Shown here: positions 1 to 64,000 of the stretch, piece after piece
Layout: every line of letters starts with the position of its first letter
How positions within the stretch are numbered: position 1 is the stretch's first letter
Assembly: GCF_013283195.1 (NCBI RefSeq)
Contig: NZ_JABEKT010000002.1
Span: 186,001-250,000, forward strand
DNA length: 64,000 nucleotides
Direction: 5' to 3'
Origin: Ensifer adhaerens
Lineage (GTDB): Bacteria > Pseudomonadota > Alphaproteobacteria > Rhizobiales > Rhizobiaceae
Translations under genes and position numbers: made by a program
Notes under the pieces: generated by a model
What the model was told of the DNA's origin: nothing
What the model saw: only the letters and a program-made list of their open reading frames with translations
Databases searched by the model: none

Positions 1-1521
1 CTTGCGGTCCTCGTCCGTCGTCGCCCGTCGGTAGTTATCGAACACCTTGTCGAGTTCCGGATTGGAATAACGCGAGGGCGCGCTGGTGATGCGTCCGCCG
101 AAAGCGGTCGACAACGACTGGAAGTAACCACGGAACGGTGTCGGTCCGTCAGCACGCGAATTCATTACCGCTTCAAACGAGCCGTCGAGGATCTGCTTCT
201 GCCATTGCTCGTATTCCGGTGTCGCCACCGAAGCATTGATGCCAATCTTTCGCAGGCCCTCGGTCGCGATCTGGACCGCGTCGATCCAGTCGGTCCAGCC
301 GTTGGGCACGATGATCGGGAAGGTGATCGGCTTGCCGCTCGGCGTCGTGCGGAAGCCTTCGCCGTCCTTCTTGTAGCCGGCATCGTCAAGCAGCTTGTTG
401 GCTCGGTCGATATCATAGGCGAGCCATTCGTCCTGGGCCGCCTCGGCCGCCTTGTTGCGCCAGCTATCGAAACGCGGCGGCAGCCCGCTCGCATGCGCAT
501 TGACGACGGGGTAGCCGAAGCCGGCAATATCGACCATCGATGTGCGGTCCATCGCCAGGCTGAAGGCGCGGCGGAAGGTTATGTCATTGAACGCTTCAGC
601 GTTACCGGCATTGGCCGACTTGAGGTTCATCTGGAACGAGACGGTTTCGGCCGGCGGCTGCCAATAGGCGTTGTGTTCCGGATCGAGGCCGACATAGGTC
701 TTGTCGATCTGCGGCAGGAACGAGCCGAACCAGTCGAGGCCGCCTTCGGGCAGGAGCGCCAGCATCTGATCGTTGCCGGCAATCTGCGGCAGCTTGAGGC
801 AATCGACCTTCAGCGTCGCTGCGTCCCAGTAATTGGGATTGCGGCATTGCTCGTAGACCTGCGGCGTGAAGCGGCGGATCTCGGTCATCGGGCCGGAACC
901 GACAGGCTTCTCGTTCTTGAAGGCGAGCGGATCGCCGACGTCCTTCCAGATATGCTCGGGCACCACAGGAAAGTCGGCGAGTGATTCCGGGAAGTGGGTA
1001 TCGACGTCCTTGAGATTGATCTTGACCTCGGTCGGCGACACCGCCTCGACGGAGGCGACGCTCTCACCGACGCCGACGATATCGACGGCCGGGTTCTTCA
1101 GCATCAGTTCAAGTGTGAATTTCATATCGGCCGATGTCAGCGGCTTGCCGTCCGACCACTTCACGCCGTCGCGCAGCGTGTAGGTGATCGACTTCAGGTC
1201 GTCGGCAAACTTGTAGCCGGTCGCCAGCCGCCAGACGGGCTTGCCGCCGTCGTAGTCGTTGAAGATGACGAGCGGCTCGTAGACGAAGTCCATGGTGCTC
1301 TGGCGCCGCCCGCCGAGATCGAACGGGTTAAAATTCTGCACCCAGCTCGTCTGCTCTTCGATGTGCATGGTCAGAACGGACTCGGCCTGTACCTGGCCCG
1401 CCGCAAGCAGGGCCAACGATGCGGCCATGGCCCCACCGAACAACCTTGCCGTCACTGAATGAATGATCCCTCCGGTCCCTCCTGCAATTGGTCTGGACCG
1501 CATTTCCTCGACTGCCGACAT
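1..1521 (-). CDS. ABC transporter substrate-binding protein, family 5 (C-terminus outside window)
   Basis: Periplasmic binding protein of the peptide/nickel/opine class (SBP_bac_5). The 507 codons visible include the family pattern: a signal-peptide hydrophobic stretch at about residues 29-44 with a likely cut after VQA (46), then the early lobe (FNPFDLGGRR, VYEPL), the segment LRDGVKWSDGKPLTSADMKF and the FRRAFSLAMDR helix. The ATG at 1521 is chosen because GGAGGGGAG lies just upstream; the N-region before the hydrophobic core is longer than usual. It is the last gene visible in a minus-strand cluster with an aminotransferase and hydantoinase genes, and partner permeases would lie left of the window. 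The substrate is not deducible. Confidence 0.9.
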   Translation of the reverse strand, partial: MSAVEEMRSRPIAGGTGGIIHSVTARLFGGAMAASLALLAAGQVQAESVLTMHIEEQTSWVQNFNPFDLGGRRQSTMDFVYEPLVIFNDYDGGKPVWRLATGYKFADDLKSITYTLRDGVKWSDGKPLTSADMKFTLELMLKNPAVDIVGVGESVASVEAVSPTEVKINLKDVDTHFPESLADFPVVPEHIWKDVGDPLAFKNEKPVGSGPMTEIRRFTPQVYEQCRNPNYWDAATLKVDCLKLPQIAGNDQMLALLPEGGLDWFGSFLPQIDKTYVGLDPEHNAYWQPPAETVSFQMNLKSANAGNAEAFNDITFRRAFSLAMDRTSMVDIAGFGYPVVNAHASGLPPRFDSWRNKAAEAAQDEWLAYDIDRANKLLDDAGYKKDGEGFRTTPSGKPITFPIIVPNGWTDWIDAVQIATEGLRKIGINASVATPEYEQWQKQILDGSFEAVMNSRADGPTPFRGYFQSLSTAFGGRITSAPSRYSNPELDKVFDNYRRATTDEDRK

Positions 1522-1556
1522 GACGAACTCCCCTCCAGGTTTCGATGACGCATTAA

Positions 1557-1577
1557 TAAGTCAAGTAATTTGACTTA
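1557..1577. promoter_or_regulatory. Perfect 8-bp inverted repeat upstream of binding-protein gene (operator candidate)
   Basis: Arms TAAGTCAA (1557-1564) and TTGACTTA (1570-1577) are separated by GTAAT. The element lies 36-56 bases upstream of the ATG at 1521, in the 248-base gap after the aminotransferase gene. The sequence is far more A/T-rich than its surroundings. This suggests a repressor or activator site controlling the transporter separately from the upstream genes. No regulator is assigned. Confidence 0.45.
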
Positions 1578-1769
1578 ATGATATGTCCAGGATTGAAGGC
1601 GTGTCAATCTGCGTCTTTTAGCTACGACGAAGGATGAAGATGCAACCGAAGGAAGGCGCGCACCTTCGGCTTTCAACTGCTTCGTTGCGAAGATCTTCTT
1701 TTATCAGAAACGTCTGCGGGCCGGCGTGTCGGCGGCCCGCTATCTGACGTAGGCCCGACATGGAGGCCC

Positions 1770-3125
1770 TTATGCCGCTGCCTGCTGACCGAGCTCGCCA
1801 AGGCTCGCCTCGACGATATCGAACATCTCGTCGATCTCGGCCGCGGTGATGATCATCGGTGGGCAAAAGGCGATGGAATCGCCGATATTGCGGCAGATCA
1901 GCCCGTTCCTCTGCAGGATCGCTCCTACCCGGGCGCCGGTTGCGCCAGCGGCCGCGCCATCCGCCGCCTCAAGCTCAAGCGCACCGATGAGGCCGATGCC
2001 GCGCGCTTCGACCGCCAGCGGGTGCCGTTCGAGCGCATTCAGACGACCAAGGAAATGCGGTGCGAGGCGGCGGACGTTGCCGACCAGGTCCTTCTCCTCG
2101 ATGATCGCGAGGTTTTCGAGCGATACGGCAGCGGCGACCGGATGGCCGCTCGCGGTAAATCCGTGCCCGAGCGCGCCGATCCGGTCGGCCTCATTGGCGA
2201 TCGGCTCATAGACACTGTCGTTGATCATGAGCGCCGCGATCGGCTGGTAGGACGACGACAGCTGCTTGGAGAGCGTCATGATATCAGGGCGCATGCCGAA
2301 GGTCTCTGAGCCGAACATGTTGCCGGTGCGCCCGAAGCCGCAGATCACTTCGTCGGCTATCAACAGGATGTCGTATTTTCGCAGCACGTCCTGGATCGCC
2401 GCCCAGTAGCCCTCGGGCGGAACGATGACACCGCCGGCACCCATGACCGGTTCACCGATGAAAGCGGCGATCGTCTCCGGGCCCTCCTCAAGGATAAGCG
2501 CCTCCAGCTCTTCGGCGCAGCAGCGCGAAAAGGCAAGTTCGTCCTGGCCGGGTTCGGCACCGGTGCGGTAATGCGGGCAGGTCGTGTGCAGGATGTTGGC
2601 AAACGGCAGGTCGAAGGAGCGATGATTGTTGGGCAGCCCCGTCAGGCTCGCGCTCAGCGCTGTTACACCATGATAGCCCTTGATGCGCGAAATGATCTTC
2701 TTCTTTTCCGGTCTTCCAAGCGCGTTGGAGCGGTACCAGACCAGTTTGATCGCGGTATCGTTCGCCTCGGATCCGGAATTGGCGAAATAGACCTTGGACA
2801 TCGGCACCGGCGCCATGCCGATGAGCTTCTCCGCCAGATCCACCACCGGCCCGTGCGCTTTCTGCGAGAAGGTATGGTAATAGGGAAGCTTGTCCATCTG
2901 GCGACGCGCGGCCTCGACCAGCCGCTTCTCGCCGAAGCCGACGGCTACGCTCCAGAGCCCAGCCATACCCTCGATGTAACGCTTGCCGCTGTTGTCGAAG
3001 ACGTGGATGCCTTCGCCGCGATCGATGATCAGCGGCCCTTCCCGCTCGAGCTTGCGCGGGTTGGTGTAGGAATGGAGATGGTAGGCCATGTCCCGCGCTT
3101 CGGTGGAATTGGGCTGTGCGGTCAT
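1770..3125 (-). CDS. Class III (omega) aminotransferase, PLP-dependent
   Basis: A 451-residue fold-type I aminotransferase of the omega-amino acid/beta-alanine-pyruvate group. It would move an amino group from an omega-amino acid or amine to an alpha-keto acid in the cytoplasm. Visible signatures are NSGSEAN (116-122, cofactor phosphate), YHG (151-153), ADEV with Asp258 (pyridine-N contact), GFGRTG, and TLSKQL with Lys287 as the PLP lysine. The ATG at 3125 is preferred because GGAGA is 6-7 bases upstream; an earlier ATG at 3164 would overlap the upstream acetyltransferase gene and has no ribosome site. Lying after hydantoinase genes, it could process the amine or amino acid released by ring opening, which is an inference. 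Confidence 0.93.
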   Translation of the reverse strand: MTAQPNSTEARDMAYHLHSYTNPRKLEREGPLIIDRGEGIHVFDNSGKRYIEGMAGLWSVAVGFGEKRLVEAARRQMDKLPYYHTFSQKAHGPVVDLAEKLIGMAPVPMSKVYFANSGSEANDTAIKLVWYRSNALGRPEKKKIISRIKGYHGVTALSASLTGLPNNHRSFDLPFANILHTTCPHYRTGAEPGQDELAFSRCCAEELEALILEEGPETIAAFIGEPVMGAGGVIVPPEGYWAAIQDVLRKYDILLIADEVICGFGRTGNMFGSETFGMRPDIMTLSKQLSSSYQPIAALMINDSVYEPIANEADRIGALGHGFTASGHPVAAAVSLENLAIIEEKDLVGNVRRLAPHFLGRLNALERHPLAVEARGIGLIGALELEAADGAAAGATGARVGAILQRNGLICRNIGDSIAFCPPMIITAAEIDEMFDIVEASLGELGQQAAA

Positions 3126-3147
3126 CGGCATCTCCGGTTTCAATGCG

Positions 3148-3591
3148 TTACAGGGCGATATCATAGGTCAGCCAATCGGTTCTGGTGGCCAGCTGATCGT
3201 AGAGGCCGCGGGCCCTGTAGTTGTTGTCGCGCGTGATCCAGCGGATGACAGACCAGCCACGCTCTCGTCCGATATCGGCGACGGCCCGAATGAGGGCTGG
3301 GGCCGCCCCGCTGCCGCGCGCCTCGGGCGCCACGAAGAGATCGTCGAGGAAGCCGCCGCGCGCCGCCAAGAGAGGCCGAATGTATTCGCGAAAGTGCGTC
3401 AGACCGATCGGGCGGCCGGAGCCATCGAGCGCCAGCCTGCATTCGAGCGCACCGTCGCGGATCCAGCCCCAGACCCGGTCCCGCATCTCGTCGGTCTGAT
3501 GAACGCCATAGAACGCGGCGAACCCGGCGTGAAGCTCGTTCCACGCCGATCTGTCGGCCTCCGTGGCCGCGACGATCGTAACACCTGCCAT
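3148..3591 (-). CDS. GNAT-family N-acetyltransferase
   Basis: A 147-residue single-domain protein with the GNAT acetyl-CoA-binding motif A (APEARGSGAAPALIRAV, about residues 89-105) and the later beta-bulge region ending in YDQLATRTDW, typical of small-molecule acetyltransferases. The ATG at 3591 follows GGGGGGAC. It lies between hyuB and the aminotransferase on the same strand with short gaps, so it is probably co-transcribed. Acetylation of the pathway amine or of a toxic intermediate is plausible, but the substrate cannot be read from the sequence. Confidence 0.88.
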   Translation of the reverse strand: MAGVTIVAATEADRSAWNELHAGFAAFYGVHQTDEMRDRVWGWIRDGALECRLALDGSGRPIGLTHFREYIRPLLAARGGFLDDLFVAPEARGSGAAPALIRAVADIGRERGWSVIRWITRDNNYRARGLYDQLATRTDWLTYDIAL

Positions 3592-3649
3592 GCCGTCCCC
3601 CCTGTCTACCGAGTGGGCGCTCCGCCCACCGGCCGCGCCGTTTGCGTTG

Positions 3650-5605
3650 TTACTGCCAGCAGGCGGCTGAGCGCTTGCGATACATGTCGCGAAACTGTTC
3701 GGTGGATACGGGCAGCAGATCGCCTGTGTCCCAGTCGAGGATCACCGCATGGCGGCGCACCGCGTCGAGTGCGTCGATCTCGCCCGCCTTGAATCGCGCC
3801 GAGATCTCGGCTGGATCCGTCTCAAGCCAGCCCAGGCGCTCAGCCCTGATCTGTTGTCGCAACGCGGCAGTCGCTGCGGCATCGATCTCGTAGGCGCAGA
3901 TTTCCGGATCGACGGGGCTGATGACGACGCCATAGTCCTTGCCTGCCCGCTCGACCGAGACATAGTCATCGATGACGTCGGCAAGGACACGCTGCGCATC
4001 GCGCTCCAGCGGATCGCCGAAGCCGCCGCCGCCGGCGGTCGGGCGCGAGAAGATATCGCCGGCCTCGATTGCCACGTCGGAGAAGGTGGCGCCGAGCCAC
4101 TCCTTCCTGCCGGTCTTTTCCCGCGTCAACGTCAATCCGTGCGGCATGGAGGGCAAGCCGCCCTCGATGCCCCAGACGATGGCGCGCTCGCGGTCGCAGA
4201 TATAGGAAATGACGGTGTTTTCGGCCTCCAGCATGCGGGAGGTCTTCATCACCCCGGCGCCACCGCGCCATTTCCCCGGGCCGGCCGAATCCGTCAGCAC
4301 CTCGAATTCGGTGGTCAGGATCGGATTTGCCCGCTCCTGCCCTTCGACCGGCTGGGCCATTAGTCCGGTTCCGAAGCAGGCGGTCGTCACATTGCAACCG
4401 TCCATGCCGTTGCGTCCGCCCCAGCCGCCCGGCAACCAGTCATAGAACATGAAGATCGGCTTTTCCGCCGCCCGCGCGTCGCGCCCGCCGGTCAGGAGAT
4501 ATTCGAGATTGAAGGCGCAGGCGATGGCGCGCTCCGGAATGATCTTCGACCAGATCTCGTAGATCGCGTTCATGATCTTCTCGAAAGGCATGAGGAAGCC
4601 GGTAACGGCCACCGGCCATTTGGCGTCAACGATCGAGCCTTCCGGCGCGATGATTTCGAACACCCGATAGAAGCCGCTGTTGAGCGGCAGATCTGGGAAG
4701 AAGGTCTTCATGCCGGCCGCCACCGCCGAGAAGGTCGCGCCGAAGGCCGAATTGTAGATCGAGCCGATGGTCGGATGGCTGCCGGTGAAGTCGTAGATCG
4801 CCCGATCGCCCTTGATCGTCAGCTTGACCTTGATCGGGATCATGCCTTCGTTGCCGGCCGGATCGCGGTCGATGAAGTCCTGCGTTTCCCACTCGCCGTC
4901 GGGCAGCGCGGCGATGCGCTGGCGCATGGCCCGCTCGACATAATCCTGCACAGCGCCAAGCCCCTGCTTGACGGTGCCTTCGCCGTATTTGCCGACGAGC
5001 CGCAGGATCTCGCGCTCACAGACTTGGGTCGCCTGGGCCTGCGCATGAATATCACCAATGATCGAGGCCGGGTCGCGGGTGTTGGAGGCGATCAGATGAG
5101 CGACGTCCTTGCAGAACCGACCCTTGTCGAACAAACGGATCGGCGTGATGCGCATGCCCTCCTTGAACATTTCCTTGGCCGCGACGTCGAAGGAGCCGGG
5201 CACGCTACCGCCGAGATCCGACCAGTGTCCGTTCGACTGGCTGAAGGCAATGATCCTGCCGTCGACGAAGATCGGCCGGATCAGCCGAACGTCGTTGAAA
5301 TGAGTGCCGCCGGCATAGGGATCGTTGATCGCATAAACGTCGCCCGGATGCATGTCGCCGTCGAAGGCGCGGATGACGTCCTTGCAGGTGAAATGCAGCG
5401 TACCGACATGGACGGCGATGTCCTGGTTGCCCTGCGCGGCCGAATTGCCTTCGGCATCGTGAAGGGCGCTCGAAAAGTCGCGGTTGTAGATGACGAAGGA
5501 ATAGCAGGTTCTCAAGATCTGCTCGGCCATCTGGTCGACGCTGGTGATGAAGGAGTTTTTCAGGACCTCGAAGGTCACCGGGTCAAGGTTTTGCTGTTCA
5601 GACAT
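3650..5605 (-). CDS. hyuB: Hydantoinase B/oxoprolinase family protein
   Basis: A 651-residue subunit of the ATP-dependent hydantoinase/5-oxoprolinase (and N-methylhydantoinase/acetone carboxylase-like) family. With HyuA it opens a cyclic imide or lactam ring at the cost of ATP. The family mark NDPYAGGTHFNDV lies near residues 112-124, and a glycine-rich AGGGGFGDP occurs near the C-terminal third. The ATG at 5605 sits inside the hyuA 3' end: the two genes share 8 bases (ATGTCTGA), a layout for translational coupling and one-to-one production. A longer in-frame start at 5794 would lie deep inside hyuA and is rejected. The substrate ring (hydantoin, 5-oxoproline or another) is not resolved. Confidence 0.93.
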   Translation of the reverse strand: MSEQQNLDPVTFEVLKNSFITSVDQMAEQILRTCYSFVIYNRDFSSALHDAEGNSAAQGNQDIAVHVGTLHFTCKDVIRAFDGDMHPGDVYAINDPYAGGTHFNDVRLIRPIFVDGRIIAFSQSNGHWSDLGGSVPGSFDVAAKEMFKEGMRITPIRLFDKGRFCKDVAHLIASNTRDPASIIGDIHAQAQATQVCEREILRLVGKYGEGTVKQGLGAVQDYVERAMRQRIAALPDGEWETQDFIDRDPAGNEGMIPIKVKLTIKGDRAIYDFTGSHPTIGSIYNSAFGATFSAVAAGMKTFFPDLPLNSGFYRVFEIIAPEGSIVDAKWPVAVTGFLMPFEKIMNAIYEIWSKIIPERAIACAFNLEYLLTGGRDARAAEKPIFMFYDWLPGGWGGRNGMDGCNVTTACFGTGLMAQPVEGQERANPILTTEFEVLTDSAGPGKWRGGAGVMKTSRMLEAENTVISYICDRERAIVWGIEGGLPSMPHGLTLTREKTGRKEWLGATFSDVAIEAGDIFSRPTAGGGGFGDPLERDAQRVLADVIDDYVSVERAGKDYGVVISPVDPEICAYEIDAAATAALRQQIRAERLGWLETDPAEISARFKAGEIDALDAVRRHAVILDWDTGDLLPVSTEQFRDMYRKRSAACWQ

Positions 5606-7637
5606 TCGCTTCACCTTCGATGCGGATGATGATGTTGAGGTATGTGTCCACTTCCGCGGTCGTTCCCGGCGGGACGACGACGGTGGAATCAAGCTGTTCG
5701 ATGATGGCGGGCCCCTTGAAGACGAAGCCTGCGGGCAGCGTCTCGCGCTCGTAGACGGGCGTATCGACCGCGGCGTCGGCTGCAAACCAGACACTGCGCC
5801 GCGTCTTCGGCGTAGGGATCAGTCCGGTCGGCGCGTGCTTGGCAAGCGATGCCTTCGGCACCATGCCGACTGCCTTCAGGTTGATGCGGAACAGGCTGAC
5901 GGGTGTCTCGTCACGGCGGAAATTGTATTCGCGCTGATGCTCACGATGGAAGGCTTCGACCAGCGGCGCGATGTCGGTGACAGGCGACGGCGCGGAGACA
6001 GCGAGCGACCGCCACTGTCCGAGATACATCATGTCGATGCTGCGCTGGAGCACCACGTCCTTGTCGGCCACACCCTCGTGCGCGAGCCGTTCCAGCGCTT
6101 CCTGTTCGAGGCGGATGAAGGCCTCTTCGATAGCCGTTGCGTCTGCGTCGTTAGCCGGCTTCAGATAGCTCTCGGAAAAATCATGCTGCATGTCGACGAG
6201 AAGGCAGCCGAGCGCCGAGGTGACACCGGGGTTCGGCGGAACGATGACGGCGGGGATAGACAGCTCGCGGGCGATCGCCGCGCCATGCAGGGCGCCTGCA
6301 CCGCCGAAGGCAACCAGCGCAAAGTCGCGCGGGTCATAGCCGCGGCTGATCGAGATCAGCCGCACAGCGTCAGACATGTTGGCATTGGCCACTCGGATGA
6401 TGGCATCGGCGGCCGCATGCGGCTCGAGCCCGAACGGCTCGGCCACGCCTTCGCGAACCGCCTGAAGCGCCAGGTCCGCATCAAGCGTGATCTTGCCGCC
6501 GGCCAGGCTGGTGCCGAGGCGGCCGAGCACGACATTGGCATCGGTGTTGGTCGGCTGGCGGTTGCCTTTGGCATAGCAGGCCGGGCCGGGATTGGCGCCC
6601 GCCGATTGCGGCCCGTTGCGCAGCGATCCCGCCTCATCGGTCCAGGCGAGCGAACCGCCGCCGGCGCCGATGGTCAGAACCTCGATGGACGAAAAGCGGA
6701 TCGGATAGCCGAACTCGATGAACCAGTCCTTGGTGATGCGCGACTGGCCGTCATAGGCAAGCGACACGTCGGTCGAGGTGCCGCCCATGTCGAGGCCGAT
6801 TGAGTTCCTGAAGCCGCAGAGTTCGGCAATGTATTTGCTGGCGATCGCGCCGGCAGCGATGCCGGACCCGGCGAGCCGCGCGGCAAAGTCTTCGACGCTC
6901 TTCGGCGTCATCACCCCGCCGCCCGTGTGCAGCAGCAAAAGGTCGCGCTCATAGCCGTCCTGTTGTAGCCGCTTGCCGAGCCTCGAGGTGTAGTCGACGA
7001 CGACGGGGCTGAGCGCCGCATTGGCGACCGTGGTCGAGAACCGCTCATGTTCGAAGATTTCGGGCAGGACTTCCGACGAGGTCGACACCGGTACGCCGGG
7101 CATCACCTCCATCAGGATTTCCTTCATCCGCCGCTCGTTGGCACCGTTCATGAAGGCGTTCATGAAGCAGACGGCGACGGCCGCAACATTGCGGCGCTTG
7201 AGAATGCGCGCGACTTCACGGGCTTCGTCCTCGTCGAGCGTTTCTACGATCCCGCCCTGCGCGTCGATACGTTCGGAGACGACCAGCCGGTCACGCCTCG
7301 GCACATAGGGTGGCACCACGTCCTTGTAGGTATCCCAGAGGTCTTCCTTGTTGGCGCGGCGGATCTCGATCACGTCGCGGAAGCCGCGGGTACACACCAT
7401 CGCCGTGCGCGGCAGGCGCCGCGTGATCAGGGCATTGGTGGCAACGGTGGTACCGTGCGAAAACAGCGCCACCTTCGAAAGGTCGATGCCGGCTTTTTCG
7501 ACGCCGGACATGATGCCGTCGATCGGATCTGCCGACGATGACGTCTTTTCGACCCGGATCAGGCCGGTGGTTTCGTCCATGATGCAGATGTCGGTAAAGG
7601 TGCCACCGACATCGACGGCAACGCGAAGGTTCTGCAA
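5598..7637 (-). CDS. hyuA: Hydantoinase/oxoprolinase A subunit (ATP-binding)
   Basis: A 679-residue ATP-using subunit partnered with HyuB. The actin-like N-terminal domain starts at once with VDVGGTFTDIC (residues 8-18), and the second phosphate loop LDMGGTSTDVSL and GAGGGSLAW lie in mid-protein. FALVAFGGAGALHG marks the oxoprolinase core domain. The initiation codon is TTG at 7637, chosen because AGGAGACGAACC directly precedes it and the conserved fold begins within eight residues; no ATG fits. The end overlaps hyuB by 8 bases. The AraC regulator gene lies just upstream on the same strand, with a 104-base gap that could hold a promoter. Confidence 0.93.
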   Translation of the reverse strand: MQNLRVAVDVGGTFTDICIMDETTGLIRVEKTSSSADPIDGIMSGVEKAGIDLSKVALFSHGTTVATNALITRRLPRTAMVCTRGFRDVIEIRRANKEDLWDTYKDVVPPYVPRRDRLVVSERIDAQGGIVETLDEDEAREVARILKRRNVAAVAVCFMNAFMNGANERRMKEILMEVMPGVPVSTSSEVLPEIFEHERFSTTVANAALSPVVVDYTSRLGKRLQQDGYERDLLLLHTGGGVMTPKSVEDFAARLAGSGIAAGAIASKYIAELCGFRNSIGLDMGGTSTDVSLAYDGQSRITKDWFIEFGYPIRFSSIEVLTIGAGGGSLAWTDEAGSLRNGPQSAGANPGPACYAKGNRQPTNTDANVVLGRLGTSLAGGKITLDADLALQAVREGVAEPFGLEPHAAADAIIRVANANMSDAVRLISISRGYDPRDFALVAFGGAGALHGAAIARELSIPAVIVPPNPGVTSALGCLLVDMQHDFSESYLKPANDADATAIEEAFIRLEQEALERLAHEGVADKDVVLQRSIDMMYLGQWRSLAVSAPSPVTDIAPLVEAFHREHQREYNFRRDETPVSLFRINLKAVGMVPKASLAKHAPTGLIPTPKTRRSVWFAADAAVDTPVYERETLPAGFVFKGPAIIEQLDSTVVVPPGTTAEVDTYLNIIIRIEGEANV

Positions 7638-7741
7638 GGTTCGTCTCCTGTCTTCGGTTCATTGAAAAGCAGGCAAGGCTTCGCCCTCGCCCGGTCGGGC
7701 GCGCTCACCTCGCGTGTGTCTGGAACGAACGGCCGCCCGGC

Positions 7742-8713
7742 TCAGCCGGAGCCGCTGGGGCTCGTCAGGCTGTGGCGCTCACGCGCTTCGCTCGGGCTGT
7801 AGCCGAAATGCGCCTTGTAGTGGCGGCTGAGCTGCGCGTGATCGCTGAACCCAAGCGCATAGGCGATTTCCGAAACCAGCTTGCGGCAGGCCGGATCGCG
7901 CAACATCTCGTCGCAGCGCAAAAGCCGCTGGACCCGGATCCAGTGGCACACGGACGTGCCCTGCCGCTTCATCAACTGGTGCAGATAGCGTACCGAGATG
8001 CCGCAGGCATCGGCGATCACCTGCGGCCCGAGATCGGTACGGGCAAGGTTGGCGCGGACATAGCTTTCGACGCGGTGCAGGTGGCCGACCTGAACCGACC
8101 CGGCATCCGACATCAGCATGCGCTCATCGGAGATGAGCGACATAGCGAGGATGTCGACAAGATGCTTGCCGGTCATGTTGCGGGCAGGTGCATCCATCTC
8201 CACAAGCCGTGGCGCGATCAGCCGGATCATGTCGACGAACAATGCGCCGGTGCCTCGGGTGGAATCGAAGCTGAGCGACGCGATACGTTCGGGCAGGCCG
8301 ACACGCGGGCGCAGCGTCGCGATCGGCACCTTCAGCACCCAGAGCGTGTTCTTGGCGGTGTAGCTGAACTCATAGGGCAGGTGGCTGCGCTCGACGAGGA
8401 AGGCGCCCGGCTTGCAGCGCACGGCCTTGCCGCTTTGCTCGAAACTGATCTCCGCCTTTTCCGGTACGGTGATCAGGTAGCTTTCTTCGCGCTCATGCAG
8501 CAGGTGCCGCTTCTGCCGGCGGTAGAGAAGGCCGTCGGAATCGAGCCGCGACAGCGAGACTGCGCCGAGGTCCCAGACGTTCAAGTCGCCGGAAAACTCC
8601 GCGGAATTCTGGAAGCGCAGGTCGAGCGGAAAGTAGGTGCTCGATACCGCTTCGTCCCAATACCGCTTGCGCTCGCGCGCCGCCGTGCCTGCCGTGGAAT
8701 AACTCACGTCCAT
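7742..8713 (-). CDS. AraC-family transcriptional regulator
   Basis: A 323-residue regulator. The N-terminal half (about 40-190) resembles the AraC_binding_2/cupin-like sensor found in catabolic activators. The C-terminal third carries two helix-turn-helix units, the first around VIADACGISVRYLHQLMKRQG and the second ending in the diagnostic LVSEIAYALGFSDHAQLSRHYKAHFGYSPSE (split here by function, about residues 280-312). The ATG at 8713 follows GGGAG. It sits at the head of the minus-strand hydantoinase cluster and is the obvious candidate controller of hyuA-hyuB. Target and inducer are inferred from position only. Confidence 0.92.
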   Translation of the reverse strand: MDVSYSTAGTAARERKRYWDEAVSSTYFPLDLRFQNSAEFSGDLNVWDLGAVSLSRLDSDGLLYRRQKRHLLHEREESYLITVPEKAEISFEQSGKAVRCKPGAFLVERSHLPYEFSYTAKNTLWVLKVPIATLRPRVGLPERIASLSFDSTRGTGALFVDMIRLIAPRLVEMDAPARNMTGKHLVDILAMSLISDERMLMSDAGSVQVGHLHRVESYVRANLARTDLGPQVIADACGISVRYLHQLMKRQGTSVCHWIRVQRLLRCDEMLRDPACRKLVSEIAYALGFSDHAQLSRHYKAHFGYSPSEARERHSLTSPSGSG

Positions 8714-8940
8714 GCGAAGCTCCCATCCCGTCCGCCGTCCGTTCGCTTCGGCTGTTCCCGTGGTGCCGAGGCGACGGCCGATCGCGGCCCATTATTCCTG
8801 ACCGGTCGCCTTTGCTGTCGCAGCCTCTTCAGGGCCTTTGCGACCGGCGTTTCCGGAGGTCTTCAAGCAGTAGACTATGCCTTTGGCCCTCCGGCTAGTC
8901 GCAAAGTGCGCTTGCTCTTGTCGCTGGGCGTAGTGAAAGA

Positions 8941-10308
8941 TCAATCGGCGCGCACCACCGCTTCCGCCGCAAGCGCCATCGACAGGAGATGGGCGTCGTG
9001 ATGCGGCTGGGCGGAGAGCAGCAGGCCGACCGGCATGCCGGCCTCGCCAGTGCCGCAGGGGAGCGAGACGCCGCACCAGTCGAGAAAATTACCGATCAAG
9101 GTGTTGCGCAAGGTCCGGGCGTTGGTTTCGACGAACAAGGCATCGTCCGTGAGGAGCGGATCGGTGGCGGGCGCGACATGCGCGACCGTCGGAATGGCGA
9201 TAATCTCGTTCGGCCCAACGCTTGAGGCGACCTCGGCGATCAACGCCTCGCGTATCTCAAGCGTGGCGATGTAGTCGGAAAGGCTGATATTTTGCCCCAG
9301 CCGCGCCCGAGCCACGACGCGCTGGTCCATCATTGCGGCCTGCGGGCCTTCGAGCCGGTCTCGATGCAGGGCGTAGGCTTCGGCCGTCACCAGCGGTCCA
9401 TGGCGCGCCATGGTCTCGAAGATACGCTCGAACGCCGGAAACGATTGGCGGCGTACATGGGCGCCAGCCCGCTGCAGCCGGCCGATTGCTGCCTCGAAAG
9501 CGGAGACGACACCGTCCTCGGCCCCATCGAACACCACTGTCGTCGGCACGACGATCGACAGGCCATCGAGATGACCACGGCGGATTTCCGGCGCCGGCAG
9601 GCCGCGCATGGCGGCATCGACCCAGACGGCATCTTGCACCGTGCGGCAGAGGGGCCCGAGCGAATCCAGGCTCTTGGCGAGCGGAAAGACACCGCGCATG
9701 GAATAGCGGCCGCGGGTCGCCTTGTAGCCGACAACGCCGTTGAAGGCGGCGGGAATGCGGATCGACCCGCCCGTGTCAGTACCGATCGAGACGGGCACAA
9801 GGTCGGCAGCAACCACGACGCCGGAACCGGAGGACGAGCCGCCCGGCAGTCGATCGACATCGAGCGAGCGCGCATTGCGCGGCGTGCCGTAATGCGGGTT
9901 GATGCCAAGGCCCGAGAAGGCGAACTCGCTCATGTTGACCCGTCCGACACTGACCATGCCGGCATGGCCGAGCGCCGTTACCACGGCCGCGTCGTCTTGC
10001 GCTGCCGGCGCGTCCTTCAGGACCGCCGATCCGGCTGTCGTCGGAACCCCTGCAATGGCAAACAGGTCCTTCCACGCGACGGGAATTCCATCGAGAAGCC
10101 CAAGCGGGCGACCGGCGGCAATGCGTCGGGCGGAAGCATCCGCCTCGCGCATCGCCCGCTCCGGCAGGATCATGGTGAAGATCGCCTGGTCGTCGTGGCT
10201 ACGGATCCGCTCAAGCGTCCAGGCTGCCAGGTCTCGCGGATCGAGCGCACCGGTTTGCAGCAGCGCAGACAACTGCGCGATCGACCGTCCGCCAAGATCC
10301 TGCGTCAT
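8941..10308 (-). CDS. Amidase signature-family hydrolase
   Basis: A 455-residue cytoplasmic amidase. The catalytic Ser-cisSer-Lys triad can be placed: Lys80 in PVAWKD, cis-Ser158 in LPGGSSSGSG and nucleophile Ser182 in GTDTGGSIRIPA, with the family's 24-residue spacing between the serines. It would hydrolyse an amide to acid and ammonia. The ATG at 10308 follows GAGGGG and lies 11 bases past the stop of the binding-protein gene, so it is the last gene of the long polyamine-type transport operon. Its position suggests that it acts on the imported compound. Candidate relatives include aryl/acyl amidases, AtzE/AtzF and GatA-like enzymes; the exact substrate is unknown. Confidence 0.92.
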   Translation of the reverse strand: MTQDLGGRSIAQLSALLQTGALDPRDLAAWTLERIRSHDDQAIFTMILPERAMREADASARRIAAGRPLGLLDGIPVAWKDLFAIAGVPTTAGSAVLKDAPAAQDDAAVVTALGHAGMVSVGRVNMSEFAFSGLGINPHYGTPRNARSLDVDRLPGGSSSGSGVVVAADLVPVSIGTDTGGSIRIPAAFNGVVGYKATRGRYSMRGVFPLAKSLDSLGPLCRTVQDAVWVDAAMRGLPAPEIRRGHLDGLSIVVPTTVVFDGAEDGVVSAFEAAIGRLQRAGAHVRRQSFPAFERIFETMARHGPLVTAEAYALHRDRLEGPQAAMMDQRVVARARLGQNISLSDYIATLEIREALIAEVASSVGPNEIIAIPTVAHVAPATDPLLTDDALFVETNARTLRNTLIGNFLDWCGVSLPCGTGEAGMPVGLLLSAQPHHDAHLLSMALAAEAVVRAD

Positions 10309-10319
10309 CGCATACCCCT

Positions 10320-11540
10320 CTATCGCTCGACCAGCTGCATCCAGCGGCGTACCAGATAATTGTGCTCGTCCATGGTGGTGTTCCAGACCGCGATGCAGTT
10401 GGCGCGCTGCCAGTAGGAACCGCCGCTGCGGACCGATCCCGCCCGGATGCGGATTGTACCGTCTGGCCCCGGCAGGTCGCAGGTAGCCGGCAGGCCGCCA
10501 TACCAGTAGTCCCATTCAGCCGCCGACATGCACTGTCGCGAGCGCTCCGGCGTCGAGATATAATAGCCCTGGCGCGCGACCACCGAGCCCGGCCAGCCGG
10601 AAATCCACCAGTTGAGATACTCATAGGCGACGTCGCGCATGCGGCCCGACAGATGACGCGCAAGGCACAAGCCGCCATGCCAGGCGCGATAGCCTTCGGC
10701 CGGCACCGCCTGCTCCACCGGAACGCCCTGGCCGTTGAGGATGCTGATACCCGTCGACCACATGCTCTGGATATCGGTCTCGCCGCGCACCATCAGCCGC
10801 GCCGCATCCTCGGCCGTGCGCCAGAAGGCGCGGAAGTAGCCGTTCTTCTTGCGCTCTTCGAGCAGGCCGATCAGCCGATCGATCTCGTCGACCGTCATGG
10901 CGCCGATATTGTCGAACGACATCAATCCAGACGCCTGCGCTGCAAGCGCCGCATCGAAGATGCCGATCGCCGGCTCGTCGACCAGGGCTGCACGTCCTGC
11001 CCAGCGTTCGTCGAGCAACGCCGCCCAGCTGTTCATCGACACCGTATTGGGGGCGACATCGGTCCTGTAGGCGAAGCTGTCAAAATTATGCGTCGTCGGT
11101 AGCATCGAGATCGTGCTCGACGGTGTGTCGCCAAGCTCGAGATTGGGTTGCACGAACAGTTTCTTGACCGGCGCGTCGCCCTGCCCCAGGCGGGCATTCG
11201 GGCCGATATGGCCAGTCTTCGTCAGGTCGTTGATCTCGTCCCAGAGCGCAATGCGGCCGATCTCGATCGGCTGGATCGCCCGCCAGTACCAGACGATATC
11301 CAGATTGTGGAAACACTGATCGTAGATGTCGTAACTATCCGGCTCCTGCGCCGCCTTGTGCTGGGTCGTCAGGAAGTCGTTGTTGTCGAACACCACCTCG
11401 ATGCCGAGATCGGCCTCGGCACGAACCCGCAACTCCTCCAGCAGCGAAATCGCCGTGCCGAGCACGCGCAGGCGCGGCCGCCCTTCGAGATGGAGGGATG
11501 GTGTCGCTGGTGTCGGTTGATCAGGCAGATGTTTGCTCAT
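10320..11540 (-). CDS. PotD/PotF-type solute-binding protein without a signal peptide
   Basis: A 406-residue relative of polyamine/iron-type binding proteins (SBP_bac_8 class), and a clear paralogue of the exported binding protein encoded at 15171-16403. Both share GYRxW, a GYYxS segment, an FWY/DYWY-G region and a C-terminal W-x4-D/E-x5-W pattern. Unlike the paralogue, it opens with a polar, proline-rich leader and goes straight into the mature fold (RLRVLGTAISLLEELR from residue 23), with no hydrophobic export segment. As written it should stay in the cytoplasm. The ATG at 11540 overlaps the COG0523 stop codon by four bases (ATGA), which fixes the start. Its role could be ligand sensing or sequestration. 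Confidence 0.87.
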   Translation of the reverse strand: MSKHLPDQPTPATPSLHLEGRPRLRVLGTAISLLEELRVRAEADLGIEVVFDNNDFLTTQHKAAQEPDSYDIYDQCFHNLDIVWYWRAIQPIEIGRIALWDEINDLTKTGHIGPNARLGQGDAPVKKLFVQPNLELGDTPSSTISMLPTTHNFDSFAYRTDVAPNTVSMNSWAALLDERWAGRAALVDEPAIGIFDAALAAQASGLMSFDNIGAMTVDEIDRLIGLLEERKKNGYFRAFWRTAEDAARLMVRGETDIQSMWSTGISILNGQGVPVEQAVPAEGYRAWHGGLCLARHLSGRMRDVAYEYLNWWISGWPGSVVARQGYYISTPERSRQCMSAAEWDYWYGGLPATCDLPGPDGTIRIRAGSVRSGGSYWQRANCIAVWNTTMDEHNYLVRRWMQLVER

Positions 11541-12616
11541 GAAGACGACTGACGTTCCTGAAGGCTGCGTTTCGGCACGGCCCCGTCCCCGACCGACGAC
11601 CGGTCGAGGGCAAAGGCCTCGAACGACCGTTTCAGCAGCTCGACATCCAGACCGTCAACAATAAACACGATGCGCGAACGGCGATCCTCATCCGGCCAGC
11701 GCTCCATATGCACAGGCGTGTGCACCAGATGCTGAACGCCATGAATGGCGACCGGGCGCTCCTCGCCGGCGATGTTGAGAATGCCCTTCACCCGCAACAC
11801 CCTGTCGCCGTGACGGTTCAGCAGCATCGTTAGCCAGATACCGAAGGCCGTCCAGTCGATGGCGCGCTCCACGATCATCACGAAGGATGTGACCGCCGAT
11901 TGATGCACGCCGCCGTCAGCCGTTGCCAGTTGAGCCGGCGCTTCGCAGTAGAACCCGCTTGTCGATTGCAGCGCCGCTGCACGCAGGCTGAGGTTTTCAT
12001 CGACGAGGTCGGCGACATCGAAGGCGGGATCGGTTGCGGTCAAGAGCGGCGCATCCGGATTGATGCCACGCAACTTCTCGACCAGGCCCGACATATCGGC
12101 CGCCGGCGCCAGATCGGCCTTGGTGACAACAAGCCGGTCGGCAACGGCGGCCTGTCGATTAGACTCGACATAGCTGCCGAGTTGACGGAGCCCGTTGACC
12201 GCATCGACGGTGGTAATCACGTTGCCGGGGCGAAAATGATGGCGCAGAACCGGATCGGATTTGATCGTCGACAGGACCGGGAACGGATCGGCAAGCCCGG
12301 TGCTCTCGACGACGATACGGCGGAACGGCGGAACCAGCCCGCGCTCGCGTTTCGAGTGCAGGTCCTTGATCGCATCGGCAAGCTCGCCGCGCACCGTGCA
12401 GCAGAGACAGCCCGATTGCAGCAGCACCATAGTGTCGTCGATGCGCTCGACCAGGTGATGGTCGAGACCGACTTCTCCGAATTCGTTGATGAGAACGGCG
12501 GCGTCGGAAAGGGCGGGGTCGGCGAGCAGGCGTGCAAGGAGCGTCGTTTTTCCGGAGCCGAGGAAGCCCGTGAGCAGGTTGATCGGGGTCAAAAGCGGGA
12601 TCTGCGGTTCAGTCAT
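11537..12616 (-). CDS. COG0523 (CobW/G3E) GTP-binding metallochaperone family protein
   Basis: A 359-residue G3E GTPase. Walker A GFLGSGKTT (17-25), the metal-binding GCLCC (69-73), VVESTGLADP (Walker B/G3 region) and VVTKAD are all present, followed by the CobW C-terminal domain (VKGILNIAGEERPVAIHGVQH). Members deliver Zn, Co, Ni or Fe to client enzymes in the cytoplasm. The ATG at 12616 overlaps the upstream four-cysteine gene by 8 bases (ATGACTGA), and its stop overlaps the next start by four, so it is firmly embedded in the operon. A client here could be the metal-dependent deacetylase at 13019-13900 or the four-cysteine protein, which is an inference. Confidence 0.93.
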   Translation of the reverse strand: MTEPQIPLLTPINLLTGFLGSGKTTLLARLLADPALSDAAVLINEFGEVGLDHHLVERIDDTMVLLQSGCLCCTVRGELADAIKDLHSKRERGLVPPFRRIVVESTGLADPFPVLSTIKSDPVLRHHFRPGNVITTVDAVNGLRQLGSYVESNRQAAVADRLVVTKADLAPAADMSGLVEKLRGINPDAPLLTATDPAFDVADLVDENLSLRAAALQSTSGFYCEAPAQLATADGGVHQSAVTSFVMIVERAIDWTAFGIWLTMLLNRHGDRVLRVKGILNIAGEERPVAIHGVQHLVHTPVHMERWPDEDRRSRIVFIVDGLDVELLKRSFEAFALDRSSVGDGAVPKRSLQERQSSS

Positions 12617-12941
12617 CGATCGCGACCTCCGCGGCAGCAATCAGGTCCACGTCGAGCGGATCGCAGGGGCGGCCACAGAGCCGTTCGGCCGCCGGCCAGA
12701 GGTGGCCGAGATCCTCGATGATCTCGCTCTTGCCAGTGCGGGTCGCAAGCACGAAGGATGCGCCCTGCCAGTCCGTGATTGTGAGGCCGAAGCGCGCCAG
12801 CATCCCGTTGGCGATCCGCACACGGTTGGCGCGCTCGCGCCTTCGGTCGATGCGCTCGACATTGCGGGTATAGACGCCCGGCCGCGCCACGGCATCGGCC
12901 CAGTGTTCGTTACCTCCAAGGACGCCGCAGAGAGAGCACAT
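12609..12941 (-). CDS. Small four-cysteine protein coupled to the COG0523 gene
   Basis: A 110-residue protein beginning MCSLCGVLGG, with Cys2 and Cys5 (CxxC) at the N-terminus and Cys89 and Cys93 (CGRPC) near the C-terminus: a possible four-thiolate metal site. The middle is basic (RNVERIDRRRERANRVR), followed by a compact hydrophobic segment (FGLTITDWQGASFVLATRTGK would be its core, about 51-71). The ATG at 12941 is chosen over an in-frame TTG at 12953 because the conserved-looking cysteine pair starts there. Its last codons overlap the start of the GTPase gene (ATGACTGA). I do not recognise a named family with certainty. A metal-handling partner or client of the GTPase fits the arrangement. 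Confidence 0.8.
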   Translation of the reverse strand: MCSLCGVLGGNEHWADAVARPGVYTRNVERIDRRRERANRVRIANGMLARFGLTITDWQGASFVLATRTGKSEIIEDLGHLWPAAERLCGRPCDPLDVDLIAAAEVAIDD

Positions 12942-12950
12942 GGTGTCATC

Positions 12951-12988
12951 CAATCGGTAAAAAGGCGGGCAATCGGTAAAAAGGCGGG
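12951..12988. repeat. Perfect 19-bp tandem duplication in intergenic region
   Basis: The unit CAATCGGTAAAAAGGCGGG occurs twice back to back (12951-12969 and 12970-12988), immediately upstream of the four-cysteine gene and after the deacetylase gene. This is a recent replication-slippage-type duplication in the leader of the small gene. It carries no ribosome-site match on the coding strand and has no assigned function. Confidence 0.9.
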
Positions 12989-13018
12989 GACGGTACGCAG
13001 ACCGCCCCCGTCAGTCGC

Positions 13019-13900
13019 TCACTTCTTGCGCGGGAAGCGCTTGGCAAAGTCGTCGGCGATCTCGTTCATCGTCACGAACTTCACGCCGGGATGCTTGATC
13101 ATGTGGGCATAGAGCCGCTCCAGCATCATCAGCACCTGCGGGCGCCCGGCAACATCGGGATGGATGGTAATCGGAAACACCGCATAGTCCATCTCGCGGT
13201 AGACCCAATCGAACTGGTCGCGCCAGATCTGCTCGATGTCATGCGGATTGACGAAGCCGTGGCTGTTTGGCGACTTCTTGATGAACATCATCGGCGGCAG
13301 GTCGTCGAGGTACCAGGAGGCCGGGATTTCGATGAGATCGGTTTCCTTGCCGCGCGTGAGCGGCACCATCCAGTCGGACGGCTTCTTGGAGTAGTCGATC
13401 TTGGTCCACTTGTCGCCGACGCGCACATAATAGGGCGTGAAGTCGTTGTGCATCAGGGAGTGGTCGTACTTGATGCCGCGTTCCAGCAGCAGCTCGTTGG
13501 TGACGTTGGAAAACTCCCACCACGGCGCGACATAGCCGGTCGGGCGCTTGCCCGAGAGCTTGGTGACGAGATCGATGCACTTGTCGAGGACCGCGGTCTC
13601 CTGCTCACGCGTCATGGCGATCGGGTTTTCATGGGTGTAGCCGTGAATGCCGATCTCGTGGCCGGCATCGGCAACCGCCTGCATCTGTTCCGGGAAGGTC
13701 TCGATCGAGTGGCCGGGAATGAACCAGGTGGTCTTGATTCCGAAGCGTTCGAACAGCTTCAGGAGGCGCGGGCTGCCGACCTCGCCGGCGAAAAGGCCGC
13801 GCGAGATATCGTCAGGCGAATCCTCGCCCCCATAGGATCCGAGCCAGCCGGCGACCGCATCGACGTCGATGCCGAAGCTGCAGAGGATTTCCTTGGCCAT
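13019..13900 (-). CDS. Polysaccharide deacetylase-family hydrolase (PgdA/PuuE/cyclic-imidase type)
   Basis: A 293-residue cytoplasmic-looking member of the NodB-homology superfamily. It resembles Helicobacter pylori PgdA (HP0310) and the cyclic imide hydrolase/PuuE allantoinase branch in length and in its start ([20 protein letters not shown]). The metal-binding triad is visible: Asp14, His86 and His90 ([10 protein letters not shown]), plus the APWWEFSN and NDFTPYYVR active-site segments. No signal peptide is present. The ATG at 13900 follows AAGGAGA. Placed between an ABC ATPase and a metal chaperone in a transport/amidase operon, ring opening or deacylation of an imported small molecule is more likely than wall modification. 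That choice is an inference. Confidence 0.88.
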
Positions 13901-13950
13901 GGTATGTCTCCTTCGTGTTTTATCGTTCAAAAGGTCAAGCTGGCTGGACG

Positions 13951-15057
13951 TCAGGCTGGAATGACCGTGGCTTCGCCCGGCTGCCAGCTCAAAAGAATGT
14001 CGGCGCCGACAGGGAAGGCATCGGGCTGGTACTTGTCGACATGGGCTTCGAGCGAGACGGTGCGCCCGTCCCCAAGTGTTGCCGTCAGATGGGATACGTG
14101 GCCGACCACGTCGAAACGGCTGACACTGGCGCCGACGACGTTGCCGCCGACCGTGTGCGCAATCTGGTCACGCGAAACCAGAGCGGCGGGGTGCACCTCG
14201 ATCGCTTCGGCCGGGATGACGACGTTGACCCTCGATTTCCTGGCGAGCGTGCCGTTCGGCCGACCGGAAAGCTGACCGAGCGGCGTCGAAACCAGCGTCC
14301 GGTCATCCGATGCGCCGTCGACCTCGCCCTGGAAGATCGTGTTGTTGCCGATGAACTGTGCGACGAACGCCGTGTTCGGCCGGGTGTAAAGCTGGTGCGG
14401 CGGGCTGATCTGCTCGACCTTGCCCTGGTTCATCACCACGATGCGGTCGGAGAGCGCGAGCGCCTCCGACTGGGCATGAGTGACGAAGACGAAGGTGACG
14501 CCGAGCGTCTTCTGCAGCAGTTTCAACTCGTTCTGGATCGCCTTGCGCAGATTGGCATCGAGCGCGCCGAGCGGTTCGTCGAGCAGCAGGATATCCGGCT
14601 CGACGACGAGCCCGCGTGCGAGCGCAATGCGCTGGCGTTGGCCGCCCGACAACCGGTCGGGCTTTTTCTCGGCGATATCCTCGAGCCCGAGCGTCGCCAG
14701 GATCCGGTCGACCTTGGCGTCACGCTCGGCCTTTGCCATGCCCTTGACGTCGAGCCCGTAGCCGACGTTGCGGCGCACGGTCATGTGCGGAAAGAGCGCG
14801 TAGCTCTGGAAGATCATCGACGTCGGCCGGTGTTCCGGCCGGATGTCGTTCATGCGCTTGCCCTTGATCAGCATCTCGCCGGAGGAGATCGATTCGAAGC
14901 CGGCGATCATGCGCAGCGTCGTCGTCTTGCCGCAACCGGATGGCCCGAGGAACGCGATGAACTCGCCCTTGGAAACCGACAGGTTGAAATCGATCACGGC
15001 GGGCGTGCCGTTGTCGTAGACCTTGCCGACAGTGTTGAGTTCGAGGTCGAAGATCAT
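13951..15057 (-). CDS. ABC transporter ATP-binding protein, PotA/spermidine-putrescine type
   Basis: A 368-residue ATPase with Walker [11 protein letters not shown] (about 39-48), Q-loop, signature [14 protein letters not shown], Walker [14 protein letters not shown]-loop [13 protein letters not shown] and a C-terminal TOBE/MOP-like regulatory domain (about 280-368). It couples ATP hydrolysis to import by the CUT/POPT permeases of this operon. The ATG at 15057 follows GGAGAG. It is one of two ATPases in an operon that encodes only one pair of permeases; the other is at 19827-20903. The two could be alternates or form a heterodimer. Confidence 0.93.
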
Positions 15058-15170
15058 CGTGGCTCTCCGGAGCTTGCTGAAATCACTGGCTGGTAGCGGG
15101 CGCGCGCAATGGCCACGCGCCCGTGTCTTGAGACACCGGGAGGCATTTGCCTCCCGGCTGTCGTCCTTCG

Positions 15171-16403
15171 TCAGGCGTTGAGGAATTCGTCCCACTTCTG
15201 GATCAGGTGGTCGTATTCATCCGGCCACTGGTGCCAGTAGGCGACGTTCTTGGCACGCTCTTCGAGCGAGCCGCCGTCGCGCAGGTCGCCTTCCTTGATG
15301 CCGCGCTCTTCCGCGCCGACCCAGGGCTTGCCCTCGTACCAGAAGGCATATTTCTCCGGCGCCATGACGTTCTTGATGTTGGTCGACGGCGAATAGTAGC
15401 CCTGCTCGGAGACGGTGATGCCCGGCTCGCCCGAGAGCCAGTAGTCGGCATAGGCGATAACAGCTTCCTTGTTGGCGGTTCCGGCAATCATCGCCGGGCC
15501 GATCGCCCAGCCGCGATAGCCTTCCTTCGGCACGGCGTAGCGGCAGGGCTTGCCCTGCGCCTTGACGGCCATGACCGCCGGCTGCCAGGCATCGCAGACG
15601 ACCATTTCGCCCGATGCCATCAGGTTGACGAGTTCGCCGAAATCGCCCCAGAGCGCGCGGAACTGGCCTTCCTTCTTCTTGGAGATCAGGAACTTTGCAG
15701 CTTCGTCGATCTCGGCTGCAGTGGCATTGCCGGGGTTCTTGACGTCGGAAAGGCCGAGCGAGTTCATGGCCATCATCGCCTGACCGATGGCGATCAGCGG
15801 GTCGGTGTTGATGCCGGACTTGCCCTTCCACTTCGGATCGAAGATCGCAGTCCAGCTGTTGGCTTCTTCGGCCGACAGCACATCCGGATTGTAGCCGATG
15901 GAATCGTAGTTATAGACGGCCGGCACCATGTTCAGCGCCGCCTGGCTTTCGTCGGTCCAAATCTGGCCGACGATCTGGGCGGAACGATCCCACTTGTCGC
16001 TCGCGGTGGTGAAGGTATCGCGGATGTTGGCCCAGTTCTTCAAGGCCGAGGCCGGGACCGGCTCGACATTGTTGGTCATGACGATCGACGGCAGGCGTTC
16101 GGCGATGATTTCCCAGCAATCATAGTCCTTCGAGCCGGAGAGGATCTTCGTCTGGGCGTCCGGGAAGGTCGCGGCCGTTCCGGAGGTGCCGCCAACGCCG
16201 GCAGCGGCCTTGAACTGTTCGAGAATGCGCTCCTGAACGGTGACCGAAAGGCCGATGGTGCGCAGCTGCTGGCCTGCCAGGTCGGCGGCCTGTGCGAAGG
16301 CGGCGCGCGAGGACAGGAACGGCGTGCCGCCGCCCATCGCCAGCGCCATCATCCCGGCAGACCGTTTGAGGAGCGAGCGGCGATTGATTTCCAGATTGGG
16401 CAT
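15171..16403 (-). CDS. PotD-type solute-binding protein with Tat-like signal
   Basis: A 410-residue periplasmic binding protein for a polyamine-like or related organic solute. The N-terminus has a twin-arginine motif (NRRSLLKRS, Arg8-Arg9), a hydrophobic stretch and a likely cut after AFAQA, so it is probably exported folded by Tat. Family segments include SGSKDYDCWEI, VPAVYNYDSIGYN and GYRGW with a closing W-x7-DHLIQKW. The ATG at 16403 follows GGAGAAG. It is the exported counterpart of the leaderless paralogue at 10320-11540. The neighbouring SDR and ATPase genes are on the same strand. Confidence 0.93.
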   Translation of the reverse strand: MPNLEINRRSLLKRSAGMMALAMGGGTPFLSSRAAFAQAADLAGQQLRTIGLSVTVQERILEQFKAAAGVGGTSGTAATFPDAQTKILSGSKDYDCWEIIAERLPSIVMTNNVEPVPASALKNWANIRDTFTTASDKWDRSAQIVGQIWTDESQAALNMVPAVYNYDSIGYNPDVLSAEEANSWTAIFDPKWKGKSGINTDPLIAIGQAMMAMNSLGLSDVKNPGNATAAEIDEAAKFLISKKKEGQFRALWGDFGELVNLMASGEMVVCDAWQPAVMAVKAQGKPCRYAVPKEGYRGWAIGPAMIAGTANKEAVIAYADYWLSGEPGITVSEQGYYSPSTNIKNVMAPEKYAFWYEGKPWVGAEERGIKEGDLRDGGSLEERAKNVAYWHQWPDEYDHLIQKWDEFLNA

Positions 16404-16481
16404 TGTCTCTTCTCCAGTTGTTGTTGTTCCCCGGGGCACGCTTGATACGAACCCCTTGTTCTTTCGCCGCGCAGCGCGACG

Positions 16482-17261
16482 CTAGTAGCGCCCCACCAGG
16501 AGGCCCCCATCCACGACCAGCACCTGGCCGGTCATGTATCTCGCGCTGTCGGATGCGAGGAACGCGATGACATCGGCGATATCCTCCGGCGTTCCAAGCC
16601 GCTTCATCGGGATGAAGGCTGCAGCCGCCTCCGCGCCCTCAGGCCCAAGCGAGTTTTCCTTCGACAGCAGCTGCGCCGTGCGGATGTAGCCAGGCGCCAC
16701 CCCGTTGACGCGAACCCCGTCGCTAGCAAGCTCGACCGCGAGCCCGCGCACCAGACCGATCACGCCGGACTTGGCGGCGGAATAATGCACATGCTCGTCC
16801 CAGCCATAGGCAACGCCCATGATCGAGGAGAGCGCGACGATGCTGCCCTCGCCGCGTTGGCGCATGCCGGGTGCGACGGCGCGCGCGAGGCGAAAGATGC
16901 CTTTCAAATCGATGTCGAAGGTCAGGTCCCACTTGTCGTCGGTGAGTGCGGCCAGCGGGGTGCGATGGGCAATGCCGGCATTGGCAACGACGACGTCGAT
17001 GCGGCCGTGCCGCTTTTCCAGATCAGCGACCAGCGCGTCGGTCGCCGATGTCGAACGGACGTCGTAATAGGCAAATTCAGCGGAGCCACCAGCATCGACG
17101 ATGGCCTCGACCGTGGCCGTGCCCTCACGCTCGAGAATGTCGGTGACGACCACATGATCGCCCTTGGCGGCAAAGGCTTTGGCGGCGGCCTGACCGATAC
17201 CGATGCCGGCACCGGTGACGATAACGATGCGGGAGGACTTCTGAGGATTTGGCATGTTCAT
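16482..17261 (-). CDS. SDR-family oxidoreductase
   Basis: A 259-residue classical short-chain dehydrogenase: cofactor loop VTGAGIGIGQ (about 15-24), NAGIAH, catalytic Ser in ALSSIMG, and Tyr-x3-Lys in HYSAAKSG, followed by GLVRGLAVELA and the C-terminal VLVVDGG. TDILER after beta-2 has an acidic residue consistent with NAD(H) rather than NADP(H) preference. The ATG at 17261 follows AGGAAAG; ATG 17255 is also possible. It starts 8 bases after the stop of a second SDR gene. The pair probably oxidise or reduce the imported compound in two steps, which is inferred from context. Confidence 0.92.
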   Translation of the reverse strand: MNMPNPQKSSRIVIVTGAGIGIGQAAAKAFAAKGDHVVVTDILEREGTATVEAIVDAGGSAEFAYYDVRSTSATDALVADLEKRHGRIDVVVANAGIAHRTPLAALTDDKWDLTFDIDLKGIFRLARAVAPGMRQRGEGSIVALSSIMGVAYGWDEHVHYSAAKSGVIGLVRGLAVELASDGVRVNGVAPGYIRTAQLLSKENSLGPEGAEAAAAFIPMKRLGTPEDIADVIAFLASDSARYMTGQVLVVDGGLLVGRY

Positions 17262-17269
17262 CTTTCCTG

Positions 17270-18019
17270 TCAAAGCATTACGTCGCCGGAATTGGGCCCG
17301 AGCGTCTGGCCGACGAACAGGCTTGCCGACGGCGAAGCGAGGAACGAAACGGTCGCAGCGATTTCGTCCGGCTCGCCGAAACGCCCGAGCGGCAGCTGCG
17401 CCTTCTTGGCGTCCCGCCAATCCTGCGAAAGCCCCATGACAAGTGGCGTATTGATGGGGCCGGGCGCGACTGCATTCACCCGCACGCCGCGGCTCGACAC
17501 CTCGCGTGCCAGCGCCTTGGTCATGCCGATGATCGCGGCCTTGGCAGACGAGTAGTGCACGAGCTCGACGCCGCCGATCTGGCCGAGCTGCGAGGCCATG
17601 TTGACGATCACGCCCTCGCCGCGGGCAAGCATTCCCGGCAGCACCGCCTTGGTCATCAGGAAGGTGCCGCGCACATGCACCGCAAACATCCGATCGAAAT
17701 CGGCGACCTCGAGATTTTCGAACAGCGCCTGATGGGCGATACCGGCATTGTTGACGAGCAGCGCCACGGGGCCATGGCGTTGGGCCGCCTTCTCGGCGGT
17801 CGCTGTGACGTCGGCTTCGCTGGACACGTCGCCCGATATTGCCGTTGCTACACCGCCGGCTGCCACAATCTCTCCGGCGACCGCCGCCGAGCTTTCAGGC
17901 GAGAGATCGTTGACAACGACGGCATAACCATCAGTCGCCAGCCGCAGTGCGATGGCCCGGCCGATGCCGGAACCGGCACCGGTGACGATCGCTGAGCCGC
18001 GTGCGGAAGAGCCGGCCAT
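17270..18019 (-). CDS. SDR-family oxidoreductase (second of tandem pair)
   Basis: A 249-residue classical SDR with VTGAGSGIGRAIAL, VNNAGIAH, catalytic Ser in MASQLG and HYSSAKAA (Tyr-x3-Lys). The ATG at 18019 overlaps the stop of the upstream permease gene by one base (TGATG) with GGAGG before it, a strong sign of translational coupling. It shares the overall SDR pattern with the next gene but differs in the substrate loop, so the two are paralogues, not a recent duplication. Embedding dehydrogenases between transporter genes suggests that the cargo is an alcohol- or ketone-bearing compound. Confidence 0.92.
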   Translation of the reverse strand: MAGSSARGSAIVTGAGSGIGRAIALRLATDGYAVVVNDLSPESSAAVAGEIVAAGGVATAISGDVSSEADVTATAEKAAQRHGPVALLVNNAGIAHQALFENLEVADFDRMFAVHVRGTFLMTKAVLPGMLARGEGVIVNMASQLGQIGGVELVHYSSAKAAIIGMTKALAREVSSRGVRVNAVAPGPINTPLVMGLSQDWRDAKKAQLPLGRFGEPDEIAATVSFLASPSASLFVGQTLGPNSGDVML

Positions 18020-18864
18020 CACGCCTCCTCCTGGATCGCGACCCGCTTGGCGCGGCGCACCGACAGCATCATCAGCGCTGCATAGGTGCCGAGCAGAGCG
18101 AAGGAAAACAGCGTCGTCAGCACGCCGAAGGCAAAGACGTTCGGATGCACTTCGACCGAGAAGGTGCCGTAGATCGCCAGCGGCAATGTCAGGTCGCGGC
18201 CCGAGGCAAAGAGCGTGCGGGAAAACTCGTCATAGGAGAGCGTGAAGGCGAAGAGCATGGCGGAAAGCACGCCGGGGAAGATCAGCGGGAACGTCACCTT
18301 GCGGAAGGTGCGTGCCGGCGTGACGCCGAGCGACCAGGACGCTTCCTCCATGCTCGGATCGAAGCGGTTGAAGATCGCCAGCATCACCAGGAAGGCGAAG
18401 GGGAAGGTGTAGACCACGTGGAGAACAAAGGCGGTGCTCCACCAGTGACGGTCGATGCCGAGCGTGTTTGCGACGAGCGCCATGCCGAGACCTACCAGAA
18501 CGCCCGGCACCATCATGCCGAGAACGATGAGGTAGAAGACCACGCCCGAGCCGCGGAACTTGCGGCGGAACGCCTGCGCCGCCGTGACGCCCAGCACCGT
18601 CGAGACGATCATGGTCATCACCGCGAGACCCAATGAGCGGACCAGCGCCTGCTCGATCGGCAGCGGCGCGATGCGCGACGGCGGCGTCAGGCCGAAGAGA
18701 TGCTTGTACCAATAGGTCGACCATTCGATGATCGGGAACTGCGGCCCGCCCTCCGGTCCCGTCTGGAAGGACAGGATGGCAAGCACGACGAGCGGGCCAT
18801 AGAGGAACACGAGGAAGAGCGCGGTATAGGCGCCAAGGCCGGTTTTGATGCCGCTGGCATTCAT
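18019..18864 (-). CDS. ABC transporter permease, PotC type
   Basis: A 281-residue inner-membrane permease with about six membrane spans, starting with YTALFLVFLYGPLVVLAIL. The EAA-loop region (MEEASWSLGVTPARTFRKVTFPLI) contacts the ATPase. The ATG at 18864 follows AAGGAG, two bases after the stop of the partner permease. The C-terminal tail carries basic residues (VRRAKRVA). With the 18867-19766 product it forms the only permease pair of this operon. Homology places it in the spermidine/putrescine permease group; the actual solute is unknown. Confidence 0.92.
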   Translation of the reverse strand: MNASGIKTGLGAYTALFLVFLYGPLVVLAILSFQTGPEGGPQFPIIEWSTYWYKHLFGLTPPSRIAPLPIEQALVRSLGLAVMTMIVSTVLGVTAAQAFRRKFRGSGVVFYLIVLGMMVPGVLVGLGMALVANTLGIDRHWWSTAFVLHVVYTFPFAFLVMLAIFNRFDPSMEEASWSLGVTPARTFRKVTFPLIFPGVLSAMLFAFTLSYDEFSRTLFASGRDLTLPLAIYGTFSVEVHPNVFAFGVLTTLFSFALLGTYAALMMLSVRRAKRVAIQEEA

Positions 18865-18866
18865 GA

Positions 18867-19766
18867 TCAGAGCTCCTTCCTGAGATCGACGACCCTGAGC
18901 AGGGCGGCAACGACCGCGCCCATCAGGATGGTGAGCACGACGCCGGCGACCGCCGCGAAGGCCCATTTCAGCGAACCGACCTGGGTGACGATGATGTTCC
19001 CGAGCAGGTTGACCTTGCGGCCCGAAAGCGCCGCTGAGGTCGCAAACTCACCGAGAACCATGACCGAGACGAAGATCGCCCCGACGACCACGCCCGGCAT
19101 CGACAGCGGCAGGATGATCGTGCGGAAGATCCGCCAGAAGCCGGCGCCGAGATCCTGGGCTGCCTCGATGATCGAGGTGTCGATGCGGCCGAGCATGAAG
19201 GCGATCGGCCCGACCATGAAGACGCAGTAGATCTGCGTCATGCCGATGATCACCGACAGTTCGGAGAACAACAGCACCTCGATCGGTGCATCGGTGATGC
19301 CGAGGTTCATCAGGATCATGTTGATCGCACCCTCCTTGCCGAGCATCGGCCGCCAGGCGAGAACGCGGATCAGGAACGACGTCCAGAAGGGGATGACGCA
19401 CAGGACCAGAAGCACCGTCTGCAGCGCCTTGTTCTTGACGAACAGCCCGACGAAAAGGGCGGCGGGATAGCCGACCAGCACGGTGGCGACGAGCACGATC
19501 AGCCAGATGCGCACCGTGGTCCAGAGCGCACCGAGATAAGTGTCGCTGGTGAAGAAGGTGACCCAGCTTTTCAGCGTCAGCGTCGGCTCGATGGTAAAGG
19601 TCGTCTGCGTCCAGAAGGACACATAGACCATCATCAGCATCGGCAGGACGAGGAAGAGGCTCATCCAGATGACGCCGGGTGCCAGCAGCCAAAGTGCTTT
19701 TCCCGGTGATTTCTTCTCGACGACGGGTTCGGTTTCCGTCTGCTCCGCAACGGCCATCATGCTCAT
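18867..19766 (-). CDS. ABC transporter permease, PotB type
   Basis: A 299-residue inner-membrane permease. After a polar N-terminal tail (about 1-25), hydrophobic segments begin at LWLLAPGVIWMSLFLVLPML. The cytoplasmic EAA loop is EAAQDLGAGFWRIFRTIILPLSMPG, given here by position (about residues 190-214). The ATG at 19766 follows GGAGA. A 60-base gap separates it from the first ATPase gene, and two bases separate it from the PotC-type gene. It pairs with that gene for import across the inner membrane. Confidence 0.92.
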   Translation of the reverse strand: MSMMAVAEQTETEPVVEKKSPGKALWLLAPGVIWMSLFLVLPMLMMVYVSFWTQTTFTIEPTLTLKSWVTFFTSDTYLGALWTTVRIWLIVLVATVLVGYPAALFVGLFVKNKALQTVLLVLCVIPFWTSFLIRVLAWRPMLGKEGAINMILMNLGITDAPIEVLLFSELSVIIGMTQIYCVFMVGPIAFMLGRIDTSIIEAAQDLGAGFWRIFRTIILPLSMPGVVVGAIFVSVMVLGEFATSAALSGRKVNLLGNIIVTQVGSLKWAFAAVAGVVLTILMGAVVAALLRVVDLRKEL

Positions 19767-19826
19767 CTCTCATTCTCCGGGCGGGAACGGTGCGGCGCCG
19801 TGGCGCCGGGTTTTGCGAAAACGATC

Positions 19827-20903
19827 TCACGCATAGACAAGGGCGTCCTCCCGCTTCCAGACGAGCGCGTAGCGGCCCTGTTCGGCATAGGTTTCGGGCG
19901 CTGCGTGGCTGAGGTGGCTTTCGACCTCGAAAACCCGGCCGTCATCGAGCGCGAAGAAGGAATTGACCGCGGCACCGGAGTATTCGCTGGCGACGAAATT
20001 CGCCTCGATGCGGATCTCGTCCTCGGCGATGGCGGCTTCGCGTGGCCGCACCGAAACCCGGTCGTAGCGGATCGCGTAGGCCGGTGATGCCGCCCGCGTC
20101 GGCGCGGCTGACCCGAGCCCAAACCGGCCGACGCCGCCGACGAAGGCACCGCCTTCGATCCGTCCCTGAAAGAGGTTGTAGCAGTTGAGAAAGCGGGCAA
20201 CGGCCGGAGACGCGGGCCGGTTGTAGACCGTGTCGGAATCCGCCGACTGGGCGATGCGACCGCTTTCGAGCACAAGGACGGTATCGCCCATGGCCAGGGC
20301 CTCGGCCTCGCTGCCGGTGACATGCAGGAAAGTGACGCCGCAGCGCTCGCGGATCGCCCTCAACTCCGCCCGCATCCGGGCGCGCAAATTGGCGTCGAGC
20401 GCGCCGAGCGGCTCGTCGAGAAGCACCATGCGCGGCTCGGTGACCAGCGTGCGCGCGAGCGCGACGCGCTGTCGCTGGCCGCCGGATATCTGCGTGACCG
20501 CCCTGCCCTCAAGACCGGAAAGACCGACGAGGCTGATGATGTCGCGCACCCTGGCGTCGACGACACGCCGGTCGGTGACCGGATCGACATCCCTGTTTTC
20601 CAGGCCGAAGGCAATGTTCTGCGCGACGGACAGATGCGGGAAGAGCGCAAAGTTCTGGAAGACGAAACCGATGCCGCGCTGGTGAGGCGCCACGGTGTCG
20701 ATGCGCTTGCCGTCAAACAGGATCGCGCCGCCATCCGGATGCTCGAAACCGGCGATGACCCTCAAGAGCGTCGTCTTGCCGGATCCGCTCGGCCCGAGAA
20801 GCGAGATATAAGCATCGCCGGGCAAGGCGAGATCGATGCCGCTGAGCGCGCGCATGTCGCCGTAGGTTTTGGTGATGTTCTTGAGCTGAAGGACCGTCGA
20901 CAT
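19827..20903 (-). CDS. ABC transporter ATP-binding protein (first gene of operon)
   Basis: A 358-residue ATPase: Walker A GPSGSGKTTLLR (about 37-48), signature ISGGQRQRVALARTL, Walker [13 protein letters not shown], and a switch histidine in FLHVTGSEAEALAMGD, with a C-terminal TOBE-type domain. The ATG at 20903 follows AGGAAACCA. It is the promoter-proximal gene of the 12-kb minus-strand operon and faces a divergent GntR regulator. Its immediate partners are the permeases just downstream. A second ATPase at 13951-15057 is probably used with the same permeases. Confidence 0.93.
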   Translation of the reverse strand: MSTVLQLKNITKTYGDMRALSGIDLALPGDAYISLLGPSGSGKTTLLRVIAGFEHPDGGAILFDGKRIDTVAPHQRGIGFVFQNFALFPHLSVAQNIAFGLENRDVDPVTDRRVVDARVRDIISLVGLSGLEGRAVTQISGGQRQRVALARTLVTEPRMVLLDEPLGALDANLRARMRAELRAIRERCGVTFLHVTGSEAEALAMGDTVLVLESGRIAQSADSDTVYNRPASPAVARFLNCYNLFQGRIEGGAFVGGVGRFGLGSAAPTRAASPAYAIRYDRVSVRPREAAIAEDEIRIEANFVASEYSGAAVNSFFALDDGRVFEVESHLSHAAPETYAEQGRYALVWKREDALVYA

Positions 20904-21447
20904 TGGTTTCCTGCCAGTTTGCCGCCGTAACGCCCGCCCCCAAAGCTTCGCCGTCGCCGGAGCCGATGCGGCATCCGAACGGACATGCGATTGCGTTCGC
21001 GCATGGTCACATGCGCGTCGGGGATGAAGGTCCTTTGCGGTTCAAAAGATAAGTTCCACCTGCACGCTTCTTCTGAGCGCTTGCATGTCACGAACAATGA
21101 CATGAATGATTTTTGTATGCAATAGACTTTTATTCGTCTTTTATCTCGAAGTGAAATGCGCCATCATTCCGACACGCAATCGCAGACGCCGACCTCGGCC
21201 GGAAAATGCGCCAGACAATCAGATATACCGTACAATCTGCAGTTCCTAACCGCTCCAGCGCACCATATAGACGCAACTGACAGGGCAGCAACGGCACTCA
21301 CATTCGCCCGAACAGCGGTCACGCGTCATGTGTTCATTGCCAGACATGATAGGCAATCGCACATTTAATTTGCCATCCAGTATGCAAAATGCATTTATTT
21401 TCAGCTGTCACATCCCCAGGCAAGTGGCGTAAAGAAAGAGGACGAAA
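20904..21447. other. Divergent control region between ABC operon and GntR gene
   Basis: No gene is supported in this 544-base stretch. It contains A/T-rich patches and at least two ATGCAA-type repeats. TTGTATGCAA at 21113-21122 resembles FadR/FCD-type operators, and ATGCA-AAA-TGCAT is a perfect inverted repeat at 21382-21394. AGACTTTTAT and CGTCTTTTAT form a near direct repeat around 21126-21145. Promoters for both directions must lie here, but I cannot fix -10/-35 boxes with confidence. Confidence 0.5.
21113..21122. promoter_or_regulatory. FadR/FCD-like operator half-palindrome TTGTATGCAA
   Basis: TTG-TATG-CAA is close to the palindromic TTGTATACAA type of site used by GntR/FCD regulators. 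A second related element, ATGCA-AAA-TGCAT, lies at 21382-21394, 53 bases before the GntR start codon. Autoregulation and control of the divergent operon are inferred. Confidence 0.35.
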
Positions 21448-22488
21448 TTGCCAGCCAAACGGAAGACGCCCGATCGCATGAGCGAGCCACGCCTCGGCCA
21501 GAATACCCAGCGCCGCTACGAAATTGCCGAGGACGTTCTGCGCAGCAATATCGCCGACGGCATCCTGCCGGCCGGCCTCGTTCTGCTCGAGGGGCCGATT
21601 GCGGAGATCCTGCAGATCTCGCGCGCGCCGGTTCAGCGCGCGCTCTTGCAATTGGAAAGCGATGGGCTCGTTCACCGTTTCAAGGGGCGCGGTTATCTCG
21701 TCGGGCCGCCGGGCCGGGCGATCGAGCCCAACCGCACCGACATCAAGTCGCTCGGACTCACCATCCCGCAACACGCCGACGAGGCGCTGCAGAGCCGCTC
21801 GTCCTGGGAGCGCATCTACACCGAGATCGAGAACGACGTCGCCGGTTGCGTCATCTTCGGCCAGTACCGCATCATCGAGAACGAACTGGCCAACCACTTC
21901 AGCGTCAGCCGCACCGTCGTGCGCGACGTGCTGACACGGCTGCGCGAGCGCGGGTTGGTGCGCAAGAACCAAAGCTCGCACTGGATCGCCGGCCCGCTGA
22001 CGGCCCAGACCGTCAAGGACCATTTCATGCTGCGCCGTCTGCTCGAACCGCAGGCGCTTGCCCTTGGCGCCAGCCATATCGACAGGGATCGGCTTGCCGT
22101 CCTGTTTAGCCGGCTTAGCGAACTCGACCGTTCGCAACCGACCGACGCCTGGCAGAACCTCGAGGACATCCGCACGCAGTTTACCGAGTGCTGCGTGCTG
22201 GCCATGCCGAACGAGCGCCTGCGCGAACTGATCCGCAACAACCTTCTGCCGGTCACCGCGACGGAACGGCTGCTGCGGCAGCTCGGTCTTCCGGGAGACC
22301 CGGCGGTGATTGCGGAGATCCGGCTGATCGTCGAACTGATGACGCGCGGTGCGACCGCAGCGGCCGCGGCGATGCTGGAGAACCACATAGACGCCTCGAT
22401 GAACCGGACGATCGCGCAGATGAAGATCGTCGCGATCATTCCAGGCCCAAGCGTCACCGCCGCCTATCTGACGCGCGTCGTCGAATAG
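21448..22488 (+). CDS. GntR-family regulator with two winged-helix domains and an FCD domain
   Basis: A 346-residue regulator. Two separate GntR-type winged helices are visible: residues about 22-87 (ILQISRAPVQRALLQLESDGLV) and about 118-182 (the recognition helix region is SVSRTVVRDVLTRLRERGLV). They are followed by an FCD-type all-helical ligand domain (188-330, with DHFMLRRLLEPQALALG). Ordinary FCD regulators have one wHTH and about 230 residues. The start is TTG at 21448 with AGAGGA five bases upstream; ATG 21478 has no ribosome site. It is divergent from the long ABC/amidase operon and is its probable regulator. Confidence 0.88.
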   Translation: MPAKRKTPDRMSEPRLGQNTQRRYEIAEDVLRSNIADGILPAGLVLLEGPIAEILQISRAPVQRALLQLESDGLVHRFKGRGYLVGPPGRAIEPNRTDIKSLGLTIPQHADEALQSRSSWERIYTEIENDVAGCVIFGQYRIIENELANHFSVSRTVVRDVLTRLRERGLVRKNQSSHWIAGPLTAQTVKDHFMLRRLLEPQALALGASHIDRDRLAVLFSRLSELDRSQPTDAWQNLEDIRTQFTECCVLAMPNERLRELIRNNLLPVTATERLLRQLGLPGDPAVIAEIRLIVELMTRGATAAAAAMLENHIDASMNRTIAQMKIVAIIPGPSVTAAYLTRVVE

Positions 22489-22589
22489 GCGAACGCGTTC
22501 GGTAGCGTTGCCGGCATATCCGGGCGCGGCTACCGATTGTCCCTTCCGATGCCCGCGCTCCATCTTCCCCTCCGCTTCCTGTGGCCTCG

Positions 22590-23561
22590 TCAGCGCAGCG
22601 ACGTGCGCAGGGCTTCCAGCCGGTCGTTTTCCTCTGCCCGCGCCGCCAATGCCTCATCCATCGTCACCTCGACAAAGCGGGTTGGCGTATGCGGCTGCAT
22701 CTGCCCGATCAGGTCCATGTCGGCGGAGATCACCGTTCCGAGCATGAAGTAGCCGCCACCCGATACCGCATCGCGATGCAGGATGATCGGCTCGGTTCCG
22801 CCGGGCACCTGGATGGAGCCATAGGGATAGCAGCTGTCGACAATGTTGGACGGGTCGGAGCCAGCGCCGAACGGCTGCTCGCGGTCGACAAAGGAAAGCT
22901 TGGTGCCACCGCGGAAGCGGTAGCCCATGCGGTCTGCCTCCGGCGCCACCTTCCATTCGTCGGCAAAGAAGCTCCGCTTGGCCTCGTCGGAAAGGCGATC
23001 CCAGTAGAGACCGGGCAGGACGCGAAGCGCCACGGGGGCTGCGGGCAGGCGGCGCAACGGCTCAGCCACCGAGCGACCTTCACCCGACCCATTGGCTGCA
23101 CCAACCGGCAGTTCGTCGCCCGCCGCAAGCGGCCGGCCCTTGTAGCCACCGAGCGCACCGATCGGGTAGGTCGATCGGCTGCCAAGCGCCAGCGGCACGT
23201 CGATGCCGCCGGCAACGGCGATGTAAATGCGGGCGCCGGATTTGAGGAAATCGAAGGTCAGCGTCTGCCCGGCGCGAACGGCAAAGGCCGTCCATCCCGG
23301 TTGCTCGACGCCGTCGACCTTGACCGGCATGTCGGCACCGGTCACGGCAACGGTAGCGTCCTCGGTAAATTCGAGCTTGGGGCCGAGGAACACCGCCTCA
23401 AGACCCGCGGCTCCCTCGTCGTTTCCGACCAGCAGATTGGCGGCGCGCATCGCGTAGCGATCCATCGCGCCTCCGAGCGGAATGCCGAGGTGGAAGTAGC
23501 CCGGACGGCCAAGGTCCTGGACAGTGGTCGCAAGACCGTGATGCAGCACCTTAATGGCCAT
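22590..23561 (-). CDS. pxpC: Biotin-dependent carboxyltransferase / 5-oxoprolinase subunit C family
   Basis: A 323-residue KipA/PxpC protein, the AHS2 cyclophilin-like half of the urea carboxylase carboxyltransferase fold. Recognisable segments are TVQDLGRPGYFHLGIPLGGAMD at the N-terminus, NLLVGNDEG, the GGIDVPLALGSRSTYPIGALGG core and the late NIVDSCYPYGSIQVPGG region. Its ATG at 23561 overlaps the pxpB 3' end by 11 bases. With PxpA and PxpB it can form ATP-dependent 5-oxoprolinase; with the biotin carboxylase genes of the same operon it could instead serve as a carboxyltransferase. Both readings are family-based. Confidence 0.92.
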   Translation of the reverse strand: MAIKVLHHGLATTVQDLGRPGYFHLGIPLGGAMDRYAMRAANLLVGNDEGAAGLEAVFLGPKLEFTEDATVAVTGADMPVKVDGVEQPGWTAFAVRAGQTLTFDFLKSGARIYIAVAGGIDVPLALGSRSTYPIGALGGYKGRPLAAGDELPVGAANGSGEGRSVAEPLRRLPAAPVALRVLPGLYWDRLSDEAKRSFFADEWKVAPEADRMGYRFRGGTKLSFVDREQPFGAGSDPSNIVDSCYPYGSIQVPGGTEPIILHRDAVSGGGYFMLGTVISADMDLIGQMQPHTPTRFVEVTMDEALAARAEENDRLEALRTSLR

Positions 23562-24426
23562 TGATCATGCCCTCCAGCCGGGTGTTGTAGCCAGTGATAT
23601 CCTTCTGGAATTCGCGCAGGTCGAAGCTGACCTCGCGCACAGGCGGGCTGAAGCGCCCCTTGTCGACATCCTCGACCGCCTGGTCATAGGCGTCCCGGTC
23701 GATCGGCTTGAACTTGACGATATCGCCTGGGCGGAAGAACACCATGAAATCACGAAGATAGCTGGTGGTTTGCGTCGGGTCGAAGATCGGCATCGGCGTG
23801 ATGCCGAACATCTGGTAGCCACCGGCACCGCGCACCGAATAGATGCAGCCGAAGCAGCCGCCATGGCCAACGGTCAGCCTCGGCGTGTCGGTGCGCGGGC
23901 GCAGATACTTCGGCACCTGGATCTGCCGTTGCCTTTCGACCATCTGGTACATGAACGGCAGGCCGGCAACAAAGCCGACCATCGACACGAACCAGGGCGA
24001 GCCGGAATGGGCAGCGACGAAATCGTCGACATCACCGTAGCCGTTGATCCTCGTCGCATAGTCGAGATCGGTTCCCGACGGCTCCTGATGGCGCTCGCGA
24101 AAACGCATCAGCGTCTCATGCGTCCAGGGGTCGTTGTAGAAGACCGGAATTTCGACGATGCGGGTGCGGATGACCGGCTCGGCCCGCTCGGCAGCCCCCT
24201 CGATGGCGCGCACTTCCTTCAGCACGTCATCAGGCTTGATCTGATCCGGGTCGAACTTGATCTGGAACGACGCATTGGCCGGGCAGATCTCGGTGATGCC
24301 CTTGATGCCGCTCTCCTTGACGCCGTTGGCCATCGAGAGGCTCTTGAAGAAGGCTTCCAACGACATCTCGTCGCTGCACTCGACGAACAGGTGCTCGTCG
24401 CCTCCGAACGTATATCGTGTCGGCAT
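23551..24426 (-). CDS. pxpB: 5-oxoprolinase subunit B family (AHS1/KipI)
   Basis: A 291-residue protein, the AHS1 partner of PxpC. It contains the KipI-type N-terminal domain (LFVECSDEMSLEAFFK), YNDPWTHETL near residue 115, and the AHS1 core SPWFVSMVGFVAGLPFM, GGCFGCIYSVRGAGGYQ and FGITPMPIFDP. It is longer than E. coli PxpB (about 218) and nearer to the urea-carboxylase-type subunit, through an inserted middle segment. The ATG at 24426 overlaps the biotin carboxylase stop (TGATG) with GGAGG before it. It is part of the five-gene PxpA/biotin operon. Confidence 0.9.
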   Translation of the reverse strand: MPTRYTFGGDEHLFVECSDEMSLEAFFKSLSMANGVKESGIKGITEICPANASFQIKFDPDQIKPDDVLKEVRAIEGAAERAEPVIRTRIVEIPVFYNDPWTHETLMRFRERHQEPSGTDLDYATRINGYGDVDDFVAAHSGSPWFVSMVGFVAGLPFMYQMVERQRQIQVPKYLRPRTDTPRLTVGHGGCFGCIYSVRGAGGYQMFGITPMPIFDPTQTTSYLRDFMVFFRPGDIVKFKPIDRDAYDQAVEDVDKGRFSPPVREVSFDLREFQKDITGYNTRLEGMINGH

Positions 24427-25811
24427 CACGCGACCTCCGCGGCACGGCCGCCATCGGCGGCAAATTCAGTTTCAAGCCATGTCTCGAGAAAGCGGGTATG
24501 GAAGGCGCCCGTAGCGATCTGTGCGTCAGCGGCCAGTGCGCGATGCAACGGGATCGTCGTCGGCACGCCTTCGATCTTCAGTTCTGCCAGCGCCTGCGAA
24601 AGCCGCGCCAGGCAGGCGCTGCGGTCCTCGCCCCAGACGATCAACTTGCCGAGCAGGGAATCGTAGAATGGCGGGATGACGTAGCCCTCGTAGAGCATCG
24701 TATCGAAACGAATACCCTCGCCCTCGGGCACATCGAGCCTCTCGATCTTGCCCGGCGCCGGCATGAAACCGCGTCTCGGATCCTCGGCATTGATCCGGCA
24801 CTCGATCGCATGGCCCTTGACGGCGATATCGGCCTGGCGGACCGACAGTGGCGCGCCGGCGGCAATGCGGAACATCTCCTCGACCAGATCGATGCCGGTG
24901 ATCATCTCGGTGACCGGATGCTCCACCTGGATGCGGGTGTTGACCTCGATGAAGTAAAATTCGCGGGTCTCGTCGTCATAGAGATACTCGACCGTGCCTG
25001 CCCCGCGGTAGCCGACGGAGCGCGCCAGCGCGACGGCACTGTCGCAGAGCTTCTTGCGCACATCGGACGGAAGCAGGAAGGACGGCGCCTCTTCCCAGAC
25101 CTTCTGCCGGCGGCGCTGCAGCGAGCATTCGCGCTCATAGCAATGCACGACATCCGTACCGTCGCCGAGGATCTGCACCTCGACGTGGCGGGCGCGGGTG
25201 ATGACCTTTTCCAGATAGAGGCCGCCATCTCCAAAGGATGCCAGCGCTTCGGCGGACGCCTGCGGAAACTGCGTTTCCAGTTCGGCCGGATCGTTGACGA
25301 TACGGATACCGCGGCCACCGCCGCCGGCTGCCGCCTTGATCATCACAGGAAAGCCGGTGCGCTCCGTTACGGCAAGCGCTTCCGTCAGGCTGGAGATCCG
25401 GCCATCGCTGCCCGGAACCGTCGGCACGCCGGCCTTCTCGGCAACAGCGCGTGCAGCGACCTTGTCGCCCAGCAGGCGGATGGCATCGCCTGAAGGTCCA
25501 ATGAAGATGAGGCCGGCGGCAACCACGGCATCGGCGAAATCACCGTTCTCCGACAGGAAACCGTAACCCGGATGAACCGCATCGACATCGGCGCGTTTGG
25601 CCGCCGCAATCACCGCTTCTATGTTGAGATAGGATTTCTTCGGCGCAGGTGGCCCGATCTCGATCGCCTCGTCGGCGAGCTTGACGGCCAGCATGTCGGC
25701 GTCGGCGGCACTATAGACCTGAACCGTGCGGATACCGAGCGCCTTGGCGGCGCGGATGATGCGGACGGCGATTTCGCCGCGATTGGCAACGAGAACCGAG
25801 CGCAGTTTCAT
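24426..25811 (-). CDS. Biotin carboxylase subunit (AccC-like)
   Basis: A 461-residue ATP-grasp enzyme that carboxylates biotin on a carrier protein using bicarbonate and ATP. The N-terminal VLVANRGEIAVRIIRAAKALGI, the ATP-grasp glycine loop AAAGGGGRGIRI, ERECSLQRRRQK, EVNTRIQVEHPVTE (catalytic region) and the C-terminal biotin carboxylase domain are all present, so it is full length. Its ATG overlaps the carrier gene stop by four bases (ATGA), and its own stop overlaps pxpB. It is therefore probably dedicated to this operon rather than fatty acid synthesis. Confidence 0.93.
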   Translation of the reverse strand: MKLRSVLVANRGEIAVRIIRAAKALGIRTVQVYSAADADMLAVKLADEAIEIGPPAPKKSYLNIEAVIAAAKRADVDAVHPGYGFLSENGDFADAVVAAGLIFIGPSGDAIRLLGDKVAARAVAEKAGVPTVPGSDGRISSLTEALAVTERTGFPVMIKAAAGGGGRGIRIVNDPAELETQFPQASAEALASFGDGGLYLEKVITRARHVEVQILGDGTDVVHCYERECSLQRRRQKVWEEAPSFLLPSDVRKKLCDSAVALARSVGYRGAGTVEYLYDDETREFYFIEVNTRIQVEHPVTEMITGIDLVEEMFRIAAGAPLSVRQADIAVKGHAIECRINAEDPRRGFMPAPGKIERLDVPEGEGIRFDTMLYEGYVIPPFYDSLLGKLIVWGEDRSACLARLSQALAELKIEGVPTTIPLHRALAADAQIATGAFHTRFLETWLETEFAADGGRAAEVA

Positions 25812-26050
25812 TGTTCGACCTCGGCGATCACCTGGCCGGCCATGACAGGCTCTTCATTGTCGACGAGGAAACGGATGCTGCCGCCGGCCACGCCGGCCTG
25901 GATTTCCTGAAAGGTCTTCATGACTTCGATCAGGCCAATGGCGTCGCTGGAGGAAACGGCATCGCCATCCGTCTTGAACGGCGGAACATCCGGAGCAGGC
26001 GAGCGATAGAAGGTTCCTGGAAGGGGCGATCGAATTTCGTGCTTGCTCAT
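25808..26050 (-). CDS. Biotin carboxyl carrier protein, short
   Basis: An 80-residue biotinyl/lipoyl domain protein. The biotinylation site is IEVMKTF with Lys45, and the hammerhead fold segments RSPLPGTFYRSPAPDVPPF and NEEPVMAGQVIAEVEQ bracket it. It lacks the long N-terminal region of housekeeping AccB (about 150 residues). The ATG at 26050 follows GGAGG. It lies between pxpA and the biotin carboxylase gene with coupling at its 3' end. It would shuttle CO2 from the biotin carboxylase to a PxpBC-type carboxyltransferase, which is an inference. Confidence 0.92.
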   Translation of the reverse strand: MSKHEIRSPLPGTFYRSPAPDVPPFKTDGDAVSSSDAIGLIEVMKTFQEIQAGVAGGSIRFLVDNEEPVMAGQVIAEVEQ

Positions 26051-26066
26051 GGTTGCCTCCGCTATG

Positions 26067-26843
26067 TTATCTGGTTTTGACCTGAGAGACGGGAGCGATG
26101 CGAATGCCTTCGGCACTCAGCCCCTCCCGCATGAGGCGCACGATATCGAGCGCGCCCAGCGTATCGGAATGAAAACAGATGGATTCGAACGGGACCTCGA
26201 CATCGGCGCCCGTGACGGTGCGCACCCGCCCTTCCCGGCAAGCGCGAACGACCTTGCGGGCGATTGCCGCGGCATCCGGCCGGCCGGCATCGCGGGTAAA
26301 GACGATCGAGCCGCTGTCGTCATAATCGCGGTCGGCATAGAACTCGCGAATGACGGGCTGGCCGACATCCTGTGCCGATAGCTCCGTCGCCGATCCCGCC
26401 ATGCAGAAGACGAAGGCGTTCGGCGCGACGGTGCGCATATATTGCATGAAGATCTGCGAGAGTTCGCGGTTGACCGCCATCTCCATATAGAGCGCGCCAT
26501 GCGGCTTCACATGCTGCAGCGGTGCGCCATGACGGCGCGCGAATTCGCGGATCGCGCCGACCTGATAGACGATGTCGTTGACGAGTTCGCGTGGCGTGCC
26601 GGCAATCTTGCGGCGGCCAAACCCCTGCAGATCGCGATAGCCAGGATGGGCGCCGATGCCGACACCATGTTCGGCGGCAAGCCGAACCGTCTCATCCATC
26701 AGGTTGGGATCGCCGGCATGGAAACCGGCCGCGATGTTGGCGGAGCTGATCAGCGGCATCAGCGTCGCATCGTCCGTATCGCCGATGCGCCAGCGACCGA
26801 ACGCTTCTCCCATGTCGCAATTGATGTCGACGACGTCGAGCAA
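26067..26843 (-). CDS. pxpA: LamB/YcsF family, 5-oxoprolinase subunit A
   Basis: A 258-residue PxpA-type hydrolase. The family N-terminus [50 protein letters not shown] and REFYADRDY are all present in order. PxpA with PxpB and PxpC hydrolyses 5-oxoproline to glutamate with ATP. The initiation codon is TTG at 26843 with GAGGGATGAGG before it; the conserved fold begins at once, and the nearby ATG at 26851 is out of frame. It is the first gene of the operon, divergent from a LysR regulator gene. Confidence 0.92.
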
Positions 26844-26964
26844 TGCCTCATCCCTCTGTTGCAGGTCGCTCTCCTGGAGATTGCTCTCCCGGCAACCCTG
26901 ACCTCTCGGGAAACGCTAGGGTGAAACGAAGCATTTGAAAAATTCTATTTTCATATGCCGATTA

Positions 26965-26977
26965 TCTGAATTTCAGA
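26965..26977. promoter_or_regulatory. LysR-type T-N11-A palindrome between pxpA and LysR gene
   Basis: TCTGAA-T-TTCAGA is a perfect 6-bp inverted repeat fitting the T-N11-A rule for LysR regulators, in the 280-base divergent gap. A second A/T-rich inverted repeat (TGAAAA at 26935-26940, TTTTCA at 26948-26953) lies beside it on the pxpA side, and CTGA-TTTTT-TCAG occurs at 27084-27096. Together they suggest a two-site LysR promoter. Binding is inferred. Confidence 0.45.
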
Positions 26978-27123
26978 ATTCGCAGTTGCAAAAAGCGCCT
27001 GCAAAAATTAGCGTCTTTAGAGAGGTTTAGACGAGGATGCCTGAAGGACGATCAACCGGTTGCGCAAAAGTGCGGCAGACTTTCTGATTTTTTCAGCCGC
27101 ATTATAAAATAATCAGATGGGAA

Positions 27124-28056
27124 ATGCGGATGTCGATCAGCCTTCGCCAGCTTCGTTACTTCGTCGCAACCGCCGAACTTGGCCAGATATCGCAGGCGGC
27201 GATCGATCTTTCGATCTCCCAATCCGCAGTCACCACGGCCATCAAGGAGCTGGAGCGCATCGTCGGCGCCAATCTGTTCTTGCGCACGCCGAGCGGCATG
27301 GACCTGACGATGGCAGGGCGGGAGTTCCTCTCGCACGCCTACGAAATCCTCAAGAAGGTGGATGAGGCGACGCATCTCAACGTCGTCAGCAGCGCCGTCG
27401 AGGGCACGCTGGCAATCGCCGCCACCTATACCGTCATCGGCTACTTCCTGCCGCAGCATATCGAGCGGCTGCGGCGCCGGTTTCCAAAACTCGAACTGCA
27501 GCTGTTCGAACTCAAGCGGGAATCGATCGAGGAAGGCCTGCTGACAAACCGTTACGACATGGCCGTGCTCCTGACGTCCAACATCCTCAACCCGGCGCTG
27601 ACGACCGAAAAGCTGATGAGTTCGACGCGCCGGCTCTGGGTGCCGGCCCAGCATCCGCTACTTCAACGCGACAGCGTGGGTTTTCGCGAGATCGCCGAGG
27701 AACCCTACATCATGCTGACGGTCGACGAGGCAGCGCACTCGTCGCTGAAATACTGGAGCGCCTCGACCTACCAGCCGCGCGTCAATCTCCGGACCTCGTC
27801 GGTCGAGGCGGTCCGTTCGCTGGTCGCCAATGGCCAGGGCGTGACCATTTTGTCCGACATGGTTCATCGCCCCTGGTCGCTCGAAGGCCGGCGCATCGAG
27901 ACGATCACCGTGCGCGATCCGGTGCCTGCCATGGACGTCGGCCTTGCCTGGCGGCGCGGGGCGGAATTCACGCCGCCGATGCAGGCGCTGCGGTCCTATT
28001 TCCAGCAGACCTTTCATATTCCCGGTGTGCGCGACGCGTCGTTCACGACGCCCTGA
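27124..28056 (+). CDS. LysR-family transcriptional regulator
   Basis: A 310-residue regulator. The N-terminal winged helix (LRQLRYFVATAELGQISQAA, then SQSAVTTAIKELERIVGANLF) spans about residues 7-65, and the effector-binding domain about 95-300. It starts at ATG 27124 (ATG 27130 is an alternative) after GATGGGAA. It is divergent from pxpA with T-N11-A palindromes between, so it most likely controls the PxpA/biotin operon in response to a pathway compound. The gene ends 18 bases before the convergent proC stop. Confidence 0.92.
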   Translation: MRMSISLRQLRYFVATAELGQISQAAIDLSISQSAVTTAIKELERIVGANLFLRTPSGMDLTMAGREFLSHAYEILKKVDEATHLNVVSSAVEGTLAIAATYTVIGYFLPQHIERLRRRFPKLELQLFELKRESIEEGLLTNRYDMAVLLTSNILNPALTTEKLMSSTRRLWVPAQHPLLQRDSVGFREIAEEPYIMLTVDEAAHSSLKYWSASTYQPRVNLRTSSVEAVRSLVANGQGVTILSDMVHRPWSLEGRRIETITVRDPVPAMDVGLAWRRGAEFTPPMQALRSYFQQTFHIPGVRDASFTTP

Positions 28057-28074
28057 CACATCTCCGGCCGGCGA

Positions 28075-28893
28075 TCAGGCGACCGCAAGCTCCAGCGCCC
28101 GGCGATGTGCAGCGGCGACCGCCCGCGTCATCAGTTCGGCCAGACATGGCTCGGCCGTCAGGACCTGGAGCGCTGCAGCCGTAGTGCCGTTCGGGCTGGT
28201 CACCTGTTGACGCAACTCTGCCGGCGAAAAGCCGCTGGTGCCGGCAAGAGCAGCAGCACCCTCGACCGTCTGCTTTGCCAAGGCGAGCGCAGTCTCCGCC
28301 GATAGACCAACGGCAACGCCCGCCTCTGTCAGACACTCGATGAAATGGAAGAGGTAGGCCGGCCCCGACCCCGAAATCGCCGTCGCCGCATCGACGAGTT
28401 TTTCCTCCGCCAGCCAATGAACGGCGCCGACGGCCGCGAGCAGGTTTGTCACATAGGCCATTTGGCCGTCGTCGGTATGGACGTTGGCAAAGGCGGCGAT
28501 CACCCCCAGCCCGATCGAAGCCGGCATATTGGGCATGGCGCGGATGATCGCTGTTTCGCCAAGCGTCGCCTCGAAGGTCGATATCGGCACGCCGGCGGCA
28601 ATGCTGACAAAAGCAGCCTTTCCGCCGAACCGGCGGTAAGCGCAGAGCATCGAACGAACGACCTGCGGCTTGACGGCAATAATGACGGCGCGGGGCCGCA
28701 ACGCCTGTGGTAGCTCGGCCGCATCGGCATGGACGGTGGCACCCACAGCCGCCGCGCGGCTGCGAAGGGCCTTCGCAGGCTCGATCACGTGAATTCGGCC
28801 GGCGGGAATACCCGCACGCCCGACCCAGCCTTCGAGCAGCGCAAACCCCATGTTGCCACAGCCGACCAGCACGATCTCGTCAGATTGATCCAT
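28075..28893 (-). CDS. proC: Pyrroline-5-carboxylate reductase
   Basis: A 272-residue cytoplasmic NAD(P)H-dependent enzyme for the last step of proline synthesis. The dinucleotide loop VGCGNMGFALLEGW, IIAVKPQVV, RAMPNMPASIGLGV, AISGSGPAYLFHFIECL and the C-terminal LRQQVTSPNGTT signature are present. It is separate from the PxpA operon and converges with the LysR gene. A second proC copy on the chromosome is likely in such genomes. Proximity to 5-oxoproline/glutamate metabolism may be functional, or simply accidental. Confidence 0.93.
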   Translation of the reverse strand: MDQSDEIVLVGCGNMGFALLEGWVGRAGIPAGRIHVIEPAKALRSRAAAVGATVHADAAELPQALRPRAVIIAVKPQVVRSMLCAYRRFGGKAAFVSIAAGVPISTFEATLGETAIIRAMPNMPASIGLGVIAAFANVHTDDGQMAYVTNLLAAVGAVHWLAEEKLVDAATAISGSGPAYLFHFIECLTEAGVAVGLSAETALALAKQTVEGAAALAGTSGFSPAELRQQVTSPNGTTAAALQVLTAEPCLAELMTRAVAAAHRRALELAVA

Positions 28894-28940
28894 CCCGCCG
28901 CTTCCCTTCGTTCACCGTCTTCGTCCGAAAAACCTCGGCC

Positions 28941-30473
28941 CTACTGCCGTGCCAACCGATCCCAGCAGTTGTCGAGACCAGCAGGCAGCCGGTGCTTCAT
29001 GATGCGCTGGCTCGGCGTGCGCTCGAACTCGTCGACAACGGCGATGTAGCGCGGGTTCTGGTAGGGTGCGAGACGATGGGAAAGCCATCCCGACAGGTCG
29101 ATCGGATCGATGGCGCTGCCCGGCTTCGGCTTGACGAAAAGCTTGATATCCTGCTCGCCGACATCGGCGGCAACGCCGATCATGGCGCAGTCTTCGACTG
29201 CCGGGTAGGCGGCGGCGACATGCTCCACTTCCCAGGCAGAAACGTTCTCGCCCTTGCAACGGACGCTATCTGTGAGCCGGCCATGGAACCAGAGATTGCC
29301 ATCGGCATCGAAGGAGCCGGAATCGCCGGTATGAAGCGCGCCGTTGCGAAGAGCCTTTTCGGTTGCTTCCGGATTGCGCAGATAACCCTTGAACAGCGCG
29401 CCCGGAAGCGAGGTCCGCACGACGATCTCTCCTTTGTCGCCCGTCGGCACCGGCGCGCCCTTGTCGTCGAGGATATCGACCGAAAACCAGGGCATCGGCT
29501 GGCCGACGGCGCCGACAACACCGGTTGCGTTGCAGGTGGTGATGCTCGAGGCCTCCGTCATGCCGTAGCACTCGCGCATCTCGACGCCGAAACGTTCCTT
29601 GAACAGCGGCCAGACCTCCTTCGGGCAGCCGCCCCCCCAGGCGATCCGCACCGGATGCTCGCGGTCGCGTACGCTTTCCGGCTGCTTCAAAAGGATCTGC
29701 AGGATGCCGCCGAGATAGTGGATGTGGGTGGCGCCGTAGCTGCGCACCTGGTCCCAGAAACGGCTGGCACTGAACCTGTCGACCATGGCGAGCGACAGGT
29801 CCTCGATGATCGGCAGCACGATCAGCTGCGCACCGCCGATATGATAGAGCGGCTCCCAGACGAAGAAGACATCGCCCGGACCGGCGACCGAAAGCGTGCG
29901 CACCGCCTCGCCGGCAAGCCGGATCATGCCGTGGGTCACCAGCACGCCCTTTGGCCGACCGGTGGTGCCGGAGGTATACATGATCGCAAACAGATCGTCG
30001 GCCGCCGGCGGTTCCTCGTCGAAGGCAGCGCCTGACGACAGGATTGTTTCCAGAGAGCCCTCGCCTGCCTGTTCGCCCGCAAGAATGAGCCCGGCCGCAG
30101 GCAGAGCAGCACCGCATTCGGCGATGGTCTCGGCAAGCTCCGCATCGCAGATGACGGCCCCCGGCTCGCAATGCTCCAGAATGTAGCGCAGGCCCTCGCC
30201 GCGCAGCTGCGCGTTGACCGGCACCCAGACGACGCCGGCCTTGGCAAGGCCGAACAGGACGGCCAGCGACAGGCGCGAATTGCGCATCATGACAGCGGCG
30301 CGGTCGCCGGATTTCAGGCCACGCCGTCGCAACTCGGCGGCAAGGGCTGCCGACATGGCATCGAGGGTGGCAAAAGTGATCGGCTCGCCGTTGAAACGGG
30401 CGAACACCTGTTCCGGTTTGCGGGCAGCCTTGGTCGTGAAGCTTCCGAGGAAGCCTTCGAGAGAAACGGTCAT
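28941..30473 (-). CDS. AMP-forming acyl-CoA ligase family protein
   Basis: A 510-residue ANL-superfamily enzyme that activates a carboxylic acid through an acyl-AMP to acyl-CoA. The P-loop-like YTSGTTGRPKGVLVTHG (about 168-184), ECYGMTEAS and GDSGSFDADGNLWFHGRLTD are intact. The C-terminal motif reads ERTPSQRIMKHRL, so the usual Gly-Lys of the SGK motif is Gln-Arg. A Lys remains three residues on, a variation I believe occurs in CaiC-like ligases. It is followed on the same strand by nothing coupled, but lies just after the fused permease gene and near an enoyl-CoA hydratase, suggesting CoA-thioester catabolism of an imported acid. Confidence 0.88.
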   Translation of the reverse strand: MTVSLEGFLGSFTTKAARKPEQVFARFNGEPITFATLDAMSAALAAELRRRGLKSGDRAAVMMRNSRLSLAVLFGLAKAGVVWVPVNAQLRGEGLRYILEHCEPGAVICDAELAETIAECGAALPAAGLILAGEQAGEGSLETILSSGAAFDEEPPAADDLFAIMYTSGTTGRPKGVLVTHGMIRLAGEAVRTLSVAGPGDVFFVWEPLYHIGGAQLIVLPIIEDLSLAMVDRFSASRFWDQVRSYGATHIHYLGGILQILLKQPESVRDREHPVRIAWGGGCPKEVWPLFKERFGVEMRECYGMTEASSITTCNATGVVGAVGQPMPWFSVDILDDKGAPVPTGDKGEIVVRTSLPGALFKGYLRNPEATEKALRNGALHTGDSGSFDADGNLWFHGRLTDSVRCKGENVSAWEVEHVAAAYPAVEDCAMIGVAADVGEQDIKLFVKPKPGSAIDPIDLSGWLSHRLAPYQNPRYIAVVDEFERTPSQRIMKHRLPAGLDNCWDRLARQ

Positions 30474-30494
30474 GGGAGGATCTCGGATGGTGTG

Positions 30495-32261
30495 TCAGGT
30501 GGAGCGGCGGAGTTTTTCCGCCGCCAGGAGAAGTGTCGTCACGACGATGAAGACGACGACGGAAACCGCCGCGAGCGTCGGGTTGAGCTGAAGGATCATG
30601 TCGTCCCACATCTGCTTCGGCAGTGTCGTCTTGACGCCGCCGCTGACGAAGATCGCCACGGTCAGCTCGTCGAACGAGGTGATGAAGGCAAACAGGAACG
30701 CTGCCGTCAGACCGCTCTTGATCAGCGGCACGGTGACGAAGCGCAGGACCTGAACCCGGTTTGCCCCGAGCGTGGCCGCCGCCTGGTCGAGCCGCCAGTC
30801 ATAGCTCTTCAGCACCGCCGCGATGGCAACGAAGGCAAAGGGCAACGCCAGCACCGTGTGGCCGATGACGAGACCAAGATCGGTGGCGACGAGACCCATC
30901 TGGGCGAAGAGGTAGAACAGGCCGACGGCGATAACGATGCGCGGCACGATCATCGGTGCCAGGAAGAAGGCGAAGATGATGCCCCGCCAGCGCGAGCGCG
31001 AACGGGCAAGCGCGAGCGCCGCAAAGCCGCCGATCACCGTTGCAACGATGGCGGTCGCGAAGGCAACGCCGAAGGAGCGAATGGTGGCCGCCACCCAGAG
31101 GTCCGAGGTGAAGTAGGTCCGGAACCATTCGAGACCAAATCCCGGCGGCGGGAACTCGAGGAACTGTGAGCTGGTAAAAGCGATCGGCAGGACGACGAGC
31201 GTCGGCAGCATCAGGAAGGCGAACATCATGAGGCTGTAGATGCCGAGCATTCGGCTCGAAACCGCAGCCCCCAGCAGGCGGTGGCTGCCGGCCGCGATGG
31301 CGCTGCTGACGGTTGCGACGCGATCGAGGATCGCCAAACCGAGGGCACGCAGGAAACCAGTCTTGCCAGCCTTTCCATCAGAGGGTTCGCCCGAGAGGCT
31401 GGAGAGACCGAAGACCCGGTCGTAGAGCCAGCAGGTCACCAATGCTGCGACCAGCATCATGGCGGCGAGCGCGCCCGCAAAGGCCCAGTTCAGGATCTCC
31501 TGGACCTGCACGATGATCAGCTGCGCCAGCATCGTCTGCTGGCGGCCGCCCAGCAGAGCCGGAACGATGAAGAAGCCGAGCGAGGAGATGAAGGTGAGCA
31601 GGCCGGCAGCCGCAGCACCCGGAAGCGAGAGCGGGAAATAAACGAGCCAGAAGCCCTTAGCCGGCGTCGCGCCCAGCGTTCCCGATGCCTGTGTCAGCCG
31701 GCGATCGATGCCGGTCATCACAGGCAACATCGTGAGGATGGCAAGCGGGACCATGGCATGGACCATGCCGATCATCACGCCGATTTCATTGTGCAGCAGT
31801 TCGAGCGGCTGGCTGAGCAGACCCGATCCAAGACCGATCTGGTTGATGACGCCGGTGCGCCCAAGCACGATGACCCAGGCGAAGCTCTTGACGAGATAAC
31901 TTGTCCAGAACGGCACCATGACGAGAAGGATCATCGTCCCGCGCGTTCGGTCGGGCAGGCGCGACAGCCAGTAGGCCAAGGGATAGCCGAGCAACAAAGA
32001 GAAGAGCGTCGTCAGCCCGGCGATGCGGAACGTGATCAGGAGGACGCGGAAGTAAACGTCGGTCTCGAAGATCCTTGCATAGTGGCTGGCGGTCATCGCC
32101 CCGGTGTCGGCGTCTTCGAGGCTGAGGCCCATGAGCCTTGCAACGGGGACGAGGAAGAAGATCAGCAGGAAGGCGATACCCGGCACCGCCAGCCAAAGCG
32201 GGCCGAAGCGGAAGCGGCTGGAACGCGCGGCGCGCGCTGGGGTCATGGCGGCGGCGGTCAT
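30495..32261 (-). CDS. ABC transporter permease, PotB and PotC domains fused
   Basis: A 588-residue membrane protein made of two permease halves, each with its own EAA-type cytoplasmic loop. The first half (about 20-290) has TQASGTLGATPAKGFWLVYFPLSLPG, and the second (about 345-588) has DQAAATLGANRVQVLRFVTVPLI. A linker of about 50 residues contains a hydrophilic stretch (SGEPSDGKAGKTG). It does in one chain what two subunits do in the operon at 18 kb. The ATG at 32261 overlaps the ATPase stop by four bases (ATGA). It belongs with the ATPase and binding protein upstream; the solute is unknown. Confidence 0.92.
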   Translation of the reverse strand: MTAAAMTPARAARSSRFRFGPLWLAVPGIAFLLIFFLVPVARLMGLSLEDADTGAMTASHYARIFETDVYFRVLLITFRIAGLTTLFSLLLGYPLAYWLSRLPDRTRGTMILLVMVPFWTSYLVKSFAWVIVLGRTGVINQIGLGSGLLSQPLELLHNEIGVMIGMVHAMVPLAILTMLPVMTGIDRRLTQASGTLGATPAKGFWLVYFPLSLPGAAAAGLLTFISSLGFFIVPALLGGRQQTMLAQLIIVQVQEILNWAFAGALAAMMLVAALVTCWLYDRVFGLSSLSGEPSDGKAGKTGFLRALGLAILDRVATVSSAIAAGSHRLLGAAVSSRMLGIYSLMMFAFLMLPTLVVLPIAFTSSQFLEFPPPGFGLEWFRTYFTSDLWVAATIRSFGVAFATAIVATVIGGFAALALARSRSRWRGIIFAFFLAPMIVPRIVIAVGLFYLFAQMGLVATDLGLVIGHTVLALPFAFVAIAAVLKSYDWRLDQAAATLGANRVQVLRFVTVPLIKSGLTAAFLFAFITSFDELTVAIFVSGGVKTTLPKQMWDDMILQLNPTLAAVSVVVFIVVTTLLLAAEKLRRST

Positions 32262-33337
32262 GGCGTCACCAGCACGGCCGCTTCCGGCGCCCAGCTGAGC
32301 ATGATGGTTTCGCCGATGCTTGGTAACGGCTTGCCGGGAAGAACACGAACCGTCACCAGTTCACCGGCCGAAATGTCGACGAGCAGGCGGGTTTCCGAGC
32401 CGGCATAGACGACTTCGGCCACGCGGCCGCTGATTTCGTTTGCCCCGGTCGAGCCGAGTTCGAGATGCTCCGGCCGCACCACCAGCGCCATCTCGGCATT
32501 GTTGGAAAGGCCGGTACCATCGATCCGGAAGCGGCCGCTTTCGGTCGAAAGATGGGCGGCACCACCGGAGCCGATCTCGACGCGGCCGCGGAAGATGTTG
32601 GAGATGCCGATGAAATCGGCAGCAAAGGCCGTGCGCGGCCGGGCATAGATTTCCTGCGGCGGGCCGATCTGCTCGACCATGGCGTGGTTCATCAGGCAGA
32701 TGCGGTCCGACAGCGCCAGCGCCTCTTCCTGGTCATGCGTCACATAGATGATCGTTGCGCCGGTCTGCCGGTGCAGCCGCTTGATTTCGAACTGCATGTG
32801 TTCGCGCAGCTTCTTGTCCAGCGCGCCCAGCGGCTCGTCCATCAGGATGATCGACGGCTGGTAGACGAAGCAGCGCGCAAGCGCCACGCGCTGCTGCTGT
32901 CCGCCCGAAAGCTCGCGCGGGAACCGCCCGGCCAGATGGCCGAGCTGAACCATGTCCAGAGCGCCCTTGACCTGTTTGTCGATCTCGGCCGTGCTCTTGC
33001 CGCGCATCTTCAGGGGAAAGCCGATATTCTCGGCCACCGTCAGATGCGGAAACAGGGCGTAGTGCTGGAAGACTAGGCCGATGTCGCGCTTGTGCACCGG
33101 CGTGTCCGTCTCGTTGCTGCCGTCGATGAACAGGCGGCCCTCCGTCGGCAGGACCAGCCCGCTGATCATCTGCAGCAAAGTGGTCTTGCCGGAGCCCGAA
33201 GGCCCGAGAAGCGTCAGGAACTCGCCGGTCTGGACTGCGACGTGCGTGGGTTTCAGAGCGACGGTGGCACCGTAGCTCTTAGCCAGTCCGTCGACGAGAA
33301 GTTTGGGGCGAGTGGCTTGTTCGGGCTTCGCGAGCAT
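32258..33337 (-). CDS. ABC transporter ATP-binding protein
   Basis: A 359-residue POPT/CUT-type ATPase. Walker A GPSGSGKTTLLQ (about 40-51), signature LSGGQQQRVALARC, Walker [15 protein letters not shown] and H-loop VTHDQEEALALSD are present, followed by a TOBE-type C-terminal domain. It lies 11 bases after the binding-protein stop and overlaps the fused permease start, so the three genes form a compact transporter unit. Sequence features do not separate polyamine, phosphonate or iron-type substrates. Confidence 0.93.
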   Translation of the reverse strand: MLAKPEQATRPKLLVDGLAKSYGATVALKPTHVAVQTGEFLTLLGPSGSGKTTLLQMISGLVLPTEGRLFIDGSNETDTPVHKRDIGLVFQHYALFPHLTVAENIGFPLKMRGKSTAEIDKQVKGALDMVQLGHLAGRFPRELSGGQQQRVALARCFVYQPSIILMDEPLGALDKKLREHMQFEIKRLHRQTGATIIYVTHDQEEALALSDRICLMNHAMVEQIGPPQEIYARPRTAFAADFIGISNIFRGRVEIGSGGAAHLSTESGRFRIDGTGLSNNAEMALVVRPEHLELGSTGANEISGRVAEVVYAGSETRLLVDISAGELVTVRVLPGKPLPSIGETIMLSWAPEAAVLVTP

Positions 33338-33348
33338 CTAATTTCCCC

Positions 33349-34425
33349 TTAACCCAGGATCCAGGCGTTGAAGCGCTCGGTCATTTCGGAGCGGTTGGCG
33401 CTCCACCAGTCTTCGCGCGCGATGGTCATGACCTTGAGATTGGCCTCGGAGGTCGGAAGCGCCGCGGCGCGTTCTGCCGGGATGTGTTCATAGGCCTTGA
33501 GGTTCGTCGGTCCGTAGGCGAGGAATTCAGTAAAGAGCGCCTGCTGCTTCGGATCGGCACAGAACCGGACGAACTGCCGGGCTATATCCGCGCGCGGCGA
33601 GCCCTTGGGAATGCCCCATCCCTCAATCGAGTAAAGCCCCTGGTTCCAGCCGATCTTGACCGGCGCACCGCCGTCGATGACCGCCTGGGCGCGGGCGTTC
33701 CAGAGCGCGATCAGGTCGACTTCGCCGCTCTGGATCAGCTGGCTCGACTGTGCACCACCGGTCCACCAGACATCGACATGCGGCTTGATCTTCTCAAGGC
33801 TTGCATAAGCGCGTTCGATGTCGAGGGGGTAGAGTTCGGCAAGCGGCACGCCGTCGGCAAGTAGCGCCTGCTCCAGGGTATCGATCGGGTTCTTGCGCAG
33901 GGCGCGACGACCCGGGAATTTCTCGACGTTCCAGAAATCGGCCCAGGAGCTCGGACCATTGGCGGCGTCGAAGCGATCGGTGCGGTAGGCCATGATGGTG
34001 GAATAGACGTCGACGCCGAGCCACAGTTCGGTGAGCGCGTCGGGCATCAGCCCGGGCACGTCGGCAGCCGGCAGGTTGATCGGTTCGAGCAGGTCGCGCT
34101 TTTCCAGAATGTCGCGGGCAGACAGCGTCAGCGTGCAGACGTCCCAGCTGTAGGATTGCGTCTCGACCATCGCGCGGAACTGCGCGGTCGGTTCGGCATC
34201 GCGGGCGACATTGATGACCTTGATGCCGGTCGCCTTTTCGAAGGGATCGTAGAAGGCCTTGCGGTATCCCGGGCTATAAGGACCGCCGGGATCGGCAACG
34301 GTCAGTGCTTCGGCGGCGAAGGCGTGCCGCGTGAAGATGGCTGGCGCGGCCAGGGCAACGCCCAGGCCTCCGCCGATTTTCAGCAGGTTGCGACGATCAA
34401 TCAGAATGCGTTTGTCGTTGGTCAT
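33349..34425 (-). CDS. Solute-binding protein with Tat-like signal
   Basis: A 358-residue periplasmic binding protein of the polyamine/iron-type cluster (SBP_bac_8). A twin-arginine motif DRRNLLKIGG (Arg11-Arg12) precedes a hydrophobic stretch with likely cleavage after HAFA. Mature segments include YSWDVCTL, DVYSTIMAYRTD and VDVWWTGGAQSSQLIQSGEVDLIALWN. The ATG at 34425 follows AGAGGG. It is the receptor of the transporter formed by the next two genes. The acyl-CoA ligase and enoyl-CoA hydratase that flank the transporter hint at an organic acid or carnitine-like cargo, but this is a guess. Confidence 0.92.
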   Translation of the reverse strand: MTNDKRILIDRRNLLKIGGGLGVALAAPAIFTRHAFAAEALTVADPGGPYSPGYRKAFYDPFEKATGIKVINVARDAEPTAQFRAMVETQSYSWDVCTLTLSARDILEKRDLLEPINLPAADVPGLMPDALTELWLGVDVYSTIMAYRTDRFDAANGPSSWADFWNVEKFPGRRALRKNPIDTLEQALLADGVPLAELYPLDIERAYASLEKIKPHVDVWWTGGAQSSQLIQSGEVDLIALWNARAQAVIDGGAPVKIGWNQGLYSIEGWGIPKGSPRADIARQFVRFCADPKQQALFTEFLAYGPTNLKAYEHIPAERAAALPTSEANLKVMTIAREDWWSANRSEMTERFNAWILG

Positions 34426-34482
34426 TGTTCTACCCTCTTATCTTGGATTGCGCGCCGCCTCCCATAAGCGGCCTGGCCTTTG

Positions 34483-35253
34483 TCAGGCCTTGCTTGCCGC
34501 ACGCCGTGCGAGAAACTGTTCCATCATCCGCGCCGGTTCGCCGGAAGCGTAGGCTTCGCGCTGGATACGGGCGCCGGCTTCGAGGCAGTCGCGGAAACCA
34601 GCCTCTGTCATCTCCCTGAAGCGCTGTTTGTCAAGCCGCATGGCGACCGGCGGCTTGGCGGCGAGTTCATGCGCCAGCGACAGGGCTTCGTCCATGACGC
34701 GTTCCTGCGGCACGATGCGGTTGATGATGCCGATGGCCTGGCATTCATTCGCCTCCATAAGACGCCCGCTGAGGGTCAGGTCGATGGTGCGGGACAAGCC
34801 GATCATCTCGCGCATCATCCACGGGCCCGTGGTGCTGGCGATACCGGAATTGATTTCCGGCTGACCCATGCGAACGCCGGGATGAGCGATGCGGAAATCG
34901 CACAGAAGTGCCACCTGGAATGCCGAGCCGGCGGCAACGCCATTGAGCGCTGCAATCAGCGGCTTCGACAGCGAGCGCATCGCATCATAGAGCCGCTCCC
35001 ATTCACCCACCCATTCCTGACCGCGGGCGCCATCGAACGTACGGGTCTCGTTCAGGTCCTGGCCGGCGCTGAAGGCGCGATCGCCGGCACCGGTGAGGAT
35101 GATGGCGCGGACCGCCTCGTCTTCTTCGAAGGCCTTGAAGGCAGCAACCAGCTGCTGGCGCATCGGGCTGTGCCATGCATTGAGGATTTCGGGGCGGTTC
35201 AGCGTGATGACGCCGACTTCGCCGCGCCGTTCAGTCAGGATGAAGCGGTCCAT
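34483..35253 (-). CDS. Enoyl-CoA hydratase/isomerase family protein
   Basis: A 256-residue crotonase-fold enzyme acting on a CoA thioester in the cytoplasm. The oxyanion-hole segments FSAGQDLNET and ALNGVAAGSAFQVALLCDFRIA are intact. The first catalytic-type Glu is present in GQPEINSGI; the second typical Glu position is less clear, so hydratase, isomerase or hydrolase activity are all possible. The ATG at 35253 follows GGAGAAAATC. It heads the minus-strand transporter/ligase cluster and is divergent from the IclR regulator gene. Confidence 0.92.
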   Translation of the reverse strand: MDRFILTERRGEVGVITLNRPEILNAWHSPMRQQLVAAFKAFEEDEAVRAIILTGAGDRAFSAGQDLNETRTFDGARGQEWVGEWERLYDAMRSLSKPLIAALNGVAAGSAFQVALLCDFRIAHPGVRMGQPEINSGIASTTGPWMMREMIGLSRTIDLTLSGRLMEANECQAIGIINRIVPQERVMDEALSLAHELAAKPPVAMRLDKQRFREMTEAGFRDCLEAGARIQREAYASGEPARMMEQFLARRAASKA

Positions 35254-35275
35254 GATTTTCTCCGTTGCGATGAAA

Positions 35276-35298
35276 CAACTATTGCAATGCGATAATTG
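35276..35298. promoter_or_regulatory. Imperfect palindrome upstream of crotonase gene (IclR operator candidate)
   Basis: Arms CAACTATTGC (35276-35285) and GCGATAATTG (35289-35298) match at 8 of 10 positions around a three-base centre. The element lies 23-45 bases upstream of the crotonase ATG and in the gap shared with the divergent IclR gene. Its A/T-rich, palindromic form suits an IclR-family dimer site. No experimental or database support was available. Confidence 0.35.
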
Positions 35299-35402
35299 TT
35301 ATGTCATAGTGTGATTATGTTTATTTTAGCTGTCAAGCACCTTTTCCTAGGCTTGGCGATTCTGTTATCGATATGCGGGAAACGGTGAGGACCGGGGGAT
35401 TG

Positions 35403-36227
35403 ATGGCGCGCAAGGCGAACAAGGCTGCGACGGACGAAAACGAAACGCCGGGGGAAGACCGCGATCCCTTGCTGGTTCAGTCGGTCGAGAAGGCCTTCAG
35501 GGTCTTAAGAGCCTTTGATGGTCGCCGCCCGAACCTCAGCCTGTCGCAGATCGCCGAGGAAACCGGGCTCGACATGAGCGCTGCCCAACGCTTCACCCAC
35601 ACGCTCGCAAAGCTCGGCTATCTCGGCAAGAACCCGGATACCAAGCGCTTTGAGCTGACGGTGAAGGCGCTTGATTTCGGCTACCACTACACCCGCGCCA
35701 GCGGCTTCGTCGAACGGGGCATGCCCTATCTTCTGCACCTGAGCAAAGCGACAGAAGAAACTGTCAACCTCACCGTGCTTGACGATACCGACATCGTCTT
35801 CGTGTCGCGCTTCATGAGCCGACACGTGCTCAACAACGACGTCATCACAGGCACGCGGCTGCCGGCCTATTGCACGGCGCCGGGCATCGCCATCCTGTCG
35901 GGCCTGCCAGAAGCCGCAGCCTATGCAATTCTCGAAAAATCGGACCTCTACCCGTTCACGCCGCACACGACCTGGGACCTCGACGCGCTGAAGGCAAAGC
36001 TGAAACAATCGGCAACCCAGGGCTACGCCACGGCCTTCGAGGAATACTTTCACGGCGACCTGTCGATCGCCGCCCCGGTGCTGGATGCCAACGGCACGCC
36101 CTACGGCGCGATCAACATCGCGGTATCACGCAGCCGCTACACGCCGGAAGAAACCGAAGAACGCTTCGCCCCGCTGGTGACGGCCGCCGCGCGTTCGATA
36201 TCACTTGTCGGCGGCGCCCGCAGATAG
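35403..36227 (+). CDS. IclR-family transcriptional regulator
   Basis: A 274-residue regulator: N-terminal winged helix (VQSVEKAFRVLRAFDG, LSLSQIAEETGLDMSAAQRFTHTLAKLGYL, about residues 20-85 when split) and a C-terminal GAF-like IclR effector domain (about 95-270), ending in YGAINIAVSRSRYTPEE. The ATG at 35403 follows GGGGGA; an earlier in-frame ATG at 35373 is less well supported. Divergent orientation from the enoyl-CoA hydratase/ABC/acyl-CoA ligase cluster makes it the probable local controller. The ligand is unknown, but IclR proteins often sense aromatic or short organic acids. Confidence 0.92.
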   Translation: MARKANKAATDENETPGEDRDPLLVQSVEKAFRVLRAFDGRRPNLSLSQIAEETGLDMSAAQRFTHTLAKLGYLGKNPDTKRFELTVKALDFGYHYTRASGFVERGMPYLLHLSKATEETVNLTVLDDTDIVFVSRFMSRHVLNNDVITGTRLPAYCTAPGIAILSGLPEAAAYAILEKSDLYPFTPHTTWDLDALKAKLKQSATQGYATAFEEYFHGDLSIAAPVLDANGTPYGAINIAVSRSRYTPEETEERFAPLVTAAARSISLVGGARR

Positions 36228-36250
36228 GTGCTCAGCCTCGCGCCAACGGC

Positions 36251-36580
36251 TTAAGCGATGCTCGGCGCCTCGCGCCGGATGATCTCTCCCAACCGGCGGA
36301 CGCCCGGACCGGCACCATCAGGATCGGGATAGACGAGATACATCGCCCCCAACGCTCCGCTCCCTCCTTTAGCGGCAAGGGGTTGATCTGACCTGTGGCC
36401 AGTTCCTCGCGGATCCAGTCCCCGGGATACCAGGCAAAGCGCATGCAGGCCGCCCGGATGGAGGTCGATTTGTGGCTGCCCCGACAACCGCTGCTCGGTC
36501 GCGATCCAGACGCTATGGCGCACCCGCTGCGGCCCGCGGTCGCGAATGACGAGATGGCGGTATCCCTTCGACGACGTCGT
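36251..36580 (-). pseudogene. LysR-family regulator remnant (C-terminal part, frameshifted)
   Basis: On the minus strand three LysR C-terminal segments follow one another in the right order but in shifting frames. These are YRHLVIRDRGPQRVRHSVWI..ATEQRLS, then TSIRAACMRFAWYPGDWI..REELATGQINPLPLKEGAERWG, then AMYLVYPDPDGAGPGVRRLG. A frame change lies near 36475 and another in the GGGGG run near 36349, with a small deletion at MRFAW. There is no helix-turn-helix region upstream and a stop lies near 36600, so the gene is dead. It sits divergent from the M20 amidohydrolase, its likely former target. Confidence 0.78.
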
Positions 36581-36752
36581 CGACGCACCCTTCCTTCAAT
36601 CTCACCTTCATGGCTGGAGCGTCCTATCCCCCTTTCGTGATTCCACCTGAAGAACGGGATGCTCTGGACAGAGCCGAAACGCCACTTCACATTCGCTGCC
36701 GGGATCGAGGCTCGCTCGTCGGCGCGCCACGGGGTCGATTTTCTAGTTTGGG

Positions 36753-37916
36753 ATGTTGGGCATGTTTTTGAATGGTGGCGAACTGGACGAGATCACCGCG
36801 TTTCGGCGCGAACTTCACCGCAGGCCGGAGCTATCCGGCCACGAGGCCGAGACAGCCAGGACGGTGACCCAAGCGCTACGGTCAAGCGAACCGGACGCGA
36901 TCGTCACCGGCCTCGGCGGACACGGGATAGCGGCCGTCTATCAAGGAGCGGCCGACGGTCCGACCGTCATGATCCGCGCCGAACTCGATGCTCTGCCGAT
37001 CGAAGAACTTTCATCCCTGCCACACCGATCCGAAATCGCCGGCAAGGGACACCTCTGCGGACATGACGGCCACACGGCTATCCTGATCGCACTTGCCAAA
37101 GGTCTCTCTCACAGGAGACCGGCACGCGGACGGGCCATCCTGCTTTTCCAACCGGCCGAAGAGAATGGAGCTGGGGCTGCCGCCGTGTTGGCCGACCCGA
37201 AATTCGAAGCGCTGAAACCGGACTTCGTGTTTTCGCTGCATAACTTTCCCGGCCTGCCGCTGGGGCACGTCGCCCTGGCGGAAGGTCCGGTCAATTGTGC
37301 CTCGCGCGGCATGAAGATCGTGCTTTCCGGCAAGACGTCGCATGCCTCCTGCCCGGAGGATGGCATCGCCCCGACGTTCGCCATGGCCAGGCTTTTGGAG
37401 GAGTTGACCGGCCTGGGCGCCGGCGGCCGCCTCGATGCCGACTTCACGCTGGTAACCGTGACCCATGCGCGCCTTGGCGAACCCGCCTTCGGCATCAGCC
37501 CGGGTCGCGCCGAGATCTGGGCGACCTTGCGCACGCTGACGGACGTGCGGATGACCGGCCTGGTAGAGAGCGCTGAAACGCTTGTCCGTAGCCATGCGGA
37601 GGCCGCAGGACTGGTATCGTCGATCAGCTACGAGGACATCTTCCATCAATGCAGCAATGCGCCGGCGGCCGTCGACGAACTGCGTCGCGCGCTTGTCGAC
37701 GAAGAGATCAGCCATGACAGAGGCGCTACGGCGCTGCCGATGAAGGGATCGGAGGACTTCGGCCTGTTCGGCCGCGTTGCCCCCTCGGCCATGTTCTTCC
37801 TGGGGGCGGGAGAGGACCACCCTCGCCTGCACAATCCCGACTACGACTTTCCCGACGCCCTGATCGCGGTGGGTGCCCGTGCCTTTATGCGCACGATCCG
37901 CAATCTGCTCGGTTAG
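36753..37916 (+). CDS. M20-family amidohydrolase (hippurate/N-acyl amino acid type)
   Basis: A 387-residue metal-dependent amidohydrolase. The order is FRRELHRRPELSGHEAET (20-37), IRAELDALPIEE, the metal-site GKGHLCGHDGHTAILIALA (about 96-114), FQPAEENGAGA (bridging Glu pair), FSLHNFPGLPLG, and the late MKGSEDFGLF and FLGAGEDHP. It would cut an N-acyl or N-aroyl amino acid conjugate in the cytoplasm. The start is ATG 36753 or 36762. Its divergent LysR partner has decayed, so expression may be constitutive or under other control. Confidence 0.92.
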   Translation: MLGMFLNGGELDEITAFRRELHRRPELSGHEAETARTVTQALRSSEPDAIVTGLGGHGIAAVYQGAADGPTVMIRAELDALPIEELSSLPHRSEIAGKGHLCGHDGHTAILIALAKGLSHRRPARGRAILLFQPAEENGAGAAAVLADPKFEALKPDFVFSLHNFPGLPLGHVALAEGPVNCASRGMKIVLSGKTSHASCPEDGIAPTFAMARLLEELTGLGAGGRLDADFTLVTVTHARLGEPAFGISPGRAEIWATLRTLTDVRMTGLVESAETLVRSHAEAAGLVSSISYEDIFHQCSNAPAAVDELRRALVDEEISHDRGATALPMKGSEDFGLFGRVAPSAMFFLGAGEDHPRLHNPDYDFPDALIAVGARAFMRTIRNLLG

Positions 37917-38165
37917 TCGCCGGGTAGCCGGAGGCCGAACTCGATCATTGCGGCCAAGCGGGTCGAAACCGGTCGCCAGATCGTGCCGGCGCAACAGTTG
38001 CCGATCCGGACCGGCGGCAGCGTCGGTGATCCGGGCCCGCCTCCTTGCCGTCGTCGATTGTGGTTTACATCTGAAACGCCGTCGTAGCGGGCGAGACCCT
38101 GCCGCCTGCAAAATTTGGCGAGACCCAATATCATCATCGGCAATGGTTGCCGACGCTGCGGTCGG

Positions 38166-39320
38166 CTACAGTATGCCCCAACCGCGGTACCGCCCCCTGC
38201 CCGTCATCTCCTTGGCGCCGAGTTCGCGAACCAGGTTCAGCGCTCCCCTTTGGGTGACGCCGACATGCCGCGCGACAAGCCCGGCGGATACGATCGGCCG
38301 GGACAGCAGAAGCTCAATCAGGCTCGGCAGGCTGCTGTTTGATCGGCGGTGACGCACGCGCATTTCCATCTGGGTCTTGGCAAGGAACAGCCGGTCCAGT
38401 TCCTTGAGACCAAGGTCTCCCGTGAGAACCAGAGCTTCGAGAAAAGCCCTCAGCCGAGCCTCTTGCTCTTTCGACCGGCGTCGCTCGTGGCGGATTGTCT
38501 TCAGGCCGGTGTTGAAGCAGAGCAAATGCGACGTCACCTTGCCGCGGGCGCGCAGGTAAGCACCGACGAGCAACCCTCCGAGCCAATGCTGCCTGCGAAG
38601 CGGCTCGATCTGTTCCCACGCATCGAAAAGCATCGCGGCACCAAGGCAGGCCGGCAACCGATCCGCCGCCGGGATCAGCGACCGCCATGCCTCGAGCCGT
38701 GCGCCCTCATCCCACTCGTCATCGAAAAGCAATCCCAGCTGCCCCTTGGGCTCCGGCGCGGACGGGCGTTCCGTTCCGCCAAATCCGCCTTCGCCGGGTT
38801 CACCCGCCTGTTCGTCAAGCAGGCGTTGCGACCGTTCGATCGCCGCGTCGATCTCGGCGAATTCGAGGGATAGCGGGTTGTCGCCCGCATCGTCGTCAAT
38901 GGCGGCGTCCTCTTCCTCCTCCGCCTCAGTCGAATGCCCCCGGTCCGCATCGAGCAACGCAGTCCCGGCACCAACCTGCTCGCCCCGAAGCACCCCGAGA
39001 CCGACGTTCGACAGTGCCCAATCCGGATCAGACAGCCAGATCCTTCGGCGCGTCCGCAGGATCGCGTGGGCAATCGTCAACTCGTGCGTCGGTGCGCGGG
39101 CATCCATATGCGCATCATGCAGCACGAGGTCCTCGACGTGGACGAGTTCGCCCGCAACCCAGAGCGCACTGGCGGCATCGAAGAACTGACCGCGCTCGCG
39201 GAAACCTTCGGCGACCGGGTGGCGGCCGGCACGCTCATCCAGCCGCGCGAGGCGGTCTTCCGCATCGATGGATGCAGAACAGAGCGTCTGCAGGAGTGAA
39301 TTCTGGATATCGTATCGCAT
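38166..39320 (-). CDS. DUF1612 / helix-turn-helix protein (RHE_PE00001 family)
   Basis: A 384-residue protein of the family repeatedly found beside repABC on rhizobial plasmids. The N-terminal part carries DUF1612-like helices, the centre an acidic, low-complexity linker (TEAEEEEDAAIDDDAGDN), and the C-terminus a winged helix (VSAGLVARHVGVTQRGALNLVREL) ending in GRGRYRGWGIL. The ATG at 39320 is preferred over GTG 39329. The function is not established: plasmid-borne DNA-binding or a Fic-like toxin/regulator context has been suggested for relatives, but I cannot confirm it. A perfect 9-bp hairpin lies just upstream. Confidence 0.85.
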   Translation of the reverse strand: MRYDIQNSLLQTLCSASIDAEDRLARLDERAGRHPVAEGFRERGQFFDAASALWVAGELVHVEDLVLHDAHMDARAPTHELTIAHAILRTRRRIWLSDPDWALSNVGLGVLRGEQVGAGTALLDADRGHSTEAEEEEDAAIDDDAGDNPLSLEFAEIDAAIERSQRLLDEQAGEPGEGGFGGTERPSAPEPKGQLGLLFDDEWDEGARLEAWRSLIPAADRLPACLGAAMLFDAWEQIEPLRRQHWLGGLLVGAYLRARGKVTSHLLCFNTGLKTIRHERRRSKEQEARLRAFLEALVLTGDLGLKELDRLFLAKTQMEMRVRHRRSNSSLPSLIELLLSRPIVSAGLVARHVGVTQRGALNLVRELGAKEMTGRGRYRGWGIL

Positions 39321-39346
39321 TACAATCACACGCTATTTTCGGCAAA

Positions 39347-39373
39347 CGGAAGAAATCCGGTCGTTTTCTTCCG
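39347..39373. promoter_or_regulatory. Perfect 9-bp inverted repeat upstream of DUF1612 gene
   Basis: CGGAAGAAA (39347-39355) and TTTCTTCCG (39365-39373) flank a nine-base loop, 27-53 bases upstream of the ATG at 39320. It could be an operator for autoregulation by the C-terminal HTH, or an RNA hairpin in the leader. I see no T-run that would make it a terminator. Confidence 0.4.
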
Positions 39374-39739
39374 ACACACAAGATGCGTCTTTTTACCGAA
39401 AAGTGCAGTGATTGTCGTCGGGTTTTTGCGTCGATCAAGCCGGAGAGCCAGATTGGCCACGCAACGTTACTATTGAGCGCAAATCAGGCTCGAATCGAAC
39501 GATTTGACCGTGTCATTGTACGCTCTTACGGGGCATTCGCAACGCAAGACGGCCGACATCACCAGGATAACACTGCATCCTTTCTATTCCGATAACAGCT
39601 CTGAAAGTGGCAGGAAGGGTATTGGGCAGCGATGGGCTGACGCTCCGCACAAAGCGGACGGGAGTGGCAGCAGACAACAATCGGAGTGACAGATCTATCT
39701 CGCCTGCCGGTAAGGGCAACGGGTGCGTCAGGGCTTCGT

Positions 39740-39755
39740 GTTGACAGCTGTCAAC
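39740..39755. other. parS centromere site 1 (perfect palindrome)
   Basis: GTTGACAGCTGTCAAC, a perfect 16-bp palindrome matching the repABC parS pattern GTTNNCNGCNGNNAAC, bound by the ParB-type RepB. It is identical to four other copies in the window, two of them close by. Confidence 0.88.
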
Positions 39756-40070
39756 TGATGGCGGCGAGACCGGAGTTGTGCGATCACACCACTTCAGATG
39801 CACTCCAACCATCCGCAGAATAACCCGAGATCAGAGCCCCTTGACAACCACGTTACCAAGCGTTGCGCAACTCCACTCAGCCAAAGCCACAGGCACTGCC
39901 GACGCCTTCGACCGCTGACATCAGTCCAAAAGGTTGCTGCTATGCAGACCAACAAAAGCGCCTTAGCCATTGCCAGGTGGTGGGGCGGCCACTACCGGCG
40001 GCCAGGTCGTCGCATCTACATCGTGCCGAACAGCATCGTTTCGCAGACACGCCTTGCTATTCCGCAACGA

Positions 40071-40086
40071 GTTGACAGCTGTCAAC
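40071..40086. other. parS centromere site 2
   Basis: The same perfect 16-bp palindrome (GTTGACAGCTGTCAAC), 331 bases from site 1. The flanking DNA differs, so the copies are conserved sites and not a duplicated block. Confidence 0.88.
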
Positions 40087-40591
40087 GGCATCCATTGCCG
40101 CCCGAAGAATCTCGAATGCGGCGCGCCTCCTCCGCCGCTGAGATCACAGAATAGCGCACTCCTGCCCACCCACCCGCTTCAGGAAATCTTAGCGACGAAG
40201 GAACCCGATGCATGCCGATGGTTGGAGATACCAATGACCTTGACTGAAACCCTCGTACGGGGACAGCGGCGCGAACACCCGTCAGTCCGGACAGACTGTC
40301 CTGCCCCACAGAAGCAACCGAAGAGACAGCTCACATTCTGTGTGATGTCACCGTCGCCATGGTGTTCTTGCCCGCGTTTCATTCTCCAAAATCGAACAAT
40401 GAACCCTTGCTTGTGCGCTGCCCCAGAGCGCCGTCACCCTGACTTGACCGCCAGCCGCGCTAATCCGATGGCGCATGTGGGGCCATTATCGCAGCCAAAC
40501 CGAACGCTGCTGATTCGACAAACCGGGTCATTCACGGGAAAACCAAGCCTTGTTCCACTGGGTCGAAATCCAGATGGATGCGGCCGGCAGA

Positions 40592-40607
40592 GTTGACAGC
40601 TGTCAAC
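40592..40607. other. parS centromere site 3
   Basis: The same perfect 16-bp palindrome, 521 bases from site 2 and 1472 bases from site 4. It lies downstream of repC with respect to operon direction. Confidence 0.88.
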
Positions 40608-41298
40608 ACGCTGAATGACTGCGGCAAACACAGCCCAACTGTCTACCCCCGTGGAGATCCGCAGTATCGTTTCGCCCTCTCGTATCTCGGAGGATAGCAT
40701 AGCGCTTTTGACCGCACGCAGATCTCCCGGGCTCACACCGCACGTAGACGGTACGGCAGGTCTTGTGGCGCAAAAGAACATCCAGCCTCAATCGACTGAT
40801 ATGCAGCTCACCTCGTACAAAAGTCCAATTGTCTTGCGTCGATCGACATAGGCAGACCAGGGCTTCGGGTGAGGGAAGTTATCGCTGATTTAACTTCCTT
40901 TCGAGCGCCGTCCCGCTTGCCGGACAAGGCCTTATCCGATCCATCCACCAGAGCCGCATTGCGTTGTTTAACGGCTGCAACCGCGGTGGAATAGCGAAAA
41001 GTCTGCCATCCAACTTGCCACAGTTCTCGCTGCAGACAACCGGCGCGCAACGCTCTCTCTGTGCGCACATCCCTTCGGTCCTGCTTTTGAGAACTTCCCA
41101 TAGGTTCGCCAACATCAGCCGGGCTATACACTGAAGTACCGGATGCAGAAATTTGCCCCTAGGGTCAGCGAGGGCTGGGATTATTGATACGCCCACCAAC
41201 TACTCGCCGAGGCCGGATGGTGGCCGTGACGTCAAATGGCCATGCCTCCGGATCGATCCTCATGGGGCACACTCACCCACGGACATTGTAAAGCCCGT

Positions 41299-41640
41299 CT
41301 ATCTCCGGCGATCGATACGCCGCATGTCGACAATCCTGCCGTCAAATTGACGAACTCCGATTTCGAAGCGGGTATTGCCGCGCCATGCGCGATAGACAAA
41401 AAATCGGCCACGGCAGTCGACCCGACGAATATCGCGGAAGCCGCGGTTACGGAGCAACCGTTCTCCCTGACTGCACGTTATGCCACGACCGCTGTTGAGG
41501 CTGGTGCCAACCCCGATGTTGATGTTGATGTTGGTTTGAGCGCTTGCTTTACCGGGAACCGCCACCGGTGAGGCGACGACCGCCAGAGAAATCATCAGCG
41601 AGACGAACGAAGATCTAAATGTCATCCTGTTGAAATACAT
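41299..41640 (-). CDS. Small secreted cationic protein
   Basis: A 113-residue protein with a clear signal peptide: positively charged start, hydrophobic SLMISLAVVASPVAV and a likely cut after KASA (about 34). The mature part is NININIGVGTSLNSGRG, then two cysteines (ITCSQGERL, VDCRGRFF) and a basic C-terminus ending VDMRRIDRRR. Similar small periplasmic proteins are common in Rhizobiales, but I know no function. The ATG at 41640 follows GGGGA. It stands alone in the partition region, between parS sites 3 and 4. Confidence 0.8.
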   Translation of the reverse strand: MYFNRMTFRSSFVSLMISLAVVASPVAVPGKASAQTNININIGVGTSLNSGRGITCSQGERLLRNRGFRDIRRVDCRGRFFVYRAWRGNTRFEIGVRQFDGRIVDMRRIDRRR

Positions 41641-42108
41641 AATCGTCCCCGAGGTTGACGCATGTCGGCGCTAATACCGCGCGCAGAGAGAAGTTACGCG
41701 CGGCCTTCGTCGAAACGCAAGGCAATTTGATGCGCCTCACAACCGCTCTCTGGGCTCGTTGACAATTTCAGCGGATCGACGCTCGTCGTTGCTCTCGAAT
41801 TGCCAGCTGTGAGATCCCGAGCTTGAGACGAGTCAACTCGCTTCTTCCAACGATCAAGCAACGTTATGATGTGTCACAGGGCGCAGATTCCCTATCGCAT
41901 CGCTCAACATATCCCGTCGATACGTGGGCCACACTTCTCCCGTCAAACCGGCGAGAACCTTATCGCGCAATCTGAACGATTGACGTCTGATGGTCAGGTA
42001 TGGCGGCGCCGGGACAGATACAATGCGCTCGGCATGTTAAACTCCGGGCGCGGGTAAACATCGGTTGACAGCTGTCAACCTGCTCCAAAACCGAACGATG
42101 CTTCGACG
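41641..42108. other. Intergenic region between repC and the secreted-protein gene
   Basis: A 468-base stretch with no supported gene. Its only clear element is parS site 4 at 42064-42079, about 30 bases downstream of the repC stop. I see no strong rho-independent terminator for the repABC transcript here. Confidence 0.6.
42064..42079. other. parS centromere site 4, just after repC
   Basis: A perfect GTTGACAGCTGTCAAC palindrome 30 bases past the repC stop codon, the classic position for the centromere of one repABC subgroup. RepB should bind here and spread. Confidence 0.9.
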
Positions 42109-43404
42109 TTAGCTTGCTAGCGAGACGTTGCCAGGATGAGATCGCAGCAACGCCATGATCATGGGACCGATGGCAAACTCCTTCCGGAGTGAGCGGCGGG
42201 TCAGATCGCGCAGATAACCGCCAGCCGACGTGATGTGCGCCGAGCGCTGCAGAATACATGCAAGCACCGCCGCCGCCGTTTCCGGGCCGAGCACGCGGCA
42301 AGCTTCGTCATGGGCGCCTTGGCTGACATTCAGCATGGAGCGGACAACCACGGCTGCCGTCATCAGGTCGCGCCAGGAGCGGATTTCGCCACCAGGACCA
42401 TAATCGACGATGTCAGGGCACGCCTTCAGCACCGTCGATAGCGGGAAAGCCTGTGTGGATTGACCCGGTTCAGTCGCCATCTGGCGGGGGCTGACGCGAA
42501 GGTCGGTCGCCAGGGTGTCGTTGATCAGCGGTTCCTCGATGAGAACGCTGTTTCCGCTGTTCGATCTCAAACCTGCCTGCGTTTCATGTCCCAAGCCCCG
42601 TACAGATTCAGTAGAAGAGTCTGGATGTGAACTCTGTATGTGGCAGCCATTTTGGCTATCATTGGTGGCCAGTTTTTGTAAATTTATCAGTTTTTCCAAT
42701 TGGTTGAGTACGTCTGCGCGCAATAGGTCGAGTTGGCTGAGCACGTGTTCGATTTCAGCAAGCGTTGGTTTCCTTGGTAGGTGCTCGACTGCGAGCAGGT
42801 AACGCTGTTGCAGGCTGTCGCAATCGGACGCAGGATCGGTTTCGCGCAGGACTTCGATGAGCTTGAAGAGGTCGCGACGGCAAAGGCTGAGACGCTCACG
42901 GGCGAGCTGTGTCTCCTGGCGGGCAAGCGCGACGTCAGCTGCTGCTGTTTGCAGTTCGCGGGCGCGTGCGAGCAGCGGAGAGAGATCGAATCCGAAGGCG
43001 TCGCCGATCGACCCCTTTGTGTCTCGACGGGCGTAGCGTTTGCCATTGGGACTGTCTTTGCGGAGGATAAGGCCTGCTTCCACCAAGGCTGCCAAATGAC
43101 GGCGCAAGGTCGTACCGGCCATGCCGTGCGTGCGCAACGCCAGTTGGTTGTTTGACGGGAAAACCACCAGGCCTTTGCCGCAGGTCAGCTCGAGCTTCGG
43201 ATAGAAGCTTAGCAATGCATTCAGCACGGCCAAGGCACGGTCGGATACGCCGACGATTGCCTTTGCTTCGCAGACGGTCCGAAACAGTTTCCATTTATCG
43301 ATCGACTGATGCGAATCGATTTCGCTCGCGACGACTTGGCTTGCGAACATGCCAAGCGTCATCGCGCGCCGCCCAAAGGGCGTCGTCACATTTCCACGCT
43401 CCAT
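42109..43404 (-). CDS. repC: RepC plasmid replication initiator
   Basis: A 431-residue initiator that is needed and rate-limiting for repABC plasmid replication. The N-terminal FGRRAMTLGMFASQ, KWKLFRTVCEAKAIVGVSDRALAVLNALL and FPSNNQLALRTHGMAGTTLRRHLAALVEAGLI (DNA-binding winged-helix-like) are diagnostic, the centre is variable, and the C-terminal RSWRDLMTAAVVVRSMLNVS..GAYLRDLTRR-like domain is present. The ATG at 43404 follows AGGTGAAG. The gap to repB (154 bases) carries the antisense ctRNA gene that limits RepC synthesis. The A/T-rich middle of the gene is the expected origin. Confidence 0.96.
   Translation of the reverse strand: MERGNVTTPFGRRAMTLGMFASQVVASEIDSHQSIDKWKLFRTVCEAKAIVGVSDRALAVLNALLSFYPKLELTCGKGLVVFPSNNQLALRTHGMAGTTLRRHLAALVEAGLILRKDSPNGKRYARRDTKGSIGDAFGFDLSPLLARARELQTAAADVALARQETQLARERLSLCRRDLFKLIEVLRETDPASDCDSLQQRYLLAVEHLPRKPTLAEIEHVLSQLDLLRADVLNQLEKLINLQKLATNDSQNGCHIQSSHPDSSTESVRGLGHETQAGLRSNSGNSVLIEEPLINDTLATDLRVSPRQMATEPGQSTQAFPLSTVLKACPDIVDYGPGGEIRSWRDLMTAAVVVRSMLNVSQGAHDEACRVLGPETAAAVLACILQRSAHITSAGGYLRDLTRRSLRKEFAIGPMIMALLRSHPGNVSLAS
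42610..42720. other. Probable origin of replication (A/T-rich centre of repC)
   Basis: The region of repC coding DNA around 42636-42715 is much richer in A/T than its surroundings (for example AGTTTTTGTAAATTTATCAG). In studied repABC plasmids the origin maps inside repC at such an A/T-rich patch. Placement here is by analogy, and exact limits are not fixed. Confidence 0.55.
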
Positions 43405-43463
43405 CTTTCTTCACCTTTTCAAAGGCAAAAGAAGTTCGTTCGCCGAAACGACGTTAAAAACGC

Positions 43464-43492
43464 TTGACAGTGATTCGCGGAAATGGGATTCT
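43464..43492 (+). promoter_or_regulatory. ctRNA promoter
   Basis: TTGACA at 43464-43469 (preceded by C, giving the rhizobial CTTGAC form), a 17-base spacer and GATTCT at 43487-43492. It is oriented opposite to repABC and would start a short RNA near 43498. Confidence 0.65.
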
Positions 43493-43496
43493 CTAG

Positions 43497-43553
43497 TTGC
43501 TACACGAGAGAAGGGTTTCCGCTGCGCTAGTCGTTCGGAAGCCTTTTTCTTTT
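43497..43553 (+). ncRNA. Counter-transcribed antisense RNA (incompatibility determinant) between repB and repC
   Basis: A short RNA of about 55 bases antisense to the repC leader. The 3' half is an 11-bp stem with two G-U pairs (AAGGGTTTCCG at 43511-43521; CGGAAGCCTTT at 43536-43546) with a 14-base loop, then TTCTTTT, a standard intrinsic terminator. A TTGACA-type promoter lies upstream. Location, orientation and size match the ctRNA that represses RepC translation/transcription in repABC plasmids and sets copy number and incompatibility. The exact 5' end is estimated. Confidence 0.8.
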
Positions 43554-43559
43554 GCTCTG

Positions 43560-44564
43560 TTAGTCTCCTGTTTCCTCTTGATATTCGAGGTACAGAGATT
43601 TGAGCCTCTGCCTCACGAAATCTGCAAAACCCGGCGCGGCCTTCTTGTTGAAGGAAAGCGTCGTTTCGCTGTTTGTCTCCCGGATGCGCACGGGGCGGGT
43701 ATCATCCGGCGCCACCCATGCAACCGCTTGGCTCTTGACCTTTACGGTGCTCAGGAACGCAAACAGTGTCTCGAACCGTTGATCACTCTCGCGGGCCAGG
43801 AAATCCGAACGGCGGGCGTAACCATGCGCTTCTGTGCGCTTGTCGTCATTGGCCACGAGATCTGCGAGTTCGGTCCAGCGCCGCCGCCCGATGGATGGTG
43901 CTGCGCCGATTGCCTCGATGAGGTCGACGGGAAGGCGGCGCACGATGGCGATCATCTTCGACAGGGCAGCCTTGTCGACGCCCAGCGAAGACATGATGAC
44001 ATCACGCGAAAACTCTCGATCCTCCAGGCGCGCAGCAAACAGCGAGCGCTCGATAAACGAGAGGTCGGTGCGCGCGTTGTTTTCCTGGCCTTGCGAGATC
44101 ACCAGCTGCTCGTCGCTGAGATCACGAACGACAGCCCTGACTTTACTGCCGAGCTCTCGCATGGCGGTCAGGCGACGATGGCCATAGGCCACCTGGTAGC
44201 GCCCATCCTCGCTCGGATGCGGGCGAACCAGGATCGGAACCTGTTGTCCGTGATCCCGGATTTGCTGAAGAAGCGACTGCTCGGCTTCGGCTGCAACGCC
44301 AAGACGATCAGCGACAAAGGAAGCATCGACGAGTGCGGGATCGAGCTCGATAATTGCCAGACCTTCGGCGAGCTGGCGCTCCAGCTCCTGTGCGCGCTCT
44401 ACCTTCTGCGTAATATTCGAAAGCGAGCGCGTAATGCCGCCGATCGGGCTCGAGGGCCGCTGGCCGGGACTGAGGCCGACGATTGGCCGACTAGCCAGCG
44501 GGCGGTCGTCTTCGCCGTCTGCGAAGTGGTTGTCTGAAACACCGATGAGGTTCTTGCGGGCCAC
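43560..44564 (-). CDS. repB: RepB, ParB-family partition protein
   Basis: A 334-residue centromere-binding protein. The ParB N-terminal nuclease/CTPase-like segment (VPILVRPHPSEDGRYQVAYGHRRLTAMRELG), the GQENNARTDLSFIERSLFA box and the HTH (SLGVDKAALSKMIAIVRRLP) are present, followed by the RepB C-terminal dimer domain. It starts with GTG at 44564, three bases after the repA stop, with GGAAGGAAG ahead. It binds the parS palindromes and, with RepA, segregates the plasmid. It also acts with RepA in repressing the operon. Confidence 0.96.
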   Translation of the reverse strand: MARKNLIGVSDNHFADGEDDRPLASRPIVGLSPGQRPSSPIGGITRSLSNITQKVERAQELERQLAEGLAIIELDPALVDASFVADRLGVAAEAEQSLLQQIRDHGQQVPILVRPHPSEDGRYQVAYGHRRLTAMRELGSKVRAVVRDLSDEQLVISQGQENNARTDLSFIERSLFAARLEDREFSRDVIMSSLGVDKAALSKMIAIVRRLPVDLIEAIGAAPSIGRRRWTELADLVANDDKRTEAHGYARRSDFLARESDQRFETLFAFLSTVKVKSQAVAWVAPDDTRPVRIRETNSETTLSFNKKAAPGFADFVRQRLKSLYLEYQEETGD

Positions 44565-44567
44565 GGC

Positions 44568-45764
44568 TTACTTCCTTCCCCACACTTTGCGCAGCAGGTC
44601 CTCGATCTCGCCATTGACGAGCGTCAGGGAATCCATTGCGCGGTCGTAGGTGCCGCGGACAAACTGCGACCGCTCGACCTCATAGAGCGTTTGTTTTGTT
44701 ACGCCGGCGTCGGAAACGGCCGTCGATTTGACCATGGCGTTGTGCAGCATTCGGTTGCCGAAGATGGATCGCATAAAGCCGGTCATCTGGCTTTGCGGAC
44801 CGTCGTTCGGCTCGAACCGGGTCACGAGATAGCGCATCCAGTCGTAGCTTGTTCGGCCGCCGGCATCTTCGACGACGCGCATCAACTCGCTGGTCATCGA
44901 GAGAAACTGGGACATGGACATGACGTCGAGCATCTGCGGATGCACGGTAATCAGCACTGATGTCGCGGCGCACAGCGCTGACATGGTGAGAAAACCGAGC
45001 TGCGGAGGGCAATCGATGATGACGATGTCGTAAAAACTCTCGATATCGGCAAGCACATCGCCGATCCGCGCGAAAAACATGGTTTCGGCCGAGCCGCTGG
45101 TCATCGCCTTCGGCGTCTCGTGCTCGAACTCCATGAGTTCAAGGTTGCCGGGGACCAGATGAAGGTTGGGCATGTGGGTCGAGCGGACGATCTCGGCGAT
45201 TGGCCGCGGATTTTCGTAGCGAATGGCGCCGTACAGCGTTTCGGATTCACCGACGTCCAGCTCCGGCTGGTGGCCGAAGAGCGCCGAAAGCGAGGCCTGC
45301 GGATCGAGATCGATTGCAAGCGTCCGATAGCCCCTAAGCGCCAAATATTGCGCAAGATGTGCCGAGGTCGTTGTTTTGGCCGACCCACCCTTGAAGTTCA
45401 TGACTGAGATGACTTGCAGTCTCTCGTCACCGCGACGATGCGGTACGTATTTGCCCGACTTGCCGCCTTCGTCCAGAACACGTCGAATGCGCTCGATATC
45501 GGAGACCGCATACATGCGCCGGCCGTTTGACAACGGCTCGGGGCCATGGCCCTCTGAAGCGATCTGGCGCAGATAGCCTTCGCCGATTCCGATAAAGGCA
45601 GCGGCCTCGGCCGGGCTGAAAAGACGCAACGTCTTTTGCATTTGCGGCGGGAAGATCTTCTTCTGATGCTGCTGGAGCTGATGCGCGAGTTCCAAGGCAT
45701 CGGCAGCCAGGAGCGTGGGTAAATGCTCCTGCACATCGAGGCCATGGATTTTATGCTGCAACAT
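44568..45764 (-). CDS. repA: RepA, ParA-family partition ATPase
   Basis: A 398-residue Walker-type ATPase. The N-terminal helix-turn-helix-like part (SPAEAAAFIGIGEGYLRQIA, NGRRMYAVSDIERIRR) is followed by the deviant Walker A FKGGSAKTTTSAHLAQYLALRG, switch DLDPQASLSALFG and Walker B IVIIDCPPQLGFL. It powers plasmid partition and autoregulates the operon by binding upstream of itself. The ATG at 45764 is chosen over ATG 45797 because GGAG lies eight bases before it and the length fits RepA proteins. Confidence 0.96.
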   Translation of the reverse strand: MLQHKIHGLDVQEHLPTLLAADALELAHQLQQHQKKIFPPQMQKTLRLFSPAEAAAFIGIGEGYLRQIASEGHGPEPLSNGRRMYAVSDIERIRRVLDEGGKSGKYVPHRRGDERLQVISVMNFKGGSAKTTTSAHLAQYLALRGYRTLAIDLDPQASLSALFGHQPELDVGESETLYGAIRYENPRPIAEIVRSTHMPNLHLVPGNLELMEFEHETPKAMTSGSAETMFFARIGDVLADIESFYDIVIIDCPPQLGFLTMSALCAATSVLITVHPQMLDVMSMSQFLSMTSELMRVVEDAGGRTSYDWMRYLVTRFEPNDGPQSQMTGFMRSIFGNRMLHNAMVKSTAVSDAGVTKQTLYEVERSQFVRGTYDRAMDSLTLVNGEIEDLLRKVWGRK

Positions 45765-46183
45765 CGAGTTCTCCAAAAACTGCGCAAAAATTGTCATATC
45801 GGGGCAATATGCGCAGATGCACTATGATCCGATTCGGTGTGAATGTACAAATGGATAGCCGAACGCCTGTATAACTGCTCCACGCACCGGTGAACGCGCC
45901 AGAGAGATCATCTGTTGTCCGCGGACAACTCTGGTGATGGCTCTCGGAGAGCTGTCCTTGCGGACCGATTCCACTGCCCCACAATAGCACCGCCACGGGC
46001 GTCATCGGACCAGGTGTTTAAGGTCCGAGTGGAGGCCGCGACACCGCCGCGGCTGCATAACCCGAGACGCCTGTAATTCACGCTATTAGAATATGGATTT
46101 AGTCGACTATTGACAGGGGGCTGGATTGTGGCAAGATCGTGATGCGATGACGATGATGTCAGGCGGACTGGAAGGGATGCAAC
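45765..46183. other. repABC control region
   Basis: A 419-base gap upstream of repA that must hold the repABC promoter and RepA operator. It contains the palindrome at 45914-45929 and A/T-rich DNA around 46070-46110. No gene is supported within it. A small ORF with its own ribosome site begins at 46184 on the other strand. Confidence 0.6.
45914..45929. promoter_or_regulatory. Divergent parS-like/operator palindrome upstream of repA
   Basis: GTTGTCCGCGGACAAC is a perfect 16-bp palindrome that fits the degenerate pattern GTTNNCNGCNGNNAAC shared by the five canonical parS sites, but with different inner bases. It lies 150 bases upstream of the repA start. It may be an operator for RepA/RepB or a centromere for another RepB. 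Confidence 0.6.
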
Positions 46184-46363
46184 ATGTTCTATCTCGGCGG
46201 GATGACGCTTGGCTACCTTGAGCCTCCAGCACCGAAAGCGGTCGTGCAGGCGGTTAAGCCACGCATCGAGTTGACGCCGCGCGAGCCTGCGGACGATCGT
46301 GAGCGCGAGCGCGAACAGGAATGGGCTCGGGCCTTTCTGACCCCGTGGCACCTGTTTTACTGA
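46184..46363 (+). CDS. Small ORF upstream of repA (59 residues)
   Basis: A 59-residue frame with GGAAGGGATGCAAC before the ATG. It begins MFYLGGMTLGYLEPPAPKAV, with an acidic/basic middle (ADDREREREQEW) and ends FLTPWHLFY. It points away from repABC and lies between the operon and parS site 5. The good ribosome site and amino-acid pattern argue for translation, but I do not recognise a family and no neighbour is coupled to it. Confidence 0.5.
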   Translation: MFYLGGMTLGYLEPPAPKAVVQAVKPRIELTPREPADDREREREQEWARAFLTPWHLFY

Positions 46364-47012
46364 CACAGGTACAGACACTGAGGTCGCATGCCTGAACGGT
46401 GATCGGCGGTCTCGCTGCTTTTCGAAAGCAGCCCGCGATCCAGGACGTGTTCCCGCGAAACGCGGGAAAGCAGATGCCGTCATAGGCTAGGCACGGTCAC
46501 CGAGCTGACAATATGACCAAACGAGGAGCCAGTGGTTGACAGCTGTCAACGCTGCGCAACCTTATGGCCATAACTCCTTCGCTTGAGACGCAAGCCGGAT
46601 CGCGGCGACACACACCCGGTGTATTCGGTGTGTCAGGTTGCTGCCTGATTTCAGTGATAAATCAAATAATTACAATATGTTATGCTGGATCCTTTTCAAT
46701 CGACGGCGGCCGGGCCATGCTGGTCGATGCGATGACGTCACCGACGGCCCGCAACGACCTGCCACCGTCATGCGCTCGTGGCGATGCGAGCACGGGAAGT
46801 GCTGATGGGCCGATGCGTCAAACGACGCCTATCGGCTCGGCGAGGCCGCTTGTCAGCGAAGCTATGGTGGAAAAGCAGGAAAGGGCAAGGGGAGGGCTGT
46901 CGCAGCGCTGGGAAACGGTTAAGCTTGCCGGCGAGAGAAAACCACCGAGGATGCCAACATTTCGAGCGATCAGCCAGCCGACGAAACAGGCAACCAAACG
47001 CAGTCGCTTTCG
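46364..47012. other. Intergenic region with parS site 5 and hutC leader
   Basis: A 649-base stretch without a supported gene. It holds parS site 5 and A/T-rich DNA near 46655-46695 that could carry the promoter of the HutC-like gene. A frame starting at ATG 46951 after GAGG runs out of phase with HutC and ends at 47103; it looks like a shadow, or a result of a frame change at the hutC start. Confidence 0.5.
46535..46550. other. parS centromere site 5, upstream side of repABC
   Basis: The same perfect GTTGACAGCTGTCAAC palindrome on the far side of repA, 4471 bases from site 4. parS sites flank the whole operon. Confidence 0.88.
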
Positions 47013-47714
47013 TTGCACCAGAGAATCCTCGGAGAGGTCGAAGGTCATATTCTCTCCGGCGCGTGGCCGCCGGGCCACCGTATCCCGTTCGAACATGAAT
47101 TGACCGAACAATACGGCTGCTCGCGCATGACCGTGAACAAGGCGCTGACCGAGCTGGTCAAGCGCGGACTGATCGAGCGTCGACGCAAGTCCGGGAGCTA
47201 CGTCACCTTTCCCCATGTGCAATCGGCGGTGATGGAAATCCATGACGTCAAGCTGGAGGTTCAATCCCTCGGGTTGGAGTACAGTTTCCAGCTCGACGAA
47301 CGCAATATCCGCAAGGCCGAGAGCAGGGATGCGGGTCGTCTCGACCTGCCGCCGTCTGCAAGACTGATCGAGATCACGTGCCGGCACTTCGCCGGCGGCC
47401 GGCCTTTCTGTTTCGAGGAGCGGCTGATCAGCCTCGCGGCCGTTCCCGAAGCCGAAACGGAACTCTTCGAAACGTCAGCGCCCGGTTCGTGGTTGCTGGG
47501 CAAGGTGCCGTGGAGTACGGCCGAGCATCGCATCCGGGCCGTTGGGGCAGGGCGCGGTGCGGCGCAGGCACTCGCCATTTCGAGCGGTGCTGCTTGCCTT
47601 GTGATCGAGCGCCGCACCTGGAGCGGCCGTGCACCGGTAACCCATGTTCGATTGACCTATCCCGGCGACAGGCATGAGCTGGTGGCGCAATTCGCGCCAA
47701 GCCCGCTCGGCTAG
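47013..47714 (+). CDS. hutC: HutC-like GntR/UTRA repressor (start uncertain)
   Basis: A 233-residue visible protein with a GntR winged helix (SGAWPPGHRIPFEHELTEQ, then YGCSRMTVNKALTELVKRGL) and a C-terminal UTRA ligand domain (LEITCRHFAGGRPFCFEERL-like, about 115-225), highly typical of the histidine-utilisation repressor. The only start codon in frame is TTG at 47013, which begins just inside the conserved N-terminus. The frame is open back to 46923 but has no ATG/GTG, and a GAGG-preceded ATG at 46951 is one frame off. There are no hut catabolic genes beside it. The true start could be TTG, or there may be a 5' defect. Confidence 0.78.
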   Translation: MHQRILGEVEGHILSGAWPPGHRIPFEHELTEQYGCSRMTVNKALTELVKRGLIERRRKSGSYVTFPHVQSAVMEIHDVKLEVQSLGLEYSFQLDERNIRKAESRDAGRLDLPPSARLIEITCRHFAGGRPFCFEERLISLAAVPEAETELFETSAPGSWLLGKVPWSTAEHRIRAVGAGRGAAQALAISSGAACLVIERRTWSGRAPVTHVRLTYPGDRHELVAQFAPSPLG

Positions 47715-47784
47715 AGCGGTCCGCCTTCAAGTGGAAGGACTGAGGGCCGAAATATGGCCGAGAATCAAAGTGCTGGTGTCCTTG

Positions 47785-47826
47785 GAGCGTTCTTCTGAAC
47801 CTGCGGCGATCCAGAAGAATGCGCTC
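47785..47826. repeat. Long imperfect hairpin element in intergenic DNA
   Basis: GAGCG-TTCTTCTG pairs with CAGAAGAA-TG-CGCTC across a 14-base loop: 13 paired bases with a two-base bulge. It lies between hutC and the hydrolase gene with no T-run, so it is not a typical terminator. It resembles the palindromic intergenic mosaic elements common in rhizobia, a guess that needs genome-wide comparison. Confidence 0.4.
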
Positions 47827-47911
47827 AAGCGGCTGGCGAGAGCCGGGTGAAGAACGGTCGCTTGTGCCGGGTTTGATGCCAGGCTGAATTTCGCCGGCGG
47901 AAGGTGACGAG

Positions 47912-48550
47912 ATGGAAAAGATCATGCTGTTTGATGGACCGGAGAATGCAGCCGTGACCATCCTGCTTGCGCACGGCGCCGGCGCGCCGATGGATTCCGC
48001 ATCGATGACCGCCTGTGCCAAAGCGCTTGCCGCCGAAGGCTTTCGGGTCGCACGATTCGAATTCGACTATATGGCAGCGCGCCGATCCGGTGGCCGCAAG
48101 CCGCCGCCACGTGCCGAAACGCTCAATCCGGAGTTCAAGGCAGCGGTAGATGCCCTTGGCGCAGCCGGCGCGTTGCTGATCGGTGGCAAATCAATGGGCG
48201 GGCGCGTCGCCAGCATGATTGCAGATGAGCTCTATGCCGAGGGGAAAATCATCGGCCTGCTTTGTCTTGGCTATCCCTTCCACCCGCCGGGAAAGCCAGA
48301 GCAGCTGCGCACCAAGCACCTGGAAGATCTGAAGACGCCGACGTTGATCGTCCAGGGCACGCGCGACGAATTTGGCACGCGCGAGGAGGTTCCTGGATAT
48401 CGGCTCTCCGGCGCAATAGAGATCCTATGGCTGGAGGACGGGGATCACGATCTCAAGCCGCGCAAGACGATCTCCGGCTATTCCGCCGCGGACCACCTGA
48501 AAACCATGGCGCAGACTGTCGCGCGCCGGGTGGGCGAGCGTCTGGCGTAA
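47912..48550 (+). CDS. Alpha/beta-family hydrolase (Tex30/KANL3-like)
   Basis: A 212-residue small alpha/beta hydrolase. LLAHGAGAPMDS (about 18-29) forms the oxyanion side, the nucleophile elbow is GGKSMGGR with Ser94, followed by LIVQGTRDEFGTREE (acid) and LEDGDHDLKPR (His). The set is complete, so it should be an active esterase or lipase-like enzyme or acyl carrier of unknown substrate. The ATG at 47912 has GGAAGGTGACGAG ahead. It converges with the cyclase gene. Confidence 0.88.
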   Translation: MEKIMLFDGPENAAVTILLAHGAGAPMDSASMTACAKALAAEGFRVARFEFDYMAARRSGGRKPPPRAETLNPEFKAAVDALGAAGALLIGGKSMGGRVASMIADELYAEGKIIGLLCLGYPFHPPGKPEQLRTKHLEDLKTPTLIVQGTRDEFGTREEVPGYRLSGAIEILWLEDGDHDLKPRKTISGYSAADHLKTMAQTVARRVGERLA

Positions 48551-48594
48551 ACGACTGCTGTCGTTCATTACGCAGGCCGTCGGCCTCCATCTGA

Positions 48595-49836
48595 TCATTC
48601 CGCCGCTTGAGCGGTGCCGGACGAAAATGCGAAGACGTCAATCGGGTCATCGAGCCCCTTCACGGCAAAGGCGCCCAGATGCTCCATTTCGCGGGTGCGT
48701 CCCGCCAGTTCGACAAAGGCGCGCGACAACAGCACAGGACGCTTCGCCTGCTTGGTCAGGCTTTCCAGCCGCGATGCGATATTGACGGCCGGCCCGATCA
48801 CCGTGAAGTCGAGCCGACGGCGCGAACCGATATTGCCATACATCACGTCGCCGACGTGAACGCCGATCCCGTAGCCCAGCGCTTCGCGTCCTTTCGCCAC
48901 GTTCTCCTGGTTCAAGGTGGCGATGGCGACCTCCGCTTCGCCGATGGCCTGCAGGAGGTTTTCACTGGCTTGGGCATTGCTGAGCGGAAAAATTGCCAGC
49001 AGGCCATCGCCCATGAATTTCAGGATCTCGCCGCCATGCCGCTCGATCGGCTCGGACATGGCGTCGAAATAGCCGTTGAGAAGCTCGATCACGTCATCCC
49101 GTGGCCAGAGATCGGAGAGCTTGGTGAAGTCGCGAAGGTCGCAGATCAGGATCGCGGCGCTGACGGTGACACCGCTTCCGCGTGTGGTCGCGCCGGCAAG
49201 GATCTGTTCGCTTGCATGCGGCCCGACATAGGTTTCAAGCAACGTTCGCGCCATCCGGTTCTTCAATCGGATTTCGCTGACAAGTGCCAGAACCGGCAGC
49301 AAGCCTTTAAGCGTTTCGAGATGGGCCGTCTCGAAACCACCCGTCCGATCACTGGCGAAGGTGACGACATGGCGCTTGCCCAGCGTATGTTCGAGCGGCA
49401 AGGCGATGTATTCGGTTAGACCGTCTGCGCGCAACTCGTCGTAAAGCGAGTTCGGGATTTCGTCATCGGTCGGCGCCTCGAGATTCTTTCGAACCTGGCT
49501 GGCGCCAGTGTTGATCGCATAGAGCGGGCTGTTGAGATATTGCGACGTGTCTTCGACGCCATAATCGTACATGCGGATGTCCGCCTCCGATTGTCCCTTG
49601 CGCCAGAGGATGCGGGCACCGAGCCATTGCGGATGATGGATCCGGAAGTGCAGCGTCGCGCGCGCAAGCGGCACGCCCGCCTGCACCAGCCGCTCGCACA
49701 AATCCACGAAGATATTGTCAATGAAGCGCTGGTCGCGGGTCTCGGTGACCAGCCAATCGAGAATCTTTCTGCTCTCTGTTGGCAGGCCGCCGCTTCCTTC
49801 CAGTTCTCCTGTCATGGCCTGGGATGAAGCCTGCAT
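48595..49836 (-). CDS. Class III adenylate/guanylate cyclase
   Basis: A 413-residue protein: an N-terminal sensor-like region (about 20-200, with a GAF-like feel) and a C-terminal class III catalytic domain (about 220-400). The two metal aspartates are Asp233 (ICDLRDF) and Asp277 (KFMGDGLLAIF), with VHVGDVMYGNIGSRRRLDFTVIGPAVNIASRLE in the late part of the domain giving the transition-state Asn/Arg. It should make cAMP (or cGMP) in the cytoplasm. The ATG at 49836 follows GGAGAATTG. Rhizobia carry many such cyclases; the signal is unknown. Confidence 0.92.
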   Translation of the reverse strand: MQASSQAMTGELEGSGGLPTESRKILDWLVTETRDQRFIDNIFVDLCERLVQAGVPLARATLHFRIHHPQWLGARILWRKGQSEADIRMYDYGVEDTSQYLNSPLYAINTGASQVRKNLEAPTDDEIPNSLYDELRADGLTEYIALPLEHTLGKRHVVTFASDRTGGFETAHLETLKGLLPVLALVSEIRLKNRMARTLLETYVGPHASEQILAGATTRGSGVTVSAAILICDLRDFTKLSDLWPRDDVIELLNGYFDAMSEPIERHGGEILKFMGDGLLAIFPLSNAQASENLLQAIGEAEVAIATLNQENVAKGREALGYGIGVHVGDVMYGNIGSRRRLDFTVIGPAVNIASRLESLTKQAKRPVLLSRAFVELAGRTREMEHLGAFAVKGLDDPIDVFAFSSGTAQAAE

Positions 49837-49999
49837 CGCAATTCTCCACTCTGTTCTGACGGACCTTGCTGCTGTCGAAACGGGAACTCCCGGGAAAGCC
49901 GACCGTGAAACGCCGAGACATATGTGGACCATCAGCCGGCCGTTGATAAGGGCCAGGGCGAAAAGTGATCTGAAAAGTTGAGAGGTCGTCGGTGCCGGT

Positions 50000-51469
50000 T
50001 CAAGCGCTGGCGGTCGACAGGATCGCCGGATGATCGATGTCGAGAACCGGCAATTGCAGCCTTATCCGCGCGCCGGACCAGGAGCCGAAAAGGATGTCGA
50101 TGCGGCCGCCATGCAGCCGGGCGATCTCACGGGCGAGATTGAGACCGAGGCCGGCACCACTCGAACGCGGGCGCAAACGGTAGAACGGTTCGAAGACGCG
50201 CTCCCGTTCGTCGTGGGGAATGCCGGGACCGTCATCATGAACCTCGATGCCGCCCCGCGCGTCGACCAGCACGGTTATGGTTCCGCGGTTGCCACCATGC
50301 TCGACGGCATTGCGCAGGAGGTTGGCAACGGCCTGTTCAATCTGCTGCACATGAACGCTGATCGGCACCGGTTTCGTCGCATTCGCCTCGAAGGCAAGTT
50401 CGTAGCCGGCTTCGAAAGCAAGAGGCGCGAAATCGGCGGCAAGCGTTTTGGCCAGGGCAACGAGGTCAACGACCTCACGGCTGCCGGTGCTGTGCTCGAG
50501 CACCTGGCGTTCCAGAAGTTGTTGCGCCAGATGCGATAGCCGCTCGATATCCTTCCTCAGCCGTGCGCTCTGCGGATCTTCCTGCAGCAATTCGGCGCGC
50601 GTGCGAAGGATGGCGATCGGCGTGCGTAGTTCGTGCGCCGCGTCGGTCAGGAAGCGATTGCGTTGGTCGTAACCTTCGTCCAGACGGGAAAGCGCGTTGT
50701 TGAAGGCATGTACCATCGGCGCGATTTCGGTCGGAACCTGGGCCGTTTCCAGCTGCACCGCGCGATTGTCGATATCGATCCTCCCGGCCTGATCGGCCGT
50801 CGCAACGAGACCGGCAAGCGACCGTCGAACGACAGCCGGCGTAGTGACCAGCGTGGCGACCCCCATAACCACAATGATCGGCAGCAGCAGGCAAAGCACA
50901 AGGAGTGCCAGGACCGGCAGCACGCGCAGCCAATCAGGATTGCCGTCGGCATCCTTTGCCATGTCGGCATTGACACTGATCTCGACTTCGAGCCCGTCGT
51001 TCTCGTCGCGCGACGAGATCGAAGAGGTAAGAATCTGCACCCGGCCGACGTCGGTGTCGACATTGGCAAGTGCTGCTTCCGGCCTCCGGTCGCCCTCGTC
51101 GAACCGCAAGGTTGCACGACCGATGTTCTTCAAGAGTTCGCCGCCAACCGCTTCGTACGCCTGCGGAACGCTTCCCTGCTGGACCACATGTCCATCAGTG
51201 TCGCGGATCACGAACCAGAGATTGGGAAAATCCTCCCGAAACGCACGGAGTTCCTCGGTGTCGCGCACCAGCAAGCCGCCGTTCTCGTCGCGGGCCATGG
51301 CCTCAGACAGGTGCTTTATGGCCGCCTCGTTGTCGATGATCAGGCGAGGCTGGGCAATCATCAGGATCGCAACCAAGAGGGCGATCAAGGCGACGAACGA
51401 CGCCGCCTGCAGCAAAATGAGGCGGCGCACCAGCACCCATTGAAGCGAGCGTGGGCGAGATTTTTTCAT
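50000..51469 (-). CDS. Sensor histidine kinase
   Basis: A 489-residue two-component kinase: TM1 about 16-38, periplasmic sensor about 39-180, TM2 about 182-207, then a short HAMP-like link and the kinase core. The phospho-acceptor box is FLTDAAHELRTPIAILR, with N box LLRNAVEHGG, D box DDGPGIP and GLGLNLAREIARLHGG. It shares a four-base ATGA overlap with the response-regulator gene upstream, which marks the partner. The periplasmic domain has no recognised ligand motif. Confidence 0.93.
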   Translation of the reverse strand: MKKSRPRSLQWVLVRRLILLQAASFVALIALLVAILMIAQPRLIIDNEAAIKHLSEAMARDENGGLLVRDTEELRAFREDFPNLWFVIRDTDGHVVQQGSVPQAYEAVGGELLKNIGRATLRFDEGDRRPEAALANVDTDVGRVQILTSSISSRDENDGLEVEISVNADMAKDADGNPDWLRVLPVLALLVLCLLLPIIVVMGVATLVTTPAVVRRSLAGLVATADQAGRIDIDNRAVQLETAQVPTEIAPMVHAFNNALSRLDEGYDQRNRFLTDAAHELRTPIAILRTRAELLQEDPQSARLRKDIERLSHLAQQLLERQVLEHSTGSREVVDLVALAKTLAADFAPLAFEAGYELAFEANATKPVPISVHVQQIEQAVANLLRNAVEHGGNRGTITVLVDARGGIEVHDDGPGIPHDERERVFEPFYRLRPRSSGAGLGLNLAREIARLHGGRIDILFGSWSGARIRLQLPVLDIDHPAILSTASA

Positions 51470-52140
51470 GCCGTGGCGCGCAACAAGTAGCCGAGGTTGC
51501 GGATTGCCCTGATCTCGACACCGGCTGCAACTTCCTCGAGCTTTCGCCTCAGCCGCGAGAGATGGGAATCAAGCGCGTTGGAATCGATCTCATCTTCCAT
51601 CGCGTAGACGGAATCTTCCAGGGTTGCGCGCAAGACGGTGCGGCCCGGCCGGCGCATCAACGCCTCCAGTGCCAACCTTTCCCGCCGCAACAGATCAAGC
51701 GGCTTGTCGTCGACAACAGCCTCGCGATGGCGGAAATCATAGGTCAGGCGGCCGACCAGGATCTGGTCGGACTTGAGCGTGACGGGACGGCGGCCGAGTG
51801 CCCGAAGCCGCGCCATCAGCTCCTCGACTGCAAACGGCTTGGCGAGATAGTCGTCGGCGCCACCATCGAGCCCGGTGACGCGGTCGTTGATGGTGCCGAG
51901 CGCCGTCAGCATCATGATCGGCGCCTCGACGCGCAACGCGCGCAGCTTCGGAATGAGGCTCAGGCCCTCACCGTCGGGCAGGCGGCGATCGAGCACGATC
52001 ACATCATAGGACCAGAGCTCGACCACGGCCTCGGCATCCGCGAGCGTGGAAACATGATCGACGATCACCTGTCGACGCTCGAGCGCGGTCTTCAGGGCCG
52101 ATGCCATTTCGGGCTCGTCCTCTAGCAGCAAGATGCGCAT
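51466..52140 (-). CDS. OmpR-type response regulator
   Basis: A 224-residue regulator with an N-terminal receiver (phospho-acceptor Asp51 in VLDRRLPDGEG, conserved Lys in YLAKPF) and a C-terminal OmpR/PhoB winged helix (LRRERLALEALMRRPGRTVLR, then NALDSHLSRLRRKLEEV). The ATG at 52140 follows AGGAGAG. It is coupled by ATGA to the kinase gene and is its cognate regulator. Targets are not visible; the downstream lipoprotein gene is a candidate only by position. Confidence 0.93.
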   Translation of the reverse strand: MRILLLEDEPEMASALKTALERRQVIVDHVSTLADAEAVVELWSYDVIVLDRRLPDGEGLSLIPKLRALRVEAPIMMLTALGTINDRVTGLDGGADDYLAKPFAVEELMARLRALGRRPVTLKSDQILVGRLTYDFRHREAVVDDKPLDLLRRERLALEALMRRPGRTVLRATLEDSVYAMEDEIDSNALDSHLSRLRRKLEEVAAGVEIRAIRNLGYLLRATA

Positions 52141-52227
52141 GCCGATCTCTCCTGATTGCGGCTCCGGACGGCCGGTGGCCGTGGTGCCGAATGCATCATT
52201 TCTCAAATCAAAGCGGAGTTGAAGTGC

Positions 52228-52611
52228 TCACTCGCATTCGAGCTTTGGTTGACGGAAATTGGTGACGTACCAGCGGCCGCCCTGCTGGCGGGCGTAGAAT
52301 GTATAGAAGCATTCCTGCTCCTCAACATAGCCGGGCGTTACGTATTCTTCATAACGTTGGCCGCGCCGCGTGTCGCGTATCTCACCGCTGGTCGAACCGG
52401 AAACAACGTTGGTGGAGATCTTGCGCCACTGGTAGGCGCGCTGATCCCAGCCGAGATCGAGAACTGCCGAGGGCGGACCGTAGTCGATGATGACCGATTC
52501 CACCGGCTGGCCGATATAATTCTTCATTTCGGTGGAAGCACAGCCGGTGAGAGCGAAGGCTGTGGTGGCGGCGATGGCGGCGAAGACGCCGCGCGCGTTG
52601 CAAAGGGGCAT
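52228..52611 (-). CDS. Small predicted lipoprotein
   Basis: A 127-residue protein with a lipoprotein signal: hydrophobic FAAIAATTAFA and lipobox LTGC with Cys24 as the first mature residue. The mature part has YIGQPVESVIIDYGPPSAVLDLGW, several aromatic residues and a later Cys. It would be anchored to the inner or outer membrane. I recognise no specific family. It is next to the two-component genes on the same strand but with an 87-base gap. Confidence 0.75.
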   Translation of the reverse strand: MPLCNARGVFAAIAATTAFALTGCASTEMKNYIGQPVESVIIDYGPPSAVLDLGWDQRAYQWRKISTNVVSGSTSGEIRDTRRGQRYEEYVTPGYVEEQECFYTFYARQQGGRWYVTNFRQPKLECE

Positions 52612-52708
52612 GTCCGATCCCGGGTTCGAATTGTCTGCCCCGGAGCTAATCTGCCAAGATTACATAGACATTGCGGTCGTCTTCGAGCGTTGCGCCACGC
52701 GGTCGGCG

Positions 52709-53005
52709 TCAGGCGGCCCGGTTGGCGGGAGCGTCGTCGATGCTGGCATAGACAAGTCCCGGCTGGACGATCCACTCGCCCTGCCGCAGCGACTGCACAT
52801 CCGGTCCGCCACCAGCGTTGCGCGCGGCCACGCCGACGAACCGATACCGAAGCCCGCTGCCGTCGGTCACCGTTTCGCGGATGGGCCGCCCGGCGAGGTA
52901 TCCGACGACCTGTCCTTCGAAGCGCACATTCGCCAGGATGAAATACTCGGTGGGCAAGTTCCGGCTTTGCTTCGCAGCGGGCTTGAATGCGCTTCTGATC
53001 TTCAT
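52709..53005 (-). CDS. Small hypothetical protein
   Basis: A 98-residue frame on the minus strand with a consistent amino-acid pattern (YFILANVRFEGQVVGYLAGRPI, GLRYRFVGVAARN) that reads like a small beta-rich protein. The ATG at 53005 has no clear ribosome site, so it is less secure than its neighbours. No domain is recognised and no signal peptide is present. Confidence 0.5.
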   Translation of the reverse strand: MKIRSAFKPAAKQSRNLPTEYFILANVRFEGQVVGYLAGRPIRETVTDGSGLRYRFVGVAARNAGGGPDVQSLRQGEWIVQPGLVYASIDDAPANRAA

Positions 53006-53549
53006 TGCGTGATACTCGTCGTAGGTTTTTCGTTTGCTCTTCGAGGCACCGTTTCGGGCATGCGTGCCGGGTAAAGAGAAGGCGGCCGTCTGAAGTCACG
53101 TGAAAGCGGCATGAGCATGGCAACAGCGCTCAAGATTGCGCTCGTTCGTCATTTCGCTGCACGGCCGATCATCCAAGAATGCCGCACCCACACCGAGAGC
53201 CTAATCCGACCGCCCATAGAAAATCGCTTGGTAAGATGCGGCTTCGGAGTAAGGAAAGCGTAAGGCGCTGTGCCCCGCCCAGGGCAGGCCATCCGTTTCG
53301 ACCGGTTAGGCGACCGTGGTGCAGGACGACTGACGGACCTTCGTCGAGACGGATTTCGGCTCGAATGCTGCACCATTCAGACGGAGGGGAGGTCTGCGCG
53401 GCCGTGATGCGATAAAGATGAGTTTTTAACTCATATTTGTTGTGTGCGTTGCACGGACGCGCTAATGAACGCCGCGGCCGGCCTTCTGTCGGCGCATTGC
53501 CATCCATCCTCTTCCCGCCGGCCGGTTCGGATCCGTCCTGAAAACAGAC
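53006..53549. other. Control region upstream of the iron-type sigma operon
   Basis: A 544-base gap with no supported gene. Its main element is the TGA-N9-TCA palindrome at 53418-53434, 116 bases before the sigma-factor ATG. The rest has no repeat or frame worth reporting. Confidence 0.6.
53418..53434. promoter_or_regulatory. Iron-responsive operator (RirA-type, TGA-N9-TCA)
   Basis: ATGAGTT-TTT-AACTCAT is a perfect 7-3-7 inverted repeat. It contains TGA, nine bases, TCA, the published iron-responsive operator core of the Rhizobiales regulator RirA. It lies upstream of an ECF sigma/FecR/TonB-receptor operon, where iron repression is expected. Confidence 0.6.
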
Positions 53550-54074
53550 ATGTCAGAGAAATCAGCTTCGCATTCGATGCTCGACGACGCGATCGTGGCT
53601 TACTACGACGAGCTCTGCACGATGACGCGGCAGCGCGGCCATGCGTCGGCAACGGCAAACGACGTCGTTCACGAACTCTATGTGCGGCTGGTGGACCGGC
53701 GCACTTCGCTTCAGGGCAAATCGTCCTTGCGTGCGTTTCTGCGCCGCGCTTGCGCCAATCTCGGCATCGATCGGCTGCGCCGCGACCGCTTCGAACTCAA
53801 GCTTTTCTCCGGCAGCGAAGAAGAGGCGCTTGCCGTTGCGAGCGATATCGCCGCTCCCGATGCCAACATCGACCTTCGCCGCAGGCTGCAGATTCTGAAA
53901 ACGGCGATCATGGAGATGTCGCTGCAAAGACGTCGCGTTTTTCTCGCCAATCGGATCGGCAATCTGAGCTCCGACGAAATTGCGATGCGCACCGGCATCA
54001 GCCGCAACATGGTGGACCGGCATCTGCGCAAGGCCTACCTGCATTGCCTGGATCGTCTGGAGGAGGTGTCGTGA
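53550..54074 (+). CDS. FecI-type ECF RNA polymerase sigma factor
   Basis: A 174-residue ECF sigma factor. Region 2 is around AYYDELCTMTRQRGHASATANDVVHELYVRL with FLRRACANLGIDRLRR, and region 4 around LSSDEIAMRTGISRNMVDRHLRKAYLHCL (residues about 130-165). It is the usual size for the iron-transport sigma group. Its stop overlaps the FecR ATG by one base (TGATG). The group is activated by a signal through TonB receptor and FecR, and the operon is behind an iron-box motif. Confidence 0.93.
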   Translation: MSEKSASHSMLDDAIVAYYDELCTMTRQRGHASATANDVVHELYVRLVDRRTSLQGKSSLRAFLRRACANLGIDRLRRDRFELKLFSGSEEEALAVASDIAAPDANIDLRRRLQILKTAIMEMSLQRRRVFLANRIGNLSSDEIAMRTGISRNMVDRHLRKAYLHCLDRLEEVS

Positions 54075-55066
54075 TGGCGCTTGATAGACGGCATGCGCCG
54101 ACCGGCAAAGCATCGGATCGCAACCACAAGACGCGTGAAAAGCGGGTGCGTGAGCAGGCGGTGAACTGGCTGGTGCTCCTGAACGGCGACCCTTCGAATG
54201 AAAAGCTGCAACTGGCGTTCGAGCGGTGGCGTGCGGAAGACCCTGTCCATGCCGAAATCTTTGCGCGGGCGCAGAGGGCGGTCGGCGACGCCACGCTGTT
54301 GATCCGGCGCGAGCCGGAGTTTGCCGAGAGGGCGGTGCAGGCGCCCGCAAATCGCCGAAAGACCCTCGCCTCGCTTGCCGCCGTCCTTATCGTCGGCATC
54401 GGCGCCTTTCTCGCGCTCGACGGCGCAATGTGGATGCGCGCGGACGTCATAGCCGGAACTGGCGAACGGCCGACCCTGAGGCTCGACGACGGCTCGACGC
54501 TGCAGCTCAACGCCCAATCGGCTGTCGCCTACGACTTCACCCCAGGCGAACGCCGGATCGTTCTGTTGCGTGGCGAGGTGTTTGTTCAGGTTGCGACCGA
54601 CAGGGACAGGCCGTTCGTCGTCGAGGCGGGAGCGGGAACGACGACTGCGCTCGGAACGGCATTCGACGTCAACCTCACCGACGACGGGGCCAGCGTCACG
54701 GTACTGGAGCACGCGGTGTCGGTTGCGACAGACCGCGTGACATCGCCAAGCCGCGTCGAGGTCAACGAACAGGTGAGTTACAATCATGAAGGCAGGCTCG
54801 GCGACACCAAGCCGGTTGATCCGCTGTTGGCGGCCGCATGGCGCGACGGGCGTCTCGTCTTCGACGGGCGCACCATCGCGTCCGTCGTCGAGGAAATCGG
54901 TCGTTACATCCCGGGCAAAATCCTGATCGCCGATGCCGCGGTCGGCGCCAGACGTGTCTCCGGCAGCTTCGATCTCTCCGATCCGGTCAGGGCGTTGCAG
55001 GGTCTTGCCGAAGCCTTCGACATCAAGGTCACCCGGATCGGACCCTACGTCACGATCCTGCGCTAA
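54074..55066 (+). CDS. FecR-type anti-sigma/signal transducer
   Basis: A 330-residue single-pass membrane protein. The cytoplasmic N-terminal part (DUF4880-like, EQAVNWLVLLNGDPSNEKLQLAFERW) holds the sigma factor, a membrane segment lies near 97-116 (LAAVLIVGIGAFLAL), and the periplasmic FecR domain (LRLDDGSTLQLNAQSAVAYDF, LRGEVFVQVATD, VEAGAGTTTALGTAFDVN) and a C-terminal secretin/TonB-like short domain follow. The ATG at 54074 overlaps the sigma-factor stop and has GGAGG before it. It links the receptor in the outer membrane to the sigma factor. Confidence 0.92.
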   Translation: MALDRRHAPTGKASDRNHKTREKRVREQAVNWLVLLNGDPSNEKLQLAFERWRAEDPVHAEIFARAQRAVGDATLLIRREPEFAERAVQAPANRRKTLASLAAVLIVGIGAFLALDGAMWMRADVIAGTGERPTLRLDDGSTLQLNAQSAVAYDFTPGERRIVLLRGEVFVQVATDRDRPFVVEAGAGTTTALGTAFDVNLTDDGASVTVLEHAVSVATDRVTSPSRVEVNEQVSYNHEGRLGDTKPVDPLLAAAWRDGRLVFDGRTIASVVEEIGRYIPGKILIADAAVGARRVSGSFDLSDPVRALQGLAEAFDIKVTRIGPYVTILR

Positions 55067-55162
55067 AAAAATCGGACGCGAGGTGTCCCTGTATCGGGAC
55101 CTCGTTCGTCCAGAAACCAGACCCGGCCTCTTCTCGGCCATCCTTCATTGTCTGGGACCATC

Positions 55163-57655
55163 ATGCCATATTCGAATGCGACCGGCGGACGCCGCCACTC
55201 CGGAATTTTCAACCTGCTGATGGCAGGTACGGTGTTTGCCTTTACGGCCACGGGTGCGCTTGCCCAGGATGCCTCGGTGCATCATGTCGATGTGCCGGCC
55301 GGCAAGCTGACCGCCGCCGTCAACCGCCTCGCGAGCCAACTCAAGCTGCAGGTCGTGTTCGACAGCTCGGTTGCGTCAGGGGTCAGCACATCTGGTCTTT
55401 CCGGTGAGATGACGGCGGATGAGGCGCTCTCGCGGTTGCTGAGTGGAACCGGCGTCCGCTATCGCTTCGTCGGCGGGTCGACGGTAAAGCTCATGAGCGC
55501 CACCGAAACCTCCGAGCCGGTCGAAGCCGACGGGACCAAGCTCGCGCCGATCGTCGTGCGCGGCGATGCCAATCGCGGCGATCGGGCGCCGAATGTCGCC
55601 ATCCTCGATGCCGAAGACATCGAGAAGGCACAGGCCTCGAGCCTGCCGGAATTGCTGCAGAAAACCCCCGGTGTGTCGCTGGGCGGTGGAGTGCGCATCG
55701 AAGGGCAGACGATTGCCATTCGCGGCTTCGCCCGGCAGTCCGACGTCAGGATCATCCTCGACGGCGCACCGAAGAATTTTGAGAAATACGACCAGGGAAC
55801 GGTCTTCATCGAGCCCGAATTGCTCAAGCGCGTCGAGATCGAAAAAGGCGCGACCTCGGTGCGTTACGGCAACGGCGGCTTCGGCGGCACCGTGCTGATG
55901 GAAACCAAGGACGCGACCGACATGCTGCGGCCGGGTGAGGAGTGGGGCATCTGGGCCAAGTCCGGATTCCAGAGCGCCAACAAGCAGTTTCTCGAAACCG
56001 GCGCGCTCTACGGCAAGTCGGATTTCGGCGGTCCGGTCACCTATGACGGCCTTCTGGCGGCGACCTGGCGCAAGAGCGACGACATGCGCGTCGGCGGCGG
56101 CGAGATCTACAACTATTCCAATTCGAAGCTCACGACCCTGCTTGCCAATGTCGGTGCCGAGTATGACGGCCACGAGATCAGGGGCACAGTTGCCTACGGT
56201 GAGAACGACAACTGGGGGCCGGTCGCCGCCATCCGCGGCCAGTCGGCGCCGTCGGATTTCAACATCGCCCGCTACGGCTATAAGGAAGCGATGCGCCGCC
56301 TGCTCACCTGGCGCGAGATCGAAGACTTCACCTCGACGCTGAATTACAGTTATGCCGGCGACAGCGACCTGGTGAACTACCGGATGATGGCGAGCTTCTC
56401 GTCGACCAGCCAGCACGCGACGCGCCCCGATATCCCCGGGCTCAACCCGAGCGCATCGGTCGGCGGCTATGAGAACGATGCCACCTATAGCGACATCAAG
56501 TTCGAAGCCGAAAACACCTCCAACTTCACGCTCAGCGGCCTGTCGCACAGCCTGAACTACGGCGTCCAGTATCTCGACCATGATCGCGACATCTGGATGT
56601 ACGACATCGCCAACCGCACCCAGGCACAATACAATTATGGCTACTACGCTCCCTGGTTCATGCCGGAAGGCACGCAGAGGACCGTTGCGGCCTTCGTTCG
56701 CGACAGGATCGAGCTCACCGACACCCTGACCGTGACGCCGGGCCTTCGCTATGACCACGTGCGTTCCAAGGGCGTGCCGAACGATGCGCCGCGCTTCAAC
56801 AATCCGCTGGCTGGACACGATTATTCTGCCGTCTCGCATCAGGGGGTGACGCCGGCGATCAGCCTTTCGTGGGAAGCAGCGCCCTCGGTGCGGTTCTTTG
56901 CCGACTGGGCCTATGCGATGCGCGTGCCCAACATCGACGAGATCTACTCGACGCAGAGCGTACAGACCAAGGCATCCGGCACCAGCCGCGATCTCGACGT
57001 CGAGCGCAACAGCACCTTCAATATCGGCGTCGATATGAGCTTCAACGATGTACTGACGGCCGATGACATGCTGTCGACGCGGATCTCGGCCTACAACAAC
57101 CACGTCTCCAATCCGGTCACACGTCGGTTTGGAACTATCAACCTGGCCGGCGTTTCCGGCAATGTCCCGTTCTACTGGAACACCCCGTCCTACGATATCA
57201 GGGGCATCGAGCTGCAATCGCATTACGAGACCGAACGCATGTTCGCCGATCTCGGTGTCTCCTGGATGACAGGCGAGCGCACCGGTGCCGTCAACAATGT
57301 CTGGGGTCCCGACACCTACATCAACGACCTCGCGCCCCTGACGGTGATCGCCACCGCTGGCATCAAGGTGCCGGACCGGGACCTCGCGTTCGGCTGGACC
57401 GGGACCTTCGTCGATGACCAGAACCGTACGCCCTACAATCAGGGCGGCCAGACCTATGCCCGCCCGCCGAGTGCCGGTTATGCGGTGCACGGCCTCTTCC
57501 TCGACTGGACGCCGACAACGGGCCTCATGGAAGGCGGCGAAGTGCATCTGGCGATCGACAACATCTTCGACAAGTACTACGAGCCCTATCTCAGCGACGG
57601 TATCTCGGCGATGCCCGGCCGGAACTTCAAGGTCGCGATCAGCCGGAAGTTCTAG
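55163..57655 (+). CDS. TonB-dependent receptor with STN signalling domain
   Basis: An 830-residue outer-membrane receptor. The signal peptide is cut at about 34 (ALA-QD). The N-terminal STN domain (about 36-95, VPAGKLTAAVNRLASQLKLQVVF) is the part that contacts FecR in transenvelope signalling. The plug follows (LPELLQKTPGVSLGGG, RIILDGAPKNFEKYDQG) and then a 22-strand barrel ending in NFKVAISRKF with the terminal Phe. The late barrel resembles the haem/haemoglobin receptor group, but siderophore use cannot be excluded. The ATG at 55163 is preferred over TTG 55148. The gene completes a sigma/anti-sigma/receptor operon. Confidence 0.92.
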   Translation: MPYSNATGGRRHSGIFNLLMAGTVFAFTATGALAQDASVHHVDVPAGKLTAAVNRLASQLKLQVVFDSSVASGVSTSGLSGEMTADEALSRLLSGTGVRYRFVGGSTVKLMSATETSEPVEADGTKLAPIVVRGDANRGDRAPNVAILDAEDIEKAQASSLPELLQKTPGVSLGGGVRIEGQTIAIRGFARQSDVRIILDGAPKNFEKYDQGTVFIEPELLKRVEIEKGATSVRYGNGGFGGTVLMETKDATDMLRPGEEWGIWAKSGFQSANKQFLETGALYGKSDFGGPVTYDGLLAATWRKSDDMRVGGGEIYNYSNSKLTTLLANVGAEYDGHEIRGTVAYGENDNWGPVAAIRGQSAPSDFNIARYGYKEAMRRLLTWREIEDFTSTLNYSYAGDSDLVNYRMMASFSSTSQHATRPDIPGLNPSASVGGYENDATYSDIKFEAENTSNFTLSGLSHSLNYGVQYLDHDRDIWMYDIANRTQAQYNYGYYAPWFMPEGTQRTVAAFVRDRIELTDTLTVTPGLRYDHVRSKGVPNDAPRFNNPLAGHDYSAVSHQGVTPAISLSWEAAPSVRFFADWAYAMRVPNIDEIYSTQSVQTKASGTSRDLDVERNSTFNIGVDMSFNDVLTADDMLSTRISAYNNHVSNPVTRRFGTINLAGVSGNVPFYWNTPSYDIRGIELQSHYETERMFADLGVSWMTGERTGAVNNVWGPDTYINDLAPLTVIATAGIKVPDRDLAFGWTGTFVDDQNRTPYNQGGQTYARPPSAGYAVHGLFLDWTPTTGLMEGGEVHLAIDNIFDKYYEPYLSDGISAMPGRNFKVAISRKF

Positions 57656-57672
57656 GCCTTCAATCGCATTAG

Positions 57673-57694
57673 ACCGGCCCGCTTACGGGCCGGT
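57673..57694 (+). terminator. Hairpin after TonB receptor gene
   Basis: ACCGGCCCG-CTTA-CGGGCCGGT is a perfect 9-bp stem starting 18 bases after the receptor stop. The bases after it (TGCCCCTGG) are not T-rich, so it may stop transcription weakly or protect the 3' end of the mRNA. Confidence 0.55.
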
Positions 57695-57819
57695 TGCCCC
57701 TGGCGATGCATCGCTTATCGCCGGCGGCAGGCAGTACGACGCCACCCTTTGTTGCTGCGCTCAGTTCGTTCGGATGTGTAAACTTGCGCACGGGGCGCCG
57801 CATCCTTGTCAATCCTTGC

Positions 57820-57849
57820 TTGACAGAGGTCCATTGCCCGTATCTTAAT
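57820..57849 (+). promoter_or_regulatory. Promoter candidate for the amiCR operon
   Basis: TTGACA at 57820-57825 (CTTGAC one base earlier) is followed, 15-18 bases on, by TATCTTAAT at 57841-57849. Initiation near 57855 would give a leader of about 120 bases before amiC, in which the hairpins at 57887-57966 lie. Spacing is not ideal, so this is a candidate. Confidence 0.45.
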
Positions 57850-57886
57850 CTTGTCTACGGATTGAGCAGCTCAGTCCTTTTCACAT

Positions 57887-57916
57887 GACCCTTATGGTCG
57901 ACGGGCAGTTTCGCCC
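57887..57916 (+). promoter_or_regulatory. Leader hairpins P1 and P2 (possible ANTAR target)
   Basis: P1 is GACC-CTTAT-GGTC (57887-57899) and P2 is GGGC-AGTTTC-GCCC (57903-57916). P2 has a six-base loop starting with A, as ANTAR RNA sites do, though position 4 is T instead of the usual G, and P1 has a five-base loop. The 3' arm of P2 uses the same CCC as the terminator that follows, so both cannot form together. This arrangement fits antitermination by AmiR. Confidence 0.4.
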
Positions 57917-57966
57917 CATGATGCCCCATCTCCGATGGGAAACGCGTCATGGGGTTTTTGGTTTTT
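57914..57966 (+). terminator. Intrinsic terminator just before amiC
   Basis: An outer 8-bp stem CCCCATGA (57914-57921)/TCATGGGG (57947-57954) encloses an inner 6-bp hairpin CCCATC-TCC-GATGGG (57925-57939), followed by TTTTTGGTTTTT. It ends ten bases before the amiC start codon, so it would block the whole operon unless read through. This is the kind of leader on which an ANTAR protein acts. Confidence 0.65.
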
Positions 57967-57975
57967 GGCAGGTCC

Positions 57976-59112
57976 ATGCGTGACGCGGTGAAGATCGGTA
58001 TCCTGTATTCGACAACCGGCCCCTACGGGACGATGGGCCGCGACTGCCGCGATGGCGCCGAGTTGGCGATCGATGAGATTGCGGCGCGCCACCCCGGCCG
58101 CATCGAGCCTGTCTTCGTCGACCCGCACGCCAATATCGATCAGTACCTCGAAGGCGCACGCACGCTGCTGCGCGATCAGGGCTGCCGGCACATCGTCGGC
58201 ACGATCACGTCGCTGGCGCGCAAGGAGGTCATTCCGCTCGTCGAAAAGCATGACGGGCTGCTCTGGTACATGTGCCCCTATGAGGGTTTCGAGGCCAACG
58301 ACAACGTCATTTACACCGGCGGCTGCCCGAACCAGCATCTGCTGCCGTTGCTCGACTATCTCTTGCCGCGCTTTGGTCGCCGGCCCTATCTCGTCGGCGC
58401 CAACTATGTCTGGGGCTGGGAAATGAACCGGCTCGCGCGCGAGCTGATCGAAGAGGCGGGCGGATCGGTGCTCGGCGAGCGCTATCTGCCGCTCGAGGAA
58501 ACCGCGGTCGAGCGTATCGTCGCCGAGATCGAGCAGCGGCGGCCGAGCTTCATCCTCAACAATCTCGTCGGCCCGTCGAGCTATGCCTTGCACGCCGCGA
58601 TCCGGGCGCTCGGCGAACGCGATCCCGCCTTCCGCCCTGAAAACTGCCCGGTCGTCAGCTGCGATCTGCAGGAATGCGAGCTCATCGACATCGGCCTCGG
58701 CGTGGCGACCGGCCAGCTCTGTGCCGCCGCCTATTTCGACACGGTAAGTTCCGCCGAAAATGCGGCATTCAAGGCTGAAGTGAGCGCGCGGTTCGGCGCT
58801 TCGCGTCGGATTTCCAGCGTTTTTGCCAGTGCCTATGCCGCCGTCAAGCTCTGTGCCGAGGCAATCATCGATGCCGGCACCGACGATCCGGCCGTGGTGT
58901 CCCGCCTGCTTTGTGCGGCGCCGCGCTCGACCGTTCTCGGCCCGCTGCGGATCGATGCCGAAACCCGCCACGCGGCACTTCCCTTCCACCTTGGGCGCAT
59001 CAATGACGAGGGTGGCTTCGATATCATCGCTTCCGAGCCCGCCATCGTTGCCGATCCGTATCTGACGGGTCGTCGCACGCGCAAACCACCCCAGCTCCGG
59101 ATCGTCTCATGA
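57976..59112 (+). CDS. amiC: AmiC-like amide-sensing binding protein (cytoplasmic)
   Basis: A 378-residue periplasmic-binding-protein-type fold without a signal peptide, like the amide sensor AmiC of Pseudomonas. Start of the fold VKIGILYSTTGPYGTMGRDCRDGAELAIDEI, then GTITSLARKEVIPLVEKHDGLLWY, YVWGWEMNRLARE and AAYFDTVSSAENAAFKAEVS. The start ATG 57976 is chosen because ATG 57949 lies inside the terminator stem; CAGG precedes it. The stop overlaps amiR by four bases (ATGA). It would hold AmiR silent until an amide ligand binds. Confidence 0.9.
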   Translation: MRDAVKIGILYSTTGPYGTMGRDCRDGAELAIDEIAARHPGRIEPVFVDPHANIDQYLEGARTLLRDQGCRHIVGTITSLARKEVIPLVEKHDGLLWYMCPYEGFEANDNVIYTGGCPNQHLLPLLDYLLPRFGRRPYLVGANYVWGWEMNRLARELIEEAGGSVLGERYLPLEETAVERIVAEIEQRRPSFILNNLVGPSSYALHAAIRALGERDPAFRPENCPVVSCDLQECELIDIGLGVATGQLCAAAYFDTVSSAENAAFKAEVSARFGASRRISSVFASAYAAVKLCAEAIIDAGTDDPAVVSRLLCAAPRSTVLGPLRIDAETRHAALPFHLGRINDEGGFDIIASEPAIVADPYLTGRRTRKPPQLRIVS

Positions 59113-59690
59113 GGGAAACACCCAACTTTGCCGGCTGGCGTGCCACGATCCTCCATCGCGAGGATGCAACGACCGAGCGGCTCACTCGCCAGCTGAAGCT
59201 CTTCGGTTTCCACGTCCTTGTGCAGTGGACGCCGCTTGCCGCCGACCATCTGCCCGATCTCATTCTGGTCGACGCCGATCAGGGCTGGACCGGACTGTTG
59301 CCATGGACCGACGAACGCGCGCCGCGACCCCTCGTTGCCCTGCTTGGGTCTGAAGCTCCCGGCCGTGTCGCCTGGGCGATGGATCAGGGTGCCTCCGCCA
59401 TCATCGCCAAGCCGCTAGCCTCGTCGGCGGTCTATCCCGCGCTGGTCATGGCGCTTGCCATCCATCGCGAGCGCCAGGCCATCGTGGAGAAGATCGCCCA
59501 TCTGGAAGAGCGGGTTCGCATGCGCCCGCTGGTCCATGCCGCTGTGCAGAAAATCAGCCATGCCCGCAAGCTGGATGAGGAGCAGGCCTATCGGATCCTG
59601 CGCAACTGCGCGATGCAGCGTCGGCTGTCGATGGAGCAGGTCGCCGCCTCGATCATCGGCGGCGCCGAGCCGCTGCCGGAGGCTGGCTGA
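59109..59690 (+). CDS. amiR: AmiR-like ANTAR-domain antiterminator
   Basis: A 193-residue protein with a degenerate receiver-like domain (about 10-120, no clear phospho-acceptor set), a coiled-coil (about 125-150) and a C-terminal ANTAR RNA-binding domain (about 140-190, VHAAVQKISHARKLDEEQAYRILRNCAMQRRLSMEQVAASII in parts). It starts inside the amiC stop (ATGA) and ends in the permease start (TGATG), so the three are translationally linked. It would promote read-through at a terminator in the operon leader. Confidence 0.9.
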   Translation: MRETPNFAGWRATILHREDATTERLTRQLKLFGFHVLVQWTPLAADHLPDLILVDADQGWTGLLPWTDERAPRPLVALLGSEAPGRVAWAMDQGASAIIAKPLASSAVYPALVMALAIHRERQAIVEKIAHLEERVRMRPLVHAAVQKISHARKLDEEQAYRILRNCAMQRRLSMEQVAASIIGGAEPLPEAG

Positions 59691-60538
59691 TGCAGGCATT
59701 GAAAGCCATGGTCCGCCAGCCGGCAGCGCTGTTCGGCCTGATCGTCGTTGCTCTTGTGGTGTTCCTTGCGATCGCCGCGCCGCTGATCGCGCCCTATAGC
59801 CCTGACGAGCAGATGTTCGACGGGTTGACGCTGGAGGGCGCGCCGCTGCCGCCGAGCGCGCAGTTCCTGCTCGGCACCGACACGCTCGGGCGCGACCTGT
59901 TCTCCCGGCTTCTCTACGGCGCGCGCACCTCGCTCGTTATCGGTCTCGTCGCCAACGGCATCGCGGTGACGATCGGGCTGCTGATCGGCATTCTCTCCGG
60001 CTATATGCGCGGCATCGTCGGCGGCGCGCTGATGCGCTTCACCGATCTGATGATGGCCTTTCCGGCGTTGCTCTTGGCCATCGTTCTCGCAGCATTGTTG
60101 CGCCCCAGTCTCTGGATCGTCGCCATGGTGATCGCGCTCGTCAACTGGGTGCAGGTGGCGCGCATCGTCTATACCGAAACGCGCGGGCTGGTGGAGCGCG
60201 ACTTCATCCTGGCCGAGCGCTCGCTTGGCGCCGGGCATGGCCGCATCCTCTTTCATCACATCCTGCCGCATCTGATCCCGACGGCGATCGTCTGGGGAAC
60301 GCTCGGCATCGCCACGACCGTTCTGCTCGAAGCGACGCTCTCCTTTCTCGGCATCGGCGTGCAGCCGCCGACACCGTCCTGGGGCAATATCATCTTCGAA
60401 AGCCAGAGCTATTTTCAGGCCGCTCCCTGGCTGGTCTTCATCCCCGGTGCCGTCATCCTTTTGACCGCGCTGTCCTTCAATCTGGTCGGCGATGCTCTTC
60501 GAGACATACTCGACCCGACGCAGCGGGGGAGGGGCTGA
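59690..60538 (+). CDS. ABC transporter permease, DppC type
   Basis: A 282-residue peptide/nickel-type permease. The N-terminal TM1 (LFGLIVVALVVFLAIAAPLIAPY) is followed by a periplasmic insert with GTDTLGRDLFSRLLYGARTSL, the DppC signature, and the EAA loop around AERSLGAGHGRILFHHILPHLIP. It couples with the AmiR gene stop by TGATG and is one base from the DppB-type gene. It forms the inner-membrane channel with that protein. No ATPases are in the window; they should lie to the right. Confidence 0.93.
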   Translation: MQALKAMVRQPAALFGLIVVALVVFLAIAAPLIAPYSPDEQMFDGLTLEGAPLPPSAQFLLGTDTLGRDLFSRLLYGARTSLVIGLVANGIAVTIGLLIGILSGYMRGIVGGALMRFTDLMMAFPALLLAIVLAALLRPSLWIVAMVIALVNWVQVARIVYTETRGLVERDFILAERSLGAGHGRILFHHILPHLIPTAIVWGTLGIATTVLLEATLSFLGIGVQPPTPSWGNIIFESQSYFQAAPWLVFIPGAVILLTALSFNLVGDALRDILDPTQRGRG

Positions 60539-60539
60539 C

Positions 60540-61460
60540 ATGGTTTTCCTCCTCCTTCGCCGTGTGGTGCAGACCGCGCTCATTCTTCTGGGCGTTGCCG
60601 CCATCACCTTCCTTCTTCTCTATGCATTGCCTGCCGATCCGGCCCGCATGATCGCCGGCCGCAGCGCCACGGCGCAGACGGTTGCCAACATCCGGCGCGA
60701 ACTCGGTCTCGACCAGCCCCTGCTCGTCCAGTTCTGGAGCTATCTGCAGGGTCTGTTTCAGGGGGACCTCGGACGGTCCTATGCGCAGAAAACCGATGTC
60801 GGCGCGCTGATTGCCGCCCGGCTGCCGGCGACCTTGATCCTGATGGCGGCAGGCATCGCCGTCGAGGTGGTGCTCGGCGTGTTTCTCGGCGTGCTCGCGG
60901 CCGTGCGCCGCGGCGGCTTCGTCGACCGCGCCGTGATGATGGCGTCCTTCGTTGGCGTCTCGGCGCCGCAGTTCGTGGCGGCACTCTTGCTGCTCTACGT
61001 CTTCGCCGTCACGCTCGCCTGGTTTCCAATGAGCGGCTTCGGCACGCCGGCGCATGTGGTGCTGCCGGCGCTGACGCTCGGTGTTCTCGGTGCCGGCTGG
61101 TATGCGCGCATGGTGCGCTCGGCGATGATCGACGTGCTCAACCAGGATTATGTCCGCACTGCCCGGGCAAAGGGCCTGTCGTCGGCGCGCATCATCTTTC
61201 GTCATGCACTGCCGAACGCGCTGCTGCCGATCATCGCCATGATCGGCATCGATATCGGCCAGTTCATGAGCGGCGTCGTCGTGGTCGAGGCCGTCTATGG
61301 CTGGCCCGGCATCGGCCAGCTCGCCTGGCAGGCGATCCAGCAGGTCGACATTCCAATCATCATGGGGGTGACGCTCGTCTCGGCGCTCGCGATCGTGCTC
61401 GGCAATTTGCTTGCAGACATTCTCGCTCCGCTCGTCGATCCGCGCATTCGCGCCCGTTAA
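60540..61460 (+). CDS. ABC transporter permease, DppB type
   Basis: A 306-residue permease with the DppB N-terminus (VVQTALILLGVAAITFLLLYALPADPARMIAG), RRELGLDQPLLVQFWSYL and EAA loop NQDYVRTARAKGLSSARIIFRHALPNALLP in its second half. The ATG at 60540 follows GGGGGAGGGGC, one base after the stop of the DppC-type gene; a longer frame to 60492 is rejected. The order DppC then DppB is the reverse of the common one. It imports the solute bound by the next protein. Confidence 0.93.
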   Translation: MVFLLLRRVVQTALILLGVAAITFLLLYALPADPARMIAGRSATAQTVANIRRELGLDQPLLVQFWSYLQGLFQGDLGRSYAQKTDVGALIAARLPATLILMAAGIAVEVVLGVFLGVLAAVRRGGFVDRAVMMASFVGVSAPQFVAALLLLYVFAVTLAWFPMSGFGTPAHVVLPALTLGVLGAGWYARMVRSAMIDVLNQDYVRTARAKGLSSARIIFRHALPNALLPIIAMIGIDIGQFMSGVVVVEAVYGWPGIGQLAWQAIQQVDIPIIMGVTLVSALAIVLGNLLADILAPLVDPRIRAR

Positions 61461-61490
61461 ATTATGCAGCAACCAAAAAGGGGAACAACA

Positions 61491-63110
61491 ATGTTCAAAA
61501 GCTGGCTTCGAAATTCAACCGTCGCAACGGCGCTGATGCTTGCGCCGCTACCTGGCTTCGCGCAGGACGCGCCAAAGCAGGGCGGCGATATCGTCATCAC
61601 CTACAAGGACGACATCGCCACGCTCGATCCGGCCATCGGCTACGACTGGGTCAACTGGTCGATGATCAAGAGCCTGTTCTCGCGGCTGATGGACTATACG
61701 CCCGGCACCACAGAGCTGGTGCCGTCGCTTGCCGAGAGCTTCGAGGTCGCGCCCGATGGCCTGACCTATACGTTCAAGCTGCGCAAGGGCGCGAAGTTCA
61801 CCAATGGCCGCGAAATCGTCGCCGCCGACGTGAAGTACTCGATCGAGCGTGCGGTCGATCCGAAGACGCAAGGGCCGGGCGCCGGCTTCTTCGGCGCGAT
61901 CAAGGGTTTTGACGACGTCACCGGCGGCAAGACGACGACGCTCGAAGGCATCGAGGCACCGGACGCGTCGACGGTGGTCTTCCGCCTGTCGCGCCCCGAT
62001 GCGACCTTCCTGCATGTTCTCGCCGTCAACTTCGCCTCCGTCGTGCCGAAGGAAGCGGTCGAAGCCGCCGCCGGCGATTTCGGCAAGAAGCCGGTCGGCT
62101 CGGGCACCTTCATCCTGAAGGATTGGACCGTCGGCCAGAGCCTGACTTTTGAGCGCAATCCGGATTATTTCATCAAGGACATGCCGCACATCGACAAGTT
62201 CACCGTCGAAGTCGGGCAGGAGCCGCTGGTCGCGCTTCTTCGCCTGCAGAAAGGCGAGGTCGACATCGCCGGCGACGGCATTCCGCCGGCAAAGTTCCTC
62301 GAGATCAAGAACTCGCCCGAGGGCGCCGAGATCATCGTCGACGGCCAGCAATTGCACACCGGCTATGTGACGCTCAACACCAAGGTCAAGCCCTTCGACG
62401 ACGTCAAGGTGCGTCAGGCCGTCAACATGGCGATCAACAAGGAACGCATCACCCGCATCCTCAACGGCCGGGCAACGCCCGCCAACCAGCCGCTGCCGCC
62501 GCTGATGCCGGGCTACGACAAGGCCTTCACCGGCTACGCCTTCGACGTCGAAAAGGCCAAGGCCCTGCTTGCCGAAGCCGGCCACCCCGATGGCTTCGAG
62601 ACGATCCTCTATTCCACCAACACCGATCCGCAGCCGCGCATCGCCCAGGCGATCCAGCAGGATCTGGCAGCCGTCGGCATCAAGGCCGAGGTTCGCGCGC
62701 TCGCCCAGGCCAACGTGATTGCCGCCGGCGGCACCGAAGGTGAAGCACCGATGATCTGGTCGGGCGGCATGGCCTGGATCGCCGACTTCCCGGATCCGTC
62801 CAACTTCTACGGTCCGATCCTCGGCTGCTCGGGTGCTGTCCAGGGCGGCTGGAACTGGTCCTGGTATTGCAACGAAGATCTCGACGCACGCGCGGTTGCT
62901 GCCGATTCCATGTCGGATCCGGCCAAGGCTGGCGAGCGCCAGGCGGCGTGGGGCAAGATCTTCACCGACATCATGGCGGATGCGCCCTGGGTGCCGGTGA
63001 CCAACGAACGCCGTGTCGTCGCCAAGTCGCCGCGCATGGGCGGTGCCGGCGAAATCTACGTCGATCCGACCCGCGTCATCAACTACGACGCGATCTACGT
63101 GAAGCAATAA
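61491..63110 (+). CDS. ABC transporter substrate-binding protein, family 5
   Basis: A 539-residue periplasmic binding protein of the peptide/opine class. The signal peptide (VATALMLAPLPGFAQ, cut near 28) is followed by the family segment LRKGAKFTNGREIVAADVKYSIERAVDP and the late VRQAVNMAINKERITRILNG. The ATG at 61491 follows GGGGAAC; an earlier ATG 61464 is less likely. The AmiC/AmiR genes and the formamidase that follow suggest that it captures a short amide, amide-containing peptide or related compound. Confidence 0.93.
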   Translation: MFKSWLRNSTVATALMLAPLPGFAQDAPKQGGDIVITYKDDIATLDPAIGYDWVNWSMIKSLFSRLMDYTPGTTELVPSLAESFEVAPDGLTYTFKLRKGAKFTNGREIVAADVKYSIERAVDPKTQGPGAGFFGAIKGFDDVTGGKTTTLEGIEAPDASTVVFRLSRPDATFLHVLAVNFASVVPKEAVEAAAGDFGKKPVGSGTFILKDWTVGQSLTFERNPDYFIKDMPHIDKFTVEVGQEPLVALLRLQKGEVDIAGDGIPPAKFLEIKNSPEGAEIIVDGQQLHTGYVTLNTKVKPFDDVKVRQAVNMAINKERITRILNGRATPANQPLPPLMPGYDKAFTGYAFDVEKAKALLAEAGHPDGFETILYSTNTDPQPRIAQAIQQDLAAVGIKAEVRALAQANVIAAGGTEGEAPMIWSGGMAWIADFPDPSNFYGPILGCSGAVQGGWNWSWYCNEDLDARAVAADSMSDPAKAGERQAAWGKIFTDIMADAPWVPVTNERRVVAKSPRMGGAGEIYVDPTRVINYDAIYVKQ

Positions 63111-63117
63111 GCCCTTG

Positions 63118-63147
63118 GGCTCTCCGGACCTCGATGTCCGGGGAGCC
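63118..63147 (+). terminator. Strong intercistronic hairpin between binding protein and formamidase genes
   Basis: GGCTCTCCGGAC pairs with GTCCGGGGAGCC (12 pairs with one T-G wobble) around the six-base loop CTCGAT. It lies eight bases after the binding-protein stop and 23 bases before the formamidase start. A weak T-rich run (TCTTATC) follows. Such hairpins often raise binding-protein mRNA relative to downstream genes, by partial stop or 3' protection. Confidence 0.6.
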
Positions 63148-63170
63148 TCTTATCATCTGGGGAGAGAAAA

Positions 63171-64000
63171 ATGTGCGTTGCCTGCACCCATACCATTCAC
63201 CGCGCCAAACACCACTTCGGCTGGAACCGCGATTTTGAACCGACATTGATCGCCAAGCCGGGCGAGACCATTCATTTCGAGTGCCTGGATTCGTCGGGCG
63301 GACAGTTGGGTGCGGGCTCGACGCTCGAGACGCTGGCAAAGCTCGATTTCAACCGGATCAATCCGGTGACCGGTCCTGTTTTTGTCGAGGGTGCTGCACC
63401 CGGCGACGCGTTGAAGGTGACGATCCGCCGCTTCGTCCCATCCGGCGTCGGCTGGACCGCCAATATTCCGGGCTTCGGCCTGCTTGCCGACCAGTTCAGC
63501 GAGCCGGCGCTGCACATGTGGTCCTATGACGCCATCAGCATGGCGCCGGCGCTTTACGGCCCGGGCGGTCGCGTTCCGCTCAAACCCTTTGCCGGCACGA
63601 TCGGCGTGGCGCCGGCCGAACCGGGTCTGCATTCCGTCGTGCCGCCGCGTCGGGTCGGCGGCAATCTCGATATTCGCGACCTGACCTCGGGCGTGACGCT
63701 CTATCTGCCCGTCGAGGTCGAGGGCGCGCTGTTTTCGATCGGTGATACGCACGCGGCCCAGGGCGACGGCGAAGTCTGCGGCACCGCCATCGAGAGCCAG
63801 ATGGAGGTCGAAGCGACCATCGAACTCGTCAAGGATGCGCGTCTCGCAAGTCCGCGCTTCACAACGCCGGGGCCGGTCACCCGCCATCTCGACGCCGCAG
63901 GCTACGAAGTTACCACCGGCATCGGTCCCGATCTGATGACCGGCGCGCGCGAAAGCCTGATGCGCATGATCGACCTGCTCGGTGCCGAGCATGGATTGAG
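63171..64000 (+). CDS. Formamidase/acetamidase-family amidohydrolase (3' end outside window)
   Basis: The first 276 codons of an FmdA/AmdA-type amidase, which hydrolyses formamide or acetamide to acid and ammonia. The early metal-binding-type start (MCVACTHTIHRAKHHFGWNR), GETIHFECLDSSGGQLGAGS, NPVTGPVFVEGAAPGDALKV and the diagnostic VEVEGALFSIGDTHAAQGDGEVCGTAIE are present. The ATG at 63171 follows GGGGAGAG. Its place after the AmiC/AmiR-led transporter argues that the operon imports and cleaves amides. Further genes, including the ABC ATPases, should follow. Confidence 0.93.
   Translation, partial: MCVACTHTIHRAKHHFGWNRDFEPTLIAKPGETIHFECLDSSGGQLGAGSTLETLAKLDFNRINPVTGPVFVEGAAPGDALKVTIRRFVPSGVGWTANIPGFGLLADQFSEPALHMWSYDAISMAPALYGPGGRVPLKPFAGTIGVAPAEPGLHSVVPPRRVGGNLDIRDLTSGVTLYLPVEVEGALFSIGDTHAAQGDGEVCGTAIESQMEVEATIELVKDARLASPRFTTPGPVTRHLDAAGYEVTTGIGPDLMTGARESLMRMIDLLGAEHGL

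Follow-up and report, generated by a model that had tools for sequence, protein, structure and literature searches.

The window analysed here is the whole stretch of 64,000 nt taken from Ensifer adhaerens (NZ_JABEKT010000002.1, positions 186,001-250,000), and its forward strand carries an operon that opens with amiC and amiR. The first gene, amiC (57976..59112, +), encodes a Peripla_BP_5 binding protein of the amide/urea type to which a sensor role is assigned by homology, and no signal peptide is visible by eye. Its likely start is the ATG at 57976, the ATG at 57949 listed by the ORF tool falling within the terminator described below. The protein matches P. aeruginosa AmiC (1pea) at E 3.1e-48. 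Compared with the PDB, it scores 171 bits against an extracellular ligand-binding receptor (8tg1), 168 against 1pea and 129-139 against urea-binding proteins, and its top NCBIfam model is UrtA, at 217 bits against a cut-off of 493. The second gene, amiR (59109..59690, +), encodes a protein with AmiR_N and ANTAR domains (PF21332 and PF03861), both of which exceed their curated cut-offs (34.5 versus 27 and 42.1 versus 27.3 bits), in agreement with a preliminary description of this DNA, made from its letters, that placed an ANTAR protein in the operon. AmiR matches AmiR 1qo0 at E 6.8e-8 and EutV 6wsh at E 1e-6.

The rest of the operon (59690..63998, +) comprises two Opp-type permeases and an SBP_bac_5 binding protein, which form a transporter of the Opp/Dpp/Nik type, and a hydrolase of the FmdA_AmdA family, the last gene, which extends beyond the window end. 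It is followed by the reading frame of an Opp/Dpp-type ABC ATPase that lies largely outside the window. The hydrolase had been called a formamidase; its membership of the FmdA_AmdA Pfam family stands, but the specific name is weak because the 276 aa within the window reach only 105 bits against the NCBIfam formamidase equivalog, which has a cut-off of 500. The gene set and its order are present in 20 of the 22 named loci, Sinorhizobium/Ensifer, Rhizobium, Pararhizobium and Phyllobacterium being among the relatives with the operon. At one locus, L038 from Rhizobium sp. RCAM05350, the AmiC match falls below those of its neighbours and the operon match ends inside oppB, and this operon may be broken. 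Upstream of the leader, at 53550-57655, lie reading frames that by eye look like a sigma factor and an FecR-like protein, together with the gene of a TonB-dependent receptor that has an STN domain; this receptor gene was found in 4 of the 22 named loci (L033-L036).

The leader before amiC begins with a sigma-70-like promoter (57820..57849, +) formed by TTGACA at 57820-57825, a spacer of 18 nt and CTTAAT at 57844-57849 as a possible -10. The promoter-like TTGACA had been pointed out before, and among the 32 related leaders aligned below TTGAC is kept in all 32 and the -10 region is almost invariant; the transcript would start near 57856. Close to that putative start, folding gives a 5' hairpin that we call P0 (57859..57877, +; GGATTGAG-CAG-CTCAGTCC). 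It surrounds the conserved motif GATT(G/A)(A/G)GCA. A fold z-score under -1 is obtained for the 5' segment in 27 of 32 leaders, and the hairpin is missing from some members (L040, L041 and L043). Next come an ACAT element (57883..57886, +; 31 of 32 in the own-clade alignment) and, immediately 3' of it, hairpin P1 (57887..57899, +; GACC-CTTAT-GGTC), of which three core pairs are formed in 32 of 32 leaders. After a linker of 3 nt follows P2 (57903..57916, +; GGGC-AGTTTC-GCCC), the proposed antiterminator hexaloop, which has A at loop position 1 (A1) and no G at position 4 (G4) and forms four pairs in 32 of 32. The two small hairpins of the preliminary description are thus both present, and P0 adds a third at the 5' end. 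In the intrinsic terminator (57914..57966, +), 57914-57924 pairs with 57944-57954 around an inner hairpin at 57925-57939, and a U-tract (T5GGT5, 57955-57966) ends nine bases ahead of the amiC ATG. P2 and the terminator have bases 57914-57916 in common, and the overlap of the terminator 5' arm with the second hairpin is therefore as first reported. A simple promoter and terminator scan of the window listed neither element because its loop limit (3-8) and its -10 rule exclude this terminator and CTTAAT.

The alignment comprises 32 distinct leaders from operons of this type, one of them the window's. A block running ACATGAC...GTC...GGGCA-loop-GCC-terminator is almost invariant among them and the DNA upstream of it is variable. 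The comparison of related strains proposed earlier finds P2 conserved in all 32 distinct leaders, the window's among them: every one has a hexaloop whose stem counts 3 or more pairs and an A at loop position 1. The window leader itself folds with a z-score of -3.47, and 1 of 200 shuffles was equally stable. Covariation of the hairpins in homologous leaders, on which the preliminary description had staked its reading, is clear for the terminator and not for the small hairpins. For the terminator, 91.1% of cells are paired, 21 cells are compensatory and the covariation score is 0.190, all higher than in 500 of 500 shuffles; the paired cells and the covariation score also lie above every slid register. 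Two weaker measures gave 7 double-change pairs, reached by 18 of 500 shuffles and two slid registers, and 19 further pair types, reached by 12 of 500 shuffles and exceeded by one slid register with 20. P1 and P2 are paired in all cells of the 32 rows and nearly invariant, with one compensatory cell each and a covariation score of 0.066 that was reached by 1 of 500 shuffles and is lower than that of the slid register +3 (0.073). This low variation of P1 and P2 in their own clade, with 2 compensatory cells, counts against antitermination by AmiR.

The overlap between P2 and the terminator was compared with 125 other terminator-like sites in the window and 22 loci. A hexaloop on at least 4 pairs lies over the terminator 5' arm in 23 of 23 leaders versus 7 of these 125 sites, and 1 of the 125 carries such a hexaloop with A1; under a stricter terminator filter the overlapping hexaloop is present in 21 of 21 leaders versus 0 of 9 other sites.

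Folding with and without P2, the check suggested earlier, gave the behaviour expected of a switch. In the window leader the pair probability of P2 is 0.99 in the nascent RNA and that of the terminator is 1.00 in the full leader, and forcing P2 costs 3.7 kcal/mol (4.9 on average among the leaders). Across the set, a nascent prefix reaching just beyond P2 has P2 above 0.5 in 31 of 32 leaders (the exception is L052) and P1 in 28 of 32; once the leader is complete, the terminator base passes 0.5 in 29 of 32 leaders and P2 does so in 2 of 32. P1 and P2 are therefore predicted to form in the nascent RNA, with the terminator then displacing P2. In L012 and L013, P2 is still likely in the full leader (0.78 and 0.61) and the switch is unclear there, a predicted folding that would count against the AmiR reading. 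L012, L014 and L015 have no terminator score, their alignment columns fitting the terminator poorly.

A covariance model of P1 and the terminator was built from the 32 leaders. In the genome of the window it finds a single strong site at 2.3e-29, the next best match being at 0.62, although these E-values are rough and the window leader is in the training set; three weak extra matches occur in this genome. Among 199 genomes of the family, 13 have a strong match (E < 1e-16), one each, and the next match is at 1.5e-6. These 13, whose leaders all belonged to the training set, are exactly the genomes with a close AmiR (at least 56% identity), and each strong site lies about 1.2 kb upstream of amiR, before amiC. 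A further 13 weaker matches (1.5e-6 to 0.1) were found in family genomes, of which seven were inspected. Two of these, in G161 (1.5e-6, locus L016) and in G115, are located upstream of more distant amiC-amiR pairs, about 1.2 kb ahead of amiR, and those in G070, G190, G123 and G150 showed no such leader on reading. When run on 43 chosen loci, the model also detects leaders at several AmiC-AmiR loci that are more distant, with E from 6.5e-19 upwards. The P2 string alone gave 25 matches at up to 2 mismatches in the window's genome versus 24 in the reversed control, and among 8 such places inspected there a terminator was present only at the amiC leader.

The seventh inspected match, in G183 (L245:752-825; E 0.001), is a textbook leader: the P1 loop AACGGT and the P2 loop AATGTG both have A1 and G4, and a terminator follows. 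It lies about 50 nt after an ANTAR domain with lysine at the position of EutV K149, in a genome without a close AmiR, and downstream of it an ABC transporter operon of the urea/amide type encodes a Peripla_BP_5 protein and a permease of the branched-chain type. The family therefore holds the canonical form too. This A1/G4 leader, which serves as a positive control, was recovered by a model trained on leaders without G4.

A survey of P2 loops drew on AmiR loci in sampled genomes, 199 from the family, 297 from the order and 398 from the phylum, plus further stretches. Removal of duplicates and of loci with less than 150 nt upstream left 167 leaders, and 166 once L115, which lacks AmiR, was set aside. 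Where AmiC is at least 40% identical (n = 112), 88 leaders have an A1 hexaloop overlapping the terminator, 5 with G4, 39 with G at position 5 (G5) and 44 with neither. The other 24 comprise 18 without P2 and 6 with another first base, including a wrong pick at L053, where the script chose another hairpin and the real P2 loop is AGTTTC; a GGC-ANNNNN-GCC string is present in 19 of these 24 leaders. Below 40% (n = 54), 6 leaders have A1/G4, 2 have another loop and 46 have no P2 directly before amiC, and these 46 count against antitermination by AmiR. In the window's own clade (AmiC at least 60%, n = 42) the scored loop has a G4 in 0 of 42 leaders, and most leaders of the sister group have A1/G5. 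None of the 32 aligned leaders has P1 as an A1/G4 hexaloop (the window P1 loop is CTTAT); the sole A1/G4 hexaloop among them is a stray in L043, outside P1. The preliminary description had allowed that the loops depart from the A1/G4 rule and may be a variant, and the departure is stronger than it stated. Among 13 loci with AmiC below 40%, none passed a filter for a dual A1/G4 hexaloop accompanied by a terminator. Two leaders before amiC do carry A1/G4 loops in both hairpins, L069 (P1 AGCGCC, P2 AATGGA) and L076 (P1 AGCGTC, P2 AACGAA), with 8-11 nt between P1 and the P2 core.

The close packing of P1 against P2 extends beyond the own clade. A P1 lies 0-4 nt before P2 in 28 of 39 G5 leaders and 31 of 44 leaders with neither G, versus 14% and 10% of dinucleotide shuffles; for the leaders without G4 combined this is 59 of 83 versus 0.10-0.14 in shuffles, and for the A1/G4 group 5 of 11 versus 15%. 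The P1 stems differ yet stay complementary (GACC/GGTC, GGCC/GGCC, CGGC/GCCG, CTCT/AGAG and CTGG/CCAG). ACAT adjoins the detected P1 in 17 of 28 (G5) and 27 of 31 (neither), that is in 44 of 59, and none of the 5 A1/G4 leaders with a detected P1 has it there. Over the whole 45 nt ahead of P2 it is found in 22 of 39 and 40 of 44, together 62 of the 83 leaders without G4, but also in 4 of 11 with A1/G4, so ACAT is enriched in leaders without G4 rather than restricted to them.

In the published EutV-RNA structure the flipped G4 is described as stacking on Y164 and being held by R142, K149 and E160 (PMC8934654), and the same report presents G4 as the sole base-specific contact in the crystal structure and M172 as essential for RNA binding (PMC8934654). 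Aligned to EutV, the window AmiR keeps R142, E160, Y164, R168, M172 and R175, and its substitutions are K143 to P, K147 to A, K149 to V, N173 to Q and R177 to S. Its close relatives also have V, or else I or L, at residue 149. Sorted by loop class, K149 is present in 4 of 11 AmiRs whose leaders have A1/G4 and in 0 of 83 whose loops have A1 without G4; it also occurs in 2 of 8 where the loop begins with another base and in 23 of 64 for which no P2 was scored. The six K149 AmiRs with a scored loop thus comprise four with A1/G4 and two (L066 and L073) with a G-first pick. V or I at 149 occurs together with G4 in 7 rows, that is, K149 is lost in 7 of the 11 A1/G4 AmiRs. On an AmiR tree that was built quickly and has several long branches and an uncertain root, 3 changes are required for G4 and one for K149, with one supported independent pair; we therefore make no statistical claim that G4 and K149 change jointly, and a tree-aware test of loop G4 against protein residues was not passed, the independent changes being too few. 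A separate AmiR-like group (L058, L062, L070, L071, L077-L081 and others) has Thr in place of the ANTAR Met172, and Thr at this position occurs in 18 of the 64 loci in the group where P2 was not found.

We consider antitermination of its own operon by AmiR, as proposed in the preliminary description, very probably the best explanation of the leader because of the leader's position, the competition between P2 and the terminator, the gene content and the co-occurrence with a close AmiR. The comparison upholds an antitermination-type leader, P2-terminator competition and co-occurrence with this type of AmiR; for the rest of the proposal we infer AmiR binding, the ligand, control by AmiC and read-through. 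RNA polymerase would start near 57856 and make P0, ACAU and P1, and then P2. Without inducer, AmiC would hold AmiR, and the emerging 3' arm of the terminator would displace P2 and end transcription before amiC. Once AmiC sensed its ligand, AmiR would be freed to bind P2, perhaps aided by P1 and ACAU, and would block closure of the terminator base. The resulting read-through would yield AmiC, AmiR, the transporter and the hydrolase, a positive feedback. AmiR of this lineage would then read its RNA without the G4 that is flipped out in known ANTAR targets.

Four other readings were weighed against antitermination by AmiR. The switch could be read by the genome's NasT-like ANTAR protein, which has a NasS-like partner, with the operon answering to nitrate. 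The genome does contain two ANTAR matches, the second ANTAR gene adjoins a binding protein that is NasS-like by eye, and the NasT-like protein keeps the EutV residues R142, K143, K149, E160 and M172. However, the strong element matches track a close AmiR in 13 of 13 genomes and stand directly before amiC-amiR, and a K149-type protein would be expected to favour G4 loops, of which this clade has none; we regard control by NasT as improbable. The NasT-like gene (L001:1096-3034, C12 near 389391) has, by eye, the NasS-like protein after it and an Fnr/Crp-like regulator before it, and the region after the gene contains A1/G4 hexaloops and no clean leader. Marginally less probable again is an ordinary attenuator, or simply the end of the upstream gene, that involves no regulator and in which P1 and P2 are incidental. 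A same-strand gene stops at 57655, some 260 nt short of the terminator, and the full leader folds strongly, but the leader stays when its upstream neighbour changes (the TonB gene being there in 4 of 22 loci), a promoter-like site lies between that gene and the terminator, the P2-terminator overlap separates leaders (23/23) from other sites (7/125), and P1 stems that vary in sequence across clades remain complementary.

Ribosome-mediated attenuation by a leader peptide was rejected and has very little probability left to it. The ATG at 57885, in the conserved CACATGAC, is present in 31 of 32 leaders and in the window opens a 32-codon frame (57885-57983) that spans P1, P2 and the terminator; yet the frame ranges from 8 to 132 codons among leaders and shifts relative to amiC, a Shine-Dalgarno sequence is not visible, and the ATG is missing there in many more distant relatives. 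A small-molecule riboswitch, or another RNA-binding protein acting on the same terminator, would suit a leader that is structured and conserved, but no Rfam family reaches its gathering score (the best in the leader has E 1.7), the conserved P1-P2 core is just about 35 nt long, and the leader adjoins an ANTAR gene in the examined loci, which were collected by that gene. We hold this equally unlikely, and antitermination by AmiR remains the preferred reading.

As an AmiR target, the leader is best explained as one that acts like an ANTAR target and is to be filed as a variant, because three features of the dual hexaloop fail: the G4 of P2, the A1/G4 loop of P1 and the linker of 5-12 nt. A broader proposal, to which we give even chances, is that this AmiR lineage has acquired a changed mode of ANTAR recognition: the lysine that reads G4 would have been lost, the G would be lost in the own clade or placed at position 5 in the sister group, and P1 would have turned from a binding hexaloop into a close-packed structural hairpin, often after ACAU. 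If this is true, the pair forms a specificity class apart from the NasT-type ANTAR protein of the same cell, and searches that demand A1 and G4 would miss such leaders. A conserved set of AmiR leaders that lack G4, with relatives that retain it, would make it possible to test directly what ANTAR proteins recognise, and the same comparison would address how a regulator pair changes its code. The covariance model can be used for finding overlooked ANTAR operons, and the system may offer an antiterminator-leader pair without cross-reaction to NasT.

One of the closest known counterparts is the P. aeruginosa operon, with the order amiE-B-C-R-S. Like the operon described here, it combines AmiC as sensor and AmiR as antiterminator with a leader terminator (PMC3369931, PMC8934654), before an amide operon that includes amiC and amiR. 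Here, unlike there, amiC is the first gene, amiE is absent, and the operon has an Opp-type transporter and an FmdA-type hydrolase; both loops of the amiE leader are reported to carry A1/G4 (PMC3369931), whereas the loops here lack G4. No paper on such a leader in rhizobia was found among the matches listed, most subscription journals lying outside the search; PMC7496416, PMC8164766 and PMC13209695 are also cited.

The mechanism of ANTAR antitermination is published (PMC3369931, PMC8934654), and the published target search model retained A1 and G4 in each loop (PMC3369931). Like the EutV target at E. faecalis eutP, the leader studied here has P2 at the 5' base of the terminator and a loop with A1; unlike it, it lacks G4, its P1 is no A1/G4 hexaloop, and 3 nt of linker separate P1 from P2, versus 5-12 nt reported for the E. 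faecalis eut genes (PMC3369931). Shortening the linker of an EutV target to 3 nt is reported to impair induction (PMC3369931), and the 3-nt linker, like the missing G4, counts against the AmiR reading; a survey of actinobacteria permitted linkers of 2-25 nt. The NasS-NasT and NasR systems of nitrate antitermination also act on a leader terminator (PMC6759348), and NasS-NasT likewise pairs a binding-protein sensor with an ANTAR protein, although the signal and the proteins differ. Closest to hand are L069, L076 and L245, where, as in the window, an amide/urea-type operon is preceded by a leader whose P2 overlaps the terminator; unlike the window, they carry A1/G4 in both P1 and P2, and their ANTAR proteins have K149.
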